Translations under genes and position numbers: made by a program | DNA from: Erysipelotrichaceae bacterium NK3D112 | GTDB taxonomy: Bacteria > Bacillota_I > Bacilli_A > Erysipelotrichales > Erysipelotrichaceae | Reading direction: 5' to 3' | DNA: 51,825 nucleotides | Assembly (NCBI GenBank): GCA_000701725.1 | Contig: JNJQ01000019.1 | Span: forward strand, 1 to 51,825 | The notes under the pieces: generated by a model | Told to the model about the DNA's origin: nothing | The model's input: only the letters and a program-made list of their open reading frames with translations | Databases searched by the model: none | In this document: one piece after another, positions 1 through 51,825 of the stretch | Position numbering within the stretch: position 1 is the stretch's first letter | How the letters are laid out: each line of letters begins with the position of its first letter

Positions 1-154
1 CCTCTGTTGATACAGATCTGTGTTTGGCATCGTACCACTCGTGGACAGTGGCACTGATCAGCTTCCTTGAGACGGAGTTCTCCTCTGTTTTATCCCAGGG
101 AAGATACTTCAAAGAGCTTCCCCAAGAGGAAGCGTCGTCCACATATTTACACAT
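1..154 (-). CDS. IS1595-family transposase, N-terminal 51 residues (runs off window)
   Basis: The frame opens with ATG at 154 and stays open to base 1. It is closed upstream by an in-frame TAA, so this ATG is the only normal start. The product begins MCKYVDDASSW and contains LPWDK and HEWYDAKHRS. These line up with TPWDH and HKGYDSHHKS in the N-terminus of the complete transposase at 46048..47079. The zinc ribbon and DDE catalytic domain would lie outside the window. No good Shine-Dalgarno lies next to the ATG; a GAAAG sits 16 bases upstream inside a predicted stem. The opposite strand is also open here, but has no homolog that I recognise. Confidence 0.55.
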   Translation of the reverse strand, partial: MCKYVDDASSWGSSLKYLPWDKTEENSVSRKLISATVHEWYDAKHRSVSTE

Positions 155-159
155 AGTTT

Positions 160-226
160 GGCGGTCGGATCTTTCAGGAATGAATTAACGGACCGCCAAG
201 CCCTAGCATTAATTCATTCCTGAAAG
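160..226 (-). promoter_or_regulatory. Interleaved inverted repeats (predicted mRNA pseudoknot) before transposase start
   Basis: Two inverted repeats interlock. One pairs 171..188 with 209..226, a perfect 18 bp. The other pairs 160..166 with 191..197 (GGCGGTC with GACCGCC, 7 bp). Read on the minus-strand mRNA the order is stem1, stem2, stem1', stem2', then five bases and the ATG: an H-type pseudoknot layout. The complete IS at 46-47 kb has the same layout with unrelated sequence. The inferred role is to limit transposase translation. Confidence 0.55.
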
Positions 227-258
227 GTTCCTAGGTGTTCCCTTTCCAGAACGAATTT

Positions 259-264
259 ATTATA
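259..264 (-). promoter_or_regulatory. -10 element for the partial transposase
   Basis: The minus strand reads GGTATAATA, a consensus -10 hexamer, about 30 bases upstream of the pseudoknot. The complete IS has the same GGTATAAT in the corresponding place (47191..47196). I see no convincing -35. Confidence 0.45.
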
Positions 265-270
265 CCGTTA

Positions 271-564
271 TTAGCGTTGTTTACCAACGCAGTGCAAATT
301 GGGACTTTTTATTATTTTAAGGAATTCAATTATTCCAAAACATTTAATATATCCAGTGAACTTGTTGGTTAGTATGTCTAGATTATAATTGTTATCATCA
401 ATCAGCGATTCTCTTTCACGATCTGCATTTTCATGAATTATTGCATCTATATTATCAAGCTTTGTCGTCACCCCTTCAACGCTTGAATCATCGCCAAAAG
501 ACAGGTAATTGTGTTCGAAAGAATATTGTATGCCGAATAATTCGTTAACAGTAATTAGTTTCAT
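271..564 (-). CDS. Hypothetical protein truncated by IS insertion
   Basis: The gene has a strong ribosome binding site (GGAGGA, 7 bases before the ATG at 564), so it was a real gene. The product starts MKLITVNELFGIQ, is acidic, and matches no family that I recognise. Its last ten or so residues, NLHCVGKQR and just before, are encoded inside the terminal region of the IS1595-like element. The original gene was therefore longer and has been cut at about position 308; the present stop codon comes from the IS. About 84 residues are native. It is probably a non-functional remnant, though the fused ORF can still be translated. Confidence 0.55.
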   Translation of the reverse strand: MKLITVNELFGIQYSFEHNYLSFGDDSSVEGVTTKLDNIDAIIHENADRERESLIDDNNYNLDILTNKFTGYIKCFGIIEFLKIIKSPNLHCVGKQR

Positions 565-773
565 TTTAAGTCCTCCGTTTTATTATTCAACTTTTTTGAA
601 AATACCAGAATGTATTTTGGTTGTTCCTTTGTAAATAAGTTTTTGTTAAACCCTAGGCAGTCCTCTGCTTCCTTCCTACCATTATTTTACTCTGAAGACA
701 TACCTCGTAAGAATCTATTTTTACTTATGTTGATTCATTTGATTTTGCCATCAAATATCACTAGAATTCTACA

Positions 774-914
774 TTACAAGGTCGCGTACCCTAATAAGAA
801 GTTTCCTCTCATCCAAAACCGAATTAAATGCTTATTTGCTATAGCCATCAAAAGCCTTCCCAGAAACGTATTCGGTTTCATTAGCATAGTCATGCATGTT
901 TTAGCTGGATTCAT
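774..914 (-). pseudogene. Remnant of a class I methyltransferase N-terminus
   Basis: A 46-codon frame begins MNPAKTCMTMLMKPNTFLG and continues with GRLLMAIANK before stopping. This looks like the first residues of small Bacillota SAM-dependent methyltransferases, which begin with a KPxGFxGKLMLKMMN-like stretch ahead of the SAM-binding Rossmann fold. No SAM-binding GxGxG motif follows. AAAGG lies five bases before the ATG. The start overlaps the stop of the preceding fragment as ATGA, so the two were once translationally coupled. The family assignment rests on a short stretch. Confidence 0.35.
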
Positions 915-1042
915 ATCCTTTCTACCTTTATGGGCAACTTATTTCGATAGTCATTTTTAATTTGAATAATATGGCTAATACTGCTCTTCTCCATTCCCAT
1001 AAAATATCTGCTTTTTCCGATAAATACTGCAAAGCCATCAGT
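911..1042 (-). pseudogene. C-terminal fragment of an unidentified gene
   Basis: A 43-codon open frame without a start codon ends in TGA overlapping the ATG of the methyltransferase-like remnant (ATATGAATCC). It contains FIGKSRYFMGMEKSS and KLPIKVERI, which read like real protein sequence. It is closed upstream by a TAG. I cannot name the family. The ATGA coupling suggests the tail of a gene formerly co-transcribed with the methyltransferase, both now decayed. Confidence 0.3.
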
Positions 1043-1321
1043 CTATGCAGCAATTCCCTTAAATTAGGGATTCATCCAAATGTTTTCAGTTACCAGCTTG
1101 CTAAACTTTAACTTATTAGTATCTCTTTCTTGTCCGAATCCTTAGGAAATTTTCAGTACAAAAAAATACAATTTGGTCATTTTCTTTTCCGAATCATAGA
1201 TTTTAAAAAAGACTTTTCAAATGTTTGAACAATGAAAGAAGTCCGGTATTCCGGACTCTGCGCTGTATCAGATGCATAGCCTGCGGTGGATGATCTTTAC
1301 TGATCATTGCGCATTTTTTGT
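1043..1321. other. Intergenic stretch with two hairpins
   Basis: I see no gene here. There is a hairpin at 1240..1257 (AGTCCGG, loop TATT, CCGGACT) and a weaker inverted repeat at 1052..1072 (AATTCCCT with AGGGATT). Neither is followed directly by a T-run, so neither is a clear terminator. Confidence 0.4.
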
Positions 1322-1546
1322 TCATCTTCTGTATTCAAAATTCAGTTTGTCATATCCTATAGAGGTGCGGATACTTAACACCATCACTCTCAAATGGATC
1401 ATTAACTTCATCAATCTTTGAAGCATACACCCCCCATTTTTTATACAGCTTTCTATATATTCTATGCCTGTATATTTGAAGAGTGTACTCTTTGACTTTG
1501 AGAACTTCTCGTCATTTTCGGTCATCTCTGTTGACAACTTTACCAT
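1322..1546 (-). pseudogene. Truncated, frameshifted DUF2971 protein
   Basis: AGGAGA lies 7-8 bases before the ATG. The first ~37 residues (to SCIKNGG) are in one frame. At a run of six G (1430..1435 as C on the plus strand) the family-like reading moves to another frame, VYASKIDEVNDPFES, which needs seven G. DUF2971 proteins typically start with LxKY and then a (S/K)xxxxNDPFE motif, both visible here. Even in the corrected frame a stop falls at 1350..1352, about 20 residues after NDPFE, whereas the family usually exceeds 200 residues. It lies 89 bp downstream of the FRG gene. Function is unknown; DUF2971 genes often occur in defence islands. Confidence 0.5.
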
Positions 1547-1635
1547 GCTAAATTCTCCTGTTTCACGTCTGATGTTTTTCCTGATTTTTGATAATCAGAG
1601 TTGCTAGTTTGAAACAATAAGCTTCTATTGATTCG

Positions 1636-2481
1636 TTATTTTTCCTTAACGTAATAATATGAAGTCAGCCATTTTGCTATTCCATCAAGACCAGGATAAA
1701 TGATTCTGGCATTGATATTCATATGATCAAGCAGATCTCTCAGTTCCCAGCGTATGTCCTTATCAATGACATATCTGACAGTATCCGGCATACGTCTAGC
1801 AAAGAAATCTTCCACACATGTTATATGAGCAGGAATAACCGTGAAATAGGAATACTGATTGATGATTCTCTGATCAATGGAAGGCGGTTCAATCATGACC
1901 ATTGAATCAGCAGCTTTCATATCTGTATCATATCGCGCAAGATTAGGCGCAAGACTGTTAATCATATCAAGTGTATAAACGAAGGCATTATCTAATTCGG
2001 CAAGATAATCCGGAGGAAGTGTTTTAAGCAGGTCATTATTGTTAATTCTCCAGACAGTGCAGTCATGTTTGCTCAGTTCAGCCGGATTTCCTTCATCAAC
2101 CGCAAAATGCAATCCCACCAACGGTGAATAAGACCAGTCCATCAACCTTGTCGGCAAACCATGATGCTGTCCTAATGTCAACTGAGTCCAAACTGATTTA
2201 TTGACATTCGGATTCACATCAGCAGCGTATTTTGCAAAGTTGCGCAGGATTGAATCTTCAAGAGCTGTCTGTTGCTTGCCACAGTTTCTCTGAATGGTTG
2301 TCGTCAGGTTGTAAGAAGAATTTGCAAGACCTCTGTAAAAGTAAGGTGATCTGTGTCTGTGAATCTTCTCATCAAATTGTTGATCGTTTAACATCTTTAA
2401 GACATCATCGATTGTAGACAAACGAACGGTTTTAATTGAATCAAGAGCTTTTTTCATAATTTCTTCAGATGTTTCCGGCAT
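1636..2481 (-). CDS. FRG domain-containing protein
   Basis: This 281-residue protein carries the FRG domain. The F-Y-R-G signature is at residues 48-51 (SPYFYRGLA). The second conserved block is at about 103-127 (GQHHGLPTRLMDWSYSPLVG), which is diagnostic for the family. It has no signal peptide or membrane segment, so it is cytoplasmic. FRG proteins are uncharacterised biochemically but common in defence islands, alone or fused to effector domains. AAGGGGAG precedes the start by a normal distance. It is divergent from the nucleotidyltransferase at 2752 and precedes a broken DUF2971 gene. Confidence 0.85.
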   Translation of the reverse strand: MPETSEEIMKKALDSIKTVRLSTIDDVLKMLNDQQFDEKIHRHRSPYFYRGLANSSYNLTTTIQRNCGKQQTALEDSILRNFAKYAADVNPNVNKSVWTQLTLGQHHGLPTRLMDWSYSPLVGLHFAVDEGNPAELSKHDCTVWRINNNDLLKTLPPDYLAELDNAFVYTLDMINSLAPNLARYDTDMKAADSMVMIEPPSIDQRIINQYSYFTVIPAHITCVEDFFARRMPDTVRYVIDKDIRWELRDLLDHMNINARIIYPGLDGIAKWLTSYYYVKEK

Positions 2482-2751
2482 AAATCTCCCCTTTCCGCTT
2501 CAGATAATTGTCCCTTACAACTATGCATAGGCTAATGATTATTTCATTAAGCGTATATAACTCTTTTAACTGATTGCACTTCTTTTACATACAGCTAAAG
2601 AAAAAGTTTTTGACAGAAAGAAATCCGTATTATCCATTCTGTCATCTCTTTGATCCATAATACTACATAATAGAGATGAAAGTATCGAACTCTGCTAAGT
2701 TTTCCATTTCTAAAGAGTCAAAAAGCCGTTATATAAAGGAGATTCATTTCA

Positions 2752-3261
2752 ATGACTGATAAACCATATAAAATCGGAATGTATGGAGGCAAGTTTCTCC
2801 CCTTTAATAAAGGGCACAGATATTGCGTTGAATTCGCTGCAAAAGAATGTGAGACGGTTTATGTCATTTTATTTTGGGGAGGAGCAGATGAAGATTCGAT
2901 CAGAGCAGAACAACCTGAGATCTGGCTGTCCGTTGAAGAGCGTCAGAAACAGATGATGAAAATCTGTGAAGATGCCTCTGCATATGCAAAGATCATTCCT
3001 GCATTGATTGATATCACGCATCTGCGCAATCCGGATGGATCCGATGACTGGGAAGCAGAAACACCGTTAGTCAGAGGGTTGCTTGGTAATCAGCTAGATG
3101 CGGTTTACAGCAGTGAAGAATCCTGTGGCGAGTATTTCACAGAAGCTTATCCGGAAACCGTTCACCGACTTGTGGATATCAGACGGATCCATTATCCGAT
3201 CAGCAGTACTGAAATCCGAAGTATGAATGATGAGAAGGAACGGCTGAAATGGATGATATGA
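2752..3261 (+). CDS. NMN adenylyltransferase/cytidylyltransferase-like protein
   Basis: This 169-residue protein is a nucleotidyltransferase of the HxGH/NadR-like superfamily. The N-terminal signature is KIGMYGGKFLPFNKGH (residues 7-22); the first His of HxGH is replaced by Asn (N19-K-G-H22). The second signature, ISSTEIR, is at 150-156. NadR-type members make NAD from NMN and ATP; others activate different nucleotides, so the substrate is uncertain. AAAGGAGA supports the start. It is the only plus-strand gene in the first 44 kb and converges on a SIR2-domain gene, a family that consumes or binds NAD. A role in NAD balance or in nucleotide-based defence is inference. Confidence 0.7.
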   Translation: MTDKPYKIGMYGGKFLPFNKGHRYCVEFAAKECETVYVILFWGGADEDSIRAEQPEIWLSVEERQKQMMKICEDASAYAKIIPALIDITHLRNPDGSDDWEAETPLVRGLLGNQLDAVYSSEESCGEYFTEAYPETVHRLVDIRRIHYPISSTEIRSMNDEKERLKWMI

Positions 3262-3385
3262 GAATGGAAAATCTTATCAAAATCTTCCGGGAGCTGAAAT
3301 GATATGTATGTCTTGACCAACCTATCAACGAGCCTTCCATCTACAACTGTTCTTTTCTGCTTATGCAGTACTTCAGATACACGCC

Positions 3386-5056
3386 TCACTCTGTTTCAGA
3401 TAAATATATCAATTGCTCAGCCATTTCCTGAAAACCGTTAGACCAGAGGATGGAGGTGCCCAGTTGTTTCCTGAAGTACATAATCAGAATATCAAAATAA
3501 GTTTTCACACATGCATAAGCGCAGTCTGGATGAGCATCCACTTCAGTATTATCAATCAGCTTCTTCAAATCTGAAGAATAATCTTTCATGAGATAAATTT
3601 TCTTTTTGTTTTCTTTATCAATCCGCATTACTGGGTTTTTATCTGTATCATCCAAGAAATGCATCAACATACGGTAATTGGAATCATCTCCGGAAAAGCC
3701 AATATAAAGTGTATTATTTCTGGACATGACGTCCGCAAGATGAATGTTGCTCCAGTTCAAAGAAGTTCTTTGATAACTTTGATAACTGTTTTCACTGAAT
3801 ACAACAGGTTCCGTTTTACATTCTTCATCCAATAATCCATGGACATGATAGATCTTATACACTTCTGCCGGCTTTTTGCTGTTGAATGATTTGGGTTTCA
3901 GCACAAGTACAGGTTTGGAACTGGTGAAACTATATATCTCATAGATATAGTTTTTACTGCTATGCGGTGCATAGTATTTCCGGATTTTTTCATCTGCAAG
4001 CAGCCGATCTAAAATAGTATCAAAATTATATGTAATAATTTCTTTTACCCTCTTTCTGATACAAAGCTGGACAACACCCGAGAGCGTATTATCTTCACCA
4101 TTGGGATGGCAGTGCCTTTTGTAAAAGCAGTCAGTTACAGATTTAGCACTGCCATCAGGAAAATGATTTTCAATTTCTTTCTTTGTCCTTTTTGCAATAG
4201 AACGTTTAACTTGTTCTGCAAAAAACAATTCGCGATACTCATTTTCATCTTCTGTACCAATTGGCAATGCTGTGTCTGATGAGTCATACATAAGATATTC
4301 ACCGCGTTCAAGATAATTGACACTCTCCCTGATGAATGAACTACGATACTTTGCCATGAATTCATCAACATCGCCCTCGCTAGTATTCATATTGCCAAAT
4401 CCACAGCCATTATATTGGAGTTCTTCACTTGAGCAGCCACGCAAAGTACTATAGCAGCGCATACCCAAAAGACTGTTCAACAGACTTGACCATGAACCAA
4501 CATATTCTTGAGTGATACCTGCTCCGACACATACCGCCAAAGATTGTTCATTCAAAAAAGATGCTATTCTGTGAAAATAGTTCTTTTTTTCAGGATTCTC
4601 AAAGCCAATAATACTAGTATATTCTTCCGGATCGACAAGATAGCTGTTATTGAACCCGGCAAAATAGCGATCAAGAGCGCCGCGAAGTGGATTTTTCAAT
4701 GCAGTTCCAAGATAATTTTCATATTGCCGAAGAACATCATCCAATGCCTTAAATCTGTTCCGATCTTTATGAGATTTGCGGCTTCCAATTTTTAATGCAT
4801 CCGCCATGCGTGTATTCAGCATCAACAACATTTGCATGTAATACTCATCACGTTCAGGTTCAATACTGTTATCTATATATGATCTGCGGACTGCTTTCCT
4901 GTCAAACATAGGCTTTTTTTGCAAATAGTCTTTAATCATTATGAGTAATTCATCAGTTGGATTCCAATGAGAACTGTGAACCTTTTTTTCATCATGATAT
5001 TTATTAATGATCTCCTCAAGTTTGGGATCAATACTAATTACATATTCCATTGCCAT
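3386..5056 (-). CDS. SIR2-like domain protein (candidate NAD-cleaving defence effector)
   Basis: This 556-residue protein has an N-terminal region of ~165 residues with no recognisable domain, then a SIR2-like Rossmann domain. The NAD-binding GAG is at 178-180 (CVGAGIT), the TYNFD motif at 342-346, and the likely catalytic histidine at 406 in YHVHG. A late block, NTLYIGFSGDDSNYRML, is also typical of defence SIR2_2 proteins. In Thoeris ThsA, DSR and Avs systems such domains deplete NAD on infection; activity here is inferred. The ATG overlaps the stop of the upstream 1039-aa gene by one base (TAATG) and has AAGGA ahead of it, so the two are translated as a coupled pair. Confidence 0.8.
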   Translation of the reverse strand: MAMEYVISIDPKLEEIINKYHDEKKVHSSHWNPTDELLIMIKDYLQKKPMFDRKAVRRSYIDNSIEPERDEYYMQMLLMLNTRMADALKIGSRKSHKDRNRFKALDDVLRQYENYLGTALKNPLRGALDRYFAGFNNSYLVDPEEYTSIIGFENPEKKNYFHRIASFLNEQSLAVCVGAGITQEYVGSWSSLLNSLLGMRCYSTLRGCSSEELQYNGCGFGNMNTSEGDVDEFMAKYRSSFIRESVNYLERGEYLMYDSSDTALPIGTEDENEYRELFFAEQVKRSIAKRTKKEIENHFPDGSAKSVTDCFYKRHCHPNGEDNTLSGVVQLCIRKRVKEIITYNFDTILDRLLADEKIRKYYAPHSSKNYIYEIYSFTSSKPVLVLKPKSFNSKKPAEVYKIYHVHGLLDEECKTEPVVFSENSYQSYQRTSLNWSNIHLADVMSRNNTLYIGFSGDDSNYRMLMHFLDDTDKNPVMRIDKENKKKIYLMKDYSSDLKKLIDNTEVDAHPDCAYACVKTYFDILIMYFRKQLGTSILWSNGFQEMAEQLIYLSETE

Positions 5057-8000
5057 TATTTTTCCTTTTCTGGTTTCATCAAATACTGGTAGAAAAGATA
5101 GATGCCTTCAATTTCAGAAGTTGAGTTCTTTTTAAACATTTTTCGCAATGAATTCAATGAGTTTTTCTCATCATTCGCTATTGATTCAAGCATTCGATCC
5201 ATCTCTTTATCGCATTCTCTTGCATATTGTTTCAGATAAGGCAGATATGTTCTGCCGGAAAACATATGCCAATGTTTTGTGATTTTCAATACGTCTTCGA
5301 TTATTTCTTTTACTCCGTCACCACCATGACTGCCCAGCAGTCCGAGAAGCTTTGTACAGAAATCCGCATCATTTTTTTCATTGACCGTATCTTCGAGAAG
5401 AGATAATGCTTCATGCTTGTTGAAAGCACTGTTTCTAACTCTGACTGATTTAAAAAAATTGATATCCGTAATACCATGAACATAGGCGTATATAGTATTG
5501 ACTGTCATTTTATCAAGTGTCTTATCACTATCAGCCAGGATTGAAATAGCATCTGGCTCTTTAATGGTTGACCAGTGCGTTTTAACGACAACATAGACAC
5601 GCATAAGAGGGCTTATCTCTTCGCTTATATATTTTTTATTTAAGCCGAGCATTCGGGGGATTACACCTACATAAGCCTTCCAGTTTGCATTAAGCATCTT
5701 AATTGCAAACAAATCCGCATAAATGTCGCTGAAAACAGAATGCAATAGCTTCAATTCACCTCTATCTATCCTGTAAATGTATATATCTTCAATGTTTGTC
5801 ACAAATCCTCTGGCAAACTTTTCAGTGTCTCTGTACACTGTTTTGAGTCTTGATGCTTCACGGGCATTTCCATTCACCTTGCTCAGATCTTCCGCCAATT
5901 CGCATGACAATTTATAAAGATCCGCACCTATTAGACCTTCGATGTTGTACATAAGCATATTTCTGTATATCTGATTCTCTGAAAACTCTTCTTCTGTTTT
6001 TAGACCATTTTTAGAGAATCCAAAAATCTTAGGCAAAAAGTAATCTTCAAGAAAACTTTTTGTTTGCTCTGCGTAGTAGTTTGTGTGGAAAATCTTTTCA
6101 AATCCAACTTCTTCTTTTTTGTCGGAATCATATCCATTTATAATGTCCTCATCTGTCAGCATACTCTCATCCGCAAATGCAGGTATAGTCTCCTCCAGTA
6201 TATTTTTTATGCGCTCCTCATATTTTTTTCGTAGTTTTTTAATATCCTCATTCTTTGAAATAGGAGCTCCTGAGAAAAGCACCTCTACCTTCTTTTTTCT
6301 AGCTTCTTCCGTATACTCTTGATAGGCATTTCCAACAAACACCTCCAGTGGATAGTCCATGTATACCCTGCCACCGATCAGCTCCATTACGAAACACACC
6401 GCGGCTCTAGTGAAATAAATAAACCTTTTTTTCCTGAGTCTGTTTCCCAAATGGTGGCCGCTTTCATGCAGCAGCATAAAAATGGAAGGTTTGATATCAA
6501 ACATTTTTGTGAAATCCAGAGAAATATATGATATCCGTTTTTCAGGATCAGAGTGGCTATATAACAGCATATGCTGTGATAGTGCCTTTCGGTAAGGGAA
6601 AATCACAATGGCTCTTTCTGTATCTTTATAATCGCCATCTTTTATGATCTGATCCGGAAAGTTCCTTTTCAAAAACTCAATAATTCCCTGATATGCGTCA
6701 AGCAGTTTATCCGCCGCCGCGAGTGAGCGCATATTTGAACCATATGTTTCCATATAGGTATGTGGTGAAACAGCCATAACCGAAAAAAGGTGATGCAGGT
6801 TTTCAATTAACCGGGAGGTATCATCAATATATTCAGAGATCAAATTATCCGCATCATCAATACGCCCCGCATTCGCAAAAATAATCATATTATTTTTGTA
6901 GTCTTTCGTGATGTCGGCAAGAAGATTGAAAACCGGCTGAATATATGCATACAGGTCTTCCTCGAATCTGCCTTTTTTCAGACGATAAAGAAACTTTTCC
7001 ATACCAATCAATGTATTACTGAATGACTTGATTGCTTCACACAGATCCTTTTTTCTGGTTGTTGAGAACCCTGAACAAATCTCGATTTCTTTAATCAAAC
7101 CTATCATTGCATCTGACAGTAAATCTCCCCAGTCATCGTCAGCAGACTGTAATGCAATTGTGTTTACATTCTCCAGGCGGATCGCAGGAATAGTGTAAGA
7201 AATCTGAAAAGGTGCTGTTTTTTCATTTTTATTCAGCAGCTCCATAAATGTATCAGTAAGATAATTGACCAGTTTTCCAAGTTTTTCATTCTTTTGAGTC
7301 GCATCAGTACCTTTATCCCAGAACTCATTCATATAATCCCACTCACCGAAAAGAAAGCTCATTTTCTTTCCATCCGGTTCTTTTAACGGAGTATTACCGA
7401 GTGAGAAAAATACAGATTCAGAATCATTCCATTCTTTTCTGAGCCAATTTTTCAAGTGCTTCCTGATTTCTTCTTTATAATCATCGGATTCGCTGCAAAA
7501 AACTCTCGGGAAAGCACAATGTGAAGAAGTTGCAACGACTTCAATTGAATTAGCAATTTCACGATTTTCAGTTCTTAAACTATTCAGTTGCTTTGCAACG
7601 CTGTTCAGCTTTATAGGTCTGAAAATTACCACGATATCTGATTCGCCAAGATTCCAGAAAACATCAAATCTTACATTTTTGTCTAAAATCTTGCTTTGTT
7701 CAAGAGCTGTATGAAAGGCCTTTATCAGTTGATCCGGAGTCTTGTAAATGTTAGACTTTGCCAGTTTGATTTTATTGAGCTGAAACAGCGTCAGAACCAG
7801 CGGCCTGTCTGAATAAATGCCATTTCTGCTAAATACCGACTGATTATCATTGAGATCTCTCACCGGAGATGAAGAATACAGATAGAGGGGCTGTCGATCA
7901 AATACAGCCGGCATACTAGCCTGCTTTGTTTCGAATATATGCTTCAACTCATTGATACTCTTACCAGTATCAATGCACATGGCATCAAAACTTCCTAAAA

Positions 8001-8175
8001 GAAAAAATGAGAAGTCTGCCGTATTATCTCCAACTGAACAGACTTGTCTCAGCATTTCAACAAAAATATAGTGATTTCCTGACTCTTTCATGACCGTGTC
8101 CCCCATTGCATGAACGTTTTCAAAAGTCTTTGAGCAAATAAACAACACTCTTTTTTTACCACTCTTTTTCGACAT
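5056..8175 (-). CDS. Large HExxH putative metalloprotease paired with SIR2 protein
   Basis: This 1039-residue cytoplasmic protein belongs to no family I can name. A clear zinc-protease motif, LLHESGHHLG, lies at 570-575. A later SDIYADLFA segment resembles the (E/D)xxAD third-ligand helix of gluzincin-type peptidases. The first ~300 residues start KKRVLFICSKTF and contain alpha/beta-like strands but no recognisable nucleotide-binding motif; the C-terminal ~250 residues are helical. It is translationally coupled to the SIR2 gene downstream. The length and partnership suggest a sensor-protease that controls the SIR2 effector, which is inference. No ribosome binding site precedes the ATG; a promoter lies immediately upstream, so the mRNA may be leaderless. 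Confidence 0.7.
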   Translation of the reverse strand: MSKKSGKKRVLFICSKTFENVHAMGDTVMKESGNHYIFVEMLRQVCSVGDNTADFSFFLLGSFDAMCIDTGKSINELKHIFETKQASMPAVFDRQPLYLYSSSPVRDLNDNQSVFSRNGIYSDRPLVLTLFQLNKIKLAKSNIYKTPDQLIKAFHTALEQSKILDKNVRFDVFWNLGESDIVVIFRPIKLNSVAKQLNSLRTENREIANSIEVVATSSHCAFPRVFCSESDDYKEEIRKHLKNWLRKEWNDSESVFFSLGNTPLKEPDGKKMSFLFGEWDYMNEFWDKGTDATQKNEKLGKLVNYLTDTFMELLNKNEKTAPFQISYTIPAIRLENVNTIALQSADDDWGDLLSDAMIGLIKEIEICSGFSTTRKKDLCEAIKSFSNTLIGMEKFLYRLKKGRFEEDLYAYIQPVFNLLADITKDYKNNMIIFANAGRIDDADNLISEYIDDTSRLIENLHHLFSVMAVSPHTYMETYGSNMRSLAAADKLLDAYQGIIEFLKRNFPDQIIKDGDYKDTERAIVIFPYRKALSQHMLLYSHSDPEKRISYISLDFTKMFDIKPSIFMLLHESGHHLGNRLRKKRFIYFTRAAVCFVMELIGGRVYMDYPLEVFVGNAYQEYTEEARKKKVEVLFSGAPISKNEDIKKLRKKYEERIKNILEETIPAFADESMLTDEDIINGYDSDKKEEVGFEKIFHTNYYAEQTKSFLEDYFLPKIFGFSKNGLKTEEEFSENQIYRNMLMYNIEGLIGADLYKLSCELAEDLSKVNGNAREASRLKTVYRDTEKFARGFVTNIEDIYIYRIDRGELKLLHSVFSDIYADLFAIKMLNANWKAYVGVIPRMLGLNKKYISEEISPLMRVYVVVKTHWSTIKEPDAISILADSDKTLDKMTVNTIYAYVHGITDINFFKSVRVRNSAFNKHEALSLLEDTVNEKNDADFCTKLLGLLGSHGGDGVKEIIEDVLKITKHWHMFSGRTYLPYLKQYARECDKEMDRMLESIANDEKNSLNSLRKMFKKNSTSEIEGIYLFYQYLMKPEKEK

Positions 8176-8179
8176 TTAT

Positions 8180-8209
8180 TCTATAGTTTTCGCCAATACC
8201 TCTTGACAA
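8180..8209 (-). promoter_or_regulatory. Promoter for the HExxH/SIR2 operon, probably leaderless
   Basis: The minus strand reads TTGTCA (8204..8209), an 18-bp spacer, TATAGA (8180..8185), then ATAA and the ATG at 8175. Transcription would start at or within a base or two of the ATG. A good Shine-Dalgarno is absent, which fits a leaderless mRNA. Confidence 0.5.
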
Positions 8210-8450
8210 AAAATTTCTCCACAACGCCTTCACTCACTTAGTGGTAAAGACGAATAGAGTCAGCTATATGCTAAAATCTATTCCTTCGATTCAAAGGATA
8301 AACACCCAAAATTTGTTTTTGAAAGAATTCTATGTATAAGATAATTTTTATTGCGCCTGTCCGCAGTTTTTATATCTGAGGTTCTCGAACCAGCAGATAC
8401 CGCTTATATCCGCTTCAAGTTTTCGCACTTACTCGTATAGGATTGTCATC
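8210..8450. other. Intergenic, no gene seen
   Basis: AT-rich sequence between the HExxH operon promoter and the terminator of the 63-aa gene. I see no ORF, no convincing RNA structure and no repeat. Confidence 0.5.
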
Positions 8451-8487
8451 TAAAAGAAAAACCATAGGTAATATAGTGCCTATGGTT
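8451..8487 (-). terminator. Rho-independent terminator of the 63-aa gene
   Basis: On the minus strand, ACCATAGG (8479..8486) pairs with CCTATGGT (8461..8468) around a 10-base loop, followed by TTTTTCTTTTA. It lies about 20 bases beyond the stop of the 63-aa gene. Confidence 0.75.
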
Positions 8488-8508
8488 CATAAACAAAAAA
8501 ACCAGAAA

Positions 8509-8700
8509 TTATCTGCCAGCAATTCTGAAGAAAACAGGTTCCCATGCTCTTTTATCAATTTCAAAGGCATCCTTGAAATCGCTCCTGTCCCAAATTGATT
8601 CAGGTTTATTGCTGCCCCATTTAATTTCACGTAGCGTTTTTTCAGACTTACGTTTATGTTTAATCAATTCATACGGATTGACCAGTAACTTCTTTGCCAT
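8509..8700 (-). CDS. Small basic protein, unknown function
   Basis: A 63-residue product, MAKKLLVNPYELIKHKRK at the start and RAWEPVFFRIAGR at the end. AGGAGG at ideal spacing and its own terminator indicate a real, monocistronic gene. It is lysine-rich in the N-terminal third, with no Cys pairs, signal peptide or membrane segment. I do not recognise a family. It could be a nucleic-acid-binding accessory, or an antitoxin-sized protein without a visible partner. Confidence 0.65.
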   Translation of the reverse strand: MAKKLLVNPYELIKHKRKSEKTLREIKWGSNKPESIWDRSDFKDAFEIDKRAWEPVFFRIAGR

Positions 8701-9091
8701 GAATTTTTCCTCCTAAGAGTTTTTGTCTGAAATACACTTCCAAGACAACTGTGCCACGTGTACCAACAAGTGTGCACAAAATATAATACTCTTTAATCAA
8801 GAACTATACAACAAAATATCCCGGATTTAATAATTAGACCACTTTCCCTTCCGGTGGGGGAAAGTGGGGAAATAATCACGGCCATATTATCTCACATGCA
8901 TGAAAAATGCACAAGCCGCTTATCGGCACTAATTACAGGAGATAAAGAGATAAGTACAATGAAGGTTTTTCTTGGCGATTACACTCGCAAAGCGGCTTTC
9001 TTTACTCTGTGCTATATCGGATATACTGCGCACAGTTAGAGCTGTTAAGAGAGTAAACGTCAAGAAGATACCACTCATTTCATACTATCTA
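8701..9091. other. Intergenic region with a perfect hairpin
   Basis: No convincing gene; a GTG-initiated 61-codon frame at 8854..9039 lacks a ribosome binding site. A 10-bp inverted repeat (CCACTTTCCC at 8839..8848, GGGAAAGTGG at 8858..8867) sits about 140 bases upstream of the 63-aa gene. It has no T-run on either side, so it may be an operator or a structured RNA element rather than a terminator. Confidence 0.4.
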
Positions 9092-9985
9092 TCAAATTGA
9101 ACGTATTCCCTTGCATTGCGGATATCTGGAACAGCCATAGAATTCTTTGCCGGCGTGTGGTCCTTTTCTGGCTGTCCGTCTGATCATCGGCGCACCGCAT
9201 ACCGGGCAAACTGGTTCACGGTTTTTATATTCTTCTATCAGCGCCTGATACTTTGAGGTGTAATCCACCGGATTATCCTGATGCATTTTCAGCAAAGCTT
9301 CCGCGTTTACCATCATTTCTTTTTCTGATGAAATATCCAATGAACTGAGTCTGCTGTTGATTTCATGCATATATGCAACCAGCCGGTCAGCTTTGATCAG
9401 CTGGTTTTTGATTTCCTTAGGGGCATAGCGGTCATTGACTGCACACTTTGGATTAGCAAAAACAACCAGGCTTTTATAAAATGTCTGGAAGTTGTTTGAA
9501 ACCAGTGATTTCCTGAGAATATTGGATTGCCTGGATACAATGATTTCCTTAAGCAGATCCATGTGTCTTTTGTTCTGGGTAATCGGTGAGTATATACCTT
9601 CCTGATAAAATCTGTTTCCGATATTCAGCTTTCTTGTAAACTCGCCTTTATGATTGACACTGATCTCACCGATGAGATTCTTTGATTCAATGATAAAGAT
9701 GCATCCTCTGGTAACGATCAGATAATCAATCTGTGCTGAATTATTGTCATGGGTGAGATACAGATCATGCAATATTGCCATTGAATAAGATGCCTGTGAT
9801 AGTTCATATTCTATGTTCTTTTCACCTGCAATGCCTGCTTTTAAAATGAGAATATCTTTATCGATTTTCTCTAATATCTCATACGGAGCTGTTTCTCTTA
9901 ATGAGACTAATTGTTCGAGCTGCCGGTTTAGATCCGAATCATTTTTCAGAAATACCGGTTTGGTTGTTTTGGTAAATAACTGCAT
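9092..9985 (-). CDS. NERD-domain nuclease with C-terminal topoisomerase-type zinc finger
   Basis: A 297-residue protein. The NERD (nuclease-related) domain spans about residues 45-165, with restriction-endonuclease-like signature residues: G54-E55, D87 in QIDYLIV, and E100-S-K102 in IIESKNLIGE. At 256-292 there is a CPVCG...GCSRYPQCKG four-cysteine finger, as at the C-terminus of topoisomerase I, likely binding DNA. No signal peptide. NERD proteins are common in defence islands and on plasmids; nuclease activity is inferred from the fold. GAAAGG, 7 bases before the ATG, supports the start. Confidence 0.85.
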   Translation of the reverse strand: MQLFTKTTKPVFLKNDSDLNRQLEQLVSLRETAPYEILEKIDKDILILKAGIAGEKNIEYELSQASYSMAILHDLYLTHDNNSAQIDYLIVTRGCIFIIESKNLIGEISVNHKGEFTRKLNIGNRFYQEGIYSPITQNKRHMDLLKEIIVSRQSNILRKSLVSNNFQTFYKSLVVFANPKCAVNDRYAPKEIKNQLIKADRLVAYMHEINSRLSSLDISSEKEMMVNAEALLKMHQDNPVDYTSKYQALIEEYKNREPVCPVCGAPMIRRTARKGPHAGKEFYGCSRYPQCKGIRSI

Positions 9986-10280
9986 TGGATTGCCTTTCTG
10001 TATGGCTCAGTTATGAGGAAATGATAATCATTGCTTTTTGCTTATCTTTAATCTGATCATTTAGATCAGAACCCTCAGGAAACATCTATGTTAAGTAGAC
10101 TTTGATATCAGGAAGAAATGTCTTTTATTCAGGCATCAACACTTTGTTGTACGGATCAGCTTCTACCATTCAAATTGAGTGCATATCTACCTGTTCTCTT
10201 GATAAAAGAACGGATCTCATTTCCGGGTTGCTTGTTCTATTTGGCAAAATAATGCAATGCATGTATATTCTGATTTTGCT
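9986..10280. other. Intergenic, no gene seen
   Basis: This 295-bp AT-rich gap would hold the promoter of the NERD gene and the end of the FIVAR-protein transcript. A short GATCATTTAGATC repeat is present, but there is no T-tailed hairpin. The plus-strand frame 10102..10341 has no ribosome binding site and overlaps the 3' end of the next gene. Confidence 0.4.
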
Positions 10281-11756
10281 TTATTCTCTTCTGAGGAATG
10301 TCACTGACACATTAACCGTAAATGTAGCTGCATTTCCGTAGTATCTTCCTCTGTTTTCTACGACAGTGACATTGAAGGAACTCTCATAACCATCCTCCAG
10401 GGCTATCGTTGTACTTCCATATCCCTGTTCCGGCCAACTGTCATTCTCAGTTATCTGCATACCAACTGAGATAACACTGCCTGGATTGCCAGTTATCTCA
10501 AAACCGTCATGTGTATATGCACCATTGCAATAGCGATCATAGCTCCAGTCATTTCCCACGTGGTTATTGCTTTCCATTGAAGCATGCATATTAACACGAT
10601 ATACATATGTGGTGTATTCAACCAGATTGTCTTCAGCTGTCTGCAAACGTGTAACTGCGGAATCAACGTCTTCCTGTGAGGCATTTTCATTGCTGAGAAT
10701 TGATTTGACTGAATCCACTTCGGATACCAGTTCATCATATCCGCTCTTATAATTGTCACCATTCAGCTGACTGCATTCATCGATCAGACTCTGTAATGAT
10801 GTTTTATCCGCCTTCAGCACCAGATGAGTTTCAATTGACTCCATCGCCTTAACCTGAAGATCTACTTTAGACTGTGAAGCATCGTCATCAGTAATCAGTT
10901 TTTCTGCATTTTTAACTTCCTTTTTAAAGCTTTCTGCTGATGCAGGTGTATATTCATCCAGTTCATAAATGCGATATTTGTCATATAATCCAACCAGTAC
11001 GCTCTTATCTGCCTTCAAAGTCAGTTTCTGATAAGAATCGTCAATGCTTTTCTCGGCAGCAGTCACTTCCTTTTTGGTTGCATTTACATCATCATAAGTC
11101 GATTTCACTTGCTTAATAACAGATTTGAAATCCTTCACTGAAGCAGGTGTATAAGCGGAAGTATCGTATTTCTCCGCTTTATTCAAAGCGGCTGATAATG
11201 CTGTTTTGTCAGGGATAGGCTCCAGTGACTTATATGCATTTGATACAGAATCAAGATATGCCAGCTTCTCCTCATCGCTCATGAAAATATCGTTCTTCTT
11301 GGCTTCGGCATCCTGAAGATTATTCATATATTGTTCATATGTATCAGGGGTATAGTTATCTGCATTGACTGTGATATTTTCAAATGATCCGATCATTGCC
11401 CTGAATGTCGTCTGCTCGCCATGATAGTCTAATGGCTTGAAGAATAAACCTCCGCAATAAGCCACACATGCAACAGCGCATCCGATCGCGACTTTCGGCG
11501 CATGCTTTATGGCTTTTGAGGCAAGTTCTTTCCTTGCAGCAGCAGCCTTTTTTTCTGATTCAAGCTGATTATTGTACGCTTCATTAAGGCCGCTGATTTC
11601 CTCATTAATAGCCGTAATCTTATTCTCAAGCTCTTCGATCTTCTTCTGGCTTTTGAAGAAGATCATCCTTTTCTCTTCTTTTTCAAGCTGCTTTATGGTT
11701 TCTTCCAGAGCAATGCCTTTTTCTTCGATTGTCTTTTTTATATTTGAAGATTTCAT
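10281..11756 (-). CDS. Membrane-anchored FIVAR-repeat protein
   Basis: With ATG at 11756 the product is 491 residues; an upstream TTG at 11768 is possible. Order of parts: a coiled coil of charged heptads (about 5-90), a hydrophobic segment around AIGCAVACVAYCGGLFF (about 105-120), then three to four FIVAR-like repeats to about 390, recognisable by recurrent YTPAS and a Lys/Ala-rich pattern. The C-terminal ~100 residues are beta-rich (VYRVNMHASMES...). FIVAR modules are found in Gram-positive surface proteins. The cytoplasmic-coil, membrane, extracellular-repeat topology is inferred. Shine-Dalgarno signals are weak at both candidate starts. It lies 51 bp downstream of the McrB-N-like gene. 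Confidence 0.6.
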   Translation of the reverse strand: MKSSNIKKTIEEKGIALEETIKQLEKEEKRMIFFKSQKKIEELENKITAINEEISGLNEAYNNQLESEKKAAAARKELASKAIKHAPKVAIGCAVACVAYCGGLFFKPLDYHGEQTTFRAMIGSFENITVNADNYTPDTYEQYMNNLQDAEAKKNDIFMSDEEKLAYLDSVSNAYKSLEPIPDKTALSAALNKAEKYDTSAYTPASVKDFKSVIKQVKSTYDDVNATKKEVTAAEKSIDDSYQKLTLKADKSVLVGLYDKYRIYELDEYTPASAESFKKEVKNAEKLITDDDASQSKVDLQVKAMESIETHLVLKADKTSLQSLIDECSQLNGDNYKSGYDELVSEVDSVKSILSNENASQEDVDSAVTRLQTAEDNLVEYTTYVYRVNMHASMESNNHVGNDWSYDRYCNGAYTHDGFEITGNPGSVISVGMQITENDSWPEQGYGSTTIALEDGYESSFNVTVVENRGRYYGNAATFTVNVSVTFLRRE

Positions 11757-11807
11757 ATTTGTTACCAATTCTGTGGTTTTTCAATTCACGGGAATACTCT
11801 TTTTTGT

Positions 11808-12482
11808 TTATCTGGAGCGCGGTCTTTGATAGTACCTGCCTGCTCTCCAAAGCCAGTCACAAAATCCCATGAGTTTGAAATTGGACCAGCCTTTCATTTC
11901 AGGGTTGCTGTCCTTGTAATCTCTCAATGCTACATTTCTGATTACCATTGGTTTATACGGATCAATGTATAAACTTACATGATCACAGTATTCTTTCAGA
12001 ATGTCATTTGTCACAACTGGAACATAGAGATCCGGATAATAAACAGTAATCAGCTTATATCTGAAAGAACTGTTCAGTTTGACGGAATCTATCGTATCAT
12101 AGTCTTCCTTCTCAGCCGCCTTCAGAAGTGTGACGATTTCTTTCTTGATATATTTGAATGCACTTGAGATGTCATCTCCGAACAGCTTTTTATAAGTCGG
12201 TGATAATGCAATATTGCCGTTTGGATTGGTATAGACACCAAAGATATTGAAACGCACATTTCCCATACTGGACAGCCATTGCAGATCATATCGCATTCTG
12301 CGGCAGAAAGATCGGTCATTGCCTTGCCCTTCTTTACTGATCAGATAGTCTTCCAGTGACAGATCCTTCAGCTTTGAAACAGGATAGTCATTGACGAATT
12401 GTCTTCTCATTATTTCAGTTTGATAGTGCTGTCCATCATATTGCCTGTATATTTTTTCGTATTCATCAATCAATGCTGACAT
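11808..12482 (-). CDS. Free-standing McrB N-terminal-like domain protein
   Basis: A 224-residue protein. The block FVNDYPVSKLKDLSLEDYL, then SFCRRMRYDLQWLSSMG and KKLFGDDISSAFKYIKKEI, matches the region that commonly precedes the AAA+ GTPase in McrB-like type IV restriction proteins. No Walker motif is present, so the ATPase half is absent. That region is thought to read out substrate or partner; alone it cannot restrict DNA. AAGGA, 7 bases before the ATG, supports the start. The preceding remnant ends 4 bases upstream, so they formed an operon. It may be a truncated McrB or a dedicated specificity subunit. Confidence 0.55.
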   Translation of the reverse strand: MSALIDEYEKIYRQYDGQHYQTEIMRRQFVNDYPVSKLKDLSLEDYLISKEGQGNDRSFCRRMRYDLQWLSSMGNVRFNIFGVYTNPNGNIALSPTYKKLFGDDISSAFKYIKKEIVTLLKAAEKEDYDTIDSVKLNSSFRYKLITVYYPDLYVPVVTNDILKEYCDHVSLYIDPYKPMVIRNVALRDYKDSNPEMKGWSNFKLMGFCDWLWRAGRYYQRPRSR

Positions 12483-12486
12483 AGCT

Positions 12487-12667
12487 TTATCCTTCTTTGA
12501 TTTTGTTTGCAGTCAGAAAGTATTTATAAAGCTGAAGAGCTTTTCCTTCGCTAGGTGTTTTTTTTTTTTACTTCAATGATGTCTTTGAGAAGTTTGATTG
12601 CTGTTTCATCATCTACATATCTGAAGAGACCAGTTCCCCATGAAACAGCATCTGTATTCCTGTTCAT
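12487..12667 (-). pseudogene. Small ORF interrupted at a run of 12 A
   Basis: A frame beginning MNRNTDAVSWGTGLFRYVDD reads into a homopolymer of 12 A on the coding strand (12558..12569) and then meets TAG. Eleven or fourteen A would restore a frame that continues TPSEGKALQLYKYFLTANK and ends in TAA, four bases before the next ATG. It is either a one-base frameshift or a site of transcriptional slippage. No ribosome binding site precedes the first ATG. The family is not recognised. Confidence 0.4.
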
Positions 12668-12703
12668 TGCAAATAATTGCATTTGTTTATGCTAGAACAA
12701 TTG

Positions 12704-13576
12704 CTAATCTTTATAGAAAACATTGGCAAAAAAGCTCTCTTTTTTTAAAAGCAAAGGTATCCGATCTGTTAATACCTGCATCAGATCAACTGCGCACTGA
12801 TGATAGGCCGCAAATTCATCTTCAGTTTTTAAACCACCTTCTGTGCTGTACGCATCCCATGCTAAATCATTGATTTTATCGATTTCTTTGTCCAACCCTT
12901 TATAAACGTTAGAGCTTAACTGATCTTTAAAAACGCCCTTCAAATGTTTTTTGAGTTCTTCTATTAAGGAATAATCCGTATCATGTTTATCAGCAAGATG
13001 AATCATTTTTGAATACGGATCATTACCTTTCCATTCTCCAGCAATATAATCCCCAAGCACATGTACGTAATAAATCAAAGCCGCAAAGCTTTCACCTTTG
13101 GGATCATATTTTTTAAACCAAAGAAAACCCGTATGTTCAATGTTAAGTTCTTTGTTTACTGTATTGATCAATAATTCTTTTCGTACTTTCCACTTTGCTT
13201 TATCATCAGGATACTCAAAATCCCATCCTCTATGTGTATAATCTCTGTGTCTGCTGTTACTGCCAAAATCAATATCATCGATGGAAGGAACATTGGATAT
13301 TCCTCGACTTTTCAAAAACTGTATCTTTTCTTTATCGTTTGGGTGACCAGATGCATTATACTGGTCGATTGCAATATACGAAGCATATTCAAGTGCTTGA
13401 ATTGTTTTCTTGATCTTTTCGGATTTTGTCTTCTTAAATGTATCTGAGCCAAACAACACTTGTTCTAGATACTTATCATGTTCGCTATCATCAAAGGACA
13501 AAACACTCATACTACTAAAAACCATTGAAAGCAAAAGGATGCAGATCAATGTCAATCTCCTTGCGCACTTTTTCAT
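12704..13576 (-). CDS. Secreted all-helical protein, His/Asp motifs
   Basis: A 290-residue protein with a classic signal peptide (MKKCARRLTLICILLLSMVF, cleavage around residue 25-28). The mature part has RHRDYTHRGWDF and YYVHVLGDYIAGEW, His/Asp patterns reminiscent of helical zinc-dependent phospholipase C or S1/P1-type enzymes; I cannot assign it to either. It starts directly after the stop of the 636-aa secreted protein (TAA then ATG), so the two form an operon and probably work together outside the cell or at the membrane. Confidence 0.55.
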   Translation of the reverse strand: MKKCARRLTLICILLLSMVFSSMSVLSFDDSEHDKYLEQVLFGSDTFKKTKSEKIKKTIQALEYASYIAIDQYNASGHPNDKEKIQFLKSRGISNVPSIDDIDFGSNSRHRDYTHRGWDFEYPDDKAKWKVRKELLINTVNKELNIEHTGFLWFKKYDPKGESFAALIYYVHVLGDYIAGEWKGNDPYSKMIHLADKHDTDYSLIEELKKHLKGVFKDQLSSNVYKGLDKEIDKINDLAWDAYSTEGGLKTEDEFAAYHQCAVDLMQVLTDRIPLLLKKESFFANVFYKD

Positions 13577-15487
13577 TTACTCAACCTTTTCCAATTCAAT
13601 AGAATCTATAATCCAAAGTATTTTCTTGTGAACTGTTTTATATTTAACAACAACCGGAGCACAATCGACTGTCTGCGTTGGTCTGATTTCAATTATGACA
13701 GTGGAATTTTCTTTGTATTTAAACTGCTTGTTATCTTCACAGGACATTCTTACAGTGAATGTATTGATGTCTTTCTTATCTTTTCTGTCAACCACATCAA
13801 TTGTCCACTCATCAAATACTGTGACAGCACTTCCGTCATCAACAGTTACGGTAATAGCATAGTCATTTGCTATGAAACTCGCTGGTATAGTCAGAACACG
13901 CTTGTCATAGTTCACTTCAGCAGTTGAAATTTCCATATTATTATCAAACCAATATGCATTATCAAGAACCGTATTCAGGAATAAAGGATTATTACTTTGA
14001 TGGAGAATATCATTGATTTTCTGTTTTTCCCTGCTATCAATTTTGATTTCATCTGCAAGCGCAAACAGCAGATCACAGTTCAGCAACAGTGCTTCAGACA
14101 CAGGCGGAAGCGCTGTTTTCCGTTCTTCTTTAAGCAGTTTGTTATATGCTTTGATCTCCTTTTTCTCTTCTTTGGTTGCATTGGAAGGTTCCTTCTTCTC
14201 CATAATTTCAGCCATATATACACTGTTATTGGCACTTTGTTCTTCAACCAGATAATTTACATTCGAACGGCATACTTTGTACGCCTTTTCCAGGAAATCC
14301 TTTTTTCTGAGTGGGTCTTTTGTTTCAGAAGCCAGTTCAACATATGATTGTGCCGCAAAATATCTCAGTGCCCAGTCATTATTCTTTGTGTTGTTGATCA
14401 GAAGATCAATATAGTGCTCAATCTGTTCGATCCGGTCGTCACTGTTCTTAATTGTCTCCTGCAAAGAAACAATTACATATGGAAGGACTTTGGCAAATTC
14501 ATGATCGATTCTGAATATTTTCCCCTGTTTTTCCTCATACGTTCTGACTGCATCGAGACAGTTGGGATAATCACCTTTTTCATAATAGCTTGATGCAAGA
14601 ATCAGCCAATATCCACCATACTCACGGTATGTTTTTTCGTTATCTTCAAGGAACTGAATTCTGGATGTCACATTCGGATTGTTTTTCCATTTTACAAGCT
14701 CATTCACTGATTCTTCATTCAATGCAAATTCACCAGAAAGATGATTCAAATTGACAATATCAATCATATATAAGAATGCATCTTTTCTGTTTTCAGAAAC
14801 AATTTTTGTCTCTTCATCATCCAGTGCCCATCCTTCCTGCAGATACTGAAGATCCAGCTGATTCTTATATGCGTTATAGCTCGTCACCGAATCAATTGCC
14901 ATGTAGATTCCGGAAACAATCAACCTTTTCAGATCAAACGAATTGACAGCAGTGAGAAGCGCAAGCGGATTCGGGACAGCAGAACGGATTGCCTGAGCTT
15001 GGTTCTGCTGATACAGATAACTGAGGCGTTCACGCTTAACGTCGATCATTCTGAATTCTTCGATAATATCCAGAAGATTCTCCAGCTGAATCTTTGTTCT
15101 CGGATCCACTGAGTTCGGATAAGTGTCATTGATGATGGATGAATATGCCTCTTCAAGGAACAGTCGGCTGTTTTTTGATGAAGTGATTTCCTGTGACAGA
15201 ACCGTCAGATAATTCAGCATTGATATAGAATTATTCTCCATATCAATTTCTTCAACGTCACTAGGTTCCTCAATTTCTATATCCAAATCCCCCGGTAATG
15301 TATCAAGATTTTCTTCTTTCACTTCCGGATTTTCTTCTGTTGCATTTGAAACTTCTTCTGTTACTTCCGTAGTTTCTTCTGTCACTTCCGGAGATTCTTC
15401 CGGCACATCTTCAGTTGCATGTATCTGGATCTGAGATGAAATAATCAGCGCTGCCGCCAATAATGTTGTCAATGATTTTCTGGCCAT
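13577..15487 (-). CDS. Large secreted protein with Glu/Thr-rich linker and TPR-like region
   Basis: A 636-residue exported protein. The signal peptide is residues 1-24 (ending IQIHA-TE), followed by an acidic Glu/Val/Thr linker of short repeats (to ~85), a long helical region with TPR-like stretches (SSYYEKGDYPNCLDAVRTYE around 300), and a beta-rich C-terminal domain (TVRMSCEDNKQFKYKENS...). No sortase LPxTG or lipobox. It is the first gene of a two-gene operon with the helical secreted protein. A surface or extracellular binding role is inferred from the architecture only. Confidence 0.55.
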   Translation of the reverse strand: MARKSLTTLLAAALIISSQIQIHATEDVPEESPEVTEETTEVTEEVSNATEENPEVKEENLDTLPGDLDIEIEEPSDVEEIDMENNSISMLNYLTVLSQEITSSKNSRLFLEEAYSSIINDTYPNSVDPRTKIQLENLLDIIEEFRMIDVKRERLSYLYQQNQAQAIRSAVPNPLALLTAVNSFDLKRLIVSGIYMAIDSVTSYNAYKNQLDLQYLQEGWALDDEETKIVSENRKDAFLYMIDIVNLNHLSGEFALNEESVNELVKWKNNPNVTSRIQFLEDNEKTYREYGGYWLILASSYYEKGDYPNCLDAVRTYEEKQGKIFRIDHEFAKVLPYVIVSLQETIKNSDDRIEQIEHYIDLLINNTKNNDWALRYFAAQSYVELASETKDPLRKKDFLEKAYKVCRSNVNYLVEEQSANNSVYMAEIMEKKEPSNATKEEKKEIKAYNKLLKEERKTALPPVSEALLLNCDLLFALADEIKIDSREKQKINDILHQSNNPLFLNTVLDNAYWFDNNMEISTAEVNYDKRVLTIPASFIANDYAITVTVDDGSAVTVFDEWTIDVVDRKDKKDINTFTVRMSCEDNKQFKYKENSTVIIEIRPTQTVDCAPVVVKYKTVHKKILWIIDSIELEKVE

Positions 15488-15660
15488 GATTTGGTACCTC
15501 TAATCAATTAATATAAAGCAATAATTCTTTTCAGATTATATGACTGTACTCCAGCGGAACAGTCAACACAATCATGATATATGTTTATCTGTAGTATATA
15601 TAGCCATCATGATTAATTAGGAATGAAATATCAATCAATCTTGTCTACTAAGCGCAACTG

Positions 15661-18450
15661 TTACTCTGGTAGCCTAAAATCAAAATACAAATCCTCAGGT
15701 GCAGTTACACTCATTGGTATTCTGAACAAGTGTGCACCATTAGGTTTCTTTGACCCTTCGATGTATTCCATATGCCCTTCTCCAATGTAAGTGAATGGAA
15801 GCTGGATACCATCTTCGTTATCTACTTTACGTACAAAGAGATGAGCTTTTTTACTGTTCTTTAAATTGTGTAACTCTGTATCACTTACATTCGCAACGGT
15901 TTCCCATCTGAATGTGTCTCGATCGATATAGCCATCTACGTATTTTAATTGTTCTTTGATGCCACTGGATTTGATGATTGTGACATAGATATAAACAATC
16001 TCATCATAGATCTTAGTACCTAGCATAATATCTTTTGGATTATTACCAAGTAATTGCTGGACCTGGCCTTTTGTATATTTTGACCAAAGGTGGAAGAGCT
16101 GATCATCTTGTTCATTATCGAAATCTACGGAATATTTTCCTAAACCATATTCAAGTAAGTCATTCAGATATTCAGTCAATTCAACTCCTAAATCGATATC
16201 CTTGAACATCAGTACATCTTCATCTATTTCAAAGAATCCTGTTTGTAACATGTAGTGGATCGCATGTTCATATTGAGATTGTTTGAAATGTTTTGTGCTA
16301 ATTTCAACGTAGTGCTTAATATCTTTAAGTTCTGCAATACCAGCATTCATGACTAAAGACTGAATAATCAAATACTCGTATGGTCTTACTACTGGCAACA
16401 TATCTGAGACATACTTAATAAATGATTCTTGTCTTTCATCAAAAGCAGGAAGATTTTCTTCATTGATTGCTTTCAAGAATCCGTAATAAGAAAAGTTCTT
16501 CTTTCCACCAATCTTTGATTGCATGAACTTAATTAAGTCTGGTGCATAATCATTGTTCAGATAGTCCACATGTCTTGGATATGTAGAGGCGCTGCTATAC
16601 TTCTTAAAGTTCAAGTAGTCTTGCTGTAAATATTGTTTGGTATTGAAATTCACTTCATCAATATATGAAAGGACTTCTTTCTTACTAAGATCATCCAAAT
16701 GAATTTCAACGCCATAGTCTTCTAATCCAATAGATTTGAAATCATCTTTGATTAATGCACCTAACAATTGTTTTTCGATTACGAAGTTTTCAGACAAACT
16801 ACCTAAGGCAAATGCAATCTGAACACTTCTCTTATAGTCATTACCAATGAAGTCTAAGACTGTTACAAATTGTTTACCTTCATATTTTCGTAAGCCTCTT
16901 CCTAATTGCTGGATAAAGATTGTTTGTGAATCGGTCGGTCTTAAGAATAAGACCATATTGACACCGGGGATATCGACGCCTTCGTTCAAAATATCTACTG
17001 TAAAGAGTATCTCTAAATCAGCGAAATCATCCTGTAAATCCTTATATGCACGAACTCTTTCACCGATTGAGTTCTTACCGGTTAAGTATCTTGTATTGTA
17101 ATAATCATCCATTGCCTGTGACATGCGAATGGCATGAGATATATCTCTACAGAAGGCTAATGCTTTCAGCTTTTGCCCAGGAATTCTATGTTTCTCAATC
17201 ATTTGATGAATGAACTCACAATGCTTTTCATCTGAGAATTGTTCAACAAACTTATGCCCTTTTGTTTCTTTGATTCCATATTCAATTAATTCATCTCGGA
17301 TACCATAGTATTTAAATGGAACTACCAATCCATTCACAATGGCATCTCTGAGTCTTAATTCATAAGGCACATTCTGATCAAACAGACTGAAAACATCCTC
17401 TCCATCCATTCTTTCTGGAGTTGCTGTAATACCTAATAAGAATTGTGGTTCAAAATAGTTAATGATCTTCTTATATGTTTCAGCTGTCGCATGATGGCAT
17501 TCATCAATGATGATGTAATCAAATGTATGTGGTTCAAATAATTCCAATGAGTTTGCCATTGTGATGTTTGTGGAAAATACGAAATCAGCATCGAAATCTT
17601 TGTATTCCGCATTATAAACACCATACGTCTTATCACTACCAAAGATTCTCTGGAAGGTTTCATATGACTTCATTAAAATCGATCCTTCCTGAACCACGTA
17701 AAGTAATTTTCTAGGATTGAAATTTAATGCATCGAATGCGGCTAAGATCGTTTTACCACTACCAGCTGCAGCACAAACAAGAGCTTTACTAGCTCCCATT
17801 ACGCGGATTCGATTTAATTCTTTTAAGGCTCTTCTTTGCATGTAATTCGGTTTTACTTCCGAATTTGCAATGTCATAATCCATATCCCATCTTTCAATGG
17901 AATAATAGAGCCTTGTTTTATATTCATCGATGAGATCTCTTTCTAACGGAAGTGTATGATCCCATAAACTCTCAAATTCTTCTTTCGCTGCTTTGATTGT
18001 TTCGTTATCACCACCATCGATAATGGATACATCCCATTCAATGTTTTTTAATAATGCATAAACTGTAATATTCGAAGAACCAACTAACAATTCACTATGA
18101 TCTTCAAAATCAAATAAATATCCTTTGGAATGGAAGCCTACTGTATTACCTGAGAAATCATGAAAGCATTCCCGATCTAATCTGCATTCAAATTGATCAG
18201 GATATCGATTTTGTAAATCATAGAAAAATGCTAATGAATCTATATCGGTGAAGTTCTGATATGTCGAAGTAATCAATCTTCCTTTCGCACCACGTTCTAA
18301 AGCCGATTCAATATTCGGTGCTAATAACTTCAATCCAGGCTTCTTAATAAAGCTCACTGAAAAATAGAAAGCCTTGCAAGTATCAATATTCTTCTTAAGC
18401 TTGTCTATGAATTTCAATTCAGTGTAATTTGTATAGAAACCTGACTTCAT
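15661..18450 (-). CDS. PLD nuclease-helicase-DUF3427 fusion protein
   Basis: A 929-residue protein. The N-terminal phospholipase-D-type nuclease domain has HSK at 107-109 and GSSN at 124-127 (HxK...GSxN). A superfamily 2 helicase follows, with Walker A AAAGSGKT (227-234) and the motif II box DECHH (316-320). Motif VI is visible as QQLGRGLRK, and the C-terminal ~350 residues match DUF3427. This architecture is widespread and usually next to restriction or defence genes; the nuclease plus translocase suggests DNA degradation. AGAAGGGG supports the start. It is the last gene of an operon led by an HNH protein and a methyltransferase. Confidence 0.85.
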   Translation of the reverse strand: MKSGFYTNYTELKFIDKLKKNIDTCKAFYFSVSFIKKPGLKLLAPNIESALERGAKGRLITSTYQNFTDIDSLAFFYDLQNRYPDQFECRLDRECFHDFSGNTVGFHSKGYLFDFEDHSELLVGSSNITVYALLKNIEWDVSIIDGGDNETIKAAKEEFESLWDHTLPLERDLIDEYKTRLYYSIERWDMDYDIANSEVKPNYMQRRALKELNRIRVMGASKALVCAAAGSGKTILAAFDALNFNPRKLLYVVQEGSILMKSYETFQRIFGSDKTYGVYNAEYKDFDADFVFSTNITMANSLELFEPHTFDYIIIDECHHATAETYKKIINYFEPQFLLGITATPERMDGEDVFSLFDQNVPYELRLRDAIVNGLVVPFKYYGIRDELIEYGIKETKGHKFVEQFSDEKHCEFIHQMIEKHRIPGQKLKALAFCRDISHAIRMSQAMDDYYNTRYLTGKNSIGERVRAYKDLQDDFADLEILFTVDILNEGVDIPGVNMVLFLRPTDSQTIFIQQLGRGLRKYEGKQFVTVLDFIGNDYKRSVQIAFALGSLSENFVIEKQLLGALIKDDFKSIGLEDYGVEIHLDDLSKKEVLSYIDEVNFNTKQYLQQDYLNFKKYSSASTYPRHVDYLNNDYAPDLIKFMQSKIGGKKNFSYYGFLKAINEENLPAFDERQESFIKYVSDMLPVVRPYEYLIIQSLVMNAGIAELKDIKHYVEISTKHFKQSQYEHAIHYMLQTGFFEIDEDVLMFKDIDLGVELTEYLNDLLEYGLGKYSVDFDNEQDDQLFHLWSKYTKGQVQQLLGNNPKDIMLGTKIYDEIVYIYVTIIKSSGIKEQLKYVDGYIDRDTFRWETVANVSDTELHNLKNSKKAHLFVRKVDNEDGIQLPFTYIGEGHMEYIEGSKKPNGAHLFRIPMSVTAPEDLYFDFRLPE

Positions 18451-18519
18451 GATTACCCCTTCTGTTAAAACCCATTCAAATCAGAATAACCTCTAGTTCG
18501 ACAATAATATGATGTGATA

Positions 18520-19131
18520 TCAGCCAGTAACCGATTGCTTCCTAGCAATTAGGTTTAACCATATCTCACCATTACGACTAGGTATGACACTAACGGAAGT
18601 GTTCATTTCGAGTGTTTCAAAGTCACCTACTGTTTCTAGAATCGACATTAGTCTTTCTTCGTTTAAATCTGTGTAATACCTATTACCTCTATACCCTTCA
18701 AAATCACCATATTTGAATGAAGTATAGATGATCCCCTTATCTTTAAGAGCTTGCTTCATTCTCTCGAAGATTTCTGGTAACTCTTTATATGGAACGTGCA
18801 ATATTGAAGCACACGCAAAGATGCCATCATATCGATTCACTTCATTTAATTCATTGAATAGCATCTGCTTCACTTGAATACCTGTATTCTTTGATGCTAT
18901 CTTAACCATCTCTTCTGAGCCATCTATTGCTTCAACGAGATAACCTTTATTCAAAAAATATTTCGTATCTCTTCCTGTTCCACAGCCAAAGTCAAGAATA
19001 AGTGCACCAGCTTTTAGGTACTTTAAAAAGGAATCCTGAATACTCGCAAAATCAATATCAAAAGTGCTCTGTTCATATTGATCTGATTGTTTATTGTAAT
19101 AATCAAGTGTGCTTTTTGATACCATTTTCAT
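18520..19131 (-). CDS. Class I SAM-dependent methyltransferase
   Basis: A 203-residue methyltransferase with motif I ILDFGCGTGRDTKYF (about 43-57), the acidic loop EAIDGSEEM, and motif IV-like FACASILHVP. It lacks the (D/N)PPY motif of DNA N6-adenine/N4-cytosine methylases, so a small-molecule or protein substrate is more likely than DNA. It lies 17 bp downstream of the HNH gene and 69 bp upstream of the PLD-helicase. No strong ribosome binding site precedes the start, so translation may depend on the upstream gene. Confidence 0.8.
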   Translation of the reverse strand: MKMVSKSTLDYYNKQSDQYEQSTFDIDFASIQDSFLKYLKAGALILDFGCGTGRDTKYFLNKGYLVEAIDGSEEMVKIASKNTGIQVKQMLFNELNEVNRYDGIFACASILHVPYKELPEIFERMKQALKDKGIIYTSFKYGDFEGYRGNRYYTDLNEERLMSILETVGDFETLEMNTSVSVIPSRNGEIWLNLIARKQSVTG

Positions 19132-19148
19132 TTTCTATTTACCAACAA

Positions 19149-20297
19149 CTAAAACAGCCACATTTGAAATCCTTGTAATCGTGCAGATTTATAAATTGGC
19201 TTCATGTTTTCTTCCAAAATGGCGCTGAATTCACTGAAACTATTATCGTGAAGATATAGTTCATTATTTGCCCAAAGTGAATTAATATGATGATTTGCAC
19301 ATTTATTAAATAACTCTTCTATTTCCTGATCTTTTCTTTTCCACTCATACAATTGATATTGGTTTATTTGAAAGCTTGGAAAATACTTATCCCATTCAGG
19401 AAGTCTATCCAACTTAGATGAATTAATGCTCTTACTTATTGGGTTCAAATTCCACAATTCATCAGATGCTATATAAGCCCATGGTATGAAATGATCAATT
19501 GCAAATGGCTTGTCATTAATGAGTTCCTCAGTAAATATATCTATGACATTATCCCTTTGCATAATCGCTTTCCACAAATCGCGAACAGCTTTCAAATTAG
19601 AACGATCACCAGATTTTCTAAGTTTATAAACAATTCCTGGAACACCGGGATTCCTATCCTGAAGATACCTGATCTTTTTAGCATCAATCCATTCGAATAG
19701 AATATTTGCGTTTTTTCTGAACATCTCAGCCCAGATTGTATTAATCACCACAACTTTTTTCAGTCCGGGTTGATATCGAATTGTATAAGGCAAAGGATGC
19801 TCAGCTTTTTCATTAGCTTCCGTTATCAATTCATAAATATATCTGAGACTCTTTTTGTGATTACCTGGTAAATTCACATAAGATGATAACAATCGCTGTG
19901 GAACAAGTGCTGTCAATTGCATTTTATCTTCATATAAATGAGACCCATATTCCGACAGAGCTTTTCGGATATCCGTTTCATCTGCTGAACTTGCTAATCC
20001 AGATAGCAGCTGTACCTTATTGATAATCTTCTCTAATGCTCCAACATCTTGCTTCCCAGCATATGGACTTCCCATATGTAAATGAAACTCCGAAACTGTA
20101 TACCAGGAAGAGACAATCATTTCATCAGCAGCTTCATCAAATGTAATCTCTTCTTTCTGATCTCTCACAAGAATTTTGATTAATGCTTCCAACCAGTAAA
20201 ATTTATAGCATTGGGAATTGGTATCCAATACATGGGAAAACAGATCTATATCAAGATCCTTTCGATAAAGAACATCTTTTTTCAATAGATCAACCAT
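19149..20297 (-). CDS. HNH endonuclease domain protein
   Basis: A 382-residue protein with a C-terminal HNH/ββα-metal motif: D268-H269-F-I-P-W (AIDHFIPW), N283 in LWNLNPI, and N292-xx-K295. The N-terminal ~240 residues are helical with no recognised domain and may supply specificity. AAGGGGAA precedes the ATG. As first gene of the operon with a methyltransferase and the PLD-helicase-DUF3427 protein, it is a likely DNA-cutting partner. Target specificity is unknown. Confidence 0.75.
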   Translation of the reverse strand: MVDLLKKDVLYRKDLDIDLFSHVLDTNSQCYKFYWLEALIKILVRDQKEEITFDEAADEMIVSSWYTVSEFHLHMGSPYAGKQDVGALEKIINKVQLLSGLASSADETDIRKALSEYGSHLYEDKMQLTALVPQRLLSSYVNLPGNHKKSLRYIYELITEANEKAEHPLPYTIRYQPGLKKVVVINTIWAEMFRKNANILFEWIDAKKIRYLQDRNPGVPGIVYKLRKSGDRSNLKAVRDLWKAIMQRDNVIDIFTEELINDKPFAIDHFIPWAYIASDELWNLNPISKSINSSKLDRLPEWDKYFPSFQINQYQLYEWKRKDQEIEELFNKCANHHINSLWANNELYLHDNSFSEFSAILEENMKPIYKSARLQGFQMWLF

Positions 20298-20454
20298 GTT
20301 ATTCCCCTTAGCATCAGATCTTTGCTTTCATCAGCATTGCAAAAAACCGGTATATAGATTGTAATGTTTCGAAAACTTGGTTTGTCAATTATGGTATGTA
20401 GGATATCTGCGGAGCCTTACTATTTTTAACTTGAGATGATGATTAGATTCTGAG

Positions 20455-21024
20455 TCAATAATCAATTTCATCATCCTCTTCTGATTCATATCCACTGACC
20501 TCATCAAAGAGTTCAATTTGATTCATTGCGATCTCCATATCATCACCTGCTAATCCGCGGAACCTATCATAAAGAATTTCAACACCACCGCGTGCAAATT
20601 TATTCATGAGTTCAATATTCTCATCTATTTTTTTCTGATTCCCTTCCGATTTAAATGCATTAGCTATTTTTTCCTCATCTGATAAACCACGTTCATCTTC
20701 ACAAAGCATGACAAGGCGATATAAATAATTCAACCGAACCTGTTCTGAGTGAACAGTTTCTGCCATAATTTCACTAGATGTTATATTTTTCCCCTTGTTT
20801 TCCTCAGTTTCTCCAAAAATCTCCGATACCGGGACCACATCATCATTCGCAACTGCGGTTCTGCCATATTTCAAGCCAATAATAACAGCTGCGAGATAAG
20901 CATCCATAACTCTGGAATAAATGTTTACCCCGCCTTCACGTTTCTTTTTCCGCTCAGTACATAAGTATTGAACATATGCGGCATGGGTCCCCCTGAAACG
21001 TATAGGTCTGCTGAAATCAATCAT
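20455..21024 (-). CDS. Last gene of the Ssp-linked module, unknown 189-aa protein
   Basis: A 189-residue, mainly helical protein, starting IDFSRPIRFRGTHAAYVQYL and ending in a strongly acidic tail (ESEEDDEIDY). The block NIYSRVMDAYLAAVIIG is the best candidate for a conserved core. I do not recognise a Pfam family; it does not match DndE. Its ATG overlaps the stop of the DndD-like ATPase gene (ATGA), implying equimolar production and probably a complex with that ATPase. Confidence 0.6.
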   Translation of the reverse strand: MIDFSRPIRFRGTHAAYVQYLCTERKKKREGGVNIYSRVMDAYLAAVIIGLKYGRTAVANDDVVPVSEIFGETEENKGKNITSSEIMAETVHSEQVRLNYLYRLVMLCEDERGLSDEEKIANAFKSEGNQKKIDENIELMNKFARGGVEILYDRFRGLAGDDMEIAMNQIELFDEVSGYESEEDDEIDY

Positions 21025-23012
21025 GCTGCTTCATCCTCCTCATCAAAAACTGTATGTGTTTCTGTGACTTTCTTAAGTTTATAGAATTGTCCAACTTTAT
21101 CCCGCAAAACCTTTTCTGCGTAATTCCAGTCCTTTTTCATAACCACCAGAATAATCTGTTCAGCATTTTTGGATATTAATTCACTGATAGCAGGTACATG
21201 TCGTTCATCAGCCTGTGAGAAAGGTGCATCAAGAACAAGCGGATAAGTGTTCGGGTTTGCTTCCTCTTCTCCTTCATCGCCAATAATCTTTTCTTTTGCA
21301 CACTGCACCAAGCCTGAAATGAATGCGAAGTTCTTTACAGTTTCCAGACCGGGTGATGTCTCGGATTTTATCCAGCTGTCCCCTACCCTGTTCCAAGCTA
21401 CTGCATTGTATTTGTCATCAATCTCAATTCTTCTGTCACCGCTATAAACTTCATCAAAATTCTGATTGACATAATCCTGCAATTTGGATTTCAAAGTTCT
21501 TTCGTTTTTCTTGTATTCTTCTTTAAAACGATCACGTACCTGCTCTGCATACGCCATCTGCTTTTGCTGCTTTATGAACTTCGCATTTTTGTTCATCAAA
21601 GATTTGATGGAATTGTTATTTCTAGAGATCTCCTGCTCATTCTTTTCTTTTTTAGAGGACAAAACCGCAAGCTTTTTCGCAGATTCTTTAGCTTCCTGGA
21701 GGGCATCCTCATACTTTTTATTAATTCTCTTTAAATCTGATTTGCCTGTAATCAATTTTTTTAAGCTGTTGACTTCATATTCGAGGTCAACAATTTCATC
21801 ATTGAGCTCCTGAATCTTTTTATAGTCCTGATGAATAGACTGATAATAATTGTCATTGGACGGACCTCGCCGTTCTGCCTGTTCAATAAATGAATTAATC
21901 ACTCCACCAACCACATTAGGAGCAACTAGGTCTCTTTGTTTGATCAGATAATTATAAACTTCACTGCCTTCGCAAAATTCGTTTCCGCAAATACATTTTC
22001 CACGTTTGATGATTTCATTAATTGCATTGAGATCGATATAGTTCCAGCCTACAACTGGTTCAGGATTATTCTTCAGAATTTCAACTGCCTTTTTTTCAAG
22101 TTTATCTGAAAGAAAGTATGTAAAGTTTTTTGAGTCACTGAAATGCTTAAGGAGATTGTCTCTTGCTTTTTCAAGTTCATTCTTCGCATTTTCTAGTCGA
22201 TTACTTTTGTTTTTGAATTCATTCTGTCTTTGCTGCAGTTGTGTATTCTCACTTGTGGTTAATTCTTTAAAGAGTTTTTCAGCTTCATTCTCATAGTATT
22301 TCTGATTTTCTTCTAAGCTTTGCTTCTCTTTTTCGAATTTTTTGTTTTCATTTTCAAGTCTGCGTATATTAGCTCTAAGTTTCTCAATCTCGTCATCAAC
22401 AGGGCCGCCCTTATTGTCCGCGATGATCGTCCTGATTACCATATCAAGATGCTTGATTGCGATCGCCATTGTATCAAGACCTAGGAACTGCTTAACAGCT
22501 TGCGTAAGCTCCTTTCTCTCACTGAGTTTTTCAATTCGTTCGCCCCAGAAAAAGAAGTAATCTGAAAGATTTTCAGGCAAAATACTCTGAATTACATTAC
22601 CTGCCTCACTTGGATCAATAGGCGTAGCATTACCCATTTGATCAACTGAACAAACTTTAAAACTATTCTCTTTTGTCACCTTTCTATATTGGCTAACTCT
22701 ACTTGTTTCACGCCTTTCGATAACATAGTTCGTATCATTATGATTAAGCCGCACAATAACACTCGCCGTTTCAGCAGACCCGCTGGGTTTGCTTAATAAA
22801 TCGTTATTTACTTCAGCATTTAAAATATCTTTGTCTTTAAATTCTGTCTTGTTATACAAACACCAGATGAAGGACTGAACAAGAGTGGTCTTTCCGTTAG
22901 TGTTTTCGCCAAGAATAACTGTTACGTTCTTTTCCGGATCTGTTGAAAACCTAATTGTTTGAGTACCTTTATACTGCCTGAAATTATTCAAGGTAATGGA
23001 TTCCAAAAGCAT
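21021..23012 (-). CDS. DndD-like SMC/Rad50-type ATPase
   Basis: A 663-residue protein. The N-terminal FRQYKGTQTIRF and Walker A LGENTNGKTTL (about 34-44) match RecF/Rad50/DndD ATPases. A long coiled coil (about 195-270 and 380-500) flanks a CICGNEFCEG cysteine pair that resembles a zinc-hook or Zn centre. Walker B is near the end (YPLVLDAPFSQADERH). Proteins like this are annotated DndD in phosphorothioation loci, where they act with DNA handling or restriction. GGAGGA supports the start. It lies 5 bp after the 61-aa gene and overlaps the 189-aa gene by 4 bp. Confidence 0.8.
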   Translation of the reverse strand: MLLESITLNNFRQYKGTQTIRFSTDPEKNVTVILGENTNGKTTLVQSFIWCLYNKTEFKDKDILNAEVNNDLLSKPSGSAETASVIVRLNHNDTNYVIERRETSRVSQYRKVTKENSFKVCSVDQMGNATPIDPSEAGNVIQSILPENLSDYFFFWGERIEKLSERKELTQAVKQFLGLDTMAIAIKHLDMVIRTIIADNKGGPVDDEIEKLRANIRRLENENKKFEKEKQSLEENQKYYENEAEKLFKELTTSENTQLQQRQNEFKNKSNRLENAKNELEKARDNLLKHFSDSKNFTYFLSDKLEKKAVEILKNNPEPVVGWNYIDLNAINEIIKRGKCICGNEFCEGSEVYNYLIKQRDLVAPNVVGGVINSFIEQAERRGPSNDNYYQSIHQDYKKIQELNDEIVDLEYEVNSLKKLITGKSDLKRINKKYEDALQEAKESAKKLAVLSSKKEKNEQEISRNNNSIKSLMNKNAKFIKQQKQMAYAEQVRDRFKEEYKKNERTLKSKLQDYVNQNFDEVYSGDRRIEIDDKYNAVAWNRVGDSWIKSETSPGLETVKNFAFISGLVQCAKEKIIGDEGEEEANPNTYPLVLDAPFSQADERHVPAISELISKNAEQIILVVMKKDWNYAEKVLRDKVGQFYKLKKVTETHTVFDEEDEAA

Positions 23013-23017
23013 ACTGA

Positions 23018-23203
23018 TCAGTCCTCCTCATCTACGAATCTCTTAATGGTTTTCAGGATATCTTTTGCCATCTCAGAATCATTCTTTGGATCCTTTTTAT
23101 GTTGATTATATGATTCCATTCTATAAATTCTGTTCCTTAGCTTATGGATTTTCTCATCCCTTGTCTCAACAACCACAGTCGTCTTCTTGATAGAATTCGT
23201 CAT
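23018..23203 (-). CDS. Small helical protein between helicase and DndD-like ATPase
   Basis: A 61-residue product, highly charged and probably coiled coil (KIHKLRNRIYRMES). It starts inside the 3' end of the PLD-helicase gene (38-bp overlap) behind a good AGGAGA, so it is a real translated gene. I do not recognise a family. Its position between two large motor proteins suggests a connector or regulatory subunit. Confidence 0.6.
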   Translation of the reverse strand: MTNSIKKTTVVVETRDEKIHKLRNRIYRMESYNQHKKDPKNDSEMAKDILKTIKRFVDEED

Positions 23204-25337
23204 AAATGTTCTCCTCGTCTATATCCCCATAAATATCTTCTATTTTTGAAACAAGCTCTGCTGACTCATACTTGTTTAAAGATAGTTCCGCAAAATCTTT
23301 TACTCTAGAAAGCTCTCTTTTTATTAAGCCCAAATCGTATCCAGGTTCATACGAATAACGTGCCTGATCTAGCGGTCTAGGCAGAGTGACAAAATCATAA
23401 ATTGTAGAATATAGTTTTCCCGGATAGTTTCGTAAAACTCTGCCTCTTCTCTGAATATATTCTTTTGGATTTGTACTGCTTGCTAATATGATCGCTTTAT
23501 CAATACTCGGTATATTCACACCTTCATCCAAACATCTGATCGCTACCAACGCCTGAATGATACTTCCATCATCAAATTCTTTTTTTAATCTCTCACGTTT
23601 AGCCGCATCTTCGTCTGAAGTAAACTTTGAAGAAGTAATACCAACTTTCTTCAGTACTGCAGTGGCTAGATCAACCTGCCTCAACTCATCTTCGCTTGCT
23701 TTATTCTCAACATAGTCATTGTCAGCTACAGTTGCCGCGCCGCAATAGACAAGCAAATGCTTACTATCTTGATATTTCCGTGCAATCTCTTCGAGCATTT
23801 GAAGCTTCATTTTTGCACCGGCAACGATTCTTGATCTCTGTATAAGAATCATTTCACCTTTCTTTGTAAACTCGATTGTTCCGTCCGGATGGCGAATTAT
23901 GTATTTTGACAATTCAGCAGATAATTCATAATACTTTTCTAGTTCGCTGCTGTTCAGATTAACCAGAACAGGATGATAATAATAATTACATAACATTCCA
24001 GCTTCAATTGCTTGCTTCAATGTGTACTCAATACACTTTGTTTCGAAGAACTCGTAAAGCTTGCTTGTTCCGTAGAGATCATTATGTCTTTCTAGTGTTG
24101 CTGATAACGCTAAGCGGTAAGTGTATTTATTATCTAATGTACTCAATAGTCTCTTTGTCCCGAAATTATGAGCCTCGTCAATTACCAATAATAGCGGTCT
24201 TTTAATTCCTTCAAGGCACCCCTGTACATATGGAGTAGCAAAAGATGCATTCGTTGTAATAAAGCAGAAATTGCTCCGCACATTATGTTTGTAATCAAAT
24301 GTTGCTTGCTTAAGTTTTTTCTTCCAGTCTTTTTGTCTTGATCCAGTGAAGCCCATAATGTACTGAAATCCAAATGCATCAAGATCCTCTGACCACTGAT
24401 TCACAAGATGTTGATATGGACAACAAATTACTATTCCAAGCTTTTGATTCCTTGCATTCAGCAAGTTAACAATTGAATAAATTGCTGTGTAGGTTTTTCC
24501 AGTACCTGTCGCCATATCATAAATACCGCGATAGTGATTTTCCTGCCATGCATCAAATGCCTGCTTCTGATAATCCCTAATAATTAAATAAGATGGAACC
24601 TCTGGATTTGAACGCTTCTTTCCTCTATTTATATGTTCTCGTTCTTCCTGATCGACATTGAAATTAACAGACTCTTTTCTATAGTAATTAATCCTTCTAA
24701 TAACCGAATCAGGGAACGGAATAATCTCTATATTTGTTTCTTTGTTTTCCCAAAGTCTTTCAAAATATCGCCGCTTTTCACTAGCTCTGACATAATCAGA
24801 CCCTAGACTCGTATAAACATCAATAGTTTCACTATTGCCATAAAATGCATTGCCCGATTCATTCATCGAGCCTGTAAAAGCGACAAAGTTTTGGGACGTG
24901 TCAAGAATGATTCCGATTTTATCGTGGAACAATGCGTATTGATCATCATTATTCATAAAAGCAACTTGAATATCCAATACGCCTTCCGATATCAGATGTG
25001 ACAATATATTTAAACGTTCTTCTTCGAATCCATTTATAGGCTCAGTGAATGAACGATTCAAACACTCTTCAACAATTCCCCTTTGATCGTATCCTTGCTT
25101 AATCGCTTTATAATCTTCATCAGAAAGTCTGGGAGAACAGATCATTTTAATTCTGCCACCATTTTCAACTAACCCTTTGATACCGACTGAAATAGACAAC
25201 AATGAAGTCGACGAAAAGAACCCAACAGCTCTGTCATACTCGATTGCTTGTTTAAGTGCGGGTGTCAGGAATTCCATAACCACATCATTTTTTTGATTGT
25301 GATAAGTCAGTTCAAATTTCAAATCAGCAAGTGACAT
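23166..25337 (-). CDS. PLD nuclease-DEAH helicase of the Ssp-linked module
   Basis: A 723-residue protein. The N-terminal PLD-like domain has HDK at 138-140 and GSMNES from 156. The SF2 helicase has Walker A ATGTGKTY (276-283), DEAH at 387-390, and motif VI QRRGRVLRN. It has no DUF3427 tail, unlike the other PLD-helicase at 15661..18450, and the PLD domain is differently spaced, so the two are not recent duplicates. AGAAAGG supports the start, 31 bp after sspE. A DNA-degrading effector acting with the DndD-like ATPase is inferred. Confidence 0.85.
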   Translation of the reverse strand: MSLADLKFELTYHNQKNDVVMEFLTPALKQAIEYDRAVGFFSSTSLLSISVGIKGLVENGGRIKMICSPRLSDEDYKAIKQGYDQRGIVEECLNRSFTEPINGFEEERLNILSHLISEGVLDIQVAFMNNDDQYALFHDKIGIILDTSQNFVAFTGSMNESGNAFYGNSETIDVYTSLGSDYVRASEKRRYFERLWENKETNIEIIPFPDSVIRRINYYRKESVNFNVDQEEREHINRGKKRSNPEVPSYLIIRDYQKQAFDAWQENHYRGIYDMATGTGKTYTAIYSIVNLLNARNQKLGIVICCPYQHLVNQWSEDLDAFGFQYIMGFTGSRQKDWKKKLKQATFDYKHNVRSNFCFITTNASFATPYVQGCLEGIKRPLLLVIDEAHNFGTKRLLSTLDNKYTYRLALSATLERHNDLYGTSKLYEFFETKCIEYTLKQAIEAGMLCNYYYHPVLVNLNSSELEKYYELSAELSKYIIRHPDGTIEFTKKGEMILIQRSRIVAGAKMKLQMLEEIARKYQDSKHLLVYCGAATVADNDYVENKASEDELRQVDLATAVLKKVGITSSKFTSDEDAAKRERLKKEFDDGSIIQALVAIRCLDEGVNIPSIDKAIILASSTNPKEYIQRRGRVLRNYPGKLYSTIYDFVTLPRPLDQARYSYEPGYDLGLIKRELSRVKDFAELSLNKYESAELVSKIEDIYGDIDEENIYDEFYQEDDCGC

Positions 25338-25368
25338 TCGTTGACCTTTCTAAAATTATTAATGATTT

Positions 25369-27528
25369 TTAAATAAGCGAAGTGATTCTATTTTTAATAT
25401 CTCCCTGGATAAAATCAAATCTGCTGGAAAGAACACTCTTAATATCTGAACTCTGATCATAATTAAATAGATGCAACGATGTTTTTGCAGTATTATCAAT
25501 TTTTTTAACATATACATCTAACGGAGTTGCAGAAATCGCATTATTTGACCGCGACGTGATTAACACGAAGTTTACAGGTGAATTACAAATATTGTAATAA
25601 TCTTTTCTTAAAGCTTTAGTACTCTCTCCAATCGTTGTACATGACCCTAATGGCACAATATGATGCATTTCTAACGCATCCTTTTTGTAGAAAACACTGA
25701 CCTTCTCAGAAGGATCAAACATATCGGAATACGGTCTAGAAAGCAAGAACTGACACAGATAATAACGCAACAGTGTTTTGGGAGCTCTTTCTTCAGTTGC
25801 GACTCTTTCCATTAATATCAAGCGCTTATCAGAAAAATTATTAGTGTTAAGAACCTGATCCTTCATTGAATTAATCCAGGTTGTGTCAAACGTGCCATTA
25901 ATTGTCCTGATCATGTTCTGAAGGTTCTTATTGAATCTAGCGTTCTGATCTTTATCAAATTCACCACTGAATATGGATGCCCAATACCAAGCCTCAAGGA
26001 GTCTATGAACTCTGCTGCTTGCATACCATGCGTCATTTGTAAATATTGTTGCAATCAAAACAAGCATTAATGAATAGTTAATATCATTAATGGATCTAAC
26101 TCCACATCTTGTCTGAAGAAAGAACAATGCACGATCAATTGCTTTTACTGTTTTTTCGGTATTCCGATTTAGATCTTCGGCAGCAATGGAAAGTATCTTA
26201 TCTTTCTTAATCATCGAAACATTGTAACTGTTTGTATCATAGTTTTCATTGTGGCAAGTTAAGGAGATCACATCGAGGAACACATCAATGTACTTTGACA
26301 CAAGAGCTGTTTCGTTATCTGAAATACATCCGGTGAATATAGTCGCATTGTAATTATCATTTTTTATTGCATTATCTAATAATGTTTCAATTTCACTCGG
26401 CACAACATTCAATAGATATTTGTTTGGATAATTCGATTTAATATAATTGATAATTCTTGCAATATACCTCTCATTATTAACCACTGCGACCTTTGCCATT
26501 ATCAGATCGAATGTGCTCAGACTGACACCGCCTTTATTCATATTTTCATAAATATCAATCGCGCGCTTACGATCCTGTTCCTCAACAACAACTTCATTGA
26601 GAACCATATGTTTAAGACAGCTGTCGATGTATTCTTTGATTCTTAAAGCCCAGACTTTAGAACGATTAACTAAGATCTTATTAAACTCTTCAGTTGCAAA
26701 TAAAGTTTGCCTTATGTATTCAATTTCATCCGGCTCATCCAGGAAGCTTTCCATAAAAGCCACCTGTTCATTTTCGGACATACCAGCGACATAAGCCTCG
26801 ATTTCTTTAACAATCGTTGCTGCGATACCATCAATTATTTCGGTATATCGGAGCTGCATCGTGGACACTCTTGTTGTACTTCCTGTTGCAATGCAAAGAA
26901 ATAACGGAATCAGATAAGTATCAGGATATCCAATACAGAAATTATCCAACTCAGTACCTAGCAAAGTACGCGGATTATACGGTTTATTATCAGATGCATT
27001 AAATGGAATCACTTCAATATAATCTTTAATCTCTCCCGAAAGGAACGCAGGATTTTCACTATCAGGATTGACCATTGGAAATACGAGATGTGTCACTCCA
27101 AACAAATCCTGAGTTGAATCAGCTCGATTATTCCACAGAGTTTGCCAGTGCGGAATCTCCAAGAAAAATCTTCTTTTTAATGATGCTGAAGCCAGTTCAG
27201 TCACTTTGGATACATTATTCTGGATAACATTTGAAAAAACATTTGTAAGAACCGTTAATCTCTGCTGTCCATCTAACAGAAAAGAAATCTTTCCTTTGAT
27301 TTGTGTGCTATCAACACCAATATTAGTCCCGATCTTGATGCAAGCATAATCGTTTGAGCTCGATTCCAATAGTAATATGCTGCCAATTGGCATTTTAGCC
27401 AAAACGGAAGCTACGATGCTTTTCTGAGCTTCTTCACTTTTCCAAACGAAATCTCTTTGGAAATCTGGTAAAAGGATTTTGTTTGCGTTAATGTTTCTTA
27501 CCAACTCCGTAAAATCTGTTTTATCCAT
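25369..27528 (-). CDS. sspE: SspE-like phosphorothioate-sensing restriction effector (DUF262-DUF1524)
   Basis: A 719-residue protein. The N-terminal DUF262 (GmrS-like) domain has LLPDFQRDFVW (19-29) and DGQQR (86-90). The C-terminal DUF1524 HNH nuclease has EMHHIVPL (H622/H623) followed by Asn-rich ITSRSNNAIS. Length and two-domain order match SspE, which hydrolyses nucleotide when it senses backbone phosphorothioates and nicks non-modified DNA. It sits immediately after sspA, 11 bp away, behind GAGGAGA. GmrSD-type enzymes against glucosylated DNA share these domains, but the neighbouring phosphorothioation genes make SspE more likely. Confidence 0.8.
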   Translation of the reverse strand: MDKTDFTELVRNINANKILLPDFQRDFVWKSEEAQKSIVASVLAKMPIGSILLLESSSNDYACIKIGTNIGVDSTQIKGKISFLLDGQQRLTVLTNVFSNVIQNNVSKVTELASASLKRRFFLEIPHWQTLWNNRADSTQDLFGVTHLVFPMVNPDSENPAFLSGEIKDYIEVIPFNASDNKPYNPRTLLGTELDNFCIGYPDTYLIPLFLCIATGSTTRVSTMQLRYTEIIDGIAATIVKEIEAYVAGMSENEQVAFMESFLDEPDEIEYIRQTLFATEEFNKILVNRSKVWALRIKEYIDSCLKHMVLNEVVVEEQDRKRAIDIYENMNKGGVSLSTFDLIMAKVAVVNNERYIARIINYIKSNYPNKYLLNVVPSEIETLLDNAIKNDNYNATIFTGCISDNETALVSKYIDVFLDVISLTCHNENYDTNSYNVSMIKKDKILSIAAEDLNRNTEKTVKAIDRALFFLQTRCGVRSINDINYSLMLVLIATIFTNDAWYASSRVHRLLEAWYWASIFSGEFDKDQNARFNKNLQNMIRTINGTFDTTWINSMKDQVLNTNNFSDKRLILMERVATEERAPKTLLRYYLCQFLLSRPYSDMFDPSEKVSVFYKKDALEMHHIVPLGSCTTIGESTKALRKDYYNICNSPVNFVLITSRSNNAISATPLDVYVKKIDNTAKTSLHLFNYDQSSDIKSVLSSRFDFIQGDIKNRITSLI

Positions 27529-27539
27529 AATATTCTCCT

Positions 27540-28670
27540 CTATCGCATATCCATGATGCCATTGATCAGTTGATCGATTTCAGCTTTTTCAGTGAATGCT
27601 CCAATACTGATCCGTACTGTTCCTGATGTGTCCAATGATCCAATGAATTCATGCACATATGGTGCACAATGATAACCCGTTCTAACATTTATACTAAAGT
27701 CTTCTGAAAGGATTGTTCCTGCATCAGAGCTGGAATAACCATTAATGGCAATAGATACAATGCCAAGGATGCTTGATTTGTTTTCAGGCAGATATAATTG
27801 CACATTATCAAGTGTGTTCAGCTGCTCGATCAGATATTCAGTAAGTTTCTTCTCATGTTCATAAACAGGAGTTTGTTTCAACCAATCCAAGCTTGCATTC
27901 AATCCTGCTGTTGCCACACTGTTCAAGCTTCCAGCCTCATATCTTCCATATCCTCTTTCAGGCATTTCCGGATTCAGTGAATCGGAACCGGTGCCCCCGC
28001 TCTTAGTAATTTTCAGATTATGATTTGTCAGATTGATAAAGCCTGCAATGCCAAATGATGCATACAAGGATTTATGTCCTGCGAATACGATGAAGTCTGT
28101 ATTCTCTTTTAAAGGATTGAGTACACCCAAACTTTGCGAACAATCCAGAACATTGATAGCATTATATTCTTTCGTCTTTTCAAATATCTTTTCAGATGGA
28201 AGGATATATCCGGTGACATTACTGATGTGAGAGAGGAAACATGCTTTCGGTTTATTCAATGCAAACATGTTATTCATCTTTTCCTCATCCACTTCCCAAG
28301 TGGTTTTATCAAATGGAAGAATCCGAATATTGATACCTTTCTCCTGCTTGAGTTGATGCAAAGGCCTTACAACTGCATTATGCTCAAATGGAGAAATATA
28401 GACGTTATCCCCGCTATTCATATCCAATCCGTTGATGATAATGTTCAATGCTTCGGTTGCGGAGGACTCAAAGGATACAGTATCTCCGTTAGCACTTACC
28501 AATGCAGCCACTTTATTACGAGTCTCCTGGATCAGATCCGCAACCTGTTTAGCCTCCGGATAGGAACCTCTTCCAGCATTAAAAGCCAGATTGCGATTTG
28601 CATTGTCAAGAGCCTGATAAACGCATTCCGGTTTTGGATAAGTAGTAGCCGCATTATCTAAGTAAATCAT
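27540..28670 (-). CDS. sspA: Cysteine desulfurase of the phosphorothioation system
   Basis: A 376-residue class V aminotransferase-fold enzyme (IscS/NifS type). The N-terminus is YLDNAATTYPKP; the PLP-binding lysine is K200 in FAGHKSLYA; the catalytic persulfide cysteine is C335 in RTGYHCAPY. It moves sulfur from cysteine to an acceptor, here presumably the PP-loop protein SspD. GGAGGA lies next to the ATG, 9 bp after sspC. In SspABCD systems this role belongs to SspA, often coded apart; here it is inside the operon. DndA is an alternative name for the equivalent Dnd enzyme. Confidence 0.85.
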   Translation of the reverse strand: MIYLDNAATTYPKPECVYQALDNANRNLAFNAGRGSYPEAKQVADLIQETRNKVAALVSANGDTVSFESSATEALNIIINGLDMNSGDNVYISPFEHNAVVRPLHQLKQEKGINIRILPFDKTTWEVDEEKMNNMFALNKPKACFLSHISNVTGYILPSEKIFEKTKEYNAINVLDCSQSLGVLNPLKENTDFIVFAGHKSLYASFGIAGFINLTNHNLKITKSGGTGSDSLNPEMPERGYGRYEAGSLNSVATAGLNASLDWLKQTPVYEHEKKLTEYLIEQLNTLDNVQLYLPENKSSILGIVSIAINGYSSSDAGTILSEDFSINVRTGYHCAPYVHEFIGSLDTSGTVRISIGAFTEKAEIDQLINGIMDMR

Positions 28671-28679
28671 TTCATCCTC

Positions 28680-31600
28680 CTAAATAATGTTCTTCAAAAT
28701 TTTGGAAAGAATTGCAATCTTTTCTGCTTTGGAAACACCGTCACCAAATTCGTCAATAATGCTTTCAATACTATTTTGGAACAGTGTTCCCATATCGCTA
28801 TATTCTGTGACGTCAATTTCAGCCAAGATGTTGTCAATTGTAGATGTTGACTTCGTAATCTTTTTTGCCCCGAGAATTTCATCAAAGAAACGACTCAAGC
28901 GATTCGTAAGCTCAGTCTTGCGATCATCTGTCCAGTCTTCAATAAATACACCCAGAACAGTATTTGAAAGACGGTTAACCGCATCCATGTCTTCAAATGA
29001 AAGTTTTTCGATCGCCAAATAGATTCCCGCATGCGCATCATTCAGCACCGGCTTAGTGCCATTCAGCATTTCAGCCATTACTGTTGCGAGCCCCATATGA
29101 AGACTTGTTTCATTTGAAAATCTAAATGCAGATTTCAGTTCAGCAATGACTGACTTCTTATAGTCATCCATTAATCCCTGCCAGCCATTGATTAAAGCGA
29201 ATAGGTGATCTTTCACCACTTCATAAGAATCCGTATTGAAGATCCTCAATGGTTTTTCAAAGACCAGATCATATGGATTTAGACTGAATGCAAGGAAATA
29301 TTTCTTATATTCAATCATTTCCTCGCTCATACCCATGGTATTCAGAGAATCTGCATTTCTCATGATCATCGGAAGACCAACGAAGAACCTTCTGTAGTCT
29401 TCACAGAGCTTTTTAGTATCATTGCGGAAATTGCCGCTTGGCTGATCACCTAAAGCAACAATCATATCCGCAAGGAATTCTGCCTGCGAACCTGAACCCT
29501 TTGCTGCACGGAATGAATAATCTCCGTCAGTATAAACAGCCTTAACAAGGTTGCCCGCATTCAGATCCATTTCTTTATTCTTGAAATAAAAGAGAATATT
29601 CTCGGGCATTTCCTTAATACATTGTGCAAGCAAGACTGGAATGATTCCCTTTCTGATTCCATAGGGCTCTTTTGTATATTTCTCAATAAGCTTAGTGACT
29701 GTGATTGTCTGCTTCTCTGAATCAATGATCATCTGTTTGATCTCATCGATGATCAAACGGACATTTTCCTGTTTAAACTCCTCTACGATACTTGTCTTGA
29801 TCGTTGTCTCAGGACTGGTTGCGGAGTATTCTGTTTCCCGGTTATTGAGAATGTCATCGATGATGTTATTAGCTGATTTCTGATATACCTTTGTCAGTGT
29901 ATTTTTATTAATCAGTTCATTGTTAAAGACGATCTTTACATTGTATACAGCATCCATCACATCAGAAAGCATCTCATTAAAGCTTGATGTCTTCTTGGCA
30001 AGACTTGAAATATATGCGCAATTATTTTCAAAATAATCTTTGATCAGCTTCTGAGTATCTTCGGCTGTTTCTTCCAGCAGCAATTCCACTTCACTTGTTA
30101 CGACAGGATCATTTCCGCCTTTGTTCAGGATTTCCTGAAGAGCCAGATAACGGATCAGTTCCTCAAACAGGACACTGTCAACCTTCTTCTTCGGATAACG
30201 GAGTATAGTCTTCTGGTCATTGATTCGGGCAAAGTTCTCTCTGATCTGCTCCTCATTCATTTCCGTTCTAATCAGATTCAGCACCAGGCCATCGGAAAAA
30301 CGATATTCTCTATATCCGTCAAAAGATGTGAGTTTTTCAAGCTGATCTTCTGTGATAAATGAAACCTGATAATAGCGTGTGATTTTATTCTGCTCGTTAT
30401 AACGTCTCGGCAGGAGGAATTTGGAATCATTGATTTCATCAAGAACAGTATCATAAGAAACAGAATTGATTCGTGTCTGTTTGAACACATTGATTCTGTC
30501 TTCAATTTCCTTGTTGTTTGAAGAAGTAAAAGTCAGAAGATTATTCAGCAGATTCTTACGAAGATAATGCGATTCAATCAGATCTGCGATTTTTGCTTTG
30601 ACGATTTCTTCCGGCAGCATCGTTGCCAGACTGATCATCTCTTCATTAGGAGGATAAACCTCAAAGTTGTTAAGCATCAGAATGACTGATAATGCTTTTA
30701 TGATCTTACGTTCATCCTGATCCTCAACTCTTGCAAGTGTCCCTTCTGTTCTGAACCAGATATTTCTGATCTGATTACCCTCTTCGCGCTTTAGAATCGG
30801 ACTGAAATAATCATAAATCTTATCCACATTGAACAATCCACTGTCATTTCTGCGAATAAAAGAATTCAGACTGTTGTCATCTGTATCCGAGATAAATGTA
30901 AAGAGTGTTCTTTCGTTCTGTGCAACCAGCTCGGACAGCTGAATCAATGAATAGACTGTCAGAGGGTTCAGCGGGAAGCATCCTTGGAAGAGCTGTTTTA
31001 AATCCACTTCTTTGGAGAACGGCTGAAACTTTGTCAGTGCAGAATAAAAACTCTCATGTTCAGAGACAAACTGAGCAATCCTGTCTTTCGCATTTCTGTT
31101 ATCAATTGCAGCTGAGATAATCTGATAGTTTTCATTCAAACTTCTGTTAAATCTGACTTCCTTGAATCTCCCCTCAACTGTTTTGAACGAGTCAGCTCTT
31201 TCCTCAGTTTTATAAAGATTGAAACTCTTATGAGTAACGCAGCAAATATGCATCTGCTCATCAAGACCGCTTCTTGTGCATACTTCTGCGAAGTCCTGAA
31301 TAATCTTCAGATCTTTGGATTGAGAGCTGCTGGAGGATTCAAGGAATTTGGAAAATTCATCAAAGATGATGAACATTCCTGTATATCCTCTTTCTTTTAA
31401 AACATGGTTCACTTCTGAATAGACATGAACAATGTCATCATTCACTAACGGGTTGAACGGCTGCCCATGTGTCACGCAGTTATAAAGCTCAACAAACTGC
31501 TCATAGGCTTCAGGTGAATAATCCCTTAATCCCATGCGAAGTTTATCTTTGGAAATATGAAGTTCTTCCTGGCATCTGATATAAACTCTCTTATTCATAT

Positions 31601-32102
31601 CCTGGTCTTCATCCCAGCTGTCAAGCAGTCTCAGACAGATGGAATAAGCTGTAACAGGAATAACAGAAGAAATCTTTTCGCGTTTTAATGCTTCGTTCAA
31701 GGCAAGCATGAATGCCTGATTCAGATTGTCATAGTTCGAATTGATGATTATCGGCAGAAGTTTTTTGTGTCTGCTGTTAAAATCTGTAATCAATTTAAAG
31801 AGTTCACCATCAATCTTTTTGATTTTCTTGAGAAGTCCGACATACGCTTTAGAAGTAGAATTCTGGCTGATCAGATAAGACAGCACAAGAAGCAGAAAAG
31901 ACTTGCCTTTGCCATAAGGGCCGACAAGTGTAGTAGCTCTTTCACCGCTCTTTGAGACAAATGACTTCATGTACCGTTTCAGCACATCACAAATGTCGCT
32001 CGTCGGAATATATTCACCGATCTTCTGCTCACTGTTAAGATCAAGCTCAAGATTGACTGAAGACTGGAAGTTCTTGTTAATCTGAATGATATCGCTATAC
32101 AT
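28680..32102 (-). CDS. sspC: Large P-loop ATPase of the phosphorothioation system
   Basis: With the ATG at 32102, preceded by a near-perfect GGAGGTGAT, the product is 1140 residues. Walker A is GPYGKGKS (61-68) and Walker B is MFIIFDEFSKF (DE at 248-249). The rest is helical with no recognised nuclease. It resembles the large ATPases of SspC and BREX BrxC/PglY type. The start overlaps the end of the DUF4007 gene by 8 bp, so the proteins are likely made together. It would drive DNA or protein remodelling during sulfur insertion. A longer frame to 32159 exists but ignores the strong ribosome binding site. Confidence 0.75.
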   Translation of the reverse strand: MYSDIIQINKNFQSSVNLELDLNSEQKIGEYIPTSDICDVLKRYMKSFVSKSGERATTLVGPYGKGKSFLLLVLSYLISQNSTSKAYVGLLKKIKKIDGELFKLITDFNSRHKKLLPIIINSNYDNLNQAFMLALNEALKREKISSVIPVTAYSICLRLLDSWDEDQDMNKRVYIRCQEELHISKDKLRMGLRDYSPEAYEQFVELYNCVTHGQPFNPLVNDDIVHVYSEVNHVLKERGYTGMFIIFDEFSKFLESSSSSQSKDLKIIQDFAEVCTRSGLDEQMHICCVTHKSFNLYKTEERADSFKTVEGRFKEVRFNRSLNENYQIISAAIDNRNAKDRIAQFVSEHESFYSALTKFQPFSKEVDLKQLFQGCFPLNPLTVYSLIQLSELVAQNERTLFTFISDTDDNSLNSFIRRNDSGLFNVDKIYDYFSPILKREEGNQIRNIWFRTEGTLARVEDQDERKIIKALSVILMLNNFEVYPPNEEMISLATMLPEEIVKAKIADLIESHYLRKNLLNNLLTFTSSNNKEIEDRINVFKQTRINSVSYDTVLDEINDSKFLLPRRYNEQNKITRYYQVSFITEDQLEKLTSFDGYREYRFSDGLVLNLIRTEMNEEQIRENFARINDQKTILRYPKKKVDSVLFEELIRYLALQEILNKGGNDPVVTSEVELLLEETAEDTQKLIKDYFENNCAYISSLAKKTSSFNEMLSDVMDAVYNVKIVFNNELINKNTLTKVYQKSANNIIDDILNNRETEYSATSPETTIKTSIVEEFKQENVRLIIDEIKQMIIDSEKQTITVTKLIEKYTKEPYGIRKGIIPVLLAQCIKEMPENILFYFKNKEMDLNAGNLVKAVYTDGDYSFRAAKGSGSQAEFLADMIVALGDQPSGNFRNDTKKLCEDYRRFFVGLPMIMRNADSLNTMGMSEEMIEYKKYFLAFSLNPYDLVFEKPLRIFNTDSYEVVKDHLFALINGWQGLMDDYKKSVIAELKSAFRFSNETSLHMGLATVMAEMLNGTKPVLNDAHAGIYLAIEKLSFEDMDAVNRLSNTVLGVFIEDWTDDRKTELTNRLSRFFDEILGAKKITKSTSTIDNILAEIDVTEYSDMGTLFQNSIESIIDEFGDGVSKAEKIAILSKILKNII

Positions 32103-32940
32103 TGAGATCACCTCCAAAAGCTTCCGCAAACACTTCTTCGAGTGTAAGCTTCTTTTCAAAGTAAACCGTGTTCAAACCTGCAGTACGGTCAATATTGATC
32201 AGACCGTTTCTGGAAGCCTCATCAAGGAATTGCAGATACATGAATTTATCAAGATTAAAGATCCGATACGGGGAGTTGATCACATGCATGGAGTCTTCAA
32301 TATCAAACGGCTCATAGTTGTAAATCTGTGAGAGCACATAATAAACAATCAGATATGAAAGACTTGTATATGCAGGTCTCGTTTTCATGTATCCGTTCTT
32401 ATCTTTTTTAATTAACCGCAGCCGTGAAAGCGGACAAACATAGTTTTCTTCTGGATTGGTTGCCGGTTCATCATTGAAATATGATTTCAGGAAAACGGTC
32501 ACATCACTGTCAATGGAATTTCGGTTGATCTTCGGATCAGTCAAAGCAAATTTTTCAAACAGATATTCATCGAGATCAGTTTTGCTGAAAGTGTTCATAT
32601 CAGAATTTACGATTTCATAGAAAACCGGACATTCCTCCTGATTGGCAATTAGGTAATAGTGAATCAGATACCACGAGAACGATTCATCGAGATACTGATC
32701 ATACTTAAGCAATAACTGTGCAAACTGTGTCAGCTCATTTTCTTTTCCGTCAATGATACCAGCAGCTTTAAGCCAGTATTTCAATGACTTCACCATATTT
32801 GCACCAATTCCGAGATACCGGATGCCATCGTTTTTATAGAAGATGTTTGTATTGGATTCATGAATGGTGTTGATCGCTTTTTCGAACCACCCTTCACGGA
32901 TATAAAATGATTCATGTTTTCTAAGCTTGATTGACGCCAT
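32095..32940 (-). CDS. sspB: DUF4007 protein, SspB-like
   Basis: A 281-residue protein from the ATG at 32940 (GAGGAGA ahead; an upstream start at 32985 would lie inside sspD and has no such site). The N-terminus has the DUF4007 pattern HESFYIREGWFEKAI and GIGANMVKSLKYWLKAAG. DUF4007 proteins sit beside PAPS-reductase-like genes in defence loci. From memory, SspB of the SspABCD pathway carries this domain and is described as a DNA nickase that opens the strand for sulfur insertion. No canonical nuclease motif is obvious to me. The gap from sspD is 2 bp. Confidence 0.75.
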   Translation of the reverse strand: MASIKLRKHESFYIREGWFEKAINTIHESNTNIFYKNDGIRYLGIGANMVKSLKYWLKAAGIIDGKENELTQFAQLLLKYDQYLDESFSWYLIHYYLIANQEECPVFYEIVNSDMNTFSKTDLDEYLFEKFALTDPKINRNSIDSDVTVFLKSYFNDEPATNPEENYVCPLSRLRLIKKDKNGYMKTRPAYTSLSYLIVYYVLSQIYNYEPFDIEDSMHVINSPYRIFNLDKFMYLQFLDEASRNGLINIDRTAGLNTVYFEKKLTLEEVFAEAFGGDLNV

Positions 32941-32942
32941 TC

Positions 32943-34688
32943 TTATTCTCCTCTTTTGACACGGAGTACTTTCTTCATATAGCATCCGCCGTCAAAATGT
33001 TTAACGCATTCCAGGCAGCCCACGCAGGCATTCTCATTAATGGAATACCTGACAGTGGAGTTGCTGACATTTCCTTTTGAAAGATTTGTGACTTTGAGCG
33101 CATTGAATCTGCATACAGACTGACAATAGCCACACGCAATACATGTCTGATACTTTGTAACCTGATCATTCAGCAACTGCTCAGCAGTCTTTGCATTCTT
33201 GAAATGGTGATTTTTCTTTAAAACCGAAATCTTCAATGTGGTGGATCCAATCCTTCCGCTCAATTTCAAAAGCGGAGCGCCGGTTCCTCTTTCCAGTACA
33301 TAGACTTCATTCAGCCTCTGATTGCCCATTTCAAAATTCAATTCCCCAAAAGGTTTAAACAGTGTATACAAGTCTTTTGAGATCGGACGCGGCAAATCAA
33401 AATTGTATGCATTATCTTCCAGAACACATGGCTTAAAGCTGACCACGGCATTCTTCGAATAATCCAATCCATTTCCACCCTGTCTCGCCTTCCAGTTCCC
33501 ACCGTCTACATACTCCTTCCAGTCTTCTTTGCCGACTTTCTTTGCAAAGGAATAGAGAAGTTCTTTCCAACGGAGGAATTCTTCTGACATATAAATCGAA
33601 GCAAGGAATTCAGACCATCTGCTGTTGTTCGGGCAGCACCAGCATCCGACTCTTGTGAATCCCTGTTTGTAAGCTTCATTAAAAGGGATCTTATTTCCTA
33701 AGATATAAAGCCACACATCAAAATCAAGCCAATCAATGATCGGTGAAGCTGCAATTTGCTTAGAGATTTTCGAACTATCTGAATCTCTGTCATATTTGCT
33801 TCGTGAAGCTGACTCTGCCCTTCTGATTCCCTGAAAGGAGAGAATCCTTGTTTTATCCTGAAAAATCTGTTCGATTTTCTTGGTGATTGCACCGGTCTTG
33901 AAGACTGTGCAGCACCAACGCAAAACACGGCTCGGTGGGCCTACTACTTCACATAAATTGTTAAAATCCTGATCTCTGTTTTTTGCCACAAGAACAGGTG
34001 TTGCCGGATACCTTTTTCTGAATTCCTCCACATACAATTTTGATGTGGGATATTCAAGTGTCGTATCGCCATAAATATGAAGCACTTTCTCAGTGCCTAA
34101 TGCTTTGAGAACAAGATTGCTTGTGACGGTTGAGTCTTTGCCGCCGCTGAATGACACAAAGATTGATGACATATCAAATCCCTTTGATATTTTCCTTATA
34201 TAATTGCAAGCTTCTTCTGTAATAGAAGACAGTCTGTAACTATTAAGTTTTAAAAAGCGGGCAATATTCTCGTTATCCGTATCATGTTCAACATACTGTC
34301 TGTTGTCTTCTTCATACTGTTTCAGTTGTTCGATTATTTTTGCCGGATCTTTCTTTCTTAATTCAGATAAATTGATCCTGACTTTTTCACCGTCAACCCA
34401 ATATGTATTGCTTTGAGAAGACCAAACGGATTTGCCGGCAAAAGCCATAGGCTTGCCTGTAAGGATTTCTAATAACAAACGTTCCTGTGCGAATACGGGT
34501 CTTAAATCCGAACCTACTTTAGTGCACTCAGCATGACACTCAGGACATTCCTTTGTAAAGGACGGTGCATTACAGTGCTTGCAATAGTATATTTCGGCAG
34601 ACAAAAGATTTGTCCTGCTTCCGCACACAGGACAAACACTCGACTCACATTCTAGATCGTTACAATGTCTGCATATATATTTGATCAC
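32943..34688 (-). CDS. sspD: PAPS-reductase/PP-loop sulfurtransferase with zinc ribbons and ferredoxin clusters
   Basis: Taken from GTG at 34688 (GAAAGG 7 bases ahead) it has 581 residues; ATG at 34709 is the alternative. Parts in order: four CxxC-type pairs forming two zinc ribbons (residues ~6-55); PP-loop SFSGGKDS (179-186), which activates the substrate with ATP; the RWCCTVFK and GCWCCPN cysteines near the active site; and a C-terminal 2[4Fe-4S] ferredoxin-like domain (CIACGYCQSVC, then CVGCLECVKHFDGGC). DndC/SspD proteins adenylate DNA and transfer sulfur from the desulfurase. BREX type 4 BrxP is a relative, but no pglZ or brxL is present here. First gene of the operon. Confidence 0.8.
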   Translation of the reverse strand: MIKYICRHCNDLECESSVCPVCGSRTNLLSAEIYYCKHCNAPSFTKECPECHAECTKVGSDLRPVFAQERLLLEILTGKPMAFAGKSVWSSQSNTYWVDGEKVRINLSELRKKDPAKIIEQLKQYEEDNRQYVEHDTDNENIARFLKLNSYRLSSITEEACNYIRKISKGFDMSSIFVSFSGGKDSTVTSNLVLKALGTEKVLHIYGDTTLEYPTSKLYVEEFRKRYPATPVLVAKNRDQDFNNLCEVVGPPSRVLRWCCTVFKTGAITKKIEQIFQDKTRILSFQGIRRAESASRSKYDRDSDSSKISKQIAASPIIDWLDFDVWLYILGNKIPFNEAYKQGFTRVGCWCCPNNSRWSEFLASIYMSEEFLRWKELLYSFAKKVGKEDWKEYVDGGNWKARQGGNGLDYSKNAVVSFKPCVLEDNAYNFDLPRPISKDLYTLFKPFGELNFEMGNQRLNEVYVLERGTGAPLLKLSGRIGSTTLKISVLKKNHHFKNAKTAEQLLNDQVTKYQTCIACGYCQSVCRFNALKVTNLSKGNVSNSTVRYSINENACVGCLECVKHFDGGCYMKKVLRVKRGE

Positions 34689-34731
34689 AATATAGCCTTT
34701 CTTTCCCATCTCTGGAGAACATATTAACAAA

Positions 34732-34740
34732 ATTATAACA
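34732..34740 (-). promoter_or_regulatory. Extended -10 promoter of the phosphorothioation operon
   Basis: The minus strand reads TGTTATAAT: a perfect TATAAT with the TGn extension, which compensates for the lack of a clear -35. Transcription would start near 34725, upstream of the ATG (34709) and GTG (34688) starts of sspD but not of the TTG at 34730. This argues against the TTG start. Confidence 0.5.
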
Positions 34741-35005
34741 TATGCCAGAGACGGCTAACTGTCTCACACTGCGTATACAGCTATTCCTGATTCTTTTTGC
34801 CAATGTTTAATTTATCATTTCAACTATTTGAAATGTGGACTCGCCTTTATTACAATCTATAAATCAATGATTCACTGCACTTTTGTATAGTATTAATATT
34901 AGATTCCCCCAAATCCTCACATGTTAAAGTATATTTTAATCAATCGCCCTTAAAAAAATTGGACCCACGAAGAATATTTGAATATTATTTAAAACTATTA
35001 ATTCG
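34741..35005. other. AT-rich intergenic gap upstream of the sspD promoter
   Basis: No gene is visible. It contains one copy of a 15-bp direct repeat (34959..34973) and is otherwise AT-rich sequence between the sspD promoter and the terminator of the lipoprotein gene. Confidence 0.45.
34959..34973 (+). repeat. 15-bp direct repeat, left copy
   Basis: TTGGACCCACGAAGA here and TTGGACCCACCAAGA at 36462..36476: 14 of 15 identical, same orientation, flanking a 1.5-kb segment that carries a lipoprotein gene and an HTH gene. Confidence 0.5.
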
Positions 35006-35074
35006 ATAAAACCCGACTTTCAGCTGTTCCTGCCATAAGCTTTGGCTTCTCAGTCTGAAACTGTCGGGTTTTAT
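35006..35074 (-). terminator. Rho-independent terminator of the lipoprotein gene
   Basis: ATAAAACCCGAC (35006..35017) pairs perfectly with GTCGGGTTTTAT (35063..35074), and the stem can extend with TTTCAG/CTGAAA. It ends in a T-rich arm on both strands and lies 34 bases beyond the lipoprotein stop. The loop is unusually long, about 30-45 bases. Confidence 0.65.
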
Positions 35075-35107
35075 TGGTAGGTATCAATTATTAATGTAGC
35101 ACTTTAC

Positions 35108-35899
35108 TCAGAACTGGTACTGTGTCGGATAAGCATAGATCTCATAATGATCAACAACGTCCGCAGTCACACCATCCGGAAGTGAGAATCCCGACATGGA
35201 GAAACCAACCTTATCTCCCGCCACCAGATCATCAGTAAGAATTGTGAAATTGGAACCGATCATATTGTTGTCCGCGTCATACAGGAAGGCAACGACATAG
35301 ACCAATTTGCCATCTTCGGAAGTGGTGTTCTCAACTCTTCCGGTAACTTTGACTCCGCCATATGTATCATCTGTGATACTGATGTCACTTGTTTCATAGC
35401 GGATGCATTCAATGGTTGCTTCCTTGACCTTGACATGAGGAAGAATATTTAGTTCATCCGGAGTACCTTCATCAAGAATGGTTTCCTCATAATAATATGC
35501 TGTTTCACCAGGCTGAAGCACTTCCGGGAATACACTGACCAGATTCTTGCTGTCAACAAGATGTCCTTCGGAGTCTTCGAGATCCATCGTACCGGCGCTG
35601 AGATAAAGATTCTTTGTACCTGTATTTGTTACAGGGCAGACAATCTGAATCCACTTTGAGCCAATGCTGTCAGTCCATGTGACTGATTTTGCTTCACCGA
35701 CTTCCCAGGCTGCTTCCTCCTTGACTTCTTCTTTTGGCGCTTCTTCTTTCGCAGTTTCTTCTTTTGATTCTTCGCCTTCTGTTTCAGCTGCTGTTTCTTC
35801 CTTCTTGTCATCATCCTTTGCAGATGAGCCGGAAGATCCGCATGCACTCAGTCCAATGCAGAGAATGCCTGCAAAAAATGCTTTTGTTGCTTTTTTCAT
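35108..35899 (-). CDS. Lipoprotein with acidic linker and Ig-like C-terminal domain
   Basis: Start chosen at ATG 35899 behind AAGGAGGG; product 263 residues. The lipoprotein signal peptide ends GLSAC with the lipidated Cys at 20. Residues ~25-65 are a Glu/Lys-rich flexible linker. The rest is beta-rich (VTNTGTKNLYLSAGTMDLED, VTGRVENTTSEDGKLVYVV), like the FxLYD/Ig-type domains of Gram-positive lipoproteins. Function is not known. An HTH gene lies 46 bp upstream on the same strand, and a terminator follows. Confidence 0.7.
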   Translation of the reverse strand: MKKATKAFFAGILCIGLSACGSSGSSAKDDDKKEETAAETEGEESKEETAKEEAPKEEVKEEAAWEVGEAKSVTWTDSIGSKWIQIVCPVTNTGTKNLYLSAGTMDLEDSEGHLVDSKNLVSVFPEVLQPGETAYYYEETILDEGTPDELNILPHVKVKEATIECIRYETSDISITDDTYGGVKVTGRVENTTSEDGKLVYVVAFLYDADNNMIGSNFTILTDDLVAGDKVGFSMSGFSLPDGVTADVVDHYEIYAYPTQYQF

Positions 35900-35945
35900 G
35901 GCTTTTGTACCCTCCTTATAATGATTCAGACAAAGCAATTAGAAC

Positions 35946-36401
35946 TTACTCATTATTGTCGGAAACATAAGTTTCCATATCTTTGGAAAATCTCAACCAC
36001 GGATATCCGGCTTTTTCAAGCCGGTCATTCAGTCTGTACAGTGTCACTCTGTCGTTCAGTGCATCCAGAATCAATCTGTCCCTGGGATCATTTTCATTCA
36101 GAACCTGCATACCATTGATTGCCAATGCATGCTGGGTCTCCCTTGCATTCATTCCAATCACACAGCAGATGGCAATGATGTAATCAATCTGTGCTGTATG
36201 TTTCGTTCCGGAAAGAATCTTGTATAAATAATCCTGGGAAATCCCTGTGATTCTGGAGATGTCGCTCCTTTTGATTCTGTATCTGTTGATCATTTCCTGC
36301 ATGAAATCAGTAAAGACAGGATTATACGGGTCCTCGTTTTCAGTCATGTCATTCACTGTTTCAATTTCATCAGCTGTTTTCAGTAATCCGTTATGATCCA
36401 T
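35946..36401 (-). CDS. HTH (XRE-type) regulator
   Basis: A 151-residue protein. The helix-turn-helix is at about 38-66 (IKRSDISRITGISQDYLYKILSG), the recognition pattern of the XRE/lambda-repressor family. The remaining C-terminal helices (REKAGYPWLRFSKD-like) have no known ligand domain. GGGGAGAG supports the start. It is co-directional with and just upstream of the lipoprotein gene, so it probably controls that small operon. Both genes lie between the 15-bp direct repeats. Confidence 0.7.
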   Translation of the reverse strand: MDHNGLLKTADEIETVNDMTENEDPYNPVFTDFMQEMINRYRIKRSDISRITGISQDYLYKILSGTKHTAQIDYIIAICCVIGMNARETQHALAINGMQVLNENDPRDRLILDALNDRVTLYRLNDRLEKAGYPWLRFSKDMETYVSDNNE

Positions 36402-36461
36402 ATGTGAATTTCTCTCCCCTTCACATCTGATACCTACGTTACTGAATTTCTTTCTGATTAT

Positions 36462-36476
36462 TTGGACCCACCAAGA
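36462..36476 (+). repeat. 15-bp direct repeat, right copy
   Basis: Partner of 34959..34973, one mismatch, 1503 bp apart. It lies just upstream of the HTH gene. Confidence 0.5.
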
Positions 36477-36789
36477 TGTTTTTTACAAAAATACTTCTTT
36501 TATGCTTTTTCTTCTTCATTCATCCCTCACTTCTTCCTTTCCCATTATTAGAGTAGAAGAGAAGGTATGTAAAAAAAGTGCCAGCGTTTTATCACTGACA
36601 CTTTTTTAGTACAGCATCATGTCGAGGGCTATATATGCTAATCTGATAGTCAAGGGATCCAAAACTCGATCCCTCTCACTAATGTTTATTTGTTATCCTT
36701 CAAGGTATAAGCCTAAATCTTCAACATCATGAAGCTTTTCAGTTATTAGAACATAACTATTTATCTGTTCGATTGATCCATGGATTCCG
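36477..36789. other. Intergenic region with a bidirectional terminator
   Basis: Apart from the terminator at 36571..36607, no complete gene is present. A short minus-strand frame just after the PPOX-DUF1232 stop is discussed under rejected items. Confidence 0.4.
36571..36607. terminator. Bidirectional rho-independent terminator
   Basis: AAAAAGTGCCAG and CTGACACTTTTTT pair with one mismatch around a 10-base loop, with A and T runs on the two flanks. It can end the PPOX-DUF1232 transcript coming leftward. Confidence 0.65.
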
Positions 36790-37686
36790 TTATTCTTCAT
36801 CGATTTCGGAGTTTGTTTCATCATCCATCTCATCATCTGTGCCGAAGTCGATTTCTTTACCATTCAATTCACGCCATTTTTGATAATCCTTAATATCACC
36901 TTCAACCATCTTCCAGCAAATGCTTATTACAGCAGCATCATCAGAAAGACCAACAAACGGTATACTGTCAGGCAAAATATCGACTGGTGATAAATAATAC
37001 ATCATTGCTGCTGTAATAGAAACAATCGTTCCAAAAGGAATATCACGATAGTCTTTATCGTAGTAGCTTTTCAAAAGAGAAATCATGACAAAGGCCTGAG
37101 ACATTTTGTTTCCTACCAAAGGAATACGTTTTGATTTGTGCTCCAGACTTTGAAGAGTACGTTCAAACTCTTCTTTGTTGTTTAGTATTTTGCGAGCTTC
37201 TTCAAATCTTTTTTCAATTTCTCTTCTTGCCGTCGATTCAATAAAGGTTTTAGAACGTTCATTACCCTTATCACCGCTGTCATCAAAAAGAACTTCAGAT
37301 TCTCCGTTCAATTTGTTCAATACTGCTTTTCCATACTCCAAGTGGAATACTTTCAGAGTTTTTCCTGTCTCCTCGTTATAGATTGCTTTTAGATTCGGAG
37401 AATAATCCAGGGCAAGATTTGCATAAATAGGATCAATTTCGAAGACTGCATCTCCAGTGTATCTTAACCATGTTTTATCTTCGTTGATTGCAGTGATTTC
37501 TATACTTGGGTTTTTAGTAATCTGATCGTAGACATCCTTGTGTTCTCCGACAGCAAAATACAGTCTTCCATATTTTTCCATATGAAATCCAAGAGGTCTG
37601 CATTTAGCTTGATTACCGTCTACTGAAGCTAAAAAGAACACTCCTGCCTCATCTAGAAACTCATTGATTCTGTCAATTTCCTGCAT
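36790..37686 (-). CDS. Fusion of PPOX-like flavin barrel and DUF1232
   Basis: A 298-residue protein. Residues ~1-120 are a pyridoxamine-phosphate-oxidase-like split barrel (FLASVDGNQAKCRPLGF, LYFAVGEHKDVYDQI), which usually binds FMN or F420. Residues ~205-262 are DUF1232 (YkvA-like): YYLSPVDILPDSIPFVGLSDDA is the hallmark, forming a membrane hairpin. A helical charged linker joins them, and the C-terminus is very acidic. AAGGAGGAG supports the start. I know both domains separately; I do not recall this fusion. A membrane-tethered flavin protein is the simplest inference. Confidence 0.75.
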   Translation of the reverse strand: MQEIDRINEFLDEAGVFFLASVDGNQAKCRPLGFHMEKYGRLYFAVGEHKDVYDQITKNPSIEITAINEDKTWLRYTGDAVFEIDPIYANLALDYSPNLKAIYNEETGKTLKVFHLEYGKAVLNKLNGESEVLFDDSGDKGNERSKTFIESTARREIEKRFEEARKILNNKEEFERTLQSLEHKSKRIPLVGNKMSQAFVMISLLKSYYDKDYRDIPFGTIVSITAAMMYYLSPVDILPDSIPFVGLSDDAAVISICWKMVEGDIKDYQKWRELNGKEIDFGTDDEMDDETNSEIDEE

Positions 37687-37836
37687 AACTCCTCCTTATC
37701 AATTTCCGATCTTCAATACATATTGAATCTATTATCTTAATACTTGTAGCTCCTATATATATTATCCCGATAAACGCGGGAATCTGTACACTGATTTTTC
37801 TCAACTCAAATAGGTATGATTATTATGGTTTAAGTA

Positions 37837-38634
37837 TCAGTCGGAGAATTCCGCATCAATAATATCTTGTCTTTTATAGAACCCCGGATCGCACAGATTA
37901 TAGCTCATCAAATTTTTACGCAATCTGTTGCAGTTAGGTTTAAACATAGCGTAAGTAATTCCTCCCGACAAAACTGCACCTATTAAAGGTATTGCGGAAG
38001 CAACAGTGTCAGCAAAGACTTGTTTAGTCATATGAACACCAATTTTACCGGCTATTTCTTTAACAATCGGATACACGACGCCCTTAGTTAATGCTTTCTG
38101 AGCAAGTTTTTTTGCAACATGGGCTGCCATTGTATCAGCAAGTTTGTGTAATGCCACTGCAGCTCCCTGAACCCCAAACATAACACCCACAAATACCAGA
38201 ACTGTATTCATTGTCTCAGAATCAACATCATTTTCGTTAAAGTCGAATTCTTCAAAACCATATAAATATGCCAGTTCCTGCACTATCCTGAGTATAAAAG
38301 CAAAGAAAGATGTTATATCTGCTGTTGCAGCAGGAATTGCAGCAGCTGCAGCGAAAGATCCAGGAACACTGGCAGCCACTGAAATTGCAGTTACTTTATT
38401 CGTTTCGTAATCAATTACATTCTTAGAAATCTTGTTAATCAGTTTCTTTTCTATGCCCGCCTGAGCAGGATTATATTTAATTGCTTTGATAATGACGTCT
38501 TCCGTACAATACTTTTTTAGTTCTTTTCTCAAGAAGGAAGCCCTGTTTATTTTTACACCAGGTGTCTTTATTGCAGTAGATAATACTTTTTCAAATGTGA
38601 TATCCTGCTTAATTTTATCAACTATATTTGCCAT
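37837..38634 (-). CDS. EcsC-like membrane-associated protein
   Basis: A 265-residue protein with small-residue-rich hydrophobic helices: AISVAASVPGSFAAAAAIP around 85-103, TVLVFVGVMFGVQGAAVAL around 147-165, and SAIPLIGAVLSGGITYAMF around 215-232. The overall pattern, including the initial short helical block, matches the EcsC family, named for a gene beside an ABC exporter and of unknown biochemical role. AAGGAGA precedes the ATG. Promoter and terminator are not obvious. Confidence 0.6.
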   Translation of the reverse strand: MANIVDKIKQDITFEKVLSTAIKTPGVKINRASFLRKELKKYCTEDVIIKAIKYNPAQAGIEKKLINKISKNVIDYETNKVTAISVAASVPGSFAAAAAIPAATADITSFFAFILRIVQELAYLYGFEEFDFNENDVDSETMNTVLVFVGVMFGVQGAAVALHKLADTMAAHVAKKLAQKALTKGVVYPIVKEIAGKIGVHMTKQVFADTVASAIPLIGAVLSGGITYAMFKPNCNRLRKNLMSYNLCDPGFYKRQDIIDAEFSD

Positions 38635-38810
38635 GATTCTCCTTAATCCAGCTACTTCTCTCTTGTATACTACTATGTTCAGTATTCTTAATAAACTATG
38701 TCTGTTAATACATTTTCAAGACCTTCTGTTGCAATCATTTTTCCTCATAATGCTGCTTTTATTAATAATGATTTTGTTTATAATATCGGGCTAATCATAT
38801 TACTTGATTA

Positions 38811-39710
38811 TCAGATTATTTTCTTTTTCAGCACCTCATATTCTTCTTTGCTGATGGCGCCATCATCCAGCAATGCTTTCAGTTCCTTAAGCTGGGAGAT
38901 GACATCCTTTGTTTCCGGTTCACTCTCGGGTTCAGGAAGAAGCTCAGGCTGATCAAATTCGATATATGCCCCCTGCTCAAGATTGACTGTGATATTGTTC
39001 CGGATTCTTACATCCATTTCAGATGTGCACTCAAATGAGATATTGACCAGCTGATCTCTTTCAAGATCACGCAGTTTCATATAGGCATTCACAGGAACTT
39101 CCCTGGTTTCAACATGTGATATGGTCTGTCCCCTGGTGTTTGAATTCTCTTTTTTACCTGTTCCGACGGCTGCACCGATCACCGTACCAAGACCGGGCAT
39201 CAGGATTGTGCCGATGATTGCGCCGACAAGTCTTCCTTTTCTTCCGCCTCTTGTCTGAGTGGAAGAGTCATTGTTCTGTATCATGACATCCTGATATCTC
39301 GGTCCGCTCCAGGTATATTCAAGGACTTCATATTCTTTTTTGGTATTGTAATCAAACCAAATGATTCCCGGTAAACCGGTGTTGAAGAACATCCGGATAT
39401 TACTTGAAAAAGCATTTTTTGAAACGGCATCTTTTCCGCCGGTGAGTTTGAGTTCAATGGAATCCGTATCCGGATCAAGTATATTCAGCAAAGACATATC
39501 CGTACTCCTTTTACCTTCTTTGATCTCTTTGAGTCTGCGGTTCTCCTCAATCAGTCTGTTGTATCTGCCAAGCGCATCTCCGATTCTGATCTCTGCCCCG
39601 CAATGGGCACACTCAACAAAATCATCATCAGTCGACTCAGGTGTGATTTCAATATACAGCGATCCGTCACAGACCGGACAGAACGCAGGCAATTCGTTTC
39701 TTCTTACCAT
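38811..39710 (-). CDS. Zinc-ribbon, glycine-zipper and SHOCT domain protein
   Basis: Start chosen at ATG 39710 (AAAGGATGG ahead), giving 299 residues. Parts in order: zinc ribbon FCPVCDG...CAHCG (~10-40); a short coiled coil (NRLIEENRRLKEI); a central beta region; a glycine-zipper hydrophobic segment GAIIGTILMPGLGTVIGAAVG (about 164-184) that could enter a membrane; and a C-terminal SHOCT motif LKALLDDGAISKEEYEVLKKK. SHOCT domains mediate oligomerisation. Function is unknown; it is separated from the nuclease lipoprotein by 45 bp on the same strand. Confidence 0.7.
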   Translation of the reverse strand: MVRRNELPAFCPVCDGSLYIEITPESTDDDFVECAHCGAEIRIGDALGRYNRLIEENRRLKEIKEGKRSTDMSLLNILDPDTDSIELKLTGGKDAVSKNAFSSNIRMFFNTGLPGIIWFDYNTKKEYEVLEYTWSGPRYQDVMIQNNDSSTQTRGGRKGRLVGAIIGTILMPGLGTVIGAAVGTGKKENSNTRGQTISHVETREVPVNAYMKLRDLERDQLVNISFECTSEMDVRIRNNITVNLEQGAYIEFDQPELLPEPESEPETKDVISQLKELKALLDDGAISKEEYEVLKKKII

Positions 39711-39755
39711 TGTATGCCATCCTTTCATTGTTTTTTTGGACCTCGAATCTCTTTT

Positions 39756-40676
39756 TCAGGGATTGCATACAGCGCATGGCTGATAGCCCATATCAATGAT
39801 TTCTTCTCTGGATGAAGTGATCACCTGTTTGTTTTTCTCTTTCATTGCCTTCACACTGTCGCAATCGGGATAATGGAATCTCTTTGTATTGGTATTCAGG
39901 ACATATTCCTGAGAAAGAGAAGGGATGGATCTGGTGATAACATGTTCCTCTCTTTCACTTTCTCCTGTGAGGTAATTGATTTTGATGCCCGGCTGAACGT
40001 TATAACAGAAGATACAGAATTCCATATCATTTTTCTCAATGGAGGAGGCTTCCATCAATACACCTCTGCATACCAGTTCATCATCGATGAATATCGGTGT
40101 GCAGTGAAAATAAACATGATTGTCTGTCGTTCTGAGATAGGAAACAATCTGATTTTCCCATGGCAGCATACCTTCCACATTCATGTACCTTGTGCCAGTG
40201 ACAAGGTTATGCTCATCATCGTTGATCCCGCTGATTTCATAGGCAATCAGATGGCATCGGTTGTAGAGATAATTGCCTTCGATCAGATCATCATATCTGA
40301 CCGTCTGCCATCCGGTGGGTCTGATTCCCCCGATCGATCCTCTCTGGTCTTTGGGAAGTGTATTGATGCTGAGGATGGCTTCCGCATCTGTGCATCTGCC
40401 AAGTTCATCCGGTTCTCCGATCCTGATATATTCAGTAACTGAATCATTGATGGAGTACGGATGATTATCATTCATAATCACATACGGTTTTCCATCAAAG
40501 GCAGGCACATCCTCATAATGAAAACCTTCTGTATCAACGTCTGATACAGAATTGTTTTCATTAATGATTTCACCATCTGACTTCCCTTCATGATTCATGA
40601 TGTCTGAATGCGGTATGCAGGAGATCAGACACAATGAAATCAGGAATAAGAGGAATCCCTTATAAATGACTTTCAT
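39756..40676 (-). CDS. Lipoprotein DNA/RNA non-specific endonuclease
   Basis: A 306-residue secreted lipoprotein (from ATG 40676; lipobox LISC, Cys about 20). The nuclease core is LYNRCHLIAYE with catalytic His about 142, followed by HNLVTGTRYMNVEGMLPWE, the metal-binding Asn and NVxGMLP block of EndA/Spd-type ββα-metal nucleases. The catalytic-loop Gly of DRGH is Cys here. The C-terminus carries FHYPDCDSVKAMKEKN...GYQPCAVCNP, an Ada-like metal-binding motif also present in the preceding lipoprotein. Likely roles are nucleotide scavenging or DNA uptake at the surface. It follows the PASTA lipoprotein by 15 bp, in one operon. Confidence 0.8.
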   Translation of the reverse strand: MKVIYKGFLLFLISLCLISCIPHSDIMNHEGKSDGEIINENNSVSDVDTEGFHYEDVPAFDGKPYVIMNDNHPYSINDSVTEYIRIGEPDELGRCTDAEAILSINTLPKDQRGSIGGIRPTGWQTVRYDDLIEGNYLYNRCHLIAYEISGINDDEHNLVTGTRYMNVEGMLPWENQIVSYLRTTDNHVYFHCTPIFIDDELVCRGVLMEASSIEKNDMEFCIFCYNVQPGIKINYLTGESEREEHVITRSIPSLSQEYVLNTNTKRFHYPDCDSVKAMKEKNKQVITSSREEIIDMGYQPCAVCNP

Positions 40677-40691
40677 GAATTGCATTCTTCA

Positions 40692-42752
40692 TTATGGATT
40701 GCAGATATTGCAGGAATCATATCCTTTATCTGTCATTGACTTGCGGGTGACATTGTTGAAATAAACTTTGTTGCTTTCTTTCATCTGTTTGACTGCACGG
40801 CAGTGAGGATAATGGAACACGCCGGTATTGCGGTTAGCAATATAGTCATATTTCTCTGCGGGCTTCTTCTTGCGTTTAACCGTGAATGACTTTTTGGTTT
40901 TATTGCCGTGTTTGTCACAGGCATGCACGGTAAATTCGTATGTGCCGGGCTGAGATGTGTATTCAGGTTCCTCCAGATAATACCAGCCATTGCCTGCTTC
41001 ACCGGGATCACGCTTCACCATTTCAAGGGCACCATCCACGGGGTCCTTGACAGAAACGATGTTGCCATAAGGATCGAACTCCTCATCCCACTTCAGAGTT
41101 ATTTCTTTGTTTTCAAACTTGATCTTCGGTTTGGCTGTATCCTGAACGGTAAATGTATGTGACTCATTGACGGATATCTTTCCTCTTGCCACGGTATAGG
41201 TAACTGTATATTCGCCTAATTTGCTCAAATCAATTTTGTCATTGGTAGTAAAGGTAACCCCCTTTTTATCCGTTGAAACAAGGGTGGTCAGATCAATTTC
41301 CTTGTTTGAGTATTCCAGAACATCCGTTTCATATTTGAGTTCATGGCCTTTGGTCAGAACATCCTTGAGCTTGTATGTATAATTCTTGATTGAATTCATG
41401 ACAGCCATGAAATCTTCAGAATAATCCAGATCAGAATCATAAGGCTGCACAAAATTGAAGATCACCGGTTTCTCAAAGAGCTTATCGGCGAACATATATA
41501 CTTCGTGAATGACTTTCTTTTCATCATCCGCATTTTCAATTCCCTTGATATAGGATGTTTTGTTTCCGGCAAAATAATAATTTGATTTCTGATCAAGGAC
41601 TTCTTCAAATTCAAACTGCTTCACATATTCATTGAAAATCCGCGGAACAGAATAAAATTTCACTTCTTCCTCTTCCCCTTGCGCAAAAGTGAAATAGGCG
41701 CCTTTCCCTTTCTCATCCAGATCAAAGCGTTTATCACCCTTGACCCATGTATCGGGAACCTTGAACTGATAGGAGCCCACCCTTCCATTCTGAAATTCCT
41801 GAGCATCCGCATAGAGTGTGGAGAATGGTTTCGGAGTCTCTTCCAGCTCAGGAGTTTCCAGAGGTGCGACCGTTTCTTCCGGCTGCTCTTCTGTATTCTT
41901 TGTAATCTCTGCAGGCTCCTCAGTTTCAATCGGTTCAGCATTTTCCAGAGGTGCTTTCGCTTCTTCGGCTGCAGCCGGATCAGTACTTTCTTCTGGTAAT
42001 GCAGTCTCTTCGGGCTGTGCAGGCACTTCCGGTGTAGCGGAAGATTCCGGTTCAGCACTGACCGTTGGTTCAGGTATTTCCTCAGGTGCCGGTGTGATTG
42101 CCGGCTCCGGTGAAGGGCTGGGTGTCGGGGTTGGGACAGGTGTCGGTACTGCCCTTGCCGTGATTTCCTCCTTCTCATTCATCCGGACATTTTCAATCGA
42201 AATATCCGAACGGCCATGGGTGACTTCAAAGGCGATCTCCGTATCAGCTTTGAGTTTCAGGATGTATGTATCCGTAAGCTCATTGTCATTGTGTTTGTTT
42301 ACAGTCAGGATATGCTCCCCTTCCAGGGCTTTCACACTCTGACTGACTGTCTCACCGTTTTTAATGGTGGCAATCTTCTCATCATCCAGGGAAACATCCA
42401 TGTCATATTTGGAAAACAGCCAGTTGTCATCAGATGTCATGGCAAGAACAATTTCAAACTGTTTCAGACAATCCAGGATCACTGCTTCCGAAGGGTCCAG
42501 CTGACTGCCTGCCTCGTGATTCTGCGAAACCACGACAAAACGATTCTCATCGGCTGTCTCATCGCTCTTTGTTGTCTGCACATCTGTAAAGCCGAGATCT
42601 TTCAGCTTCTCAACAGCCTTTACCATTGATTCCCCGATTAAGTCAGGCATCGGTATTGTTTGTGCGGATTCATCATCCGCCTGTGAAGCTGAACAAGCTG
42701 CCATACATATGGCCAGTACCAGGATTAACAGTATATTTCTTACTTTCTTCAT
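40692..42752 (-). CDS. PASTA-containing lipoprotein with Pro/Glu stalk and Ig-like domains
   Basis: A 686-residue lipoprotein (signal peptide ending MAAC, Cys 20). Parts: PASTA domain (MPDLIGESMVKAVEKLKDLGF, about 35-95); a beta region; a Pro/Thr/Glu/Ser stalk of about 110 residues (from VPTPTPSPSPEPAITP) that would span the wall; a globular region; two bacterial Ig-like domains (about 490-640); and the C-terminal GVFHYPHCRAVKQMKESNK...CNICNP cysteine motif shared with the next gene. PASTA domains bind muropeptides. AAGAGGAA precedes the ATG. Confidence 0.75.
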   Translation of the reverse strand: MKKVRNILLILVLAICMAACSASQADDESAQTIPMPDLIGESMVKAVEKLKDLGFTDVQTTKSDETADENRFVVVSQNHEAGSQLDPSEAVILDCLKQFEIVLAMTSDDNWLFSKYDMDVSLDDEKIATIKNGETVSQSVKALEGEHILTVNKHNDNELTDTYILKLKADTEIAFEVTHGRSDISIENVRMNEKEEITARAVPTPVPTPTPSPSPEPAITPAPEEIPEPTVSAEPESSATPEVPAQPEETALPEESTDPAAAEEAKAPLENAEPIETEEPAEITKNTEEQPEETVAPLETPELEETPKPFSTLYADAQEFQNGRVGSYQFKVPDTWVKGDKRFDLDEKGKGAYFTFAQGEEEEVKFYSVPRIFNEYVKQFEFEEVLDQKSNYYFAGNKTSYIKGIENADDEKKVIHEVYMFADKLFEKPVIFNFVQPYDSDLDYSEDFMAVMNSIKNYTYKLKDVLTKGHELKYETDVLEYSNKEIDLTTLVSTDKKGVTFTTNDKIDLSKLGEYTVTYTVARGKISVNESHTFTVQDTAKPKIKFENKEITLKWDEEFDPYGNIVSVKDPVDGALEMVKRDPGEAGNGWYYLEEPEYTSQPGTYEFTVHACDKHGNKTKKSFTVKRKKKPAEKYDYIANRNTGVFHYPHCRAVKQMKESNKVYFNNVTRKSMTDKGYDSCNICNP

Positions 42753-43004
42753 AAAGCAGTTCCTCTTAACGTTTGCATCGATTCCGGATGAGCTGAAATC
42801 TCAAGACAGATATCAATTCACTCAATGCACACTTCCATGATTGTTTTTAGTCGGAATATCACAATTTCATTATACGTTGATTGAGACCTCTATGATTCTT
42901 AATACATTGCGATTCAGCACTTGAATCCTTCTGTTAAGCGAAATTCTATGACCGTTCCCCGCGGAACGGTCAATGTTGTGTCTTCTATTGTCATTAAGAT
43001 GAAT
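42753..43004. other. Intergenic, one strong hairpin
   Basis: No gene seen. GACCGTTCC (42950..42958), loop CCGC, GGAACGGTC (42963..42971) forms a perfect 9-bp hairpin without a T-run, possibly an operator or RNA fold. It stands next to the dehydrogenase terminator. Confidence 0.45.
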
Positions 43005-43030
43005 ACAAAAAAACTGAGCCTTAGCCCAGT
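43005..43030 (-). terminator. Terminator of the dehydrogenase gene
   Basis: On the minus strand ACTGGGC and GGCTCAGT pair with a TAA(G) loop and one G-U pair, followed by TTTTTTTG. It lies 25 bases beyond the dehydrogenase stop. Confidence 0.75.
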
Positions 43031-43054
43031 TCGTTCTGCTGTTGATTGGTTTGT

Positions 43055-44094
43055 TTATGCTTCGTGGTCAATCAGGATTTTCAATGATTCATTCTGATTG
43101 GCTGCCATTGCAAAGGCTTCTTTGATCTGATCAAGCGGATAGTGATGTGTGATGATACCGGCAACCGGTGTCGTTTTGTTTTTCAGAACGGAAATCACTT
43201 CACGGATGTCATCATTTGTATAGGCAAAGGAACCTTTGATCTCAATCTCCGCACAGCTGATCAGATACGGATTGAGTGATACGTTTCTGTGATAAAGAGC
43301 GACAATGGATACCCTTGCATGAGGTTTTGCGCAATCCAGGATAGTCGGCAGGATCACCGGTGCACCGGATGTGTCAATATAGACATCCACATCGCAGGCA
43401 GGACTGCCGCCGAGATTGCTTACATCTTTACCAAAGAGATCTCTTAAGAACTCTTTGACATCGCCTTTTGCGGAGTTGAAGGGAATCGCTCCCATATCAG
43501 CTGCTTTCTCAAGACGCCATTCATTGATATCAATGACTACGATTTCCTTAACGCCTTTGGAAAGGCATGCGGACAATGTGCAAAGTCCGATCATACCTGC
43601 TCCGAAGATGACGACTCTGTCACCTGCTTTGACATTCACCTGGTTGATACCGTGCATGGCAACGGAGAACGGTTCGATGATTGCTGCTTCATCGAAGCTG
43701 ACATTTTCAGGCAGTTCAAACAGGTTGTAATCAAGTTGTGCATCCTGGATCTGCACATACTGGGAGAATGCGCCGCACTCATCGCAGATCTCAAGCATGG
43801 ACAGTCCGCTGTCCGCTCTTTTGGAGAGAGTCGGGTTAGGGAATACTCTCATACCGATCTGAATATCATCTGAAACATTCTTACCTTTCTTATATACAAC
43901 CGCAGACATTTCATGTCCGAATGTATGTTCCGGGAAAATACCAGCATCATCGCCGCCGTGATAATATGCGCCGATATCAGTGCCGCAGATGCTTCCGCGC
44001 ACGTTTTTAGAATGACATCATTGTCACCGCATTCGGGCATGGGGATTTCTTCCACGCTCACATTTTCAATTCCATGGTAGATTGCTGCTTTCAT
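43055..44094 (-). pseudogene. Zinc-containing alcohol/polyol dehydrogenase, frameshifted
   Basis: A medium-chain dehydrogenase of the sorbitol/threonine dehydrogenase type. The first ~30 codons (MKAAIYHGIENVSVEEIP) are in one frame; the rest, from VRGSICGTDIG onward, is in the next. A run of five A at 44004..44008 (T on the plus strand) needs a sixth to read LKNVRGSICGTD. After repair the protein is ~346 residues with catalytic-zinc Cys in ICGTD, FGHE, and the NAD-binding FGAGMIG. GAGAAGAGG precedes the ATG. This may be true decay or a base-calling error. It is divergent from a truncated AraC-type regulator. Confidence 0.75.
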
Positions 44095-44183
44095 TGCTGT
44101 TACCTCTTCTCTTTCTTTGTGACTGTATTGTATTTATGTTTTCTTGCGCCGAATTGTAAAATTCTGTCAAGAGGATAACAATC

Positions 44184-44441
44184 ATGCTGTTTGAAAAGGA
44201 TCATTCCCCGGTGATTACCGAAATCGTCTATATCGAAGAACCCGCGGGCTCTTCGTGGTCTTTCCCTCTGCACCGTCATCAGGACAGGCTCGAACTCTCC
44301 TGTATCATTTCAGGCACACTGGAATGCTGGTCTGACGGCATATCCAAAAGACTGTCAGAAGGTGATCTTCTGATCAAAAACGCAGGTGTGATCCATTCAA
44401 AGTTTGCACAGCTCCATAGAAATCATCTGTTTGCCGCATGA
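44184..44441 (+). pseudogene. AraC-family regulator, cupin N-terminus only
   Basis: An 85-residue product with an AraC-type sugar/ligand cupin: SFPLHRHQDRLELSCIISG, LSEGDLLIKNAGVIHS. The DNA-binding AraC domain (about 100 residues, two HTH) is missing and no continuation is visible in the next 180 bases. AGAGGA supports the start. It is divergent from the frameshifted dehydrogenase, probably its former regulator. Confidence 0.65.
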
Positions 44442-44625
44442 ACTCTTCAGCCATCCCACTCTCATATACGCAGTATTCTGAACCGATGAAACCTGATCAT
44501 GCACATGCACTTATTTTCCGATACTGCATATATCACAGTATCAGACTGTGGATAGTTCCATATAATATATAGTATGAGTGTTTTAAACCATATCTGATCA
44601 GAACTGATGGAAAGGAAGTGTAACA

Positions 44626-45324
44626 ATGCTCTATTATCAGCCAAGCTGCTCATTCAATGAGATGGATCCCGTATCCGCCAAATACCTCAGAGACTATGCA
44701 AAAGAAAAGAACATGAAAATCAGGGCTTGCTGCCACTTTGATAAGAATATCCTGACAGATGATGATATCGGGATATATTTCTGTCAGGCATGCCGTGAAG
44801 TCATGGAAAAGCAGGGCTTTCGCACAAAGAGCTTCTGGGAAATCCTGGATGAGGATGAATCTTTCGTCCTGCCTGATTACAGCGGTATGAAATTTGTGAT
44901 CCAGGACTGTTGGCGAGACAGAGAACATCCTGAGATCCACAAAGCCATCAGAAGTCTTCTTGCAAAGATGCATATTGAATATGTTGAACTGCCGAAGAAC
45001 AAAGATCATTCCGACTACTGCGGTACCCTGCACTTTGAGACTGAACTATACAAAGATCAGGTATCCTCATTTGATCATATTTCCCATAATGGTGAAGAGC
45101 TGACAAAAAAGACGATGGAAGAAAAGGCGGCACAGCTGAACGGTCTTCCCGTCATCACATGCTGTGCAAGATGCTATAAAGGATTTATCACCGGAGGCGC
45201 ACACCCAGTGCACCTGATGACACTGATCACCGGAAACTATCTTGGCAGAGAAAAGGAACTGGAAGAAAAAACAATCGAAATCATGAAAAAGCCTGATCCC
45301 AGGTACGCAATGCGCAGACAATGA
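44626..45324 (+). CDS. HdrB-like cysteine-rich (CCG-type) protein
   Basis: A 232-residue protein starting LYYQPSCSFNEMDP. Cysteines occur at C45-C46 region (RACCHFD), YFCQACREV, QDCWRDREHPEIHKAIRSLL and CCARCYKGF. The order matches the (Fe-S)-binding/heterodisulfide-reductase-subunit-B-like proteins that carry two CCG modules and bind an iron-sulfur or zinc centre. Several usual CCG residues are changed (DYCGT instead of VCCG), so cofactor binding is uncertain. AAGGAAG is ideally placed. Monocistronic, with its own terminator. Confidence 0.6.
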   Translation: MLYYQPSCSFNEMDPVSAKYLRDYAKEKNMKIRACCHFDKNILTDDDIGIYFCQACREVMEKQGFRTKSFWEILDEDESFVLPDYSGMKFVIQDCWRDREHPEIHKAIRSLLAKMHIEYVELPKNKDHSDYCGTLHFETELYKDQVSSFDHISHNGEELTKKTMEEKAAQLNGLPVITCCARCYKGFITGGAHPVHLMTLITGNYLGREKELEEKTIEIMKKPDPRYAMRRQ

Positions 45325-45370
45325 TTCGTATAAACAGTTGAATCACATCCGGATGTGAACGGAAACAATC

Positions 45371-45413
45371 AGACCGGCTTCCTGTCTTTGTCACAGGATC
45401 AGCCGGTCTTTTC
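45371..45413 (+). terminator. Terminator of the HdrB-like gene
   Basis: GACCGGCT (45372..45379) pairs with AGCCGGTC (45401..45408), with an inner TCCTGT/ACAGGA stem, followed by TTTTC. Confidence 0.8.
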
Positions 45414-45450
45414 TTATGTGAGAATCAAGCTGTTTGCTTTGTTTGCGAAT

Positions 45451-45477
45451 ATGAAAACCGGTCCGTTGCAGACCGGT
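45451..45477 (-). terminator. Terminator of the small lipoprotein gene
   Basis: On the minus strand ACCGGTC, loop TGCAACG, GACCGGT then TTTTCAT. It lies 26 bases after the lipoprotein stop and converges with the preceding terminator. Confidence 0.65.
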
Positions 45478-45502
45478 ATATGATCCAAAGATCAATTCTT
45501 TC

Positions 45503-45823
45503 TTAATATGAGAAATTCACATATTTGTATTCAATGATCTGCCAGATTCCGTCTGAGGAATAGACATCGAGTTCAAAGATATGGTCATTGTTCTGATCAC
45601 GCCATGTATACTCATTCTTTACAATGGATTCTTCCAGTAAGGAGCGTATTTCATCATTGTGTTCCACCATCTGGGTCAGATCCCATGTGATCTCCTCATG
45701 TGCCTCATCCCTGCTCACATCGGTGGTTGTATCATTGTTCAATTGTTTTTGTTCATTCTTCGGTGTGCAGCCGCCAAGTACCAATAATGCACACAGAAGA
45801 GCCTTGATATATTTTCTGTTCAT
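45503..45823 (-). CDS. Small lipoprotein
   Basis: From ATG 45823 (AAAGGA 9 bases ahead; the ATG at 45832 is too close to it) the product is 106 residues. The lipobox is LVLGGC (Cys 19). The C-terminal half has a beta-strand pattern (EYTWRDQNNDHIFELDVY) with no known family. The final residues IEYKYVNFSY suggest a complete short domain. Confidence 0.65.
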   Translation of the reverse strand: MNRKYIKALLCALLVLGGCTPKNEQKQLNNDTTTDVSRDEAHEEITWDLTQMVEHNDEIRSLLEESIVKNEYTWRDQNNDHIFELDVYSSDGIWQIIEYKYVNFSY

Positions 45824-46002
45824 ACTGTTCATTCCTTTATTTCGTTATAGTCTTTTACGGTATGTGAATATACCGGATGACGGGATTTGAACATGCAGGA
45901 ATTTCCTCAAGGGATATAGAAAACACTCAGAGAGGCATCAGTCACATGGTTCTGAGTGTCCATGGGATTAATCTTAATGAATGTATGCGCTTTAAACGGA
46001 TT

Positions 46003-46010
46003 TTTAATAA
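46003..46010. repeat. Target-site duplication, left copy
   Basis: TTTAATAA immediately outside the left inverted repeat; identical to 47251..47258. An 8-bp duplication is typical of IS1595-family insertion. Confidence 0.8.
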
Positions 46011-46034
46011 AAATCCGCTTTTGCAGAAGTGTGA
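46011..46034 (+). repeat. Left terminal inverted repeat of the IS
   Basis: 24 bp, perfect inverted copy of 47227..47250. It lies just beyond the transposase stop. Confidence 0.85.
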
Positions 46035-46047
46035 TGAATCAAGGGTG

Positions 46048-47079
46048 TTAATCATCTGATCTGTCATTCTTCCGCTTGTAAAATGCTCTATATCTTAATT
46101 GGGCTTTGTGCTTTATTGCCATCTCAAGAAACAGTTCTGCTTTCTTGAGTTTATTGGCAGGCGGATTCATGATGAAGACAAACAGATCAAGATATCCCTG
46201 AATATTTTCTCTCAGAAATCCTGAATGTGAATCAAGGAACAGTTTTAACAACGCATGAACGTTATTGATTCTTTCCAAAGGATTTTCTTCATCTTCCAGA
46301 CCTTTCAATTCTTCAGAAGTATAAACTGTTTCCTTAAGCCCTAAGCTCGAAACAAGAATGGAATGAGAATTCTCATCATCATGTATCAGATGGGATCTCT
46401 TCCTGATGTGGCCAATGAATGTCTTCTTTGTTCTTTCCGAATCGGGCTTGCCGTTTCCTTCGTATTTACAGTAGATATGCTTATCATCTGCAGCGACACC
46501 GATGCACATCTTATTTCTTGAGATTCCTCTCAGAAGTTTTCCATCCTTCCTTACCGCGTCTGCTTTTCTGACAGAATAGAATGTCTCATCCAGATATACA
46601 TCCCCTTTGAGAACAGTATCAGTCTGACAGTCTTTAAGGACCAGGAACACCTTCTGAAGCCAGTACCTCGATGTAGTAAATGCATTGCGGTTGTTCTTTG
46701 AATCTGAAGTCAGGCTTACAAAGTCAAACAGATTCAAAAGGTACTGCAGCCATTCTCCTATAGAGATCTTATGATCTTCAAATATCGTACCGGTTGTTAT
46801 ACAGAACGATTGCCTGCACTCTTTACAGGTATAACGCTGCAGACCGGATTTGTAATATCCGTTTCTGACAAATGAATCTGATCCGCGATAAGGACAGCTT
46901 TCCGGTTTATAGCTGTCAAACAGATTCGAATCTTTCATCTCTTCAAGGCTTTTATGATGGGAATCATAGCCTTTGTGATAAAGCTCGCGGAGATATTCCT
47001 GCATTGGAGATATCTCGGCATCGTTTAAATGGTCCCACGGAGTTCTACTGCGGGACTGAGATCTTATTCTTGTTTTCAT
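46048..47079 (-). CDS. IS1595-family transposase
   Basis: 343 residues from ATG 47079 (MKTRIRSQ...). A longer open frame to 47145 runs through the structured leader and is probably not used, since the sister element has a stop there. An N-terminal zinc ribbon is partly degenerate: CPYRGSDSF has lost one Cys, while YTCKECRQSF keeps its pair. The ISXO2-type DDE domain follows: D in VYLDETFYS, D in IHDDENSHS, and the family block HALLKLFLDSHSGFLREN. The Shine-Dalgarno AAGGA lies within a predicted stem 10 bases upstream. An intact frame and intact ends suggest it may be active. Confidence 0.85.
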   Translation of the reverse strand: MKTRIRSQSRSRTPWDHLNDAEISPMQEYLRELYHKGYDSHHKSLEEMKDSNLFDSYKPESCPYRGSDSFVRNGYYKSGLQRYTCKECRQSFCITTGTIFEDHKISIGEWLQYLLNLFDFVSLTSDSKNNRNAFTTSRYWLQKVFLVLKDCQTDTVLKGDVYLDETFYSVRKADAVRKDGKLLRGISRNKMCIGVAADDKHIYCKYEGNGKPDSERTKKTFIGHIRKRSHLIHDDENSHSILVSSLGLKETVYTSEELKGLEDEENPLERINNVHALLKLFLDSHSGFLRENIQGYLDLFVFIMNPPANKLKKAELFLEMAIKHKAQLRYRAFYKRKNDRSDD

Positions 47080-47082
47080 GGA

Positions 47083-47157
47083 GTGGTAGTCCTTCCAGCC
47101 AAGCCGGATAGTTGTACGAAGGACTACCACATCACTAATGCACAACTACCCGGCTTG
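47083..47157 (-). promoter_or_regulatory. Predicted pseudoknot sequestering the transposase ribosome binding site
   Basis: Two inverted repeats interlock: 47083..47095 with 47118..47130 (13 bp perfect) and 47100..47115 with 47142..47157 (16 bp, one G-U). On the mRNA the order is stem1, stem2, stem1', stem2', and stem2' contains GAAGGA, the transposase Shine-Dalgarno, three bases before the ATG. Folding would hide the ribosome binding site. Confidence 0.65.
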
Positions 47158-47190
47158 ACTCATTAGCTTGATCTCTTTCAGATCATTAGT

Positions 47191-47196
47191 ATTATA
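47191..47196 (-). promoter_or_regulatory. -10 element of the IS transposase promoter
   Basis: The minus strand has TGGTATAAT, an extended -10, inside the right end of the IS and about 35 bases upstream of the pseudoknot. The partial IS at the left edge has the same GGTATAAT at the matching position. There is no clear -35. Confidence 0.55.
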
Positions 47197-47226
47197 CCAT
47201 CCATCAAGTTCTAAGATCTCGAGTCG

Positions 47227-47250
47227 TCACACTTCTGCAAAAGCGGATTT
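47227..47250 (-). repeat. Right terminal inverted repeat of the IS
   Basis: 24 bp, perfect inverted copy of 46011..46034. Confidence 0.85.
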
Positions 47251-47258
47251 TTTAATAA
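47251..47258. repeat. Target-site duplication, right copy
   Basis: TTTAATAA, identical to 46003..46010. Confidence 0.8.
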
Positions 47259-47356
47259 ATTGAATGCCATGTGGGGTGTGTACAACTGATTTGGTTCAAC
47301 TATAATAACGATGACGGCTTCCTTAAATGAGAAGCCTGGAAAAGGAAAGAAAAAAC

Positions 47357-48574
47357 ATGACGAATACATTGAAGAAAACAGTATTGAGTGCACTCGGTGC
47401 GCTTATGATCACATCCCTTTGCGGATGCAGCAGCGAGTCCACGGTTGAGGTTAACGTTGACACAAAAGCGGAAGTCAAAAAGCTTGTGGATGAATTCTAT
47501 GCCGGTGTTGCGGATGCCAATCCGATGGAAATGACCACCGTGGTAGACGGCACACAGTCCGGCATCTTTACACGTGAGGGCACAAAGCTCAAGTATGAGG
47601 ACAATGTCAACAACATGGTGATGTACATGTTTGAGGAAAACGGAAAGAAATACTTCCTGACCGAAGACATGGATCAGCCTACCGAAGAAGAATATACCTA
47701 TAACATGTATAACAGCACACCGGAAATGGTCCTCACAATGGCAGTCCTGGGATACTTCCAGGATGATCAGCAAGAAGAAGGTCTCACTTACAGTGCCACA
47801 AAGAAGGAAGTCACCGAAAACGGAAAGACACAGTCCGAACTCAAGGTGACCATCACAGCGGAACAGGACGGCACCAAGGCTGAACTGACCAGCCTCGGCA
47901 CAAAGACCGATGACAAGGTGAACCACATCACATTCAGTATCACCCAGGGTGAGCAGTCCATGAGCCAGGAGCTTGATTTCAAATATGACGGTATCAGCAT
48001 TACCCTCCCCGAATATGAAATCTTTGACATCTCCGATTACTACGAGCATACAGACAGCCCGTTCAAGACCTTTGAGGAAGCCAAGAAGGCAGCCGGCAAA
48101 GAGACACTGTCTTACACCATCTATGACAATCTGGTCGTGGCAGTTGTGAATCATGAAGGCAAGCTCTATCAGCTGAGTTCCGAAATGGATGAGGCAACTA
48201 CGGAAGCTTACAACGGTATCGACTTTGAAGCAGATGATTATTCCGAACAGGTTGACAAGCTGCTCGATCCGCTTGCCATCACAGACTGTGTTGACTTCAC
48301 TGCCCTCTCTCTTGATCAGAAGACACTTGACGGCTATGTCGGAAAGAAGATCGGCGAACTCATTGATGAAGGCTTCGGTCAGAACGGATACGGCATCTCT
48401 GAGGAAAGCTCTGTGATTTACCTTGACAGAAATGATATCGTCTATGAATTTGAAGTCACTCTGCCTGAAGGCTTCGACACCGAAAAGGATTTCGAATTCG
48501 AAGATCTCTATGACTGTGTGGTCACCAAAGGATCTTACAACGATACAAACACATCACTGCTTCCTCTGAAGTAA
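47357..48574 (+). CDS. Secreted lipoprotein of unknown function
   Basis: 405 residues from ATG 47357 (AAGGAAAG ahead; the frame upstream to 47327 lacks a site). The signal peptide ends SLCGC with lipidated Cys about 24. The mature protein is acidic and beta-rich, with two similar halves suggested by EVKKLVDEFYAGVADANPMEMTTV-like and later FEEAKKAAGKETLSYTIYDN-like segments. No family is recognised. A TATAAT at 47301..47306 is a plausible -10. The IS lies just upstream and could influence its expression. Confidence 0.65.
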   Translation: MTNTLKKTVLSALGALMITSLCGCSSESTVEVNVDTKAEVKKLVDEFYAGVADANPMEMTTVVDGTQSGIFTREGTKLKYEDNVNNMVMYMFEENGKKYFLTEDMDQPTEEEYTYNMYNSTPEMVLTMAVLGYFQDDQQEEGLTYSATKKEVTENGKTQSELKVTITAEQDGTKAELTSLGTKTDDKVNHITFSITQGEQSMSQELDFKYDGISITLPEYEIFDISDYYEHTDSPFKTFEEAKKAAGKETLSYTIYDNLVVAVVNHEGKLYQLSSEMDEATTEAYNGIDFEADDYSEQVDKLLDPLAITDCVDFTALSLDQKTLDGYVGKKIGELIDEGFGQNGYGISEESSVIYLDRNDIVYEFEVTLPEGFDTEKDFEFEDLYDCVVTKGSYNDTNTSLLPLK

Positions 48575-48603
48575 GAAAGCATAAACATTATTAAGGTTTA
48601 ACG

Positions 48604-48636
48604 AAATACAGACAGCGCGCGCTGTCTGTATTTTTT
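48604..48636 (+). terminator. Strong terminator of the lipoprotein gene
   Basis: A perfect 15-bp palindrome (48604..48618 with 48619..48633, core GACAGCGCGCGCTGTC) followed by T6. Confidence 0.85.
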
Positions 48637-48683
48637 GTGATTCATTCATTGCAAATGATGATCATCGTGTATGGCTCAATGCA

Positions 48684-49124
48684 TCATTGAAACAGATCCT
48701 TATATGATCCGTATCCTTCTTTTTCCAGATCCTCATAAGGAATAAAACGCAAAGCTGCTGAATTGATGCAATAGCGTAATCCGCCTGTTTCTTTCGGGCC
48801 GTCCGGAAACACATGACCGAGATGGGAATCCGCTTCTGAACTTCTGACTTCTGTGCGGATCATGAAATGGGAATAATCCTTCCGTTCTGAAACAGCCTGC
48901 GCATTCACGGGTTTTGTAAAGGCCGGCCATCCGCATCCGGAATCATATTTATCCATGGATGTGAACAGCGGTTCTCCGCTGACAACATCCACGTAAAGTC
49001 CCTTTTCGAAGAAATGATCATACTTTCCCGTATAAGCTCTTTCCGTCGCGCTGTTCTGTGTTACCTCATATGCCAGATCACCGATCCGATTGCGAAGTTC
49101 AGCGGCATCCTTCATTTTTCTCAT
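48684..49124 (-). CDS. msrB: Peptide-methionine (R)-S-oxide reductase
   Basis: 146 residues with the MsrB fold signatures [32 protein letters not shown] and catalytic Cys in [11 protein letters not shown]. The two CxxC zinc-binding pairs of many MsrB proteins are absent, so it is the zinc-free form. It reduces the R-epimer of methionine sulfoxide in proteins with thioredoxin. GGAGGA lies just ahead of the ATG; a second in-frame ATG is four codons on. It lies 21 bp after the hydrolase gene, in one operon. Confidence 0.9.
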
Positions 49125-49145
49125 AATTCCTCCATAAGATCTGAC

Positions 49146-49769
49146 TCAGAAATATCTTCTTTTCTCTGTGCCCACTCTTGTCGGCTCACTGTGTCCCGAA
49201 TAAATGACCGTATCTTCGGGAAGCGTGAAGATTTTATGGATAATGCTCGAAACAAGGGTGTCATAGTCTCCTCCCGGAAAGCGGGTATTGCCGATACTTG
49301 CCTTGAAGATCGTATCTCCCGAGAAAAGAACACGGTCATTTTCCGAATAATAGACAATTGAATCAGTTGTATGTCCGGGTGTGTAAATCACCCGCAGCGA
49401 GAACTGCGGATTGGTGCTCAGAACAATCTCATCCCCTTCTTTCACATACTTCACATCTTTGACCAGGATCTCATCGTTGAACTGGGATGAAAGATTGGCA
49501 TAGGAGCTGAGCAGATAATCATCCGCCCTCTCAAAGGCAATGACGGGAATATGCAATGTGTCACGGATTTCATTGACTGCACCGATATGATCAAAATGTC
49601 CGTGTGTCAGCAATATCCCCTCAATCACCCATCCGTTTTCTTTGATCATGGCAAGAAGCCTGTCAGCCTGTGCGCCGGGATCAATGAGAAAACCGTGCTT
49701 TGATTCATCATCAATATAGAAAAAACAATTTTCCGAAATATATCCGTATACCGTTACCTGTTCAATCAT
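49146..49769 (-). CDS. Metallo-beta-lactamase-fold hydrolase (glyoxalase II-like)
   Basis: 207 residues from ATG 49769 (AAGGAGA ahead; an upstream ATG at 49790 is unlikely). The zinc signature is LTHGHFDHIGAV; the second and third ligand regions are IYTPGHTTDSIVYY and LFSGDTIFK; the last is YSGHSEPTRVGTEK. Such proteins hydrolyse thioesters such as S-lactoylglutathione or S-lactoylbacillithiol-type substrates. Co-transcribed with msrB, fitting a small redox or carbonyl-stress operon. Confidence 0.8.
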   Translation of the reverse strand: MIEQVTVYGYISENCFFYIDDESKHGFLIDPGAQADRLLAMIKENGWVIEGILLTHGHFDHIGAVNEIRDTLHIPVIAFERADDYLLSSYANLSSQFNDEILVKDVKYVKEGDEIVLSTNPQFSLRVIYTPGHTTDSIVYYSENDRVLFSGDTIFKASIGNTRFPGGDYDTLVSSIIHKIFTLPEDTVIYSGHSEPTRVGTEKRRYF

Positions 49770-49937
49770 ACCCGTCTCCTTATGCGTCATAGGAACAATG
49801 TGGCTTTCCTTTCAGAATTCACATTCCCTAAACTGACAATATCGTTTTGATATGAACCGTGTCAACCGGAATGAAATCTTCCCATGAATCAGATCAAATG
49901 CTTAAGACAGCCGTTACAGCAGCACCTGACTTCTTAT

Positions 49938-49962
49938 GAAAAGCCCCATGACGGGGCTTTCG
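49938..49962. terminator. Bidirectional terminator
   Basis: AAAGCCCC (49940..49947), loop ATGAC, GGGGCTTT (49953..49960) with T-rich flank. It lies 20 bases from the stop of the 301-aa gene and probably ends that transcript. Confidence 0.65.
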
Positions 49963-49982
49963 TTCATTTCGTTTCAGAATGT

Positions 49983-50888
49983 TCAGTCAAGAAAACCGTA
50001 AGATTCAATCTCAGAGGCACCCGCCTCTTTCAGATCTTTTTCAAGCTCCGTCTGGATGGATTCCATGAAGCCTTCATCCCATGTTCCCTTTGTAAATCCG
50101 AAATCATCCGGTACCAGGGTGTATCTGCAATTGAACAGCGTGAAGCTTGTTGTCACATGCTTCGCAGGCCAGCCGGGATTCTCATCCCATTCCTGTTTCG
50201 CCTTTCTGAACTTCTTACGCCAGTTGAAAATCAGATTCGCGATGATATCAGCTGCGATCTTTTCCATCGCTTCCTCATAGGAGATTTCCTCAATCTCATC
50301 CATGACGGAAGTGCTGCCGTAACCGTATGGGGAATCTTCCGGTTCGCCTGAATCATATCCGTGGATCATATCTGAAATCACGGACTTTGTATCCCTGATC
50401 CATTCCCCGTTCTCATAAATCCAGTAATACCAGTCACTCTTCTTTGCGATCATACCGTTATGTTTCACACGGTAATATGTATACTTTTCCTTTTTCATCC
50501 TCGCGGCTGTTTCAGCGGCAGCTGCTTCGGCTGTATAGAAGATTTTGTCATACCCTCTTGAAATGCGGAAGGCATTGACAGCCTCATCCGTTCCTTCGGA
50601 AAGATCGAATCCTTCCTTCTCCATGATTGCAAGGATCTCATCTTCCAGCGTGCAGTAAAGACTCTCCCATTCCATTGATCTGGACAGCCATTCACGGTGC
50701 TCCTCACTTCCCTTTTCACAGCTATTGGCATAATCATCCGCTTCACACATTGCCAGCAGCACATCATAGATCAGCTCGGCAAGTGTTTCCTCCGAATGGT
50801 TTTTCATGTACCAGTCTTTGACATCCGACGGATTCTGTTCTGAAAACTCAATAATTTCAGGTGCTGTGTTCATTTCTCTGTTTTCCAT
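49983..50888 (-). CDS. Conserved acidic protein, unknown function
   Basis: A 301-residue, Glu-rich, soluble protein with no signal peptide, membrane segment or recognised motif. Distinctive blocks are DWYYWIYENGEWIRD and FTLFNCRYTLVPDDFGF. AAGGAGA lies further than usual from the ATG. It precedes no other gene in its transcript and may be co-transcribed with the 105-aa gene upstream, 48 bp away. Confidence 0.55.
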   Translation of the reverse strand: MENREMNTAPEIIEFSEQNPSDVKDWYMKNHSEETLAELIYDVLLAMCEADDYANSCEKGSEEHREWLSRSMEWESLYCTLEDEILAIMEKEGFDLSEGTDEAVNAFRISRGYDKIFYTAEAAAAETAARMKKEKYTYYRVKHNGMIAKKSDWYYWIYENGEWIRDTKSVISDMIHGYDSGEPEDSPYGYGSTSVMDEIEEISYEEAMEKIAADIIANLIFNWRKKFRKAKQEWDENPGWPAKHVTTSFTLFNCRYTLVPDDFGFTKGTWDEGFMESIQTELEKDLKEAGASEIESYGFLD

Positions 50889-50936
50889 ATTCTTTTTTCT
50901 TCTCCTTCTCTTTGAGTGTGATTCATCTTTCTTTTT

Positions 50937-51254
50937 TCAATTCATTGAAAAGTATCGGGCCAATACTGTTTTCAGAAATTCCCGGTCTTTTTTCAGCTGA
51001 ATCCGTGCCTGTGCGATATGCCCTCTCATGGAAGCCTGAAGCTCCTCATATTCCTCATCGCTCATTCTGTAAAGAATCACTGTTCTGGCCATCTGCGCAT
51101 AACGGCACGCCTCTTTGTAATCCCGGTCTTTTTCAATGACTTCAAGACGCACATGCCAGGCATGATACAGGCGGACGGGAAGTGAGTACTTTTCATAAAC
51201 TTCAGACATTCCGGACATCTGCGTGATCAGGCGCAATCTGTCTTCTTTTTTCAT
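50937..51254 (-). CDS. Small helical protein, unknown function
   Basis: 105 residues from ATG 51254 (AAGGAGA ahead; the frame continues upstream to 51275 but lacks a site). Entirely helical and rich in Arg, Glu and Met (RLRLITQMSGMSEVYEKYS). No family recognised. Probable operon with the 301-aa gene. Confidence 0.55.
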   Translation of the reverse strand: MKKEDRLRLITQMSGMSEVYEKYSLPVRLYHAWHVRLEVIEKDRDYKEACRYAQMARTVILYRMSDEEYEELQASMRGHIAQARIQLKKDREFLKTVLARYFSMN

Positions 51255-51294
51255 TTCTGCTTCTCCTTTCACCATGAGAAGCAGGGAAGAAGAA

Positions 51295-51320
51295 AACTCC
51301 CATCGTTCATGACGGGAGTC
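51295..51320 (-). terminator. Terminator-like hairpin
   Basis: On the minus strand ACTCCC pairs with GGGAGT around a 12-base loop, followed by TTTTCTTCTTC. It lies upstream of the 105-aa gene and would stop readthrough from the IS66-type element. Confidence 0.5.
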
Positions 51321-51541
51321 TTCTCAAAGGAGAATAAAAACGAACAACACACATCCCATCATGCAAGCTTTAGCACCTTTCCCCGGATTGAGGGGGGGTT
51401 GCTGCAGGGTCAACGAGCTTGTCTCTCACCTGTCTCTCTATGGTCAACTGTAGTATCCTCTATAAACCATGGCAAAAAATACGCCAGTATAATATTTTTT
51501 TTGATATGTGGTTACTATTCACAGTCAATGATATAAATCAG
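51321..51541. other. Intergenic, no gene seen
   Basis: AT-rich apart from a G7 run near 51390 in GGATTGAGGGGGGGTTGC. No gene, RNA or recognisable IS end is evident. Confidence 0.4.
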
Positions 51542-51569
51542 TGATCAGGGTAATATCCCTGATCATTTT
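51542..51569 (+). terminator. Terminator-like hairpin
   Basis: TGATCAGGG (51542..51550) pairs with CCCTGATCA (51557..51565), then TTTTCGTT. It lies just outside the transposase stop and may be part of the end of the IS66-type element. Confidence 0.6.
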
Positions 51570-51589
51570 CGTTCCACGACAAAAAAAGC

Positions 51590-51825
51590 TTAGCACAAAT
51601 TCAACTGGAATATCTCCTGAACTGTATATGGTTTACCGGATGCCAGTCTTTGCAATGCATCAAACTCGTTGATTCCATTGCGGTGACATGTTTCAACATA
51701 GCTTTTGATGATTGCGTAATAATCGGCTGTCTGTACAGTGTGGAACTGGCCGGATATCTTCATCTTTGATTTGACACCTCTTAAGGCACGCTCACTCAGT
51801 GAATCGGTCGTAGGCATTGTAAAAT
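51590..51825 (-). CDS. IS66-type transposase, C-terminal part (runs off window)
   Basis: About 78 residues to the stop at 51590. The block PTTDSLSERALRGVKSKMK, then YAIIKSYVETCHRNGINEFDAL, matches the C-terminus of IS66-family DDE transposases of Bacillota; the start is outside the window. The catalytic Asp residues are not visible. It marks a second mobile-element boundary at the right edge. Confidence 0.75.
   Translation of the reverse strand, partial: FTMPTTDSLSERALRGVKSKMKISGQFHTVQTADYYAIIKSYVETCHRNGINEFDALQRLASGKPYTVQEIFQLNLC

What the first reader, a model, noticed from the sequence alone, without database searches (positions are those of the whole stretch)
47083..47157. RBS-hiding pseudoknot in the leader of an IS1595-family transposase
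Two long inverted repeats (13 bp and 16 bp) interlock in pseudoknot order, and the last strand contains the transposase Shine-Dalgarno GAAGGA. This should block translation. Other IS use simple leader hairpins against readthrough transcripts; here the IS promoter transcribes the same fold, so escape would need co-transcriptional kinetics or a factor.
Basis: partly seen in the sequence, partly recalled or inferred. Interest (0 to 1): 0.7.

Follow-up and report, generated by a model that had tools for sequence, protein, structure and literature searches.

The report
Interlocked RNA switch in transposase leader
The messenger RNA of a small jumping gene starts with a conserved, undescribed folded element whose interlocking helices end right at the start codon of the transposase, so it probably limits how often the jumping gene makes its enzyme.

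Summary
Two inverted repeats (13 bp; 19 nt, extending to 21 bp as RNA) lie in the order A-B-A'-B' and end 3 nt before the transposase AUG. The same arrangement occurs in about 50 distinct leaders of related IS1595-like elements, across several Bacilli families, with quite different sequences. Both helices covary strongly on a structure-blind alignment (21/21 and 12/13 pairs with double changes; 0/500 shuffles). G-U exceeds A-C, pointing to the sense RNA. Groups II and IV add a third helix, P:P', starting at the predicted transcription start. Named IS1595 elements (ISSag10, ISCco2, ISCaje6) lack the element and Rfam has no match.

The reading 'pseudoknot hides the RBS' is only partly supported. 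Full A:A' (20-24 bp) and full B:B' cannot coexist, because only 0-4 nt link A' to B'. Since both are conserved along their whole length, the leader probably switches between A:A' (initiation region free; the default in nested folding) and a B:B'-containing state (initiation region hidden). In almost half of group I, B' has no Shine-Dalgarno yet still pairs; those leaders carry a conserved GAAAGG in the 5' hairpin instead. Translation control is inferred, not shown.

The parts
46011..47250 (-). IS1595-like insertion sequence carrying the element (1240 bp; IR AAATCCGCTTTTGCAGAAGTGTGA; 8-bp target repeat TTTAATAA at 46003-46010 and 47251-47258)
   Evidence: read from sequence; the two ends match each other 91% over 35 bp
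46048..47079 (-). transposase ORF (343 aa), ATG at 47079-47077
   Evidence: NCBIfam transpos_IS1595 E 5.8e-18 but 65.5 bits, below its cut-off of 75; IS1/IS1595 zinc-binding domain above cut-off
47191..47199 (-). predicted extended -10 promoter element TGGTATAAT; +1 predicted at G47184
   Evidence: sequence; in most relatives a G follows the -10 hexamer after 6 nt, at or near the first base of the first hairpin strand
47170..47184 (-). P0, 5'-terminal hairpin GATCTGAAAGAGATC starting at predicted +1
   Evidence: predicted fold, pairing probability near 1 until coding sequence is included; an analogous 5' hairpin stands there in other group I leaders
47161..47166 (-). P strand CTAATG
   Evidence: pairs with P' in a co-transcriptional intermediate; class-wide signal in group I z about 4.9; strong helix in groups II and IV
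47140..47160 (-). A, 5' strand of long helix A:A'
47135..47140 (-). P' strand CATTAG
47118..47130 (-). B, 5' strand of helix B:B'
47097..47117 (-). A', 3' strand of long helix A:A'
47083..47095 (-). B', 3' strand of helix B:B'; contains SD-like GGAAGGA(C), 9 nt from ATG
152..264 (-). second member (subtype Ib) in the same window: -10 TATAAT 264-259, GAAAGG in P0, A 226-207, B 199-191, A' 190-171, B' 166-158, ATG 154-152; its transposase runs off the contig end

Best explanation
The whole 5' UTR of this transposase mRNA, from the predicted +1 to the AUG, is one conserved RNA element, P0-P-A-P'-B-A'-B'-AUG. Shown: the pairings A:A' and B:B' are kept by compensatory change over a large clade of IS1595-like elements, and the sense RNA is the likely carrier. 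Inferred: it is a bistable translational limiter. B:B' puts the initiation region (SD and/or the bases just before AUG) in a helix and blocks 30S loading. The 20-24 bp A:A' hairpin leaves B' free and allows initiation. The full helices exclude each other by geometry, not by sharing bases, so the leader must rearrange: the outer half of A:A' has to open before B' can pair fully with B. During transcription A:A' forms before B' exists, so a new transcript should be briefly translatable, and later closing into the B:B'-containing pseudoknot (inner A:A' plus B:B') would shut it off. That would give small bursts of transposase per transcript. The sign and the timing of this last step are the least certain part.
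For: Structure-blind MAFFT alignment of 30 leaders: A:A' 93.2% of cells paired, 21/21 pairs with double changes, covariation 0.94 vs 0.31 shuffled and at most 0.20 when slid; B:B' 87.5%, 12/13 pairs with double changes, 0.40 vs 0.19 and at most 0.13. B:B' also kept in groups II and IV (21.1 vs null 10.6, sd 0.6). Outer and inner halves of A:A' are about equally paired, 92% and 94% (my sums from the per-pair table), so the complete helix is selected as well as B:B'. Linkers: l2 mostly 0 and l3 0-4 nt in all 30, so the full helices exclude each other. G-U vs A-C inside the helices 61:16 and 14:0. SD lies in B' in most subtype Ia and group II members, and by eye in group IV. Folding growing lengths: P:P' forms first, then A:A' replaces it. 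Rough pseudoknot energies put inner A:A' plus B:B' on average about 5 kcal/mol below A:A' alone, close to balance given the uncertainty. In-frame stops interrupt most leaders at varying places, so the leader is not coding.
Against: No measurement of translation, of the 5' end or of RNA structure. Nested-only folding gives B:B' 0%. About 13 subtype Ib leaders have B:B' but no SD near the AUG, so 'SD hiding' cannot be the general rule. Group III keeps P:P' and A:A' but has no clear B:B'. The pseudoknot energies rest on an assumed penalty and on loop limits taken from memory.
Confidence: 0.55

Rival explanations
1. Positive role: the fold helps initiation. In subtype Ib the ribosome first binds GAAAGG in the 5' hairpin (a standby or remote SD site) and the folded P:P'/B:B' hairpins bring the AUG close, as a folded spacer.
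For: 13/13 Ib leaders lack an SD near AUG and all carry GAAAGG 14-20 nt before A; in Ia only L129 has that hexamer near the start, further upstream. P' lies a few nt before B and B' 2-6 nt before AUG. tisB mRNA needs a 5' pseudoknot and a remote standby site (PMC7708055).
Against: Ib is nearly one clade on the transposase tree, so the correlation may be a single event. GAAAGG is partly paired in P0. Effective spacing is long (about 9-15 nt plus helix widths, by hand). Ia and II have ordinary SDs inside B'.
Confidence: 0.15
2. RNase III processing: A:A' is a two-turn substrate; cutting it releases a small RNA carrying B and leaves a shortened mRNA starting in A', with B able to repress B' in trans.
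For: A:A' is a steady 20-24 bp with free sequence in 28 of 30 group I leaders and 23-25 bp in group IV; a structured small RNA is cut from the IS200 tnpA transcript (PMC12594629, abstract).
Against: No processing data. It does not explain the near-zero linkers or P:P'.
Confidence: 0.1
3. Autogenous control: the transposase (or a host protein) binds the folded leader and locks one state.
For: Islands of conserved sequence inside the helices (GCCAAA at +1 and TTTGGCGAC in groups II and IV; TTGGCGG/CCGCCAA in Ib) beyond what pairing needs. Precedents: rpsO pseudoknot and T4 gene 32 (general knowledge; papers located).
Against: No binding data; most stem sequence is free to vary.
Confidence: 0.12
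4. Simple SD-sequestering leader against read-through transcripts, as in IS10 and IS50.
For: SD sits in B'; upstream transcripts would contain the fold.
Against: All strands lie downstream of the IS's own predicted +1, so own-promoter mRNA has the same fold. In the pseudoknot-free fold the SD is outside the long helix.
Confidence: 0.05
5. DNA-level function (operator or cruciform) rather than RNA.
For: Inverted repeats next to the promoter.
Against: G-U exceeds A-C in the helices; stem sequences drift freely while the transposase and the terminal IR stay recognisable; strands run exactly from +1 to AUG.
Confidence: 0.03

Closest known systems
ISPpu9 (IS110/IS492 family) tnp 5'-UTR
   Same: A structured transposase 5' UTR buries the RBS; weakening it raised expression 26-fold (PMC8450116)
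   Different: A nested fold in one species' element, opened by antisense RNA Asr9; unrelated transposase; no interlocked helices reported in the passages read
IS10, IS50 and IS200 leader and antisense control
   Same: Transposase made scarce at translation initiation (as cited within PMC8450116; details from general knowledge)
   Different: They rely on antisense RNA, Hfq or read-through-specific hairpins; here all strands are downstream of the own predicted promoter and no antisense promoter was seen
tisB mRNA 5' pseudoknot and standby site
   Same: 5'-end pseudoknot far upstream of a sequestered RBS decides translation (PMC7708055)
   Different: There the pseudoknot promotes ribosome standby after processing; sequence, gene and helix sizes differ
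rpsO (S15) and T4 gene 32 leader pseudoknots
   Same: Leader pseudoknot in or near the initiation region with alternative folds (general knowledge; papers located)
   Different: Short stems that coexist and bind their own protein; here helices of 20-24 and 9-14 bp that cannot coexist in full; ligand unknown
IS110 bridge RNA
   Same: Conserved structured RNA upstream of a transposase-type gene in an IS (PMC11208160, listing only)
   Different: Different enzyme class; here the strands pair with each other and end at the AUG. Target- or donor-pairing loops were not searched for

Membership tests
IS1595 family insertion sequence | IS1595-type transposase by NCBIfam NF033547 cut-off | tested here: not met
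   65.5 bits against cut-off 75, E 5.8e-18: a divergent relative, hence 'IS1595-like'
IS1595 family insertion sequence | IS1/IS1595 N-terminal zinc-binding domain | tested here: met
   NF050000 33.6 bits, cut-off 28
IS1595 family insertion sequence | 8-bp target duplication with terminal inverted repeats | tested here: met
   TTTAATAA on both sides; IR ends
H-type pseudoknot leader | two helices in A-B-A'-B' order, both kept by covariation | tested here: met
H-type pseudoknot leader | both helices can form fully at the same time | tested here: not met
   l3 0-4 nt against A:A' of mostly 20-24 bp; only inner A:A' plus B:B' fits the assumed loop limits
RBS-sequestering leader | SD inside the paired strand | tested here: inconclusive
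   met in the window, most of subtype Ia, group II and (by eye) IV; not met in about 13 subtype Ib members
RBS-sequestering leader | sequestered in the predicted equilibrium fold | tested here: inconclusive
   not by B:B' in nested folding; yes in a rough pseudoknot energy model
read-through-specific IS leader hairpin (IS10/IS50 type) | 5' strand lies upstream of the IS's own transcription start | tested here: not met
   P0, P and A all follow the predicted +1; the start itself is not mapped
antisense-RNA-controlled transposase | promoter for an RNA opposite the leader | tested here: not met
   the + strand sites found at 47168 and 47279 point out of the element (consensus scan only)
any Rfam family | match at gathering score | tested here: not met
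   at gathering on eight loci with relatives; at E-value level on the window: only sub-threshold hits on the leader
protein- or ligand-bound riboregulator | a binder that shifts the fold | not testable with these tools
   needs binding and reporter assays

The most novel reading that the evidence does not exclude
A topological RNA switch: two or three helices that share almost no bases are mutually exclusive purely because the linkers between them are zero to a few nucleotides. The mRNA starts at the first strand and the last strand ends at the AUG, so the leader times or rations transposase translation without protein, ligand or antisense RNA; in subtype Ib the same fold replaces the local Shine-Dalgarno with an upstream GAAAGG.
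Probability: 0.25. Interest if true: 0.8.

Novelty: new variant of a known kind. Interest (0 to 1): 0.62.

Why it matters
Transposase scarcity keeps IS elements from harming their host, and few RNA solutions are known in detail. This one is conserved over a large clade in several Bacilli families, matches no Rfam family, and has an architecture (long helices, near-zero linkers, first strand at +1, last strand at AUG) that makes sharp single-mutant predictions. It also makes a general question testable: can pairing be regulated by geometry alone, with no competition for bases?

Tried and rejected
Rfam at E-value level on the window and at gathering score on eight relatives: nothing on the leader. 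Coding leader: in-frame stops fall inside most leaders at varying places. Antisense promoter: none facing the leader. Phage, viral and plasmid homologues: none in viral contigs, only distant relatives in the others; ISSag10, ISCco2 and ISCaje6 leaders have no such element. A first extraction window cut off group IV leaders and labelled them 'none'; a longer window recovered them. The tree therefore labels L141, L076, L078, L149, L142 and three near-duplicates (L060, L048, L124) wrongly as 'none'. Conserved uORF: short uORFs exist in some leaders but not in others (by eye). Signature pattern search in 296 genomes: matches with strong complementarity sit before an IS1595-type transposase, apart from one decayed relic (L168); the rest look like chance. 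Read-through decoy upstream of P: GTTTGG before P in a few group III members only (by eye), not general. RNase III and in-trans B ideas could not be tested.

Full report
What is in the window. The finding lies in the leader of an insertion sequence on the minus strand (46011-47250, inverted ends AAATCCGCTTTTGCAGAAGTGTGA, 8-bp repeat TTTAATAA outside both ends). It encodes a 343-aa transposase related to IS1595: 65.5 bits, under that model's cut-off of 75, with the IS1/IS1595 zinc-binding domain above cut-off. The genome holds one copy at this DNA similarity. The predicted promoter is an extended -10, TGGTATAAT, with +1 at G47184.

The observation. Both inverted repeats are present as stated. 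As RNA the long one is a 21-bp helix. The order on the mRNA is P0 hairpin, P, A, P', B, A', B', AUG. The crossing-stem score is 80 against a maximum of 48 in 2,880 dinucleotide shuffles of homologous leader regions. A scan of the whole window found one more real case, a second element of a sister subtype at window 152-264.

Relatives. I searched about 1,370 genomes for related transposases, fetched further regions, and examined the leaders of hits with an intact 5' part. About 50 distinct leaders carry the element. They fall into four groups, named here for convenience. Group I (30 leaders, the window's own) has a 5' hairpin P0, weak P:P', A:A' of 18-24 bp (20-24 in 28 of 30) and B:B' of 8-18 bp, mostly 9-14. 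Group II (11) starts with P = GCCAAA or GCCAGA at the predicted +1, has A:A' of about 19-24 bp and B:B' of about 5-10 bp, holding the SD in most. Group IV (4, including one plasmid of a Tenericutes isolate) has all three helices with A:A' of 23-25 bp. Group III (5) has P:P' and A:A' with longer loops and no clear B:B'. Only one fragmentary member of the group I and II clade (L120) lacks it. Leaders of more distant IS1595 elements, including ISSag10, ISCco2 and ISCaje6, lack it. On the transposase tree groups I and II fall together (91% SH-aLRT), and with group IV at 95%; group III lies elsewhere on the tree (some rows were labelled before the longer extraction and should be read).

Covariation. 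On a MAFFT alignment made without structure, all 21 A:A' pairs and 12 of 13 B:B' pairs show double changes. Cells paired are 93.2% and 87.5%. Covariation scores are 0.94 and 0.40 against shuffled means of 0.31 and 0.19, 0 of 500 shuffles reach them, and sliding the partner by 1-3 columns collapses the score. For groups II and IV the combined structure gives 0.55 against 0.25, and B:B' taken alone is far above its null. G-U pairs outnumber A-C mismatches 61:16 in A:A' and 14:0 in B:B'; with a detector that scores G-U and A-C alike, 53:24 and 10:5. This points to the sense RNA. In group I, P:P' is weak one by one but clear as a class (mean 11.3 against 9.25, sd of the mean 0.42).

Can both helices form? 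Between A' and B' there are 0-4 nt, and A:A' is mostly 20-24 bp, close to 60 angstroms of A-form helix (general knowledge). In pseudoknot order that linker would have to run the length of A:A', so the two full helices exclude each other although they share no bases. Both are nevertheless conserved along their whole length; outer and inner halves of A:A' are paired in 92% and 94% of cells (summed). I infer that both states are used. A compromise with about 12 inner A:A' pairs plus B:B' is allowed by the loop limits I assumed, and in a rough energy model it is on average 5 kcal/mol below the A:A' hairpin alone. That is within the error of the assumed penalty, so I call it near balance.

Which state is on? 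In nested folding the finished leader is A:A' 99% and B:B' 0%; forcing B:B' costs about 10 kcal/mol (-39.9 against -49.5). Folding growing lengths gives P:P' first, then A:A' from about nt 74 to 90, before B' has been made. So the new transcript should expose the initiation region, and B:B' must come later or under some influence. The equilibrium calculation at each length is not a kinetic simulation.

What B' hides. In the window, most of subtype Ia, group II and, by eye, group IV, the SD lies in B'. In 13 leaders of subtype Ib there is no SD near the AUG at all; B' is ACCGCCAA or similar, 2-6 nt before the AUG, and still pairs with TTGGCGG. These same 13 leaders carry GAAAGG in the 5' hairpin, 14-20 nt before A, which the Ia leaders do not (L129 has the hexamer further upstream). 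This may be a remote SD or standby site. It may also be a single evolutionary event, since Ib is nearly one clade.

The 5' end. In most leaders a G follows the -10 hexamer after exactly six bases and is at or near the first base of P0 (group I) or the first base of P (groups II to IV). If that is the start site, the mRNA begins with a base-paired strand, which would protect its 5' end and leave it free to thread. The start sites are predicted, not mapped.

Comparison. Structured leaders that limit transposase translation are known (ISPpu9, PMC8450116; IS10, IS50, IS200 cited there). Leader pseudoknots that control initiation are known (tisB, PMC7708055; rpsO and T4 gene 32). I found no description of this element in Rfam or in the held papers (most subscription journals are not held, and supplementary files could not be searched). 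What is new is the architecture and its conservation in this clade. I file it as a new variant of a known kind: a translation-limiting structured leader with pseudoknot order.

Verdict. The structure is as good as sequence evidence can make it (about 0.97). That it limits translation through B:B' is the most likely reading (0.55). Rivals are a positive or standby role, autogenous control, and RNase III processing.

Noticed in passing
window 1-264 (minus strand): A second leader element of the sister subtype Ib, followed by the first 51 codons of another IS1595-like transposase cut off by the contig end.
   Followed up: yes
window 46014-46027 (-) and 47234-47247 (+): Both inverted ends read outward as intrinsic-terminator-like hairpins (TCTGCAAAAGCGGA + T-run), so transcripts leaving the IS could stop at its ends; no such site was reported for incoming transcripts.
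   Followed up: no
subtype Ib leaders (L044, L046, L093-L098, L137, L047, L061, L127, L128): Transposase genes without any Shine-Dalgarno near the AUG but with a conserved GAAAGG in the 5'-terminal hairpin about 100 nt upstream.
   Followed up: partly
L168 (minus strand, about 1500): A decayed copy that keeps promoter, P, A, P', A' and start codon but whose transposase frame is cut off after about 11 codons.
   Followed up: yes
G352 contig C1 (loci L142, L153): One genome with 7 leader matches of two group IV sequence types besides 5 copies of a transposase whose fetched copy has a group III leader: a possible natural system for expression tests.
   Followed up: no
window 45989-46018: After insertion, the left flank and the IS end together make the palindrome CGGATTTTTAATAAAAATCCG (central base aside), which may be chance or target preference.
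   Followed up: no
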